Shown: piece after piece, positions 1 to 28,923 of the stretch
Layout of the letters: each line of letters opens with the position of its first letter
How positions within the stretch are numbered: the first letter of the stretch is position 1
IMG/VR virus record: IMGVR_UViG_3300009370_000133
Span: 1 to 28,923 of that record
From: a virus
Strand: one strand, 5' to 3'
Length of the DNA stretch: 28,923 bases
Translations under genes and position numbers: made by a program
Notes under the pieces: generated by a model
What the model was told of the DNA's origin: nothing
The model's database searches: none
What the model saw: the letters and a program-made list of their open reading frames with translations, nothing else

Positions 1-2
1 AA

Positions 3-80
3 GAGCTTCTAAGGGCCATGACAGAAACACAAACAAAGCTACTTCAAAAGGGCTTAATCACAGTAAAGGGGGCGAAATGA
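3..80 (+). CDS. C-terminal end of an unidentified phage protein (partial)
   Basis: The reading frame is open from the left edge of the window to a TGA at 78-80 and yields a 25-residue tail ending ITVKGAK. The piece is too short to assign a function. It overlaps the next start codon as ATGA, as most genes here do, which suggests it is the last gene before the small ORFs of an early rightward operon. An internal ATG at 18 could make it a tiny complete ORF, but an open frame running off the window is the simpler reading. Confidence 0.45.
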   Translation, partial: ELLRAMTETQTKLLQKGLITVKGAK

Positions 81-253
81 AACATTTGTGGAAAGCGTTT
101 TATTATGTCGATCTTTCAAAAAGGAAGACAAAAAAACACATAGTGACAGAATTAACCACAATTAGAGGGCTGAAAGATAAGATCAAGAAAGCCGAGGGCT
201 GTTCATCGGTAGATTTGGTGAAGGCGGTTTATTTAGGAAAGGTAGAAGAATGA
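77..253 (+). CDS. Small basic hypothetical protein (58 aa)
   Basis: A 58-codon frame begins MKHLWKAFYYVDLSKRK and ends GKVEE. A GGGGG run five bases before the ATG can serve as ribosome-binding site, and the start overlaps the upstream stop (ATGA). The stop in turn overlaps the next ATG at 250. It is rich in Lys and Arg with no recognisable domain and no membrane segment. Such short coupled ORFs are typical of the nin-like region between replication genes and RusA/Q in lambdoid phages. Function unknown. Confidence 0.6.
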   Translation: MKHLWKAFYYVDLSKRKTKKHIVTELTTIRGLKDKIKKAEGCSSVDLVKAVYLGKVEE

Positions 254-396
254 TTGATTTAATTAAACGAGTGTACAGAATACCAAAGCAATACAAGTGG
301 AATCAGAGCCACAAGTTCGACTGGCACGCCAAAGAGCGCAGAGAGCGTGAGAAGCAGGCAGAGCGGGACTATAAAGAGGCGCGGGGGCGAGTGTGA
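250..396 (+). CDS. Small highly charged hypothetical protein (48 aa)
   Basis: A 48-residue frame begins MIDLIKRVYRIPKQYKW and is very rich in Arg, Lys and Glu in its second half (KERREREKQAERDYKEAR), probably one long charged helix. An AAGG sits seven bases upstream of the ATG. It overlaps the previous gene by four bases and the RusA start (GTG at 393) by four bases, so it is translationally coupled on both sides. No family recognised; real mainly by context and spacing. Confidence 0.6.
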   Translation: MIDLIKRVYRIPKQYKWNQSHKFDWHAKERREREKQAERDYKEARGRV

Positions 397-764
397 ACCA
401 AGTGGACATCAAACCAATGTCAGTCAACCAAGCATGGCAGGGTCGCAGATTCAAGACGCCAAAATACAAAGCATGGCGTGAACAAATTAGTTTCATGCTG
501 CCGCCAGTGGTGGAAATTCCAGAAGGCCGCATGATGCTTATGGTGACGTTTGGCGTGTCCTCAAAGCTGGCTGATATGGATAACATGCTCAAGCCATTCA
601 TTGATGCCTTACAGGACAAATACGGCTTCAATGATCGACAGATTTACGTGGGCCTTGTGGGTAAGGTTGATGTTCCAAAAGGCAAAGAGTTCATCAAGTG
701 GGAATTGCAGGATATTTCGGCATTTGATGATTTTTGTGAGGCATTGAATTGGGGGTGTGAGTGA
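393..764 (+). CDS. rusA: RusA-family Holliday junction resolvase (crossover junction endodeoxyribonuclease)
   Basis: This 123-aa protein matches the RusA family, which cuts four-way DNA junctions symmetrically as a dimer using acidic metal-binding residues. Seen here: the N-terminal SVNQAWQGRRF segment, and the catalytic block ADMDNMLKPFIDAL with Asp61, Asp63, Asn64, Lys67 and Asp71, followed by NDRQI with Asp81. Length is normal for the family (about 120 aa). GTG is the start, overlapping the preceding stop; Met9 is an alternative. In lambdoid phages RusA-type genes lie just before the Q gene and resolve recombination intermediates before packaging. It would act with the Rad52-like annealase and SSB encoded at the right end of the window. 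Confidence 0.93.
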   Translation: MNQVDIKPMSVNQAWQGRRFKTPKYKAWREQISFMLPPVVEIPEGRMMLMVTFGVSSKLADMDNMLKPFIDALQDKYGFNDRQIYVGLVGKVDVPKGKEFIKWELQDISAFDDFCEALNWGCE

Positions 765-982
765 TGCCTAAAACTAGAATTATCAAAAGAATAAAAGTAA
801 ATGGTTGCGTCGAGTTTGCAATACAGCAAAAACATTATCTTTTACGTTGGATGTGGGTTGATGCGTCTTACAACAAATTTATCTGGGAACAAGATAGCTT
901 CAAGACTTATGAGCAAGCAAAAAAAGCATTGTGTTATTTCGATGGATCAAAGCCAAAAGTTGAGGTAGTAAGTGAGCATTGA
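764..982 (+). CDS. Hypothetical protein (72 aa)
   Basis: The frame begins MPKTRIIKRIKVNGC and ends VEVVSEH. I place the start at the ATG at 764, which overlaps the RusA stop as TGATG and has a GGGGG run eight bases upstream; a GTG one codon earlier is possible. The N-terminal third is basic and the middle is aromatic (HYLLRWMWVD). No domain recognised. It lies between RusA and the candidate late antiterminator and overlaps the latter by eleven bases. Confidence 0.65.
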   Translation: MPKTRIIKRIKVNGCVEFAIQQKHYLLRWMWVDASYNKFIWEQDSFKTYEQAKKALCYFDGSKPKVEVVSEH

Positions 983-1589
983 ATCAGCCACAAGAAAGAT
1001 GCACCCACAGACATGCAACCTGATGTCATCGGGCGGGGGTGGGTTTGAAGCCATTATAAGCGGTGATATTCAAGCCTTGCTAATGGCCTGTGAAGCCGAC
1101 CCAATCACATGGGCATATCTGTTTTCTTACTTCGACATGGGATGCAGTTATGACAGGTGGGAACATGTGGGGTGGGATGTTGAGAAGGTTGGCGTTATGA
1201 AAATACACGATGCCCCAATATCCACTTCTGTACGCTTCACACGCAATTATAAAAAAATCCATGTGTCATGTTCGATTGATGAGTTCAGCCGAATGCTGAA
1301 GGCTTATATTTATTCGCACTTCCTAAACAACACAGAAGGCGACATGTTGAAAAAGATCAAAAAGGCATCAGCAGCAGCCGATGAAATTAGCCAAGGTCTT
1401 GCTATTTATCTATCAACTAATCCGTCAGAAATGAACAGAATCAGCAAATATTTTAGACCAATTAAGCCAGACACGTTCCGCAGAAAATACAAGAGATTTG
1501 CCATTAAGGCAAACAAACTTCTGTACTCAAAATTGGTTGATCTTGTAAACCAAATTCTCTTTTTTTACGAAGAACAAGAAAAATATTGA
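972..1589 (+). CDS. Candidate Q-like late antiterminator (205 aa, assigned by position)
   Basis: This is the last gene of the left plus-strand cluster. It starts at a GTG with a GAGG six bases upstream. Its TGA lies inside the -35 box of a strong promoter that precedes the leader and late genes, exactly where lambda places Q relative to pR'. The sequence has a glycine run (SSGGGG), a mixed middle and a very basic C-terminal third (RRKYKRFAIKANK) that could contact nucleic acid. I do not see the zinc-binding cysteine pattern of lambda Q or a clear match to other Q families. The role is inferred from location; a hypothetical early protein is the alternative. Confidence 0.5.
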   Translation: MSIESATRKMHPQTCNLMSSGGGGFEAIISGDIQALLMACEADPITWAYLFSYFDMGCSYDRWEHVGWDVEKVGVMKIHDAPISTSVRFTRNYKKIHVSCSIDEFSRMLKAYIYSHFLNNTEGDMLKKIKKASAAADEISQGLAIYLSTNPSEMNRISKYFRPIKPDTFRRKYKRFAIKANKLLYSKLVDLVNQILFFYEEQEKY

Positions 1590-1614
1590 CTTTGCGAGGT
1601 TTTTTGTAGATAAT
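1586..1614 (+). promoter_or_regulatory. Late promoter (sigma70 type)
   Basis: TTGACT at 1586-1591 and GATAAT at 1609-1614 are separated by 17 bases; each matches consensus at five of six positions. Transcription would begin near 1621. The -35 box overlaps the stop codon of the 205-aa gene. It is the only strong promoter I see ahead of the virion genes, so it probably drives all late transcription. Confidence 0.75.
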
Positions 1615-1620
1615 TCCTAG

Positions 1621-1790
1621 TATGCAAAGGTAACATTAAAGCATTGCAGTGCTTTTATCAATGCATAGCCATAGAATCAGTTGGTGGTGGGGTTGATGAT
1701 TTTTTCATAGGTTGTTTACCTCATCGTCTTTGTTTAAAAGACAAATCTGATCCCGTGTTCTGTTTGGCGACGTGCACGGGATTTTTTCTT
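1621..1790 (+). ncRNA. Late leader transcript resembling lambda 6S RNA
   Basis: About 170 bases separate the predicted start site from the first terminator, with no ORF of note. Near the 5' end two alternative hairpins are possible: GCATTG 1641-1646 with CAATGC 1659-1664, and AAGCA 1639-1643 with TGCTT 1650-1654 followed by a T run. A short constitutive leader ending at a terminator is the pattern of lambda's 6S RNA, where Q loads during an early pause. Inferred from layout only. Confidence 0.45.
1750..1790 (+). terminator. Intrinsic terminator in the late leader (tR'-like)
   Basis: ATCCCGTG at 1750-1757 pairs with CACGGGAT at 1775-1782 (8 bp, 17-base loop), followed at once by a T-rich tract (TTTTTTCTT). 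It would stop transcripts from the 1586 promoter unless an antiterminator acts. Confidence 0.75.
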
Positions 1791-1908
1791 TGGTAGGGCC
1801 TGAACTGGTGAAGTGGGCATTGTGTGATTTCACAATTCCTTATTTCAACCGTTTCATTGGTATTGCACTACCAAGAAACACACTATGATTGCTCCCTTAT
1901 AAAACATG

Positions 1909-1940
1909 AGCCTGACTGATCAAATCAGTTGGGCTTTTTT
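1909..1940 (+). terminator. Second intrinsic terminator in the late leader
   Basis: AGCCTGACTGAT pairs with ATCAGTTGGGCT as a 12-bp stem (two G-U pairs) around a three-base CAA loop, followed by TTTTTT. This is a very strong terminator. An ATGCC follows the T run directly. With the terminator at 1750 it forms a double block between promoter and late genes, as expected for antitermination control. Confidence 0.85.
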
Positions 1941-1962
1941 ATGCCTAAAATTTGCCAAGCAC

Positions 1963-2025
1963 GGGCGGACAGAACCTTACCATTTTGCCTAGGCCAATCG
2001 GCCATTAACTTAGAGCTGACCGCCC
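1963..2025 (+). promoter_or_regulatory. Structured 5' leader of the first late virion gene
   Basis: GGGCGG at 1963-1968 pairs with CCGCCC at 2020-2025, extended by CAG/CTG across an A-A mismatch. Inside sits a perfect small hairpin, GGCC-AATC-GGCC (1992-2003). The helix ends nine bases before the ATG at 2035, and no Shine-Dalgarno sequence is visible in those nine bases. The structure may set translation of the downstream gene. No match to a known riboswitch class is evident. Confidence 0.45.
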
Positions 2026-2034
2026 AACCTAACC

Positions 2035-2682
2035 ATGAGAAGAAGACGAGACACAAATCAAAATGTGCTAAAGTCTTTGTCGGACCTGCCCACTGATGTT
2101 CCAAGCCTGTCAGGTGAGCTTTTTTACACCATAGACGGTTCCCCTGAAATGTATGTCATAGGGAGTGATGGCAATCCTAATTTGTTAGTGGATGCTTCTG
2201 GGCAGTCGTCTGGATTTGGGTTTATAGATTATGCGGATACGGGCAATAAGGTAACTATGCCCGCAAACACATGGGTCGATATACCCAATGATGGACAAGG
2301 TACTACAGGGAACGATTCATATAAGCCTGACAATGTAAATGATTTGTTAGACACCTCAAGCGGCTATATTGATGTTTCTGAGCTTAATTTGGGTGATGAT
2401 ATATTAATACGCAATAGTTACACAGTGATCCCAAAGGTCAATGACTCAAAACTGGAAATTCGTTATGTTCTGGGTAGCGGGGCCAGCCAGTACGTTTTGC
2501 AGGCAGAGGTAGCCACATTAGATCGTGGTGCGGGGGTTCCATACACATACTCTTTGCGAACAGATTATATTTATGTCGGCAACAACAACACCAGGCAAAA
2601 CCCTATTCGACCACAACTGCGACTTGAGTTTGGTGGAAGTCTCGTAAATTCTGGTACGGTTATAAAAGCGGCCACTAAATGA
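2035..2682 (+). CDS. Predicted virion surface protein, beta-rich (215 aa)
   Basis: This is the first gene after the late promoter and leader. It has a basic start (MRRRRDTNQN), then a segment SLSGELFYTIDGSPEMYV, then a long alternating Ser/Thr/Asn/Gly and hydrophobic stretch typical of jelly-roll or fibre domains (GYIDVSELNLGDDILIRN). There is no catalytic motif, signal peptide or membrane segment. Its stop overlaps the LamG-like gene, and the two probably make an appendage, decoration or host-binding structure. The ATG lacks a visible ribosome-binding site and follows a GC-rich helix. The exact role cannot be read from sequence. Confidence 0.6.
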   Translation: MRRRRDTNQNVLKSLSDLPTDVPSLSGELFYTIDGSPEMYVIGSDGNPNLLVDASGQSSGFGFIDYADTGNKVTMPANTWVDIPNDGQGTTGNDSYKPDNVNDLLDTSSGYIDVSELNLGDDILIRNSYTVIPKVNDSKLEIRYVLGSGASQYVLQAEVATLDRGAGVPYTYSLRTDYIYVGNNNTRQNPIRPQLRLEFGGSLVNSGTVIKAATK

Positions 2683-3974
2683 TTAAGGTTTACAAGGACG
2701 CTGCGGCAGGCAGCATTGTGCTGGAGGACAATAATGGCGCGCAATTTTTAAACTCCTTACAGGCAATTATTAATGTTGATGACGCTAACAATATTGACAT
2801 ACAAGATAATTCAAAAAACATAAAGCTTGTATATGACAACCCGCATGATGAGTTTATAGATTTTGACGACAATGTGTATCCTGGAACGGTGGCACAAGTT
2901 GTAAACACTTTAAATGCTTTGTTTCAAACCAGCGGCACGCCTACTGGCGAACTGCCAGAAATCACATCAAGCTTAACTGCCAGTATAACTACAGGCGCGA
3001 CACTTAATTATGAACTTATTGCTGACTATGGCGTTGGTTATGAGTGGGATTTGTCAAGTGTGCCTGGTGTAACCACAGTCGAAGGGAATGTACGTAAATT
3101 AGTTGGTGGAACAGGACTGGCGGCAGGGACGTACAACATACCTGTTAAGGCTATAAATTACAACGGCGAAGATTCGCAAACTTTAGTTTTGACAGTTGCT
3201 AATCCACCCTACAACAACACTAAGTCAGTGTTTTTTCGTCAGAATGACTATTGTGAAATGACGGCATCAACCAGTTCGCCTTTTTATAGAACTGGAAATA
3301 ACACTGGTAACGCATTTAAGGTGGCATTTTGGTTTAAGCCAAGCACCTCGAACAATCAAAATCAAACAGTTGTTAGTTTTGGTGGCAATGATTTGGCCAA
3401 TGAAGGTCGGGTTTTAATTGGCTACAATGGCAACAACTTGAATGCTGGCCGTAGAAGGATGCGATTTTTTTACGGCACAAATAACAATAATTTACAATTT
3501 TATACACCATCAGGAAGCACACAGGCAGGCGTATGGGCGCATTGGGTCTTTTTATATGATGGCGGAACAACTGAAAACGGATCGGGCGGCATAAACACGT
3601 CTTATTCGAGGTTTAAGATTTACAAAAATGCGGTCTTGCAAACCCTCACAACGTCAAATAACAATTATGGTTTTTCTGGGCAAATCCCAGCGGAAATTTA
3701 CAGGATGGGAAGGCTGTTAAATTCAGGTCAATATTTGCGTAACTGCAATATAGATGAATATGCGGTTTTTGATAATGCTTCAACAACAGATATAGCATCT
3801 ATTTATAACAGTGGCACGCCAAGTGATTTGGGTTTGCTTACTAACCCGCCTATTCAGTATTTAAGAATGGGGGACGCCAATGATGTGTTTCCAGATTTGT
3901 ACGATTATGAGGGAAGCAATGACGCTGAAATGATCAACATGACCAGTGCAGATATTGTAAGTGATGTTCCATAA
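2679..3974 (+). CDS. LamG/concanavalin-like domain tail or capsid fibre protein (431 aa)
   Basis: The N-terminal ~95 residues (MIKVYKDAAAGSIVLEDNNG) look like a virion attachment region. Residues ~95-175 form a putative immunoglobulin-like domain (YEWDLSSVPGVTTVEGN, then GTYNIPVKAINYNGE). Residues ~180-400 resemble a LamG/ConA-like jelly roll (FKVAFWFKPSTSNNQNQTVVS, WAHWVFLYDGGTT, RFKIYKN, NIDEYAVFDNA). LamG-type folds bind glycans, and in phages they occur on receptor-binding or decoration proteins. It overlaps the upstream virion gene and abuts the endolysin gene. Receptor binding is inferred; the fold assignment is reasonably firm. Confidence 0.7.
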   Translation: MIKVYKDAAAGSIVLEDNNGAQFLNSLQAIINVDDANNIDIQDNSKNIKLVYDNPHDEFIDFDDNVYPGTVAQVVNTLNALFQTSGTPTGELPEITSSLTASITTGATLNYELIADYGVGYEWDLSSVPGVTTVEGNVRKLVGGTGLAAGTYNIPVKAINYNGEDSQTLVLTVANPPYNNTKSVFFRQNDYCEMTASTSSPFYRTGNNTGNAFKVAFWFKPSTSNNQNQTVVSFGGNDLANEGRVLIGYNGNNLNAGRRRMRFFYGTNNNNLQFYTPSGSTQAGVWAHWVFLYDGGTTENGSGGINTSYSRFKIYKNAVLQTLTTSNNNYGFSGQIPAEIYRMGRLLNSGQYLRNCNIDEYAVFDNASTTDIASIYNSGTPSDLGLLTNPPIQYLRMGDANDVFPDLYDYEGSNDAEMINMTSADIVSDVP

Positions 3975-4279
3975 TGATACTTAAAAAAGGCGTAAAGTTA
4001 GAAGGTATAAAGCCTGAAATATTGATGGCTGCATGTGTGGTTAATGGCATTTACATTGATCAAGGCAGGCCAGAAGGCGTAACCATTACCTCGATTACAG
4101 ATGGTAAGCACAAGCCCAATTCACTGCATTACAGTGGGCTTGCCATTGACATCCGAACCAGGTACTTTAACCGCTCCATTCAAAAGAGATTGGCCCAAAA
4201 AATTCAAGATGCTTTGGGCGATGAGTTTGAAGTGATATTGGAGCGAACGCACATCCACATAGAGTTTGATCCGAAATGA
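3974..4279 (+). CDS. Endolysin: M15-family zinc L-alanyl-D-glutamate/D-Ala peptidase
   Basis: A compact 101-aa peptidase. Zinc ligands are recognisable as His52 and Asp59 in SLHYSGLAIDIR and His93 (or His95) in ERTHIHIEF, with Glu90 as likely catalytic residue (E-x-x-H, as in the T5 endolysin). This family cuts the peptide stem of peptidoglycan. It lacks a signal peptide, so it needs a holin for release, and lacks a separate wall-binding domain. At 101 residues it is shorter than the T5 enzyme (137 aa), essentially the bare catalytic fold. It heads the lysis cassette: holin candidate at 4509 and spanins at 4756-5326. Confidence 0.88.
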   Translation: MILKKGVKLEGIKPEILMAACVVNGIYIDQGRPEGVTITSITDGKHKPNSLHYSGLAIDIRTRYFNRSIQKRLAQKIQDALGDEFEVILERTHIHIEFDPK

Positions 4280-4512
4280 ACGCTTATGACCTTACAGTCC
4301 CATTCATTTATCCGTGGCCATACAACAATGCTATTGAGTACGAGCAGAAAGATATTGGTGTAATTGGCGATGATGGTGTTCCAGAAGGGTGTGAGTCAAG
4401 ACAGTTGGGCAAAGGTTATGCCTTGGTGCAGCTTAAAAACGGTGAATGGTTTGAGGGTGATCTTGATGAGTGGTCGGAGTTTAGGAAAAGAAGGCCAGAT
4501 TTAATATTATGA
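4276..4512 (+). CDS. Hypothetical protein in the lysis cassette (78 aa)
   Basis: The frame begins MNAYDLTVPFIYPWPYNN and is acidic in the C-terminal half (NGEWFEGDLDEWSEF). It overlaps the endolysin stop and the holin start by four bases each, so it is translated as part of the lysis cassette. There is no membrane segment, so it is not itself a holin. A cytoplasmic regulator such as an antiholin is possible but unsupported. Confidence 0.65.
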   Translation: MNAYDLTVPFIYPWPYNNAIEYEQKDIGVIGDDGVPEGCESRQLGKGYALVQLKNGEWFEGDLDEWSEFRKRRPDLIL

Positions 4513-4730
4513 AAGCAGCATTTAACACTTACTGGCAGATGGCTAAAGAAGCCTTTGGTTTTGTGGTTATTTGCTGGGCCATTGCGCTTGTCACTTTGTT
4601 GGTATGGCGCATCACTACCCCAGAAGCCATTGCCAATGCAGATGTGGCTTATTGGGGGGTTATCGGTGCCATTATTACTTTGGTAACTATTCCAATCCAT
4701 TACTGGTTTAAAAAGCGACTTCAAAAGTGA
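4509..4730 (+). CDS. Candidate holin, two transmembrane segments (73 aa)
   Basis: Two hydrophobic helices are clear at residues ~16-33 (FGFVVICWAIALVTLLVW) and ~47-66 (AYWGVIGAIITLVTIPIHYW), with a short TTPEAIANAD loop and a basic tail (KKRLQK). Size and topology fit class II holins, which assemble in the inner membrane and release endolysin. Location between the M15 endolysin and the Rz/Rz1 pair supports this. Two more one-TM proteins follow at 5360 and 5569, so the holin/antiholin assignment among the three is not settled. Confidence 0.72.
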   Translation: MKAAFNTYWQMAKEAFGFVVICWAIALVTLLVWRITTPEAIANADVAYWGVIGAIITLVTIPIHYWFKKRLQK

Positions 4731-4755
4731 TTCAATTCGCCGCAATCAAAGCCTG

Positions 4756-5148
4756 ATGATGAAAAAGTGGGTAATGATTGGCGGTGCTGTCGTGTTGGCT
4801 CTAGGTGTCCAGCAAATGCGAATAAACAGTAAAGAGCGAAAAATTGCCAATAAAAACCTTGAGATAACTCGCTTGAGCAATGAGCTGTCAGCGGTAATCG
4901 ATGCCAATGAATCACAAAACAAAACAATATCCCGACTCAGGGAAGCGAATGAGCAGTGTGCCCTTGATAAAGCGGTGAACTTAGAAAACTCCAAATTAGA
5001 ACTAGCATCCCAATCTGGGCGCATTCGCTCTATCCGAGAAAAGTATGAAAAACTCAAGACATCACAAGTTGCTGGGAAGTGTGCTCAGTTTCGTGTTGAT
5101 CCTGACGTGTTTGACCTCGTGCAAGAAGCGCGTAGTGATCAAGACTGA
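4756..5148 (+). CDS. Rz: Rz-like inner-membrane spanin (i-spanin, 130 aa)
   Basis: A single N-terminal membrane anchor (residues ~5-18, WVMIGGAVVLALGV) is followed by a long periplasmic coiled coil (KERKIANKNLEITRLSNELS and on), the standard layout of lambda Rz. The spanin complex fuses inner and outer membranes in the last step of lysis. The 3' part contains, in another frame, the start of the Rz1-like lipoprotein gene at 5045, a hallmark of spanin pairs. The start may be the ATG at 4756 or the adjacent one at 4759. Confidence 0.85.
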   Translation: MMKKWVMIGGAVVLALGVQQMRINSKERKIANKNLEITRLSNELSAVIDANESQNKTISRLREANEQCALDKAVNLENSKLELASQSGRIRSIREKYEKLKTSQVAGKCAQFRVDPDVFDLVQEARSDQD

Positions 5149-5326
5149 GGAAGTCCCGGTATATATCAAAACATATGTGCCGATTCCAGATGATTTTTTT
5201 GAGTGTAAGTATGCGGTATTAAGCCCGGATATGACGTGGCTTGAGACATTGCTTAAACAAGAAGAAGCTGTGAGTGTGTGTATAGAGTCTCAACAGTCAA
5301 TTCGTAACCTTCAACCTAAAGAATAA
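5045..5326 (+). CDS. Rz1: Rz1-like outer-membrane lipoprotein spanin (o-spanin, 93 aa)
   Basis: The protein begins with a basic start and hydrophobic signal (HHKLLGSVLSFVLILTCLTSC) whose lipobox Leu23-Thr-Ser-Cys26 predicts cleavage and lipid attachment at Cys26. The mature part is about 68 residues. It starts inside Rz in a different frame and runs 178 bases past the Rz stop, the overlapped spanin architecture. The mature protein is less proline-rich than lambda Rz1. With Rz it should form the periplasm-spanning complex, which points to a Gram-negative host. Confidence 0.85.
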   Translation: MKNSRHHKLLGSVLSFVLILTCLTSCKKRVVIKTEEVPVYIKTYVPIPDDFFECKYAVLSPDMTWLETLLKQEEAVSVCIESQQSIRNLQPKE

Positions 5327-5359
5327 GCCCGTGTGTGTAGGGTAGTGAAATTATGACCA

Positions 5360-5572
5360 ATGAATGCAAGAAAAATGACAAGAAACAGCCGAACGGCAGA
5401 AAACGCTCATCAGAGACTTGACGTGCTAGAGCCAAGGGTTGGTGCGACCGAAAAGTGGCAAAAGAAAAGAGATAAAAACACCGATAGGCTTTTTTACGCT
5501 GTCATTGGTGCCTTTTCTTTTCATGTCCTCGACACTATGGGATTGCTTGAGTTTATAAAGTTTGTATCGTGA
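5360..5572 (+). CDS. Small membrane protein, XhlA/holin-accessory-like (70 aa)
   Basis: A charged, helix-forming N-terminal half (AHQRLDVLEPRVGATEKWQKK) precedes one transmembrane helix at residues ~44-66. The L-E-x-R-V ... E-K-W ... membrane-segment pattern resembles XhlA-type haemolysin/holin-accessory proteins. This is weak resemblance rather than a firm match. It follows Rz1 and overlaps the next membrane-protein gene as GTGA. A role in lysis control or membrane localisation is an inference. Confidence 0.6.
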   Translation: MNARKMTRNSRTAENAHQRLDVLEPRVGATEKWQKKRDKNTDRLFYAVIGAFSFHVLDTMGLLEFIKFVS

Positions 5573-5805
5573 ATAATCCAGTTGATTTAAAACAAGCTGA
5601 AAACCAAGTCTATCGCGTTGTCAAAGCCAAGTTAGAAGACAGTAAAACTAACTGGTTCATAACCATTATGGTTATCAATGTATTTTTATGGGGCATGATG
5701 ATTTCAGCATATCGGTCACTTGAACGTGACTATGAAAATCTTTTTGATGCCCACGGCGTAACCCAAGTATCAATTAACCAACTTAAAGGAAAAATTAATG
5801 AGTGA
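5569..5805 (+). CDS. Small single-TM protein (78 aa)
   Basis: It starts at GTG overlapping the previous stop. Residues 1-28 are hydrophilic, residues ~29-47 (NWFITIMVINVFLWGMMISA) are a membrane helix, and the C-terminal 30 residues are polar with coiled-coil character (RSLERDYENLFD). Together with the genes at 4509 and 5360 it makes a cluster of three membrane proteins around the spanins. It could be an antiholin or a virion-associated membrane protein; nothing in the sequence decides. Confidence 0.6.
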   Translation: MNNPVDLKQAENQVYRVVKAKLEDSKTNWFITIMVINVFLWGMMISAYRSLERDYENLFDAHGVTQVSINQLKGKINE

Positions 5806-6022
5806 AGCAGCCTGTAAAGCCGCAATATGTTCAACAAAAGCAGCCCAAGAAGCAGAAGAAATCTCAAAACAAATGATTGAGTTTAACGCGCTTTCATTGC
5901 TTTCTATGGAAAGCACTTTAAGCGTTGTGGACTATAAAATCATTATAGAAAAGGCCGAGCTTGCACTTAGGGAGCTTAGGGAATTGCGATCAAAGATTAA
6001 TGATATTGGTGATAAGTCGTAA
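5798..6022 (+). CDS. Small alpha-helical hypothetical protein (74 aa)
   Basis: An AAAGGA sequence precedes the ATG. The protein is almost wholly helical and amphipathic: an Ala/Cys-rich N-terminus (SEAACKAAICSTKAAQEAEE) and a Leu/Arg/Glu-rich end (LALRELRELRSKIND). No membrane segment or known domain. It overlaps both neighbours by 1-8 bases, so it belongs to the late operon. Confidence 0.6.
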   Translation: MSEAACKAAICSTKAAQEAEEISKQMIEFNALSLLSMESTLSVVDYKIIIEKAELALRELRELRSKINDIGDKS

Positions 6023-6363
6023 TGATTCACATCAGGCACGGCATACGAAACACCGAAAAAATTAGTTCTGGCGGTGGAACGGGTGCAAGTGTCGCATTGT
6101 CCGGCCCTGCCCTCCATGAGGGTGCTGATATAGAAATTGTGGCTACATTTTCCGAAGGTGTAACTGGTATATCGTCAGGTGATCTAACTTTAACAAACGC
6201 AACGCTGGACAGTTTTTTAGCTAAAAATTCCACTCGTTACACATGGACGGTAACACCGATTGATGAGTTTTTGCCAATAACGGCTCAGTTGCCAGCATCA
6301 GCGGGTTCCAATATATCTGACGGCAACCCAACCCAACAATCTAATCTATTCGAGAGTATCTAA
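6022..6363 (+). CDS. Bacterial Ig-like domain protein (Big_12-like, 113 aa)
   Basis: After ~20 residues (MIHIRHGIRNTEK) and a Gly linker (SSGGGTGA), one immunoglobulin-like domain fills the rest. Signature pieces are IVATFSEGVTGISSGDLTLTNATLDSF, interrupted here only by variable loops, then YTWTVTPI and ITAQLPASAGSNISDGN. This V-T-F-S-E-x-V-T-G pattern is typical of Big_12-type domains. Phage Ig-like domains decorate capsids or tails and bind surface carbohydrate weakly. Having the domain alone on a small protein suggests a decoration or adhesion accessory. Confidence 0.68.
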   Translation: MIHIRHGIRNTEKISSGGGTGASVALSGPALHEGADIEIVATFSEGVTGISSGDLTLTNATLDSFLAKNSTRYTWTVTPIDEFLPITAQLPASAGSNISDGNPTQQSNLFESI

Positions 6364-6364
6364 C

Positions 6365-6592
6365 ATGAGTGTTAAATTAGAATCAGCCAAAAGCGGGGAG
6401 AAAATCACTTCCTTCCCCACGACCTTATCGCAGCCATCACGCGCCATCATGGTTCCTAATACAGCGGACGTACAGTTTCGCTATGCACAGACCGAGACCA
6501 CACACATAATTAATTGCCAAGCAGGCATTATGTATCCGATAGAAGCAGATCAGATCATTATTTGTTCTGAAGACGTAGACGTTTTCTACTGA
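6365..6592 (+). CDS. Small beta-rich hypothetical virion protein (75 aa)
   Basis: The frame begins MSVKLESAKSGEKITSF just after the Ig-like gene stop and overlaps the next start by one base. It looks beta-rich (RAIMVPNTADVQFRYAQTETTHI, then IYPIEADQIIICSED split by a turn). No catalytic residues or membrane segment. The sequence pattern resembles small capsid or tail decoration proteins, but I cannot name a family. Confidence 0.58.
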   Translation: MSVKLESAKSGEKITSFPTTLSQPSRAIMVPNTADVQFRYAQTETTHIINCQAGIMYPIEADQIIICSEDVDVFY

Positions 6593-6738
6593 TGCCCAAG
6601 CCGCGGTTAAAAAGAGGGTTGGGCGGTTGGATTGCTTCATCACCAGGCAGCTATGATTGCTGGGGTGCGACTATTGAGGATTGTTATGAGTGCTGGGCAC
6701 GTCATTACCAGGATATGAGGGATAAGTATGTCTACTAA
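6592..6738 (+). CDS. Tiny Trp/Cys-rich protein (48 aa)
   Basis: A 48-residue frame: basic start (MPKPRLKRGLGGW), then YDCWGATIEDCYECWARHYQ with three cysteines and several tryptophans. Its ATG overlaps the previous TGA by one base and its end overlaps the next start, so it is coupled on both sides. The Cys spacing (C-x7-C-x2-C) might bind metal but lacks a fourth ligand. It may be translated as a conserved small late gene. Confidence 0.5.
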   Translation: MPKPRLKRGLGGWIASSPGSYDCWGATIEDCYECWARHYQDMRDKYVY

Positions 6739-6865
6739 AGAATGGACAGCAATTCAGAGGAAGCTAAAAGAAGAAGCTAATAGGTGTTTAATGAAAAGAA
6801 TTAAGCAGGGCTTTTCAGGCAATGCGCTCATAGAAAAGTTGAAGCGTAAGGGTGGGATGAAGTAA
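6728..6865 (+). CDS. Tiny basic helical protein upstream of terminase (45 aa)
   Basis: A 45-residue, Lys-rich frame (MSTKEWTAIQRKLKEEANR to KLKRKGGMK). It overlaps the upstream tiny gene by 11 bases and the terminase small-subunit ATG by one base (TAATG). It may be an accessory DNA-packaging or regulatory peptide; no family recognised. Confidence 0.5.
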   Translation: MSTKEWTAIQRKLKEEANRCLMKRIKQGFSGNALIEKLKRKGGMK

Positions 6866-7290
6866 TGCCAGCCGGTAGACCCCCAGCATATGACACACCT
6901 GAAGAAATGCAGGTCAAGATTGACGAGTATTTCAAAAGCCCTCCCACTAAGGATGTCTTGATTGGAGAGAACTTGCGACCAGTCCCATGTTTAACCATCA
7001 CGGGCCTGTGCTTGCATCTTGGTTTTGCGGACCGTTCATCGTTCTACAAGTACGAAGACAAAGAGGAATTTAGGCACACTATAAAAACAGCACGGCTCAG
7101 AATCGAGAATGACTATGAGATGGGCCTCAAGTTAGGGAATAACAACAGTGGCAATATCTTTGCACTGAAGAACTTTGGCTGGAAGGATAAGCAGGAAGTA
7201 GAGAGCACCAATAAGCACGAACACACAATTAAAGACCTGGACCGACTGAGTGACGAAGAACTTGCCAGAATTGCGACAGGCAGCAGCTAA
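6865..7290 (+). CDS. terS: Terminase small subunit (DNA packaging, site recognition)
   Basis: The N-terminus GRPPAYDTPEEMQVKIDEYF followed by a helix-turn-helix-like segment (TITGLCLHLGFADRSSFYKY) is the typical start of podovirus/siphovirus small terminases. These bind the packaging-start site and regulate the large subunit. The C-terminal half carries GNIFALKNFGWKDKQEV and a charged tail for oligomerisation or large-subunit contact. Length (141 aa) is normal. It overlaps the large-subunit GTG by 41 bases, as usual for terS-terL. Confidence 0.88.
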   Translation: MPAGRPPAYDTPEEMQVKIDEYFKSPPTKDVLIGENLRPVPCLTITGLCLHLGFADRSSFYKYEDKEEFRHTIKTARLRIENDYEMGLKLGNNNSGNIFALKNFGWKDKQEVESTNKHEHTIKDLDRLSDEELARIATGSS

Positions 7291-8848
7291 GCGATTACTG
7301 CAAAGGCGAGCGGCAAGAAAGAGCCTAATTGATTTCACAAGGTTCACGTATCCAAAGTACAGGCCATCGGGTTGCCACTATAAATTGGCAGAAAAGGTTG
7401 AGGCTGTATTGCATGGCGAAATAAAACGCCTGATCGTTAACGAGCCACCAAGACATGGAAAGTCCGAACTGGTTAGCCGCAGGGCTCCAGCATATTCCAT
7501 GGGCCACTTCCCTGAACGAAACATTATATCGGGTGCTTATGGTGCAGATTTGGCAAGTGATCTTGGAGAGGATGTTAGAAACATCATTCGTGATCCGTTG
7601 TGTAGAGAGGTGTTTCCAAGCATTGCGCTTTCAAAGTCATCACAAGCTAAGAACAAGTGGAAAGTTAGGACTGGTGACAAAGAACTTGGCACTTATTTGG
7701 CTGTAGGTGTTGGTAGTGCTGTAACTGGGTTTGGTTGTCATTGGCTTAACCTTGATGACCCACACAAAGACAGAGAAGAGGCAGACAGTGAACGAGCTAG
7801 GGACAGGGTTTGGAAATGGTATGTAGGCACAGCATACACTAGGCTTGAGTCTGATATCAGTGATGATGACTTGCCATGGTTGTGGCAGTCGCCAGATGAT
7901 GCTGTAAAGGAAGGGATTTTAAAGCCATTTGAAGGCGCCATTATCCTTACTCAAACAAGGTGGCATGAAGACGACTTAACAGGAAGGCTGCTAGAAAAGG
8001 CGGCAATGGGTGGCGAGCAATGGGAGCATTTAGAGCTTCCAGCAATGCGAGAAGAAGATGGAAAGATTTTTGCTTTGTGGCCTGAGAAGTATGACTTGCC
8101 TGCATTGGAGCGAATCAAAGAAACGATTGGAACCCGTGATTGGAATAGCCAATACCAGCAAGACCCAACGCCTGATGATGGAACGTTTTATAAGCGTGAG
8201 ATGTTTAACAAGCGATGGTCAGTGTTGCCAAGCGAGCTTGAATATTATGTGGGTGCTGATTATGCACTTACTGAAGACGGTGGTGACTGTACAGAAATCG
8301 GCGTATTTGGCATAGACCCATCAAGAAATATTTACGTGGTTGATTGGTATACCGCACAAGTTGAATCAGGTACATGGATCAATGAACTGTTTGCTTTGTA
8401 TGACAGGTGGAAATTTAATTGGCACGCAGCAGAACCAGGCCAAATAAAGAAGGCGACAGAGCCAACAATAAAAGAACGTCAAAGGGAAAAATCACATTAC
8501 TTCGGCCTCAAATATATTGGTGGCGGAAACTCAAAAGAAGCAAACGCACAATCCTTTAAGGTTTTGCAAGAAGCTGGCCGTGTCTATTGGCCAGAGGTAG
8601 GGCACGGCAGCACTAAATCGCACAAGCGCCTTTGTCAGATCACCGATAGAGTTATTGAACAACTAATCAAATTTACAAGTGGTAAGTATGATGATGCCAT
8701 AGATGCTTGTTCATGCTTTGGACTTGAGATAACAAAAGCGTGGTCCGCCACTGTTCAGCCCGATCCGAAGGAAATAAAACCCACAACAGATCAATTTGTT
8801 AATGGCCTTGAACTGGCCGCACCCCGTAAAGATAAAGCAGCATGGTAG
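7250..8848 (+). CDS. terL: Terminase large subunit (packaging ATPase/nuclease)
   Basis: A 532-aa packaging motor. The ATPase domain has a Walker-A-like loop EPPRHGKSE at residues 65-73 and Walker B LNLDD at 166-170, with a coupling segment ILTQTRWHEDDLTGR. The C-terminal RNase-H-like nuclease begins at YYVGADYALTEDGGD (about residue 338) and ends with the acidic motif YDDAIDAC. The start is a GTG inside terS. It assembles on the portal and cuts concatemeric DNA. The gene lies directly before the portal gene, overlapping by seven bases. Confidence 0.95.
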   Translation: MTKNLPELRQAAAKRLLQRRAARKSLIDFTRFTYPKYRPSGCHYKLAEKVEAVLHGEIKRLIVNEPPRHGKSELVSRRAPAYSMGHFPERNIISGAYGADLASDLGEDVRNIIRDPLCREVFPSIALSKSSQAKNKWKVRTGDKELGTYLAVGVGSAVTGFGCHWLNLDDPHKDREEADSERARDRVWKWYVGTAYTRLESDISDDDLPWLWQSPDDAVKEGILKPFEGAIILTQTRWHEDDLTGRLLEKAAMGGEQWEHLELPAMREEDGKIFALWPEKYDLPALERIKETIGTRDWNSQYQQDPTPDDGTFYKREMFNKRWSVLPSELEYYVGADYALTEDGGDCTEIGVFGIDPSRNIYVVDWYTAQVESGTWINELFALYDRWKFNWHAAEPGQIKKATEPTIKERQREKSHYFGLKYIGGGNSKEANAQSFKVLQEAGRVYWPEVGHGSTKSHKRLCQITDRVIEQLIKFTSGKYDDAIDACSCFGLEITKAWSATVQPDPKEIKPTTDQFVNGLELAAPRKDKAAW

Positions 8849-10656
8849 AACTAGACAAAGCCAAATGGCGTGACGTATTTATCCAGGCGATAGAAAACGC
8901 CAAGCGCAAACATAAATGGATTAAGGACGCAGAGAACGCCATGGAGACCTTTAGGTGTGATCGATCTGACGGCTTAACCGTGTACTTTCCAACCCTGTCC
9001 AATGTAGTAGAAGTTACACAAGGCGCGATTATTAATAATGTGCCTGATATCGTGGTGACTGGTGAGAATGATCTGACATACAACGATGATAAGTTAGCTC
9101 AAATAGCTGAAAAGACAATCAATCACTATTTAGATGAGAATGATCTGGGCAGTGAGTTAGACAAGTTCACCATTTCAGCCTTCGCCTCATCTAATGGCAC
9201 CATCAGGGTCAATGACGACCTGACGCTAACGACACTGAATCATGAAAACATGATCACCGAGCCATGTACTGACTATGCTCAGATGGATTGGGTGGCAATA
9301 AAACACTGGATTAGCCGTGGTGTTTATGTTGATAAGTGGGGCGAACCTACCGCTGAGGAATATAAGGAACAAAACAATACTAAGGGTTATCTTGTTTATG
9401 AAATATGGGACAAGAAGAACAAAAAGGTTTGGCATATTAGCGATGCCAGTGATGAGGTCTTGGAGTGCGAAGACCCCGCTATTGACTTTGAGGGCTTTTA
9501 TCCATTCCCTAAACCGTACTTTGAAGGGTGTAAAACCCAGAGTTTTGAGCCTGTTGTTGGATATAATAAGTGGCAACGCCTTGACTACCAAATACAAAAG
9601 TTGGCAAAGCGTGAAGAACACATTATTGAGAGCATCAGAGCTGGTTACTTCTTTGATCAAGCAGCTTTTGGGGATTTGTCTCAAATTGAGTTTACCGCTG
9701 ATGAGCAGGGTATCCCCGTTAAGGCCGAAAGGTACAACACCGATAACCAGCTAGACATAAATAAGGCCATTTCATATTGGGACAACACGGCCGCAATTAT
9801 CACCTTAAATGAGGTACGCGCTCAACGTGAGGAATTATTGCAGAAAGTGTATCAAACCACTGGCATTTCCAATGAAATGCAGTCCATTAGTGATTCTAGG
9901 GAAACGGCCACAGCGCAGAAAATTAAACACGGCTGGGGTTCAAGTAGACTAGAAGGCAAAAGACGCAATGTACACCGCTTGATTCGTGATTTGATCCGCC
10001 TATATGCCCAAGCAATATATCAGGTGGTTGGCGTTGATGAGATTGCACAAATTAGTGGTGAGAACGTTGAACAGCACATCATCCAGCAAATGAACGATGG
10101 TCAATTGATGAAGTATGCGATTGACATTGAGACCCAGACCACTTTGGCGATCAATGAAAAGAACGAGCGGGCAGAAAAACTTGAGTCTTTGGGTTCTTTG
10201 TCACAGATGGTCAGCCAGTTAGGCCCATTGGTAGATTCTGGCAAAATGACGATGCCTGTTATGGTTTCTCTTATGAAGATGATCACCGAATCATACCCGT
10301 CAAGCCAAGTGATTAACGATGAACTGGACAGTTTGGTTGAAAGCTTTAATCTGACTCAACAGATGAACGGCCAAATCCAGCAAATGGGCCAACAAATTGG
10401 TCAATTGCAGCAGACAATCGTTGGATTGGAACAAGAAAATGTCGGCCTGAAAGGTCAGTTGCAAAATGCCACACAAATTGATCTACAGAAGAAAATACTT
10501 GAAGGCGAGAAAATAGCCGCTGAAACCGAGCTGAAATTGAATGAAGCAGCAAATAAAGCCATTGAAGGTGCTAAGTCAGCCAATGAGCAAATGGTTTCTC
10601 CTGATGTCGCACAGGATGAGTTTATGGCTATGCAATACAATAATATCCAGCAGTGA
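8842..10656 (+). CDS. Portal protein (604 aa)
   Basis: Length, position just after terL, and sequence fit podovirus-type portals. Visible features are FEGCKTQSFEPVVGYNKWQRLDYQIQ split into the usual FEPVVGYNKW segment, YWDNTAAIITLNEVRAQREE, and QTTGISNEMQSIS followed by ETATAQKIKHGWGS, a conserved portal stretch. The C-terminal ~90 residues are a Gln-rich coiled coil (about 500-580), comparable to portal barrels. Twelve copies would form the DNA entry channel. It overlaps the next gene as GTGA. Confidence 0.88.
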   Translation: MVELDKAKWRDVFIQAIENAKRKHKWIKDAENAMETFRCDRSDGLTVYFPTLSNVVEVTQGAIINNVPDIVVTGENDLTYNDDKLAQIAEKTINHYLDENDLGSELDKFTISAFASSNGTIRVNDDLTLTTLNHENMITEPCTDYAQMDWVAIKHWISRGVYVDKWGEPTAEEYKEQNNTKGYLVYEIWDKKNKKVWHISDASDEVLECEDPAIDFEGFYPFPKPYFEGCKTQSFEPVVGYNKWQRLDYQIQKLAKREEHIIESIRAGYFFDQAAFGDLSQIEFTADEQGIPVKAERYNTDNQLDINKAISYWDNTAAIITLNEVRAQREELLQKVYQTTGISNEMQSISDSRETATAQKIKHGWGSSRLEGKRRNVHRLIRDLIRLYAQAIYQVVGVDEIAQISGENVEQHIIQQMNDGQLMKYAIDIETQTTLAINEKNERAEKLESLGSLSQMVSQLGPLVDSGKMTMPVMVSLMKMITESYPSSQVINDELDSLVESFNLTQQMNGQIQQMGQQIGQLQQTIVGLEQENVGLKGQLQNATQIDLQKKILEGEKIAAETELKLNEAANKAIEGAKSANEQMVSPDVAQDEFMAMQYNNIQQ

Positions 10657-11042
10657 AATGGTATGAAGATAGGCCCGAAGACAGGTCATGGCTAGAGCGC
10701 GCCTTAGGCGGTAAGTTCACAAACAATTGCAAGGTATTGAGCTACTTTTCAGCCAATGGTGTTGGTTTCATTGCCTATGACAATATTACTGACATTTCAG
10801 CAGATATTAGCGCATCAGGGACAGGTCATTGGCTTTCACGCTCGCTTTTACAACACATTTTTCAATATGCTTTTGACGTGTTGAAGGTTAAGCGCATCAA
10901 TGCTTATGTGCAGCCCGACAACAAAAAGAGTATCAATCTAGTCACCCGCCTTGGTTTCATTAATGAGTGCCTTTTGCGCGGTGTTGATGTTTATTTGTTT
11001 TCACTGTTACCCACAGATTCACGATATTATGAAAAACCTTAA
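10653..11042 (+). CDS. GNAT-fold acetyltransferase-like protein (129 aa)
   Basis: The C-terminal half has the GNAT signature of RimJ/RimL-like acetyltransferases: VKRINAYVQPDNKKSINLVTRLGF, i.e. N-x-x-S followed by a V-x-x-LGF strand, then ECLLRGVDVYLFSLL. The N-terminal half is short and the usual Q/R-x-x-G-x-G/A acetyl-CoA loop is not obvious (ASGTGHWLSRSLL occupies its place). It may therefore be divergent or not catalytic. It is wedged between portal and the internal virion genes and overlaps both, so it is made with virion proteins. Confidence 0.72.
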   Translation: MKWYEDRPEDRSWLERALGGKFTNNCKVLSYFSANGVGFIAYDNITDISADISASGTGHWLSRSLLQHIFQYAFDVLKVKRINAYVQPDNKKSINLVTRLGFINECLLRGVDVYLFSLLPTDSRYYEKP

Positions 11043-11529
11043 ACCCAGTTCAAAGCTTCCAAAACCTGCACAAATGCTCGAATACCAGCGTTCGGATAGG
11101 GTGGGCGTTAACCCGAATAGAACCAACCCATACGGATCAACAAATGTAACGTGGGATGGAGACCAAGCCACAATCACACAAACCCTTAGCCCTGATGTTC
11201 AGGCATTAACTGATCAGCAAATCCAACTATTGGGACAAGGGCCAGCGCAATTAGGCAGTTATTCAAATCCGACCCTCGAAAATATGTTTGCTGGCTTTGC
11301 CAATAGGGTGTCCGGGCGTGCGGGAATGCCCAATATGGGTGGTCAATTATCAACGCTGCCCTCAATTCAACAATATCCACAGATGGGACCCCAACAGATG
11401 GGACCTCAACAGACACTACCCCCGAATCAAGTATTACCCCAGCCTAATCAGTCAACCCAGCCACCAAATATGGCTTTTCGGTGGGAAGACCTTGTTAGAC
11501 GTCCAAACATGGTATATCAGGAGAAGTAA
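11029..11529 (+). CDS. Pro/Gln-rich protein downstream of portal (166 aa)
   Basis: I start this gene at the ATG at 11029 (MKNLKPSSKLPKPAQML), which overlaps the acetyltransferase stop; the frame is open farther upstream but only as antisense to nothing and within the previous gene. The protein is low in predicted structure and rich in Pro, Gln, Asn and Met, with a tandem QMGPQQMGPQQ near residue 115. It ends one base before the next gene's ATG. A head-interior, ejection or assembly protein is plausible by position; no domain recognised. Confidence 0.6.
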   Translation: MKNLKPSSKLPKPAQMLEYQRSDRVGVNPNRTNPYGSTNVTWDGDQATITQTLSPDVQALTDQQIQLLGQGPAQLGSYSNPTLENMFAGFANRVSGRAGMPNMGGQLSTLPSIQQYPQMGPQQMGPQQTLPPNQVLPQPNQSTQPPNMAFRWEDLVRRPNMVYQEK

Positions 11530-12798
11530 ATGCCTGGACTATATCAACAAAGTGATCCGGTTGCTGTTAACACAAAGGGTCCGGCCCCTGTTATGACAAT
11601 GACCCCTGGCGGCCTTCTTACTCATCAATCGCCACAATACTCTAATACTGTTCCTAACCCAGGGGCTTTCAACGCAAATATGGCTGCGGGATCGGCAAGT
11701 AGACCCCCGTCAAGTGCCATTGGCAACGTGAATGCCACAGCGCATCAATCAAACTTCGGACCTGTTGACACTGGATTAAGTGCTTTTCAACAGTTCAGTG
11801 ATTCAGCTTATGACCAAGCCTGGCGGCAAATGCAACCACAAATGGATGCACAGCAAAGGCGAGCAGAGCAATCACTTGTTTCTAGGGGGTTGCAGCCTGG
11901 ATCAGCAGCATACAACGCTGAAATGGACCGGATAACGCGTGGTCAAAACGATATGCTGAATCAAGCAGCCTATGGTGCCCAACAGCAGGGCATGGCAGCA
12001 CAAAACCAGTATTTCAACCAAGCCATGCAAAACAATCAATTTGGATTGGCACAGAATAACCAGAATTATCAACACGGGTTTGGTTATGATCAACTGGCCA
12101 ATCAGAGGGGCATTGCTGGCCTGAATGCTGCCGCCTCTACTGCAAACGCTAACACCAATGCCAGGGCTTCAATGTATGGACAGGATCAGGCTAATTACCG
12201 AGCTTTATTAGGCAACCAATTGGATTATGCGAGACTGAATGAGCAAGGCAGACAATTTAACTCTAGTGATGCGTTCAGGAACCAACAATTAGACAGTCAA
12301 ACCATGCTTGGGCTGGGCAACATGTTTAATAATTTCAATTCTCAAAATACGCAAAACTTTTTGGCCCAACAGGCAGCCAATCAGAATTGGCATGGTAACG
12401 TTGGTGGTGTAGTTGGCATGGCTCCTGGCAGTCAATTTACCCCTGTGGGCGGCACGGCTGGCAATATGCTTGGCTTGGGTCAGGCAAGGGCCAACGCTTC
12501 GGCTGGCATGTGGGGTTCATTAGGAGGGGGCATTGGTGGTTTGGCGCAAGGGATTGGCCAAGCTGGTGGCTGGAATGAGTATTGGAGTGATGCCAGAGCC
12601 AAGGAAAACATTAAGCATGTCGGTACTTCCAACGGCGTGAAACTTTATGAGTTCAACTACAAAGGATTAACCACGCGATACCGTGGGCCAATGGCTCAAG
12701 ACCTACAAAAAACACATCCTGAGGCTGTGATTGATAAGGATGGTTTATTGGTGGTTGATTTTGACAAATTGCCAGTGAATTTAGAGGTGATACATTGA
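11530..12798 (+). CDS. Gln/Asn-rich internal virion protein with C-terminal S74-type chaperone motif (422 aa)
   Basis: Residues ~85-290 are Gln/Asn/Ala-rich and helical, typical of podovirus ejection proteins. A Gly-rich hydrophobic stretch (325-348) follows. The last ~70 residues, from YWSDARAKENIKHVG, match the start of Peptidase_S74 intramolecular chaperones, with the catalytic pair Ser353 and Lys358. Later segments are KLYEFNYKG, RYRGPMAQDL and HPEAV. In tail spikes this domain trimerises the fibre and cleaves itself off just before the Ser. Here it sits on a protein encoded between portal and scaffold, so either ejection or fibre function is possible. Self-cleavage is inferred from the conserved dyad. 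Confidence 0.68.
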   Translation: MPGLYQQSDPVAVNTKGPAPVMTMTPGGLLTHQSPQYSNTVPNPGAFNANMAAGSASRPPSSAIGNVNATAHQSNFGPVDTGLSAFQQFSDSAYDQAWRQMQPQMDAQQRRAEQSLVSRGLQPGSAAYNAEMDRITRGQNDMLNQAAYGAQQQGMAAQNQYFNQAMQNNQFGLAQNNQNYQHGFGYDQLANQRGIAGLNAAASTANANTNARASMYGQDQANYRALLGNQLDYARLNEQGRQFNSSDAFRNQQLDSQTMLGLGNMFNNFNSQNTQNFLAQQAANQNWHGNVGGVVGMAPGSQFTPVGGTAGNMLGLGQARANASAGMWGSLGGGIGGLAQGIGQAGGWNEYWSDARAKENIKHVGTSNGVKLYEFNYKGLTTRYRGPMAQDLQKTHPEAVIDKDGLLVVDFDKLPVNLEVIH

Positions 12799-13844
12799 AT
12801 AACGATTATCAAATTTTGAAAATGCTTGGCGAAGCTGAGAACTATCGACAACAACAAGCGGCTGCACAGCAAGCCATAGCTTCTCAAAACGGCTGGGGCG
12901 GTGGTCTCGGTGCAATCCTTTCTGGGATCGGCGGCTATATGTCAGGCAAGAAAGGCAGGCAAGCCAGTGAGCTTGAGGCACAGGCCCGCGCTGCAATGAT
13001 GGAGCAAGAGCGACAAGCAGAAGCAGCACAGGCCCAACAGGCGGCTATCGCTCAACAGCAAGAAAGAGAGGCTAAATTAAATGCCTTGGTTCCTGTTGTT
13101 GGTGAAGAAATGGCTAAGGCAGTTGTTTTAGGCGGGATTGATCCATCCGACTTTAAGCAGGATTTGACCACGTTGCAAAAGAATACCAAAGCCGCAGGTT
13201 ATGAGCTGGGCACTCCCGAAGCCCAGGCTTATATTAGGCAGAACATGGGCAAAAACACTGGCTCGACTGTGAATGTTCACAGTGGCGAGACACAAAGCGA
13301 GTTCCAGAAGAGGATTGCAGGCAAAGACGCTGAAAAATTTAATGAATGGGAAAATGCCGCCTGGTCAGCAAATGAGACAATGAACAGCATAGGCCAGCTT
13401 CGAAAAATTAGCCAATTACAGAACACTGGCATGGCGAATGAGGCGTTGGCAATGGCTGGGCAAATCTTTGGCACTGAGGCAGCAGCAAATATGCAAGCGT
13501 ACAATTCAATCGCTTCAAATATGGTGTTGCAGCAGGCTGAAAAACTCAAAGGTGCTATGTCTGATGGCGACATTAAGCTGCTTCGTCAAACCATGCCCAA
13601 TTTTGGCAATGATCCTAGGGCTAACGAGGTCGTGTACAGCGTCTTGGAACAAGCTTCGCAGCGCGCCATTAGCCGTTATAAAAATGCGGCCAAACATGTT
13701 GACGAACATGGAGAACTAAAAGGCTTTAGGCCAGAGTTTAACTATATTCATGCAGAGCAAGGTGGCCAACAAGTTCAGCAAGATTACTCCAAAATGTCAG
13801 ATGAAGAATTGATGGCGGCATGGAAGGCGAAACAGGGTAGATAA
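12795..13844 (+). CDS. Internal virion / DNA ejection protein (349 aa)
   Basis: A TTG start with GAGGTG seven bases upstream overlaps the previous stop; an ATG a few codons in is the alternative. The N-terminus has a Gly-rich hydrophobic segment (NGWGGGLGAILSGIGGYMSG) and then a long Ala/Gln/Glu coiled coil (SELEAQARAAMMEQERQAEA). The C-terminal half (EFQKRIAGKDAEKF onward) is helical and ends MSDEELMAAWKAKQGR. These features and the position before the 697-aa protein fit ejected pilot proteins of P22- or T7-like phages. Confidence 0.68.
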   Translation: MNNDYQILKMLGEAENYRQQQAAAQQAIASQNGWGGGLGAILSGIGGYMSGKKGRQASELEAQARAAMMEQERQAEAAQAQQAAIAQQQEREAKLNALVPVVGEEMAKAVVLGGIDPSDFKQDLTTLQKNTKAAGYELGTPEAQAYIRQNMGKNTGSTVNVHSGETQSEFQKRIAGKDAEKFNEWENAAWSANETMNSIGQLRKISQLQNTGMANEALAMAGQIFGTEAAANMQAYNSIASNMVLQQAEKLKGAMSDGDIKLLRQTMPNFGNDPRANEVVYSVLEQASQRAISRYKNAAKHVDEHGELKGFRPEFNYIHAEQGGQQVQQDYSKMSDEELMAAWKAKQGR

Positions 13845-15937
13845 TGACTTTAGAAGAAGAAATGCAAAAGCGTGGTTTGTTACCATCTGAGCAGACAACT
13901 ACCGACCCATTGTTAGCTGAAATGCAAAGGCGCGGTTTGAATCCTGTCCAAGAAGAAAAGGGACTTGTGTCTCGTGCCTGGGATGCCACAAAACAAGCAG
14001 TGCAAGGTAATGCGGAGTTCAAAGATGCCGGTAACTGGCAAGACTATGTGGATGCCCGTGCAAAATCAGGTCATTATGATGATCGTGGCTTCTTTGGACG
14101 TGGTCCACTAGATGATGTGATGCAAATTGACAAGGCTGGCACATTCGGAAATGTAGAAGACCAGATCAACATGATTAAAGAGCGTTTTCCAGATGCTCGG
14201 TTCACACAGGATGCAAATCAAAACCCGATGTTGGTGCATGGCGACCAAAAGTTCTATATCAATAAGCCAGGACTTGATTTGCAGGATGTAGGGGAAGGTG
14301 CCGGAGAAGCAGCCTTATATGCCTTGGGTGGCGGAGCTGGCGCAGCTGCAAAAGGCCTTGGACTGGCAGCAAGAATGGGCGCGACTGGCGTTGCAGAAAC
14401 CGCTCTCAATGCGGGGGCGCAAAAGATGGCTGGACGTGATGAGATTGACGGTACGGAAATGGCCATTGCTGGTCTTGCTGGTGGCCTGTTTGAGGGCTTG
14501 GCTCCTGCCGTTTCTAAAGTCTGGAGGTCAATGAAGAACTCAGGCAAGTCAAACAAAGAAGCAGGCAAGGAAATTGCTCAAGAAATGGGCTTGAGCCTAA
14601 ATTCCGAACAGACTGAACGGCTTGGAGACCTGGCGCGTAATTTGGACCCCAGTCAAGTAGACATGAACACAATTATTGAGCATGTCGAACTGAATCAAAC
14701 GCCTACATTGGGAACACTTACCAAAAACCGTGACATTCTTGAAACAGAAAACGCTTTAAGACACACAGGACGCGACACGACTCGTAAGAAGTTGCAAATG
14801 CTTGATGATGCCAATGAAACCGGATTGCAAAGAGCAATGAGTCAAGCGCAAACCAACATGGGTGGCAGTGGCAGAGACTATTACACGGCTGCACAGGACA
14901 TCGGTGATGCGGTATCAAATGCCCAAAAAGCCGCAAAATCTAAAGTCAATGACGCTTATAACTCAGTGCAGGGTGCATTTGTCGGTTCAGAGCCATTCAG
15001 AGCCGCTCCGCAGCGTTTTAGGAAAGCATTAAGCAATGAGGGTGTGTTATTGGCTCCAAGCACAACAAAACGTTCAAATGATGTTTTGAATGATGTGTCT
15101 AAATCTATTGAAATGATGGGTGATGCAAAGGGTGTTTCGTGGCAAGCAGTTGAAGCACAAAGAAAGCGTATTAATTCGGCCTTTGCTGGTGCTGAAAAAT
15201 CAGACGCCAGAGCGTTGCAAATCATTAAAAATGAATATGATGAAATAGTGGATGAAGCTTTTAGTAATTCCCTGTTGAGCGGTTCAGAGGATGCTATTAA
15301 AAGCCTAACAAAAGCACGCTCTTTGGCTACTGATTACTTTAAGAAGTTTGAAAGCAAAGAGGAAGGCGGAAGGGTGATTAAACAGTGGTTGCAAGATGGC
15401 ACAACACCAGAGGATATAAGTAACGCTTTTTTGAGTAAAACTGGCGTTGTTGGCAAAAATGCACCTAAAGTGGCAAAAGCTTATCTTGATGTGGTTGGCA
15501 GAAACACACCAGAACACGTTGCATTGAAAGAATTAGCAATCCAAAGATTCACGGCTGACAAGGGACGTGCCGCAATTCGCAATAAATTAAAAGATGCAAT
15601 GACCAATGGTAAAACTTTTATGAATGAGGTGTTTACACCTAAAGAGCTAGGCTTTTTGAGTCGCACGGTTTCTTTCATTGATGGAATTTCACAGAAAGGT
15701 ATCAATGCACGCTCATCTGGTAGTGCTGAACGTTTTTTCAGATGGCTGAATCAGTCAGCGGGTAATGATGTGAGCTTATCTGGACTTTTGAATGGTGTAA
15801 AAAAGACGCTTTCAATGATTACAGGCGCAGAAAGTAGAGCAACAGCCTTACCCACTAGACAAATTGCTGTAAACCCTGCGGCTGTTGGTGCAGCCCAAGG
15901 GTCAACGGCTTTGCATAACTACCCCTCGAACCAGTGA
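13844..15937 (+). CDS. Large internal virion / DNA ejection protein (697 aa)
   Basis: The N-terminus carries two tandem short motifs, EEEMQKRGLLP and LAEMQRRGLNP (25 residues apart), common in large phage internal proteins and possibly peptide interaction or sorting motifs. Residues ~145-230 are Ala/Gly-rich and weakly hydrophobic (EAALYALGGGAGAAAKGLGL), suited to membrane insertion during ejection. The remainder is long helices. It is the largest protein of the window and last of the three-gene set, matching P22 gp16/gp20-type or T7 gp16-type roles. No lytic transglycosylase motif is seen. Confidence 0.7.
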   Translation: MTLEEEMQKRGLLPSEQTTTDPLLAEMQRRGLNPVQEEKGLVSRAWDATKQAVQGNAEFKDAGNWQDYVDARAKSGHYDDRGFFGRGPLDDVMQIDKAGTFGNVEDQINMIKERFPDARFTQDANQNPMLVHGDQKFYINKPGLDLQDVGEGAGEAALYALGGGAGAAAKGLGLAARMGATGVAETALNAGAQKMAGRDEIDGTEMAIAGLAGGLFEGLAPAVSKVWRSMKNSGKSNKEAGKEIAQEMGLSLNSEQTERLGDLARNLDPSQVDMNTIIEHVELNQTPTLGTLTKNRDILETENALRHTGRDTTRKKLQMLDDANETGLQRAMSQAQTNMGGSGRDYYTAAQDIGDAVSNAQKAAKSKVNDAYNSVQGAFVGSEPFRAAPQRFRKALSNEGVLLAPSTTKRSNDVLNDVSKSIEMMGDAKGVSWQAVEAQRKRINSAFAGAEKSDARALQIIKNEYDEIVDEAFSNSLLSGSEDAIKSLTKARSLATDYFKKFESKEEGGRVIKQWLQDGTTPEDISNAFLSKTGVVGKNAPKVAKAYLDVVGRNTPEHVALKELAIQRFTADKGRAAIRNKLKDAMTNGKTFMNEVFTPKELGFLSRTVSFIDGISQKGINARSSGSAERFFRWLNQSAGNDVSLSGLLNGVKKTLSMITGAESRATALPTRQIAVNPAAVGAAQGSTALHNYPSNQ

Positions 15938-16077
15938 CCTTTGAATATTCTGTATAGACAATGCAACGTGAACACAATGGCAAATGCCACAGACCAGCCC
16001 GTTAACTCAAAACCGAATGCCATAAGGCTTGCCAGGGCAGCAAGAATCATCACGATTGCAAAGATTAAATCAAACAT
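15919..16077 (-). CDS. Antisense two-TM small membrane protein (52 aa)
   Basis: On the minus strand a 52-codon frame begins MFDLIFAIVMILAALASLMA and ends FKGHWFEG. It has two hydrophobic helices (residues ~3-20 and ~27-45) joined by FGFELTG, and a GGA ten bases before the ATG. It fills the only sizeable gap in the virion operon and its 3' end overlaps the 697-aa gene by 19 bases. The composition is that of a real membrane protein rather than an antisense shadow, since almost none of it lies opposite a gene. Candidates are a holin-like or superinfection-exclusion protein; function unknown. Confidence 0.6.
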   Translation of the reverse strand: MFDLIFAIVMILAALASLMAFGFELTGWSVAFAIVFTLHCLYRIFKGHWFEG

Positions 16078-16115
16078 AAGTTAGTCCATCAATTAACCAA
16101 ATTATCTTACCACAG

Positions 16116-16139
16116 GCCGCAATTCCAGCGGCTTTTTTT
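16116..16139 (+). terminator. Intrinsic terminator abutting a start codon
   Basis: GCCGC (16116-16120) pairs with GCGGC (16128-16132) around a seven-base loop, followed by seven T residues. The next base begins the ATG of the zinc-ribbon gene. The stem is short, so it may attenuate rather than stop transcription; antiterminated late transcripts would pass. Confidence 0.65.
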
Positions 16140-16511
16140 ATGCCTATGTTATATGAAAGCAAGTGCGATATCTGCGGCACGGTGCATGAGTTCTACTGCA
16201 AAGCCTCAGAGCTTAAAGACTCATATCCTGTTTGCTGCGATATCCAAACACACCGCTATTTTTCCCCGCAATCAACCCCGCAGATTGCCTCAAGTACCGC
16301 GCGAGTATTTGAAAACTACAAATGTCCAGAAACAGGCGTTGTTGTGACAAGCGACCGCCAAAGAAACGAGATTCTAGCCAAGCATAACTTGATCGATGCC
16401 AGAGAAACGGGAACGGGAAAGGATCATATCAAACGGGCAAAGAAGCGAGCCGCAAAGCTGAAACAAGACGACAGTGTTAGCACTCAGTACACCGAATTAT
16501 CAACCACATAG
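16140..16511 (+). CDS. Small zinc-ribbon protein, FmdB-like N-terminus (123 aa)
   Basis: The N-terminus MPMLYESKCDICGTVHEF resembles FmdB-type zinc ribbons (M-P-x-Y-x-x-x-C-x-x-C-G). A second Cys group CCDIQ near residue 33 is followed by THRYFSP. The second pair is adjacent rather than C-x-x-C, so zinc ligation would be unusual. The C-terminal third is basic and helical (KDHIKRAKKRAAKLKQ). It lies just before scaffold and capsid genes, where small FmdB-like proteins often occur in podovirus genomes. There is no visible ribosome-binding site, because a terminator precedes the ATG directly. Confidence 0.65.
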   Translation: MPMLYESKCDICGTVHEFYCKASELKDSYPVCCDIQTHRYFSPQSTPQIASSTARVFENYKCPETGVVVTSDRQRNEILAKHNLIDARETGTGKDHIKRAKKRAAKLKQDDSVSTQYTELSTT

Positions 16512-16523
16512 GAAATAGCGAAA

Positions 16524-17531
16524 ATGAGCGATCAACCGGAAGTTCAAGAGAACGACACCGAAGCAACCACAGAAACATTGGGCCTTGAGGCTTGGGATGA
16601 GCTTGAGAATGTAGAGGTGGCAAGTGAAGAAGCCCCAGCTGAAGAAGCCCCAGCCGAAGAAGTAAAAGAAGCGTCCGAGGAAAAGGCAGAAGAATCAGCC
16701 GAAGAATCCATACAAGCACCCGATGCCCCAACAGAATGGAATCAGCAATTAAAGGAAGCATTTGAAAGCATCCCAACGCCTGAGGCCAAGCAAGCGTTTA
16801 TTGATGCTCACAGCAATATGTATCGTGACTATCAAAAGGATAAGCAAGCTATCGCGCCAATCAAGGCCACGGCTGAGTCATTAAGAACACACCTTGACCC
16901 GATTGCCAATGATTTAAAAATGATGGGCGTCAATGAGGATCAATACATTGGTCAAGTCTTTGCCACAGCGCAAGCTTTAAGGACTGATCCAGAGGGAACA
17001 TTGCGAATGCTGGCAAAAGACATGGGTGTCGAGATGGGTCAGCAGCCCGATGACACATGGGTGTCGCCTGAGCAAGAACAAATCACAAAGCTTGAACAGC
17101 AAATCAAGCAAATGGAAATGGCGAAACAGCAAGAGCAGTTTCAAAGCCAAGAACAAATTTTGGAGCAACAGAAGTTACAAGCTAACCACGCTGAGGCCCA
17201 ATTTAGGTCTGCTAAGAATGCAGATGGAACGGTAAAACATCCACATTTTGATAACCCAGAAGTGAAGGGGTACATGGAAATTTTAAGCACCAAAGCGTTG
17301 CAAGAGTTACAACAGTCTGGTGAGTATTTAACGCCAGAACAAGTAACTGAAAAACAAGAGTCCATTTACCAACAAGCTGTCAGGTTGGCCGGAAAAGATG
17401 TCACGCCCAATAAAGCCCCCGTTGAGAAACCTCAGCGGATCAAAGCAACTGCCCCTGTAGAAACAACGCCCGATTTATCCACTGAGCAAATCGCCTTTAA
17501 GGAATACGAGCGCATGTTAAACATGGGCTAA
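16524..17531 (+). CDS. Capsid scaffolding protein (335 aa)
   Basis: The N-terminal ~65 residues are extremely acidic with a tandem EEAPAEEAPAEE repeat encoded by near-identical 15-base units. Residues ~190-240 form a Gln-rich coiled coil (EQITKLEQQIKQMEMAKQQE). The C-terminus (STEQIAFKEYERMLNMG) is a short helix, the usual coat-binding end. Location immediately before the major capsid gene, acidity and coiled coil fit a scaffold that directs procapsid assembly and is then released. AGGA precedes the ATG. Confidence 0.82.
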   Translation: MSDQPEVQENDTEATTETLGLEAWDELENVEVASEEAPAEEAPAEEVKEASEEKAEESAEESIQAPDAPTEWNQQLKEAFESIPTPEAKQAFIDAHSNMYRDYQKDKQAIAPIKATAESLRTHLDPIANDLKMMGVNEDQYIGQVFATAQALRTDPEGTLRMLAKDMGVEMGQQPDDTWVSPEQEQITKLEQQIKQMEMAKQQEQFQSQEQILEQQKLQANHAEAQFRSAKNADGTVKHPHFDNPEVKGYMEILSTKALQELQQSGEYLTPEQVTEKQESIYQQAVRLAGKDVTPNKAPVEKPQRIKATAPVETTPDLSTEQIAFKEYERMLNMG

Positions 17532-17544
17532 ATAGGAGAAAAAA

Positions 17545-18534
17545 ATGCCTGTAAATTTAGGTGATTTGGCCGCTTCGGTTGCTCGTAAGCGTGTCAATAC
17601 TCGAAACCCGGCTGATAACATCACAACCAACCACAGCCTGTTTTATAAAATGAAGAAAAACGGCAATTTCCGCAAAGCCAACTTTAGTGGCAACGGTGTT
17701 GTTGAATTGTTTAAAAACGGCATACTGGATGACACTGGTGGAGCTGGTACGCCAAACAACATTGGGTGGTTCAACCCATATGAAGTGTTTGCGCCACAGT
17801 CAGACCAAGAGTATATCGATGGTGCCACGTTCGACTTTAAGCAGTTGGGCGCGATGATTCAATTCACTGGTGCCGATGAAATTAAATGGGCTGGTAAAGA
17901 AAAAGCTGTTGAGCTGGTATCAACCCGTGTGGATGTGGCCATGGACAACTTGTGTAACAAGATGGGTTCAGGCGCATTTGCCGATGGTACTGGTGAAGGT
18001 GGCCGTGAAATGGGCGGCTTGCAGTTATTGGTTCAAAATAATCCAGGTGCTGCCGGGACTGTTGGCGGCATTGACCAAGTTACTAATACTTTCTGGCGAA
18101 ACAAAGCACAAGACAGTTCAGGCAGTGGTGCCGTTACTGACACTAACGTGGTTGAACGGTTTAACACCTTGCACATCCAGTTGATGCGTAATCAAGACAC
18201 CCCCGACATTGTGATCTGTGATGACTCTCATTACCTCGCTTATGAGGCATCAGAGCAGAGCAAGGGGCGTTACCTGTCGCGTGAAATGGCTGACGCTGGC
18301 TTTGACGGCTACCGCTACAAGGGCAGTGACGTTATGTATGATGTTGAGTGTCCAGCACAGCATTATTACATGTTGAACTCCAAATATTTGCATTTGCGTT
18401 ATGCAACCCAAAAATGGTTTACCGCTGAAAAAGCGAGAAAAGTTGTTTTGGGCGACCATGATGTTGTGCCTATTTGGGTGACTTGCAACATGACTGTTTC
18501 TAACCGCGCCTTGCAAGGTGTTGGCTTCTATTAA
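17545..18534 (+). CDS. Major capsid protein (329 aa)
   Basis: It is preceded by a strong ribosome-binding site (AGGAG six bases before ATG) and directly follows the scaffold gene. Segments such as FKQLGAMIQFTGADEIKWAG, then GREMGGLQLLVQNN, and late PIWVTCNMTVSNRALQGVG fit HK97-fold coat proteins of podovirus type. Length is in the usual range and no prohead protease is encoded nearby, consistent with scaffold-based assembly. A strong hairpin terminator follows its stop, which would boost capsid transcript relative to downstream genes. Confidence 0.85.
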   Translation: MPVNLGDLAASVARKRVNTRNPADNITTNHSLFYKMKKNGNFRKANFSGNGVVELFKNGILDDTGGAGTPNNIGWFNPYEVFAPQSDQEYIDGATFDFKQLGAMIQFTGADEIKWAGKEKAVELVSTRVDVAMDNLCNKMGSGAFADGTGEGGREMGGLQLLVQNNPGAAGTVGGIDQVTNTFWRNKAQDSSGSGAVTDTNVVERFNTLHIQLMRNQDTPDIVICDDSHYLAYEASEQSKGRYLSREMADAGFDGYRYKGSDVMYDVECPAQHYYMLNSKYLHLRYATQKWFTAEKARKVVLGDHDVVPIWVTCNMTVSNRALQGVGFY

Positions 18535-18544
18535 CCCCTCGATT

Positions 18545-18570
18545 GGGGCGGGGAGACTCGCCCCCTTTTT
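18545..18570 (+). terminator. Intrinsic terminator after the major capsid gene
   Basis: GGGGCG at 18545-18550 pairs with CGCCCC at 18559-18564, extended by G-U and G-C pairs to a GAGA tetraloop, and is followed by CTTTTT. An upstream CCCC (18535-18538) could instead pair with the GGGG, giving a competing hairpin. The next ATG lies two bases past the T run. It probably lowers transcription past the capsid gene. Confidence 0.8.
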
Positions 18571-18572
18571 CC

Positions 18573-19268
18573 ATGATTGAAGAAACCCAAGAACAAAAGA
18601 TTATTTATGATCAGGTAAACCCGCCAAAGCCTTTGAATGTCCGCTTTTATAACCAACCAGTGGTCAAAGAAGTCATTAACGGCGTGAAGGTTTACAAGCC
18701 CAGACTCATGGCGCAGGTTCAAGTGAAGGGCGAAAACTCATCACTCAGCAAAATAGCCACCGATGAATTGAAATTTAAGTATTCGGACGAGTATGAAAGA
18801 TTCAAAAGCCGTCAATTTGATGGCCTGACCCCTTTATGCGCATTAACCGATGAAATGACAGCACAGTCACTTATCGACATGGGCATTAAGTCTGTTGACG
18901 ACCTAGCCCAAAGCAACACATTACCTTTATTTGATCACCTCAGAGATCAAGCCAAAAAACTATTGGAGATTAAAAATGCACCTCAGAATCGATGCGAACA
19001 CCACAATCACAAAGAAGAAGTACACCGGGCCATTGAAGAAAGTAACAGCGGCCAAGGACACCAAGAAGGGCATGATCAAGATAGACGCCAATACTTGGGT
19101 CCCAGAGAAGAAAGAAATCCAGGAGGAAGTCAAGCAGGAGGCTTTGGAACAAGAAGTGGTGCCGAAGAAAGAAGTCAAAAAAACAACCAAAAAGAAAGTA
19201 ACCAAGAAGAAAACAACCAAAAAGAAACCCAAGAAATCCTAAACTTTGATTATCAGCTTTCAGCATGA
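18573..19268 (+). CDS. Hypothetical protein after capsid, with low-complexity tail overlapping another gene (231 aa)
   Basis: The ATG at 18573 is preferred over an upstream TTG that lies within the terminator. Residues 1-~135 look like an ordinary protein (VNPPKPLNVRFYNQPVVKEV; LTDEMTAQSLIDMGIKSVDD). From ~136 the frame becomes Gln/Asn/Glu/Gly-rich low complexity (NSGQGHQEGHDQDRRQYLG) because it runs out of frame through the lysine-rich gene at 18976. It does not stop until 19268, where its TGA overlaps the next ATG as ATGA. That coupling suggests the long frame is used, though loss of an earlier stop is possible. Function unknown; a minor virion role is likely by position. Confidence 0.62.
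   Translation: MIEETQEQKIIYDQVNPPKPLNVRFYNQPVVKEVINGVKVYKPRLMAQVQVKGENSSLSKIATDELKFKYSDEYERFKSRQFDGLTPLCALTDEMTAQSLIDMGIKSVDDLAQSNTLPLFDHLRDQAKKLLEIKNAPQNRCEHHNHKEEVHRAIEESNSGQGHQEGHDQDRRQYLGPREERNPGGSQAGGFGTRSGAEERSQKNNQKESNQEENNQKETQEILNFDYQLSA
18976..19242 (+). CDS. Nested lysine-rich protein in an alternative frame (88 aa)
   Basis: GGAG seven bases before the ATG at 18976 gives it a better ribosome-binding site than most genes here. The protein carries two related motifs, RIDANTTIT (residues 4-12) and KIDANTWVP (35-43), then a charged stretch and a histone-H1-like tail of Lys/Thr triplets (KKTTKKKVTKKKTTKKKPKK). It lies entirely within the 3' part of the 18573 gene, shifted by one base. 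The organised IDANT repeat argues that this frame is the selected one in the overlap. A DNA-binding or head-interior role is suggested by the basic tail only. Confidence 0.72.
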   Translation: MHLRIDANTTITKKKYTGPLKKVTAAKDTKKGMIKIDANTWVPEKKEIQEEVKQEALEQEVVPKKEVKKTTKKKVTKKKTTKKKPKKS

Positions 19269-19963
19269 TCACTTTAAAAGAAATTTTACAGGAAATTCAA
19301 GACCGCAATTTTGAAACGCCTACTGAGGTTTACGCAACGAACCCTGCGCCAAAGTATAGGCGGCTACTTACTTTTGCAAATCAGGCCGTGCGCAAAATTA
19401 TCATGGCCCATGATTGGTCGCTTTTAAAAAGGCAGCACACTGTTAATGTGGTCGATGGTCAGGAGCTTTACCCCTTGCCAGAGGATTATTACTCATTGAT
19501 AAATCAGACCACATATCGCGGCAGTACTTATTTTCCAATAGACTTTGTGGCAAATTCACAAAGCATTGCTTTTAGGCGAAACTACGATATTGGCCAAGTT
19601 CATACTGGCAGGTTATATCGCGGCCAGCTTGAGTTTGTAAACTTCCCAGCAGGTCCGGTTACTTTAGAATACATGTCCAATGGTTTGGTTCTTCATGAGA
19701 ATGGTGATTCTGACCTCAAATTTACCGCAGACGATGACCAGTTCGGTGCAGATTATTCTGGTTTAGATGAGCTTATTGTGTTGGGCACTTTAGCCATTTA
19801 CCTAAGGGCAAAACAATCAGATGGATTGGATGTAGCCATTCAAGATTATGCCTCAGAGTTAAAGCAACAAATTTATAACGACAGCGGCGCAAGATATATC
19901 AACAATCGTGGTTATGACGTCCCGGTGAAACAAGCCCCATTTAATCCTGATTATGAGATTTGA
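19265..19963 (+). CDS. Head-tail adaptor / tail accessory factor, P22 gp4-like (232 aa)
   Basis: The N-terminus ITLKEILQEIQDRNFETP followed by LLTFANQAVRKIIMAHDW is the helical pattern of P22 gp4-type adaptors that plug onto the portal. The middle is beta-rich (QELYPLPEDYYSLINQTTYR) and the C-terminal part has helix DELIVLGTLAIYLRAKQSDG. It lies after the capsid region and before the nozzle gene, overlapping it by 11 bases, the expected order for tail-tube assembly. I rate the family assignment as likely rather than certain. Confidence 0.75.
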   Translation: MITLKEILQEIQDRNFETPTEVYATNPAPKYRRLLTFANQAVRKIIMAHDWSLLKRQHTVNVVDGQELYPLPEDYYSLINQTTYRGSTYFPIDFVANSQSIAFRRNYDIGQVHTGRLYRGQLEFVNFPAGPVTLEYMSNGLVLHENGDSDLKFTADDDQFGADYSGLDELIVLGTLAIYLRAKQSDGLDVAIQDYASELKQQIYNDSGARYINNRGYDVPVKQAPFNPDYEI

Positions 19964-21512
19964 CTTTGAAGTCCCAACCCGTGGATGGAACGCACGGGAT
20001 AATATGGACGCAATGGAATCAGGCTATGCGTTATCAATGAACAACGTTGTCCCTGAAAATGGATATCTGCGGATGCGTGGTGGAACCACCATATATCAAG
20101 ATGAATCAGTGGCCAACGCTGCCATCGGTGCCACGGGTCCAGTTGAGACCTTAGAGGTTTACAATGCCAATGGTCAAGAAAAGTTAGTCGCAGCGCGTAA
20201 TGAGTATGTTTATTCGATTGACGATCCCAGCACTGTCACACAGCTAGGCAATGGGTTCACAAACGCCCGCTGGCAAACCATGATGTTCAATGGTTTTCTG
20301 GTTATGGTGAATGGAGAGGATGCGCCACAGCAGTTTGACGGGACCACCCTTTCAGCTATCACAATGACGCTAAAAGACGACCAAGGCAATGTGCTTGGTG
20401 ATATTTTGGCTCAAGACCTTATTGGCTGTGTTGGTTATAAAGGGCGTGCTTTTTATTGGGCCGATGGCGAGCAAAGGTTCTTTTATGCCGACCAGGCTGG
20501 TGGCTATGCAGGTGACTTGATACAGTTTCCCATTGAAATGATTGCGAACCGTGGGGGTAAGATCGTTTCGATAATGAACTATAGCCGTGATTCGGGCAGT
20601 GGTCTTGATGACTATCTGGTGATCCACATGTCAACTGGTGAGGCGATTGTGTATGAAGGCCAAGACCCTTCAACCACTTATGATTGGCAAATTGTCAACA
20701 GATATGTGATTGGCGCGCCTGTGTCTATTCGTGGCAATACCCAATTTGGCGGCGATCAGGTCATCATAACATCGGATGGCATTATTAATTTAACAACGGC
20801 TTTACCCAATCAGAAATTTTCAAAAGCTGGGAATGTTGGGGACGCTATTGTTAATGCGGTTAAGCGCAACGTTAATGTCAACAAAGATGAGTACGGGTGG
20901 GAGGCGCAGTTTATACCTGATTTAGGCTGGTTGATATTTAACATCCCTCAAGGCAATCAAATAGATCAGTTCGTATTAAACACTGTGACCAATGCTTGGT
21001 TTAAGATTAGCAAGATTAACGCTCTCACTTGGACTGTATGGGGCGGGAATCCTTACTATGGCGACACAAACGGAAACATTATGCGCGCCGAAAATAGTAC
21101 CTATGATGAACGTGGGGCACTAAAGAATCAAATCACATTTAAGTTCATTACAGCATTTAGCAAGATGGGGATGCCTGGTACTGCTAAAACCGTTACCGGG
21201 GCATCAGTCACCCACAATTGGCCCAATGGTGAATACTTAGACACGGATGTTTTAACCGATTATGACAGGCGCACCAGTTATCCACTGTCAGCCACCCCAG
21301 AGTCATTGCCCGCCGTTTGGGATGTGGACGCGTGGGACGAGGCGGCATGGTCTGAGGCGTCCGATCCGATAGACGGGTATACCAGGCGGGACAATTTCAC
21401 TGGAGGCGATCATGGTACATCAATCGCGCTCAAAGTTCGTGGACAATCAAAAGTATATCAAGTCGTAATTTATGACTTGGGATTAGAATATAAGAAAGGT
21501 GGTAAGATATGA
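19953..21512 (+). CDS. Tail nozzle / stabilisation protein, P22 gp10-like (519 aa)
   Basis: The start TRGWNARDNMDAMESGYALS and NNVVPENGYLRMRGG is typical of podovirus tail-tube nozzle proteins. The body is a repeated beta-sheet, propeller-like pattern (ETLEVYNANGQEKLVAARNE; WQTMMFNGFLVMVNGEDAP; YKGRAFYWADGEQRFFY). Length fits the ~470-560 aa range. It would sit below the adaptor ring and carry the fibre. The next gene overlaps as ATGA with AAAGGTGG upstream. Confidence 0.78.
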   Translation: MRFDFEVPTRGWNARDNMDAMESGYALSMNNVVPENGYLRMRGGTTIYQDESVANAAIGATGPVETLEVYNANGQEKLVAARNEYVYSIDDPSTVTQLGNGFTNARWQTMMFNGFLVMVNGEDAPQQFDGTTLSAITMTLKDDQGNVLGDILAQDLIGCVGYKGRAFYWADGEQRFFYADQAGGYAGDLIQFPIEMIANRGGKIVSIMNYSRDSGSGLDDYLVIHMSTGEAIVYEGQDPSTTYDWQIVNRYVIGAPVSIRGNTQFGGDQVIITSDGIINLTTALPNQKFSKAGNVGDAIVNAVKRNVNVNKDEYGWEAQFIPDLGWLIFNIPQGNQIDQFVLNTVTNAWFKISKINALTWTVWGGNPYYGDTNGNIMRAENSTYDERGALKNQITFKFITAFSKMGMPGTAKTVTGASVTHNWPNGEYLDTDVLTDYDRRTSYPLSATPESLPAVWDVDAWDEAAWSEASDPIDGYTRRDNFTGGDHGTSIALKVRGQSKVYQVVIYDLGLEYKKGGKI

Positions 21513-22291
21513 GTATTATCAATGGTGTATTTGTACGTGATGGCGGCGATGACCGATGTCAGCAAGAGGCGCAAACGGGAACAGGTGAAATTTCATCATT
21601 GAATATGGACACAGAGTTCAACGATTTTGCTGGCGCACTGAATCAATGTTTATTTCGTGATGGATCAAATGTCATCACTGCAAATATCAATTTTGATGGC
21701 AATAATTTGTTGAATGTTGGTCAAATTACTGGTGACGTGACCATGCCGGGGCTGGTTACTTTTTCGGGCGGCTTGTCTTCGCCTGGGCAGGCAAATTTTG
21801 GCAGCGGACTGAATGTTTTTGGCAGCTTTTCTGCTTATGCCGCATCAAATCTAATTGATGGAGATTTGCTAGTCACTGGGGAAATTACAAATTCTTTGAT
21901 GCCTCAATCTGGAACGTGGACCCCAACCATTTATGGTTCAAGCACCGCTGGCACATTTAACTATGCCCAGCAAACAGGAACTTGGACAAGTATTGGTGAT
22001 GATGTTTGGTTTTCATTGCAAATAACTGGCAATTGGACTGTTTCGCCAGTAGGCAGCATTAGAATTAGCATTCCTCACACAATTGCGACAGGTTCACAGT
22101 CAGTAATAAAAAATATCATCCATTCTCAAGTGGCGGCTGATTCGGATATTTTAGCAAGGGGTGTCTCAACTCAGGACTACTTAACGCTAAATAAATATGG
22201 CACAAATGGCTCAACAAATGCCATAACTGATGCTGACCAAATAAGCAGTATTAACGAAGTAATTATACAAGGCAAATACATTAAGGCATAG
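21509..22291 (+). CDS. Tail fibre / appendage protein (260 aa)
   Basis: The N-terminal ~75 residues (NMDTEFNDFAGALNQCLFRDG, then NVITANINFDGNNLLNVGQI) are the usual particle-attachment and early shaft pattern of phage fibres. Residues ~75-130 are Gly/Ser-rich beta repeats (FSGGLSSPGQANFGSGLN). The C-terminal part from SGTWTPTIYGSS is a beta-sandwich tip that likely binds the receptor. It is the last plus-strand late gene. Its 3' end overlaps a minus-strand gene by eleven bases, so the operons converge. Confidence 0.75.
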   Translation: MSIINGVFVRDGGDDRCQQEAQTGTGEISSLNMDTEFNDFAGALNQCLFRDGSNVITANINFDGNNLLNVGQITGDVTMPGLVTFSGGLSSPGQANFGSGLNVFGSFSAYAASNLIDGDLLVTGEITNSLMPQSGTWTPTIYGSSTAGTFNYAQQTGTWTSIGDDVWFSLQITGNWTVSPVGSIRISIPHTIATGSQSVIKNIIHSQVAADSDILARGVSTQDYLTLNKYGTNGSTNAITDADQISSINEVIIQGKYIKA

Positions 22292-22433
22292 GGCGACCTG
22301 ACGTGCTTATCGGCTCTAAATAGCTCAGTCGGTGGCCGTGGTCCATTGTGTCAGGGTAGGGGGTGCCCGCCCAATGTACCCAATCAGGTGCACCCTCAAA
22401 AACAATCCCCCTCAGTCGTTCTTGCTCAGTCAT
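22281..22433 (-). CDS. Small hypothetical protein (50 aa), end of leftward operon
   Basis: A 50-codon minus-strand frame begins MTEQERLRGIVFEGAPDWVHW. GGAG seven bases before its ATG and an overlap with the stop of the DUF551 gene support it. It resembles small phage proteins of the E-G-A-P-x-W-x-x-W type, but no function is known. It fills the otherwise empty gap between the tail-fibre gene and the DUF551 gene and overlaps the fibre gene's end convergently. Confidence 0.65.
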   Translation of the reverse strand: MTEQERLRGIVFEGAPDWVHWAGTPYPDTMDHGHRLSYLEPISTSGRPMP

Positions 22434-22776
22434 CGGTTGGCTCCGGTGGTAGGGGGTGCCAGTGGGTTATTGGATAATGCTTGGTTAAATCGTGCATAGT
22501 ATCGAATCCCCCAAGATAACTAGAACAAAGCCAACCTGTATCAATTGTTGGCCCAGGCTTGTGTCCTTCCCATTCAGGCTCATTTGGCGACAGAACCAAA
22601 ACTTGAATCCCCCTTCCAGGCAACCGATCATCCACACTAATCCACCCACCTTTCAACCGCTCAATCTCCCGATCCTTTTCGGCGATGGCTTTGGCGTGGT
22701 GACGGTATAACACATATTCGCCGTCATCACGGAATAGCATGCCTCGGTCATGTCTGAACCTCTGTATATCACTCAT
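22426..22776 (-). CDS. DUF551 protein with MSDIQRF N-terminus (116 aa)
   Basis: Two parts: residues 1-43 (MSDIQRFRHDRGMLFRDDGE then a helix DREIERLKGG), common at the start of phage accessory proteins, and a DUF551 domain from WISVDDRLPG (45) to THWHPLPPEP (112). DUF551 is frequent in phage accessory operons and has no known function. GAGG seven bases upstream gives a clear ribosome-binding site. It shares its N-terminal motif, the HAKAIAE segment and IERLKG with the 148-aa neighbour, so the two are partly duplicated. Confidence 0.82.
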   Translation of the reverse strand: MSDIQRFRHDRGMLFRDDGEYVLYRHHAKAIAEKDREIERLKGGWISVDDRLPGRGIQVLVLSPNEPEWEGHKPGPTIDTGWLCSSYLGGFDTMHDLTKHYPITHWHPLPPEPTDD

Positions 22777-22798
22777 AATTTCACCTCAATAATTAAAT

Positions 22799-23242
22799 TT
22801 ATAAATCCTCACTTGGTGGTTGGGGTAGGCATTCACAAAGGGCCATCCAGACAGACGATGACAAGTTAACGTGATACTCCCCTTTCAAATCTGCTCTTTG
22901 AACAAGGTCGTTTTGCACATCAGACATGACACCCTTCAACCGCTCAATCTCAGCCTTTAGTTCCTCAATGGATTTTGATTTAGCTTCCATGTCTTCGAAA
23001 TAATCACAATCACGTCTACTTATCGCGTCTTCGAGTTCCTCAATGGCTTGACGCTTAAATTCGAGCAATTCGCGGACGTCGCTAAGTTGGCTTTCAAGTT
23101 CGGCAATGGCTTTGGCGTGGTCTTCTGTTTCTTTAAATACCGTCCGGGCCATGTCCCGCACGTACTCGCCCAAGTCGAAGTCAGTCTCAATCGACCGGCA
23201 CAGCTTTTTAACCGAGCCAATGTACCTCTGAATATCACTCAT
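22799..23242 (-). CDS. Coiled-coil phage accessory protein, MSDIQRY type (147 aa)
   Basis: I take the second of two adjacent ATGs (23242), because GAGG then lies six bases upstream and it overlaps the previous stop as TGATG. After MSDIQRYIGSVKKLC comes a long coiled coil of about 70 residues (HAKAIAELESQLSDVRELLE; IEELKAEIERLKGVM). The C-terminal segment is SSVWMALCECLPQPP. No enzymatic motif. Proteins of this build are common in lambdoid accessory regions, without known function. Confidence 0.75.
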   Translation of the reverse strand: MSDIQRYIGSVKKLCRSIETDFDLGEYVRDMARTVFKETEDHAKAIAELESQLSDVRELLEFKRQAIEELEDAISRRDCDYFEDMEAKSKSIEELKAEIERLKGVMSDVQNDLVQRADLKGEYHVNLSSSVWMALCECLPQPPSEDL

Positions 23243-23517
23243 CATTCACCTCTAAGCTGTTTTTCATACAACCTCAAAAGCCTGTCAACAGCGGTTTCGG
23301 TGTCGTCATACTCGCCGTCAGCGAAGTACTGCCAAAAGTAGTGCCTTGCCTCAATCAAAGCTGTATCACGGTCAGGGGCGGTAACAGACCACAAGCCCTT
23401 TTTGCACCGGACCGTAACCCAGTCACCGTCTGAAGACTGCTCGGTGTTTTCAAGAAAACAGGTAAATGGGTCAATATCACCGACCTTGATTAATTTGTAC
23501 CTTTGAATATCACTCAT
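23242..23517 (-). CDS. Small acidic phage protein, MSDIQRY type (91 aa)
   Basis: It begins MSDIQRYKLIKVGDIDPF and ends LLRLYEKQLRGE. The GAGTGAAT-C-ATG start region and first seven codons are near copies of those of its two downstream neighbours, but the rest differs. The middle (DGDWVTVRCKKGLWSVTAPD) looks like a small beta sheet, followed by helices. It overlaps the preceding gene by four bases. No family recognised beyond the shared N-terminus. Confidence 0.7.
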   Translation of the reverse strand: MSDIQRYKLIKVGDIDPFTCFLENTEQSSDGDWVTVRCKKGLWSVTAPDRDTALIEARHYFWQYFADGEYDDTETAVDRLLRLYEKQLRGE

Positions 23518-23729
23518 GATTCACTCTGTTGGTTGTTTAAAGGGGGCGTGATGTCTTCAGCTTTGAAAACAGCCCGCACTTGAAGTGGGTGGCGGCCACC
23601 TTTCATAAAACTGTCCAGATCCTCTTTAGACTGGAATCCATAAGCCCTGTTGATATCAGAATAAGCGTCGGTAACAACAAGGTATCTAATCTTTTTTCGT
23701 TGCTGTTCGCTGTCAAAATAAAAGTTCAT
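23514..23729 (-). CDS. Small hypothetical protein (71 aa)
   Basis: Two ATGs are adjacent; the second (23729) has GGAG six bases upstream and is chosen. The protein begins MNFYFDSEQQRKKIRYLVVTD and ends PPLNNQQSES. It may be a small alpha/beta domain (YLVVTDAYSDI strand; SKEDLDSFMKGG helix). The 30 bases upstream of its start closely match those upstream of the 91-aa gene. Function unknown. Confidence 0.68.
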   Translation of the reverse strand: MNFYFDSEQQRKKIRYLVVTDAYSDINRAYGFQSKEDLDSFMKGGRHPLQVRAVFKAEDITPPLNNQQSES

Positions 23730-23748
23730 CATTCACTCCGTTGGTTGT

Positions 23749-24000
23749 TTAAATTGAAAAAGCCCAATGCTCGACATCGGTTAGTTTTTTCTGTTTGGTT
23801 TTACCTTTCAGACACGAAACAAACGCCACGGCAGATGTTTCGAGATTTAGCACCAGATGGCCGTCACCGCTGCAATAAGTTATACATGCGTCAAACTCGC
23901 AAATGTCGTTAATCTGATCAGACAACCTGTCTCTTAACTCCTCGTATGCTTCATATGACTGATCTAGCTTCTTAATTTTGCTTGAAAGTTGTTTATCCAT
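23749..24000 (-). CDS. Small helical protein, first gene of the leftward accessory operon (83 aa)
   Basis: The second of two adjacent ATGs fits the GGAG spacing best. Residues 1-35 are a charged helix (SKIKKLDQSYEAYEELRDRL). Residues 36-70 contain three Cys and a beta-like part (ACITYCSGDGHLVLNLE; AVAFVSCLKG). It is the first gene after the promoter at 24252-24281, behind a ~245-base leader that crosses the attP region. No family recognised. Confidence 0.65.
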   Translation of the reverse strand: MDKQLSSKIKKLDQSYEAYEELRDRLSDQINDICEFDACITYCSGDGHLVLNLETSAVAFVSCLKGKTKQKKLTDVEHWAFSI

Positions 24001-24034
24001 CATTCACTCCAATTCGTTAAAAGGTCACCCGCGC

Positions 24035-24085
24035 GGGCAACATTCTGGGCAACATCTGTGAAAAACATGCCGCATTGAGCAACAT
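24035..24085 (+). repeat. GGGCAACAT repeats beside attP
   Basis: GGGCAACAT occurs twice in tandem with 12-base period (24035-24043 and 24047-24055), and a third copy, GAGCAACAT, lies at 24077-24085. A perfect CCCGCGCGGG palindrome overlaps the first copy (24028-24037). They lie in the leader of the leftward operon. Possible protein-binding iterons (integrase, Xis or repressor), unproven. Confidence 0.5.
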
Positions 24086-24140
24086 GGCCGAGGCCGGAAC
24101 GTAGCTATATGGGGGTGCGTGTTGCTGGGTTAGTTCACGA

Positions 24141-24165
24141 GCGGGTTCGACTCCCGCCGAATGGG
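24141..24165 (+). other. Probable attP core: tRNA T-arm-like segment
   Basis: GCGGGTTCGACTCCCGC (24141-24157) has a perfect 5-bp stem and a seven-base TTCGACT loop, the standard T-arm of a tRNA. The next eight bases would be acceptor strand and discriminator. The rest of a tRNA (acceptor 5' strand, anticodon arm) cannot be folded upstream, so this is a 3' fragment. Many tyrosine integrases recombine in tRNA 3' ends, and the integrase gene ends 206 bases away. The exact crossover and target tRNA are not visible. Confidence 0.6.
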
Positions 24166-24251
24166 AAAGTTGTCGAATCTCATTATTTTCGACAAGTGGG
24201 GCCTTGTATCTACTTGAATTAAAAAGAAAAAATAAAAGGCGCTTATTGTAC

Positions 24252-24281
24252 GTTATAACCTGCATTATGTAAATAAATCAA
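24252..24281 (-). promoter_or_regulatory. Leftward promoter for the small accessory genes
   Basis: On the minus strand TTGATT (24281-24276) and TATAAC (24257-24252) are 18 bases apart, matching consensus at four and five of six positions. Transcription would start near 24245 and proceed through the att core to the genes at 24000-22281. Integrase or IHF bound here would compete with polymerase. Confidence 0.5.
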
Positions 24282-24288
24282 TTGCTTA
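24276..24288 (+). promoter_or_regulatory. IHF consensus site in attP
   Basis: AATCAATTGCTTA matches WATCAANNNNTTR at every fixed position. It lies between the core-proximal and distal TTGTCGAAA copies, where a DNA bend would bring arm sites to the core. The consensus is short, so chance occurrence is possible. It overlaps the -35 of the leftward promoter. Confidence 0.5.
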
Positions 24289-24371
24289 GGGGGGTCTAAA
24301 ATTGTCGAAAAAATCGATAAGTACCATATAATATTCAATAACTTACAGACCCGGTTGTCGAAAAAAAATTG

Positions 24372-25424
24372 TCATCTTACTGGCTTGTTTGTGGGATTGC
24401 TGTGGTCGTAAATTTTCTTGGTTGACTCAGATAGTCCGGCAACATCTTTGTCTTCTGCGTCCGTCATTCCTTTATGCTTGAGCATGTGGAGCGTCCAGTA
24501 AATATCTCCAAAGCCGGCCTTTTTCATTTTGTTCTTGAGTCTTGTCATCCCGCCTGTCAGGGTGCCTTGTTTCATCTTCTCGCCCATTGCGTTGGTGAAC
24601 AGCCATCTATCTTCGCCAAGGGTTCTAATCTTCTTACTCTTCCTAAGTGATTTGGCCTTGGTTATTGCCTCCCTTAAACGAGGCGACAGCTCAATGTAGT
24701 TCGAAGTTGACCCCTTCCGACGATTCAAGAAGATTTTGTCATCACTGATATCAGAATCTTTCAGGTTGCGAATTTCAACTGATCGACAGGCGCAAAGATA
24801 AGCAATCTCAAAAATGCACTGCATCAAAGGGGGTGCCATGTTGTATTGCACTTGATACTCGTGGTCAGAAACAACACGCTTTCTACTCTCAACTTTTAAA
24901 GCTGGCATACCAATCAAGGGGCTATTGATGATTTCCAATCCATCAACATACTGGCAACCCCATAGCAACATGGTTTTTAAAAAATTGGTCTCAAGATTGA
25001 CCACGCCAGTTCCTTTCATGCCCTTTTCATTGAGTGCATGGAGCCTCCGTTCTGCGATTTGGTTTATCAGTGGTTTTGTGACGTATTTGAGCCTCACTAA
25101 TCCAAGGTTTTCGGGTTCTGTCATCTTGTGGTAAAGAATCTTTGAACCTCGCTCATGGCCCCTTTGTGCGTGAATAGTTAGGTTTTTAAAGGCTCTTGAT
25201 TTTAAGTATTTTCCCGCAAGCCATCGCAGCGTGTTTGGTTTTGGCTTGTTGTCTCGGGCTTGCATTAGTGCATGGTACTGCTCCCATATTTTTTCGATCC
25301 CATCTGAAACCATGCCCATAGGGAACCGTAAAGATTTGCCCTTCACCTGTTTGCGCCAAACCACGTACTTACCGCGATCAATCGTGCAATTTGGTGGAAG
25401 TTGTTTTTTAAATCGGATTGTCAT
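24372..25424 (-). CDS. int: Tyrosine-family integrase (350 aa)
   Basis: An N-terminal arm/core-binding region (residues 1-180) precedes the catalytic domain. Visible catalytic residues are Arg214 (CACRSVEI), Lys237 (NRRKGST), His313 in LHMLKHKG and the nucleophile Tyr339 in KKIYDHSN. The usual second Arg of H-x-x-R is Lys316 and the usual His/Trp is replaced near Leu331. Such substitutions occur in some phage integrases, so activity is still likely. It performs attP x attB recombination and lies beside the candidate attP. It overlaps the DUF4224 gene by four bases (ATGA). Confidence 0.9.
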   Translation of the reverse strand: MTIRFKKQLPPNCTIDRGKYVVWRKQVKGKSLRFPMGMVSDGIEKIWEQYHALMQARDNKPKPNTLRWLAGKYLKSRAFKNLTIHAQRGHERGSKILYHKMTEPENLGLVRLKYVTKPLINQIAERRLHALNEKGMKGTGVVNLETNFLKTMLLWGCQYVDGLEIINSPLIGMPALKVESRKRVVSDHEYQVQYNMAPPLMQCIFEIAYLCACRSVEIRNLKDSDISDDKIFLNRRKGSTSNYIELSPRLREAITKAKSLRKSKKIRTLGEDRWLFTNAMGEKMKQGTLTGGMTRLKNKMKKAGFGDIYWTLHMLKHKGMTDAEDKDVAGLSESTKKIYDHSNPTNKPVR

Positions 25425-25609
25425 AGCTTGGGGACCCTATCATCTTCATCCATTAACAATGCCTTGTCTAATGCTGTATCTGTAGTAATTGGATTTTCAT
25501 CATCGACCAACCAATACTTGATCTTTTTCTCATTGAGAAACTTAATCAGTTTTGGCCGCTGTTTGATTCCAGTGCCTTTTTTTAATTGTTCAAATGATAC
25601 TAAACTCAT
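25421..25609 (-). CDS. DUF4224-like protein, excisionase candidate (62 aa)
   Basis: I start at the ATG at 25609, which has GGAA six bases upstream; the frame extends 13 codons farther to another ATG without a good site. MSLVSFEQLKKGTGIKQRPK followed by a helix and KIKYWLVDD resembles DUF4224, small proteins encoded next to phage integrases (L-x-x-L-T-G-x-x-x-P-x-x-Q pattern). Its coupling to int and small basic fold suggest a directionality factor (Xis-like), which is inference. The acidic tail (LLMDEDDRVPKL) is unusual. Confidence 0.7.
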   Translation of the reverse strand: MSLVSFEQLKKGTGIKQRPKLIKFLNEKKIKYWLVDDENPITTDTALDKALLMDEDDRVPKL

Positions 25610-25680
25610 TTCATGTTCCAATAAAAAACAATATGTGGCCTTTCCCATGATTGTTCGGCTTTAACTTTAAGCTGCGCCGA

Positions 25681-25696
25681 ATTGATACATTGATAC
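25681..25696 (+). repeat. Tandem ATTGATAC repeat upstream of the int operon
   Basis: Two perfect copies of ATTGATAC adjoin. An inverted TTCGGC/GCCGAA pair (25654-25659 and 25676-25681) lies beside it. The 97-base interval 25610-25706 otherwise holds no gene. The repeat may bind a regulator or excisionase; a weak minus-strand promoter could overlap it but I do not rely on that. Confidence 0.45.
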
Positions 25697-25706
25697 TCTC
25701 TAAATG

Positions 25707-25802
25707 CTAATTATGCTCTGCGGGCAGAAAGTACCTGTACATCATGGGCATTGCATACATCGGCCAATGTATTGGAGGTAGCAGCCCCGCATAGACATTC
25801 AT
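25707..25802 (-). CDS. Possible tiny Met/Pro/aromatic-rich peptide gene (31 aa)
   Basis: A 31-codon frame overlaps the YopX-gene stop by four bases (ATGA), like most true junctions of this operon. The peptide (MNVYAGLLPPIHWPMYAMPM and on) has six Met, five Pro and several Tyr/Trp. It fills a gap that would otherwise be empty. No separate ribosome-binding site is clear, so it would rely on coupling. It may be only a chance frame. Confidence 0.35.
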   Translation of the reverse strand: MNVYAGLLPPIHWPMYAMPMMYRYFLPAEHN

Positions 25803-26173
25803 GCTTCCACCAGTTCTGGGTTTTCGTAGATGTTGCCTATGACCTCATACACGTACCAAGGACAGTGGTTAATCGCAACTGCCAAGGAAGTTAATTCATA
25901 TTCATAGTAGTTATGAACTGGCACCCAATATCCCTGATCTTCAAATTTAATCACATGGATAATTGGTTCATCTTCAGGTTCGTCTGGTGTTGCAGTAATC
26001 ACATCACCTTCAAAGATTAAAACCCCATTCTTGTCCCGCAGTCCCGTGGATTGCATCAAGCAAGGCTCAGATTCCAATTGATCCGCCAGTAAATCATATT
26101 CTTCGAATGCTAACCTATCGGGACCAATCATTTCGCCATTTATGAAAGCCCGAAACTTAAACCGATCACTCAT
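25799..26173 (-). CDS. YopX-family phage protein (124 aa)
   Basis: The protein matches the YopX family of phage accessory proteins: KFRAFINGEMIG at the N-terminus, LMQSTGLRDKNGVLIFEGD in the middle and YEVIGNIYENPELVE at the C-terminus, all family hallmarks. The function of YopX proteins is not established. It has the strongest ribosome-binding site in the window (AAGGAGGTG seven bases before ATG) and begins just inside the end of the 59-aa gene. High expression is therefore likely. Confidence 0.88.
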   Translation of the reverse strand: MSDRFKFRAFINGEMIGPDRLAFEEYDLLADQLESEPCLMQSTGLRDKNGVLIFEGDVITATPDEPEDEPIIHVIKFEDQGYWVPVHNYYEYELTSLAVAINHCPWYVYEVIGNIYENPELVEA

Positions 26174-26345
26174 GGCTTTCCACCTCCTTTATCCCTACAG
26201 GGACGATTGCATGGGAAGACTTCTCCCAATCGCGGAAGTCATTCCTATACTTCGCTACCACTACCTTTCTATCCACGTTTAGGTATTCAGATAACAGAAA
26301 ATTGTTGTTTGTGTTCTTTACACACCAAGCCTCAACCGCTTTCAT
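26166..26345 (-). CDS. Small hypothetical protein (59 aa)
   Basis: The frame begins MKAVEAWCVKNTNNNFLLSE and ends GIKEVESHE. It may form a small helix-turn-helix-like fold (FLLSEYLNVDRKVVVAKYRND), which would suit a DNA-binding regulator, but this is a weak impression. Its ATG overlaps the upstream stop (ATGA) and its end overlaps the YopX start, so the chain of coupled genes is unbroken. The ribosome-binding site of YopX lies inside its coding region. Confidence 0.65.
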   Translation of the reverse strand: MKAVEAWCVKNTNNNFLLSEYLNVDRKVVVAKYRNDFRDWEKSSHAIVPVGIKEVESHE

Positions 26346-26539
26346 AAAGCACCTTCAAATCCAGTCATTGAAATCCGATCCGTACGCAACTCAACCCATC
26401 GGTCCTCTTCATGCACTTGAACAAACTCAACTGAGCAGCCCTTACAGTCTTCGGGGACAGGTGTTATGTAAATCTCACCATCAATGGTTGTTACCCATGG
26501 GCTTTGTGTTGCCGCTATAAATAGAATTATTAATTTCAT
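26342..26539 (-). CDS. Small protein with hydrophobic N-terminus (65 aa)
   Basis: GAGG six bases before ATG, in the same TAGAGGTGAAAT context as other leftward genes. MKLIILFIAATQSPW could be a short signal or membrane anchor, and the rest is acidic (PVPEDCKGCSVEFVQVHEED) with a C-x2-C pair. It lies directly after ssb. An exported or membrane-attached early protein is possible; no family recognised. Confidence 0.62.
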   Translation of the reverse strand: MKLIILFIAATQSPWVTTIDGEIYITPVPEDCKGCSVEFVQVHEEDRWVELRTDRISMTGFEGAL

Positions 26540-26548
26540 ATTTCACCT

Positions 26549-26989
26549 CTAAAATGGGATGTCATCATCAAAATCGTCAAAACCACCAGGTGCGGGGTTT
26601 GCTGGCTTCCGCCCCGCGTCGGTCGAGAATCCCCCGCCAGCGGGGGTCGAGGTAGACTGTCCGCCAAGCATCTGGAGTTCGTTGGCTACAATCTCGGTGG
26701 TGTATCTGTCGGTGCCGTCTTGTGCTTGCCACTTGTTAGTGCGCAATTTGCCTTCCACGTACACTTGACGGCCTTTCTTCAAATATTCGCCTGCAATTTC
26801 AGCTAATCGCCCGAAGAAAATAATGCGGTGCCACTCAGTCTTTTCTTGCTTGTTACCTTCTTTGTCCTTCCAGCTTTCAGTGGTGGCCACCGATATGGTT
26901 GTTACGGCTGCGCCTGCTCCTGTATAACGGACTTCTGGGTCATTGCCCAAGTTGCCCACTATGATTACTTTGTTTATGCCTTTGCTCAT
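26549..26989 (-). CDS. ssb: Single-stranded DNA-binding protein (146 aa)
   Basis: A clear SSB: N-terminal OB fold from [20 protein letters not shown], with [20 protein letters not shown] and [17 protein letters not shown], then a Gly/Pro-rich linker and the acidic tip DDDIPF that recruits partner enzymes. I start at the ATG at 26989, preceded by GGAG and overlapping the upstream stop (ATGA), rather than four codons earlier. It would coat ssDNA during replication and cooperate with the Rad52-like annealase encoded upstream in the same operon. Confidence 0.96.
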
Positions 26990-27171
26990 TCGTATCTCCA
27001 ACGCTCAAATTCTTCCACCTTTTGTTCCATTTCGTCGATTACAGAAAGACTGTCGTCCGCCATGATTCCGACAATTTTTGCTCCATTAACGATCTGGTCA
27101 ATTTGAAAAAAAGGCATTTTGCCTGTGTATTCAAAAACCACTGTCAAATACTGTTTATCTGTCAGTTTCAT
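26986..27171 (-). CDS. Small hypothetical protein before ssb (61 aa)
   Basis: [20 protein letters not shown] to [11 protein letters not shown] small alpha/beta protein without known domain; a central hydrophobic strand ([10 protein letters not shown]) is flanked by charged helices. It overlaps both neighbours by four bases. Because it sits between the annealase operon genes and ssb it may be a recombination accessory, but nothing in the sequence shows this. Confidence 0.66.
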
Positions 27172-27626
27172 AAATCAATCACCCCCTGTTTGTTTAGGAT
27201 TTGGCGGGCTTTTTCTGCAGTTGATCTGTTCTTAAAAACAGGTAGCCCGTGGTCAATGACAAGCCATCCTTCAAGGCTCCAATCTTGATGTTTATGGTCA
27301 TAAAAGACCTCGAATTTTAGCTGGTTTGCATCCTCCCAATCAGGCACCCAACCATCATTTAGGGACTCGGCCAGTTGCCAAAGCAGGGCTTGGGTTTCGA
27401 GGTGATTGGCAAGGCGTACGCACGCTTCTTGGGATTGGGCGCGATAATACTTTTCGTCTCGATGGATGGCAGGGTCATGAGCCGCCTCCAATCCTAATGT
27501 GGTCGATACAGCTCGCCAATCACCGCCCATAGGCTTCCACTTCTCGGGTTCCTTTAGCCTGGCTTCCAGTGCTTCCAGCTTTTCCCGCGTTTCGCGGATT
27601 TCTTGCTCAATCTCTTGTTTGTTCAC
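27168..27626 (-). CDS. Hypothetical protein with N-terminal coiled coil (152 aa)
   Basis: It begins at a GTG overlapping the annealase stop, with GAGG seven bases upstream. Residues 1-28 form a charged coiled coil (QEIEQEIRETREKLEALEAR). The remainder is Trp-rich (KWKPMGGDWRAVS; FYDHKHQDWSLEGWLVIDHG) and ends with a helix AEKARQILNKQG. The C-terminal part may be a small beta-alpha module. It lies between the Rad52-like gene and ssb; function unknown. Confidence 0.7.
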   Translation of the reverse strand: MNKQEIEQEIRETREKLEALEARLKEPEKWKPMGGDWRAVSTTLGLEAAHDPAIHRDEKYYRAQSQEACVRLANHLETQALLWQLAESLNDGWVPDWEDANQLKFEVFYDHKHQDWSLEGWLVIDHGLPVFKNRSTAEKARQILNKQGVIDL

Positions 27627-28504
27627 TTCACCACCTCTAACAGTCGCTTTTGATAAAACTCTGGCAATTCCTCGATAACCTCTTGCATTCCAAATTCGTC
27701 ATCATTGGCCTTGTGTTCGCGGTAGTTGTCGATTGCCTTTCGATATATTTCAGCCCCTTTGGCGTGCATCGCATTCCAATAGTTTTTTTGGCCTGTTACG
27801 TCTGATTTGAAATCAAGAAGTTCTATCATCAAAGAATCAGATGCAATTGCGTTTGCTTCATCTGCCATTAAGGCTAAGGTGCTGGTTTCTTGTTCGCTCA
27901 GTTCCGCTTGATAATGTTTCATTACCCTTGCAAATATTTGCCGAACTCTACGGTTGGTTTCGGACACTTCGCCAAATGAAAACCTGGTTTTCCCGTTTGC
28001 ATCTTTTCCTGCCAAATAAACAAGCTTTCCATCGTCAAATTCATTGATCCAGCGCCAGTCCTTCAAGAATGAAAAACTTGCATAAACCTTATTCCCCTTC
28101 TCGGTAAATTCGCCGTTCTCAAGCCAAATAAATATGCTTGGGTAGTCGTATAACTCTCGACCAATACCCAAGTTAAAACATGCCCGTTTAAAAGAATCTG
28201 ACGCCAGTCCCTTGGCTGCTTCCGTATTACTCTCGGTGCCAGTGTCCCACTTGGTTACCCACTGTTTTGATTTTTCATGCCAGATAGACACACCGCACAG
28301 CATAAGGCTCCCAATTTGCTTGTAGTCGCGCTGCCATCCATCTACACCAAAAACACTGTCCAGACGCCTCATGTCGCATCGTGCGTCTTTGTATGCCAAG
28401 AGAATGGCAAACACACCATTGTTGGTTTTCTTTACCTGTTGCACCCTGAACTCTATTTCGTTACAGGTTAACGGCCTTTGCAGCCTTTCTATCTTCTTTG
28501 TCAT
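27623..28504 (-). CDS. Rad52/Rad22-like single-strand annealing protein (293 aa)
   Basis: Residues ~35-130 match the Rad52-type core: KDARCDMRRLDSVFGVDGWQ, then KWDTGTESNTEAAKGLASDS and FKRACFNLGIGRELYDYP, the S/D-x-F-K-R-A-x-x-x-x-G-I-G-R-x-L-Y-D-x-P signature. Such proteins anneal complementary ssDNA and stimulate phage recombination. The C-terminal ~150 residues are helical and divergent. I choose the ATG at 28504; the frame also allows a TTG three codons before, but the AGG upstream fits the ATG. It shares an operon with ssb. Confidence 0.88.
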   Translation of the reverse strand: MTKKIERLQRPLTCNEIEFRVQQVKKTNNGVFAILLAYKDARCDMRRLDSVFGVDGWQRDYKQIGSLMLCGVSIWHEKSKQWVTKWDTGTESNTEAAKGLASDSFKRACFNLGIGRELYDYPSIFIWLENGEFTEKGNKVYASFSFLKDWRWINEFDDGKLVYLAGKDANGKTRFSFGEVSETNRRVRQIFARVMKHYQAELSEQETSTLALMADEANAIASDSLMIELLDFKSDVTGQKNYWNAMHAKGAEIYRKAIDNYREHKANDDEFGMQEVIEELPEFYQKRLLEVVK

Positions 28505-28634
28505 TTTCTTCAACCTGTCTCAATAAAGTTTCTGTATGCTGCTTCTGTAGCCACCGCTTAAAGCAGGGGTCTTGTTCGACATCAAAGCCATCTGGGGCAC
28601 TGCCGTCAATATAGTCTTTGTCCTCATAACCCAT
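28461..28634 (-). CDS. Small acidic hypothetical protein overlapping the annealase start (57 aa)
   Basis: The frame begins MGYEDKDYIDGSAPDGFDVE, with GGAG seven bases upstream of its ATG, and ends DRKAAKAVNL. It overlaps the 58-aa gene by 11 bases at its start and the annealase gene by 44 bases at its end, in a different frame. The N-terminal half is strongly acidic and the C-terminal half is a charged helix. No family recognised. Confidence 0.65.
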   Translation of the reverse strand: MGYEDKDYIDGSAPDGFDVEQDPCFKRWLQKQHTETLLRQVEENDKEDRKAAKAVNL

Positions 28635-28800
28635 GGTCCGGCTCCAAAGCGGCCAACATGATGTTCATGGCCTTGGTTAGGTCCATGTCCTCTACAACCA
28701 TGCTCCCAAATTTGACGATCCACATGTGTCCTCGTGTTGTTACCTTAAACTTCTTGTTTTGCGATGCCGCCAAGAGTTTTAGCTTGTTCAATATTTTCAT
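28624..28800 (-). CDS. Small basic hypothetical protein (58 aa)
   Basis: I start at the ATG at 28800, with GAGG eight bases upstream, rather than at far-upstream ATGs that read the alanine-rich gene out of frame. It begins MKILNKLKLLAASQNKKFKV and ends MLAALEPDHGL; the first half is basic and the middle may be a beta strand pair (HMWIVKFGSMVVED). It lies ten bases after the alanine-rich gene. Function unknown. Confidence 0.64.
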   Translation of the reverse strand: MKILNKLKLLAASQNKKFKVTTRGHMWIVKFGSMVVEDMDLTKAMNIMLAALEPDHGL

Positions 28801-28810
28801 GTTCTTTGCC

Positions 28811-28923
28811 TCAACAAAAGTGCTTAATAAATAGCTGTTTGATTTCTTCGTTTTTCGCATCCCTCGCAGCATCCCCCGCAGCATCCCCCGCAGCCCACGC
28901 AGCAGCCCTCGCAGCATCCCTCG
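28811..28923 (-). CDS. C-terminal end of an alanine-rich repeat protein (partial)
   Basis: The frame enters from the right edge and encodes repeats of DAARAAAWAAGDAAGDAARD, then KNEEIKQLFIKHFC and a TGA at 28811-28813. Alanine-rich proteins with D/R-A-A periodicity and a C-terminal Q-L/F helix are common in phage and prophage early regions. The other frames over this stretch are Cys-rich or Leu/Met/Arg-rich and are shadows. The DNA repeats in 12-15-base units (GCAGCATCCC). Confidence 0.6.
   Translation of the reverse strand, partial: RDAARAAAWAAGDAAGDAARDAKNEEIKQLFIKHFC

Follow-up and report, generated by a model that had tools for sequence, protein, structure and literature searches.

Gene layout of the window and of a second virus

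The analysed DNA, referred to as the window, is 28,923 bases long and was taken from an IMG/VR record of an environmental virus. Its features of interest are collected in Table 1. A gene coding for a 205-aa protein follows a RusA-type resolvase gene and a 73-aa ORF, and is separated by non-coding DNA, which extends to 2034, from the first gene of a late operon of approximately 20 kb. The far end of the window carries, on the minus strand, genes for an integrase, an SSB and an Erf-like annealing protein. The virus is a temperate phage, and the ends of the contig appear to fall in an early region that is missing from the record. Imperfect short tandem repeats resembling CGCAGCATCCC occupy the extreme end of the contig (28850-28923) and may have ended the assembly.

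Table 1. Features of the window around the 205-aa gene and its downstream region
Feature	Position	Strand	Evidence or remarks
RusA-type Holliday junction resolvase gene	393-764	+	PF05866 24.3 bits; phrog_11573 7.7e-40
73-aa ORF between rusA and the 205-aa gene	761-982	+	ORF lists and annotation
205-aa Q-like gene, GTG start	972-1589	+	TGA stop 1587-1589; L017 homologue; weak N-terminal profile match to lambda-type Q
Predicted pR'-like promoter, TTGACT-17-GATAAT	1586-1614	+	sigma-70, 10/12; counterpart in L017 5152-5180
Predicted 6S-like leader RNA	1621-1788	+	168 nt; hairpin at its start, 1621-1667; fold z -4.6
Predicted intrinsic terminator 1 (tR'-like)	1748-1788	+	-17.0 kcal/mol, z -4.0; ATCCCGTG/CACGGGAT stem, T6
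Predicted intrinsic terminator 2	1904-1940	+	-17.2 kcal/mol, z -5.7 (fold of 1904-1938)
Conserved inverted repeat, CCAAGCACGGGCGGACAG ... CTGACCGCCCA	1955-2026	+	Ends 8 bases before the start codon at 2035
Late operon behind the putative switch	2035-22291 (end about)	+	Lysis-like genes, small and large terminase, portal, major head, tail

Several details of the late operon were recorded. Between the non-coding region and an M15-like lysis gene there are two ORFs of 215 and 431 aa (2035-3974) that are absent from the related locus L017 described below. They are probably inserted cargo or tail-fibre-like genes; the family search with the 215-aa ORF gave no match. Two overlapping ORFs in different frames at 4756-5326 look by eye like an Rz/Rz1 spanin pair, the second including a lipobox-like LTSC. 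Farther downstream, a terminator-like hairpin followed by a T-run (16115-16133) is located in the gap between a gene ending at 15937 and another starting at 16140.

The 205-aa homologue together with its downstream elements was found in one other virus only, represented by the locus L017 and by L097, a longer copy of 16.6 kb. The gene order in this second virus is rusA, a 60-aa ORF, the Q-like homologue, a promoter at its stop codon, a leader, a terminator and a lysis gene. Upstream, L097 includes a cI-type repressor, a replication initiator and NinB, which is the lambdoid order. The M15-like lysis gene (named by eye) is 71% identical to that of the window, and the terminase and portal belong to families other than the window's. 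If the late switch is a self-contained unit, such a regulatory module should recur in phages whose packaging genes differ, as it does here. The second virus was present in two metagenome samples, 3300025108 (L017) and 3300006921 (L110), and the two copies appear by eye to be identical over the Q-like gene and the leader.

Promoter, leader, terminators and inverted repeat

Sigma-70 matches at the 9/12 level occurred as often as expected by chance (11 found versus 11.2 expected in 5 kb). Sites with at least 10/12 matches number only two on the plus strand of the complete window, at 1586 and 24305. Therefore, there is none inside the late operon. The L097 sequence has three plus-strand 10/12 matches, one of which lies at the cI-type repressor gene; an early promoter would be expected there, and this site served as a check of the scan. 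In the window and in L097 alike, one 10/12 promoter is no more than 5 bases away from the Q-like gene's stop codon; that of the second virus (TTGACA-17-AAGAAT) is found 5 bases past the stop. The start of transcription in the window is predicted at about 1621. A -10-like hexamer, TAACAT (1631-1636, 4/6), is a candidate pause element picked by eye, without statistics, and repeats in the promoter spacer were also seen by eye only. Neither a pause element nor a Q binding element could be established. An 11-base sequence, ATTGACTTTGC, is identical in the window's promoter core and at the late promoter of Klebsiella phage P18-100 (L108); it is absent from the other 11 lambda-type Q loci and from L097. 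This match was given little weight because half of it is the -35 consensus.

The region following the predicted start is strongly structured. The fold of 1621-1800 had a minimum free energy (MFE) of -58 kcal/mol, and none of 200 shuffled sequences was as good (z -4.6). When the complete window was scanned for hairpins followed by T-runs, five plus-strand matches were obtained, and the top two (1751-1781 and 1910-1934) correspond to terminators 1 and 2. Terminator 1, whose loop is large, for that reason escaped a standard terminator scan. The shorter leader of the second virus, about 70 nt, combines a 5' hairpin with a terminator. Of the two hairpin and T-run sites found in L097, the stronger sits behind the promoter. 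The outer stem and tail of terminator 2 resemble this single terminator (L097 8688-8710).

Most of what the original prediction had proposed for this region agrees with these results. The near-consensus promoter overlaps the stop codon of the 205-aa gene, as the coordinates of the two elements indicate, the non-coding leader is close to the anticipated 170 bases, and two terminators could be located. The proposal that the second terminator is the stronger one failed, since both are equal in energy. The suggestion of alternative hairpins in the leader is possible, considering that the third match of the hairpin and T-run scan, a weaker one at 1655-1699, falls inside the leader, in competition with the MFE fold.

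Between terminator 2 and the late genes there is an inverted repeat whose arms, 18 bases (CCAAGCACGGGCGGACAG, 1955-1972) and 11 bases (CTGACCGCCCA, 2016-2026), are identical in the window and in L097 (8807-8921). The 18-base arm is, tied with a stretch in rusA, the longest identical run shared by the two sequences. Pairing of the arms leaves a single mismatch, at an identical position in the two viruses; the enclosed stretch measures 43 bases in the window versus 86 in L017. The repeat folds as a closed stem in both cases, with a z score of -4.3 in L017, which is significant, and of -1.4 in the window, which is not. It directly precedes the first late start codon in both viruses even though the first late gene differs, the window having two extra genes before the lysis gene. 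No Shine-Dalgarno-like sequence was evident by eye near the inverted repeat in either virus. The 18-mer CCAAGCACGGGCGGACAG was also encountered in L144 inside an unrelated ORF, and this occurrence was taken as chance.

The 205-aa protein and its relation to lambda Q

The 205-aa protein had been described as lying outside the standard Q families, and the searches bore this out. Neither this protein nor its L017 homologue matched any Pfam family at E<=10, and hence none of PF03589, PF06530 and PF06323, while lambda Q, used as a control, matched PF03589 with an E value of 6e-58. Searches of NCBIfam, PHROGs and the PDB with the 205-aa protein returned nothing informative. The CxxC zinc motif of lambda Q is absent from both homologues, which have a single cysteine in common, C40. 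The two AlphaFold models had pLDDT values of 35 and 45 and were unusable. No Q family like this protein was found in the searched literature, a body of text that leaves subscription papers mostly outside.

Homologues were scarce. None was detected in 50,697 phage records or in 72,556 plasmids; exact-peptide scans produced 71 stretches in bacterial genomes, none of which was confirmed, and 17 in IMG/VR, none with a homologue. The one relative was reached only through the neighboring gene: an alignment of 9 rusA sequences was used to fetch loci, the best 80 of 547 confirmed loci were kept, and one of these 80, L017, included a homologue. Among 6,787 ORFs in 96 loci this was the only match besides the window's own protein (L017 4545-5147, phmmer 3e-22). 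Two further scans and a degenerate DNA pattern added only L110 and L132, which are the second virus in another sample; the DNA pattern identified 33 stretches, and the 31 beyond the known pair had no relative. A protein of XM1 encoded two genes past rusA is equal in length to the 205-aa protein, which was considered a coincidence. The L017 homologue is 35% identical to the 205-aa protein, and their alignment begins at residue 1, in support of the GTG start at 972. The two proteins are most alike at residues 16-42, where 19 of 27 residues are identical.

These residues fall in an N-terminal segment that could be weakly aligned to lambda-type Q. A profile made of the two homologues was compared by hhalign with a set of 12 lambda-type Q proteins (lambda and 11 others), and residues 1-69 aligned to residues 1-70 in a weak match (E 0.0027, probability 11%); the segment compared reads MxLESxxKxxSPKS...TDVMAA in the lambda Q family. 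An unrelated rusA alignment gave an E value of 0.073 for comparison. When columns were shuffled, the score was reached in 1 of 1000 trials, and the alignment started at both N-termini in 4 of 1000. In a search of 10,633 ORFs with the two-member profile, the best two matches outside its own family were lambda-type Qs (E 0.8 and 1.2); of the other ten lambda-type Qs, one ranked 20, eight ranked 607 or worse, and lambda's own was unreported. The reverse search of the ORFs with the lambda-type Q profile placed neither homologue among its best 14. Single-sequence hhalign comparisons were weak: of 357 decoys taken from real ORFs, 6 scored as high as the 205-aa protein, and 2 equalled or exceeded the L017 homologue. 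The BLASTP comparison of the 205-aa protein with lambda Q was not significant, and their identity in the joint alignment was 13%. Taking these sequence comparisons together, we are inclined to think that the approximately 70 N-terminal residues are remotely homologous to those of lambda Q. The N-terminal segment of lambda Q is unstructured when alone, and in a 2020 article its function is described as elusive (PMC7171158).

A candidate late switch and its comparison with known Q-type systems

The promoter-like, leader and terminator sequences, the order of the genes and their conservation in the second virus are directly observed. They compose a Q-type layout, i.e., a gene that ends the early operon, a promoter just downstream, a leader, an intrinsic terminator and a late operon. 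The original prediction of a geometry typical of Q-dependent late control is thus supported by position, sequence and conservation. Judging from the DNA alone, the locus is quite likely a lambda-type pR'-6S-tR' late switch in which the 205-aa protein acts as Q. RNA polymerase would start constitutively at the promoter, make a short structured RNA and stop at one of the two terminators. Late in lytic growth, the 205-aa protein, a product of the last gene of the early operon, would load on the polymerase at or near the promoter, and the loaded enzyme would ignore both terminators and transcribe the lysis, packaging, head and tail genes. The start site, the loading at a promoter-proximal pause, the antitermination and the 205-aa protein as its agent are what we infer from this layout.

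Other explanations were considered. The promoter, leader and terminator could define a free-standing small RNA, with the late genes transcribed from another promoter or by read-through in the absence of a dedicated antiterminator. Lambda 6S is a known short RNA of this kind, and the pronounced structure of the leader would fit such a product. Nonetheless, this explanation is unlikely because the late operon has no other 10/12 plus-strand promoter, the tandem terminators would block it if there were no antitermination, and L017 preserves the placement immediately after the Q-like gene. The terminators also bear on the idea that late initiation is activated by the 205-aa protein as a DNA-binding factor and that they only insulate the early operon. 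Late activators are used by many phages, and the protein lacks a recognised Q domain. However, the promoter is already near consensus, and both terminators lie downstream of it, where an activator would not help the polymerase past them. This role is slightly less probable than a free-standing small RNA. Antitermination through the leader RNA, or through an N-like protein and Nus factors, as in HK022 put or lambda nut, would agree with a structured leader that begins with a hairpin, but we consider it very improbable: boxA-like TGCTCTTTAACA sequences, with up to 3 mismatches, were absent from the leader and numbered 23 in the window versus 34.7 expected, and Rfam gave no match.

The suggestion that the 205-aa protein belongs to an undescribed class of antiterminators holds in part. 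The protein is outside the known Q families, but the mechanism proposed is a known one and the N-terminal residues are perhaps related to lambda Q. No undescribed mechanism was found, and the protein likely represents either a fourth lineage of Q that has diverged strongly or a distant branch of lambda Q. It is tentative, and rather doubtful, that the protein represents a fourth Q family keeping only the N-terminal segment of lambda Q while the inverted repeat acts in the late mRNA as a second cis element that adds control. If a fourth lineage from uncultured phages were true, it would mean that the switch architecture outlives the protein sequence.

The layout was compared with that of 12 lambda-type Q loci (lambda and 11 others), scanned from slightly upstream of the Q stop codon. 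A promoter of at least 9/12 was found near the Q stop in 5 of the 12. Terminator-like sites, one or more per locus, were found in 11, including L099, whose sole site ends at the Q stop. In lambda the promoter is 43 bases and the terminator 212-264 bases past the stop. A leader hairpin no more than 2 bases from the predicted start was common to lambda, the window and L097 and was not seen in the four remaining loci where a promoter had been called. The lambda Q/pR'/6S/tR' system (PF03589) and the window share the gene order, a promoter just past the gene, a leader starting with a hairpin, a terminator with an ATCCCG...CGGGATTTTTT stem and the weak alignment of the Q N-termini from residue 1. 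Unlike lambda, the window has two terminators and lacks the CAACGATGGGTTAAT initial sequence, and its protein differs from lambda Q in the zinc motif, the Pfam match and the low identity already mentioned.

The order rusA, small ORF, Q is also that of mEp237 and DLP12, where YlcG holds the place of the 73-aa ORF, as the 60-aa ORF does in L017. QuuD of DLP12, which we take to be a 21-type Q (PF06530), is found behind rusA and YlcG and would have the same job as the 205-aa protein, but it is 127 aa long, and the 205-aa protein does not match PF06530. According to PMC6606751, which deals with the structure of 21Q, Q depends on two DNA elements, one that is -10-like and lies in the initial transcribed region and a Q binding element located between -35 and -10; Q then narrows the RNA exit channel, which keeps terminator hairpins from forming. 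Phage 82 Q (PF06323, a family named in PMC7171158) is likewise comparable in its place and presumed job and different in its Pfam family. AlpA of Pseudomonas aeruginosa, likened here through its description in PMC7969949, is a promoter-loaded antiterminator with a terminator just downstream, although it is a bacterial cell-death regulator. As stated in PMC7171158, three Q families without significant similarity hold equivalent genome positions. A further unlike Q at such a position is therefore to be expected rather than shocking.

Follow-up and report, generated by a model that had tools for sequence, protein, structure and literature searches.

A small lysine-rich gene nested in the +1 frame of a p50-family gene: a probable dual-coding locus in the head-tail module of short-tailed phages

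Between the capsid and the tail adaptor genes of the window analyzed here (the complete stretch of DNA, which is a viral record 28,923 bases long), a larger gene harbors a small lysine-rich one out of frame, which raises the question whether a single piece of DNA encodes two different proteins at this position or whether one of the two frames is open without being used. The original prediction had left three readings side by side, namely true dual coding, an overprinted tail and an outer gene whose stop had been lost. The comparative data described below make it highly likely that the window contains a true dual-coding locus and allow the three readings to be joined into one, as both frames are conserved in relatives and the outer tail likely originated from the loss of a stop.

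All coordinates of the original prediction returned upon rechecking of the sequence (Table 1). The inner ORF is situated wholly within the outer gene at an offset of one base (+1), it is preceded by a GGAG with a spacer of 7 nt, and it contains the duplicated IDANT motif. The outer frame indeed runs without a stop across the inner gene and 26 nt beyond it, to end in an ATGA junction where its stop overlaps the start of the adaptor gene; a sequence scan found no Shine-Dalgarno (SD) sequence ahead of this adaptor start. The capsid, the adaptor and the neighboring genes of the window are similar to those of Mx8-like podoviruses, and the SU10/P22-gp4-type adaptor is equated here with tubeA, a term that derives from work on the Mx8 lineage (PMC10386132). 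The ATG of the outer gene lacks a clear SD and is located just downstream of a terminator-like hairpin, which directly follows the capsid gene on its 3' side. The predicted fold of this hairpin (-17.9 kcal/mol) was equalled in 10 of 200 shuffles, and the candidate structure could set the ratio between capsid and connector.

Table 1. Features of the nested locus and its surroundings in the window, and related slot genes on other contigs
Feature	Position	Strand	Basis
Major capsid protein gene	17545-18534	+	phrog_9953 major head protein, E 3.6e-55
Terminator-like hairpin with a downstream T run, between capsid and outer gene	18545-18564	+	Scan: 8 pairs, 7 G-C
Outer gene (p50 family, phrog_20268-like, 231 aa)	18573-19268	+	ATG 18573 to TGA 19268; profile and position
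Outer protein, predicted folded domain (residues 1-135, with a beta part and a putative HhH-like helical part)	18573-18977	+	AlphaFold2
GGAG Shine-Dalgarno of the inner gene	18965-18968	+	Sequence; SD-like in all nested relatives
Inner gene (88-aa small basic protein)	18976-19242	+	ATG 18976 to TAA 19242, offset +1
Predicted disordered, overprinted tail of the outer protein	18978-19265	+	No outer stop; inner codons ending in T 4 versus 17 expected; low pLDDT
First IDANT motif of the inner protein	18988-19002	+	Alignment
Second IDANT motif (KGM-IKIDANT context)	19081-19095	+	Alignments
Lysine-rich C-terminal tail of the inner protein	19165-19239	+	Alignment
C-terminal peptide of the outer protein (ILNFDYQLSA), mostly 3' of the inner stop	19236-19265	+	Same place as the DNWSVTF-like peptide of the nested clade
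ATGA junction, outer stop and adaptor start	19265-19268	+	Sequence
Tail adaptor gene (P22 gp4 / tubeA type)	19265-19963	+	Pfam SU10_adaptor 6.4e-09; phrog_6013 tail protein 5.4e-23
Truncated p50 paralogues in the slot after p50	L009:8127-8387, L039:9068-9397, L040:9230-9526, L045:2761-3000, L069:4229-4525, L070:10317-10640		

The outer protein was assigned to the p50 family with a profile that was built without the window (72.3 bits, against 3.0 for the best of 500 shuffles), and its gene sits between the capsid and tail adaptor genes, as does that of Mx8 and of most relatives. The direct scan of PHROGs with the window's own outer protein gave no match, and the same was true of a tblastn search with the protein and a distant blastn search with the region in named phages; other members of the family do match phrog_20268, whose annotation carries no function. 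Genes of the p50 family usually adjoin the adaptor gene and have a tail of some 10-90 residues that ends near the adaptor start, often in an ATGA. In the AlphaFold2 model of the window's protein the pLDDT is 79-98 over residues 1-140 and about 46-77 beyond, and the boundary of the folded part (around residue 135) coincides with the start of the inner gene. Since the model is confident only for residues 1-135, the overlap would correspond to the disordered part of the outer protein; overprinted regions are rich in disorder (review PMC8227390). An HhH-like helical part is suggested in the N-terminal domain, where the profile resemblance to HhH domains is weak (E about 0.01). A fold search against the PDB yielded no significant match, and the five phage proteins recovered from BFVD have no established function.

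Using the capsid gene as an anchor, 80 related loci were gathered by capsid alignment, and narrower alignments provided about 100 more. The nested layout was recovered in ten further viral contigs from different metagenomes, which represent nine distinct sequences (L096, L097, L101/L163, L104/L168, L118, L164/L165, L166, L167 and L169). Capsid identity in these relatives is 69-83% with L101 and about 36-40% with the window. In all of them a basic protein with two IDxNT-type motifs is encoded at +1, wholly within the p50 frame; the inner ATG and an SD-like sequence have been kept throughout (the latter being weaker in L169), and the p50 frame is free of stops inside the inner gene. Past the inner stop the outer frame of the nine sequences ends in [DNE]-W-x-hydrophobic-x-[FLM] (DWSMEF, NWKVDM, DWSLEF, NWVVTF, NWSVTF, EWTVTL, NWSISF, DWKVNL and NWSASF), after which the adaptor follows. 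This peptide can be reached solely by reading the outer frame through the overlap. The corresponding NFDYQL of the window matches it weakly (P 0.016-0.08).

Relatives with an early stop in the outer frame, or without the inner ATG or its SD, had been named beforehand as a sign that only one of the frames is functional. Among the nested relatives there was no early outer stop, and the inner ATG and SD-like sequence were never lost. In distant relatives, on the other hand, an early outer stop does occur, and the small gene comes after it; this arrangement is likely the ancestral layout and does not refute the function of either frame. The nested layout was not encountered among named isolates, where no capsid match above 60% identity was found in 50,697 records, and a scan of genome contigs recovered two distant capsids only. 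Searches of viral contigs for close relatives of the outer protein, the capsid or tubeB yielded none. The window forms a long branch, no close relative that covers the locus was recovered, and the near-identical pair L164/L165 differs at a single, uninformative site in the overlap. A near-identical phage does seem to exist in another sample, as a search with the portal protein retrieved a contig of 5.4 kb (L190) that encodes a 99% identical portal protein and ends before the locus.

The inner proteins make up a family of nested small basic genes that is defined in this analysis by two IDxNT motifs and a lysine-rich block. When compared with a profile of the nine nested inner proteins from which it had been left out, the window's inner protein scored 22.4 bits, the best of 2000 shuffles reaching 5.2. 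It shares with the family the two IDxNT motifs, the lysine-rich block, the +1 nesting, the SD-like sequence and the open outer frame, and D6, T9 and D37 are invariant in the alignment. The lysine block is C-terminal in the window, whereas it is N-terminal in the nested clade. A lysine/arginine-rich block is likewise found at the C-terminus of non-nested small genes (e.g. L010:6487-6636) and at the N-terminus in the nested clade (e.g. L163:7458-7652). The predicted structure of the inner protein (mean pLDDT 65) shows disorder over most of its length and one hairpin, located at the second IDANT. A search with a degenerate double-IDANT DNA pattern retrieved unrelated loci only.

The length of the inner ORF is unremarkable, for inside real genes of the window there are five other same-strand +1 ORFs of 83-142 aa that start with ATG, none of which has an SD. 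Two observations do exceed chance, namely that the inner protein is encoded without a stop arising in the outer frame and that the layout is conserved in diverged relatives. Outer stops arise solely where an inner codon that ends in T precedes AA, AG or GA. Upon synonymous recoding of the window's inner gene according to the codon usage of the phage, the outer frame was open in 0.045-0.085% of the recodings (P 0.00045-0.00085, about 1 in 1,000), and over ten nested loci this fraction ranged from 0.005% to 7%, depending on the locus. The ten comprise the window and nine relatives, the near-duplicate L165 being counted separately (ten loci plus L165). We found that T at the third position of the inner codons, which is scarce in the window (Table 1), occurs 26 times over the ten loci, against 134 expected from the codon usage of each phage. 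In the dangerous contexts there were 0 such codons (45 expected) and in the safe contexts 26 (89 expected). Among the non-nested controls, L092, L170, L102, L110 and L103 showed no clear depletion of T and had 1-11 stops in the equivalent frame, and L175 was mildly T-poor (7 versus 10.8 expected, with 4 stops); L010 and L022 were too GC-rich to be informative. Furthermore, the outer residues over the overlap are more alike within the clade than random synonymous codons would make them (0 of 400 simulations, shared descent being ignored). In the relatives both frames are thus conserved, as expected of a true overlapping pair.

The above bears directly on the alternatives to dual coding. The inner gene alone could be functional and the outer frame be open by accident, as AAA and AAG codons seldom give stops there. 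Other frames across the region are open as well (two minus-strand ORFs of 90 and 100 aa), and a permutation of solely the inner gene's own, already T-poor, codons left the outer frame open in 23% of the trials. Under the codon usage of the phage, however, the frame is open in less than 0.1% of the recodings; moreover, all ten nested loci show a depletion of T that exceeds what the avoidance of stops requires, most basic-tailed small genes that are not nested showing none, and the C-terminal peptide past the inner stop is common to the nested clade. An accident is highly unlikely on these grounds. One may also suppose that the outer extension is kept solely to bring ribosomes to the adaptor start by ATGA coupling, the peptide itself being idle. 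Such a role would suit the window, where the adaptor start without an SD overlaps the outer stop, as well as several relatives with an ATGA-type junction, but L096, L163, L168 and L118 carry an SD-like GAGG or GGAG between the outer stop and the adaptor start and still conserve the outer W-x-hydrophobic-x-F peptide. We therefore regard coupling as the sole function as rather unlikely, while coupling and a function of the outer peptide may well coexist. Finally, the lysine-rich tail of the inner protein could be the true C-terminus of p50, either reached via programmed +1 frameshifting or separated from it by an error of sequencing, like the KKKRGRP with which the single p50 of L011 and L013 ends. 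This is hardly credible, considering that the same frame relation, with an ATG and an SD-like sequence, is seen again in nine other distinct sequences, which come from different metagenomes, and that the small gene is a separate ORF in the non-nested relatives. A -1 slip from the outer frame was set aside, as it leads into the third frame and not into the inner one.

Dual coding being the preferred reading, there remains the matter of how the nesting came about. In the non-nested relatives L010, L022, L092, L095/L170, L102, L103 and L110 the small gene comes after the p50 stop, with an overlap of 1-17 nt. In L114 (2009-2209) the p50 frame is shortened and shares 146 nt with a basic-tailed small gene, again at +1, which would make this an intermediate layout. 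The likeness of the non-nested small genes, including those of nearer relatives, to the nested inner family is limited to a short motif, and their common descent across the layouts is likely from position, if not proven. Considering how widespread the p50 without a long tail is, and that an unnested small gene also occurs in the slot, the outer tail is in all likelihood the younger of the two readings, created by the loss of a stop. In a tree of capsid plus adaptor the nine nested relatives group in a clade that is supported and has L114 as its sister, and the window sits on a long branch whose placement is uncertain; one as well as two origins of the nesting are possible. That the nesting arose independently in the lineage of the window and in the other nested clade is a reading that we hold to be plausible, though somewhat doubtful. 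The tree requires two changes and rejects a single clade of all ten nested rows (p 0.029), and the lysine block is found at opposite ends of the inner protein. Against this, a single clade becomes acceptable when the partly overlapping L114 is added (p 0.36), the window's placement on its long branch is uncertain, and the double IDxNT core is common to the window and the clade. Other lineages have a truncated paralogue of p50 in the slot that follows it, in most cases with a KKRGRP-type basic tail (Table 1; related to p50 at 91.5% by hhalign). A profile comparison between the nested inner family and p50 gave no detectable link. It seems unlikely, accordingly, that the small gene represents a tandem p50 paralogue that has become smaller and been overgrown through stop loss of p50, and of which the separate, partial and nested stages survive; if it were, a gene would have been overprinted by the extension of its own relative.

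The dual-coding reading suggests the following course of events. The p50 gene would have lost its stop just before a small downstream gene, so that reading went on through that gene until a new stop was reached where the adaptor starts, the outer frame thereby probably being the overprinting one. The new tail may have been tolerated because it was disordered, and its end would have turned into a peptide that, in the nested clade at any rate, has been kept. From one message, ribosomes that begin at the p50 start would make the outer protein, a presumed head-to-tail protein in which a long disordered linker joins a folded N-terminal domain to a short C-terminal peptide, and others would initiate at the inner SD and ATG, reading the DNA that codes for the linker in its +1 frame to yield a small basic protein that carries two IDxNT motifs. 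Both proteins are thus presumably synthesized from the overlap. As the adaptor start lacks an SD and overlaps the outer stop, ribosomes in the outer frame probably feed the adaptor as well. Going by position and composition, the outer protein may act in head-to-tail assembly and the lysine-rich inner protein may bind nucleic acid; the outer C-terminal peptide could have a docking role.

The best-known example of full out-of-frame nesting that is conserved among diverged tailed phages is that of the lysis genes Rz and Rz1. The embedded spanins of lambda resemble the pair described here in that a small gene with its own start is wholly nested at +1. Unlike Rz1, however, the inner protein has no lipobox cysteine and is rich in lysine; the outer protein has a putative HhH-like domain, and the pair is part of the head-tail module. 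Identity of the inner protein with an embedded Rz1 was rejected, as its sequence contains no cysteine at all and hence no lipobox. Rz, for which an N-terminal membrane helix and a periplasmic coiled coil were required, was rejected for the outer protein, which has a hydrophilic start and is modeled as a short helix, beta strands and helices, followed by disorder. The window does contain a separate spanin-like pair in the overlapped layout, consisting of an Rz-like gene with an N-terminal hydrophobic stretch and a coiled coil (4756-5148, plus strand) and a gene for a lipoprotein with an LTSC lipobox (5045-5326, plus strand), and an endolysin-like gene is present at 3974-4279. A survey of spanins distinguished embedded, overlapped and separated architectures, mentioned loss of the upstream stop as one route to embedding, and found no family in which the embedded architecture is mixed with the others (PMC6139136). 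Here, in contrast, all three layouts occur in one gene slot, with the homology of the small genes across the layouts being weakly supported.

In phiX174, E lies within D, and the older genes A and C have acquired overlapping extensions de novo (review PMC8227390), so that internal same-strand overlap and overlapping extensions are seen there too; the present case concerns unrelated proteins of a double-stranded DNA tailed phage and is found across diverged phages. A further comparison is Mx8 p50 (phrog_20268), to whose family the outer protein belongs by profile and gene position. The tail of most p50 members is a coiled coil or basic (about 10-90 aa), whereas that of the window comprises some 100 aa, is predicted to be disordered and is overprinted. 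A description of this nested pair was not found in the literature searched, in which subscription papers were covered incompletely. It is very probable, as judged from the sequences, that in this group of short-tailed phages one stretch of DNA makes two different proteins. The pair points to small genes of the structural module that are likely missed by gene callers averse to overlap. With nesting in a structural module, and separate, partial and nested layouts in one gene slot, the stop-loss route to embedded genes that was mentioned for the spanins becomes testable.
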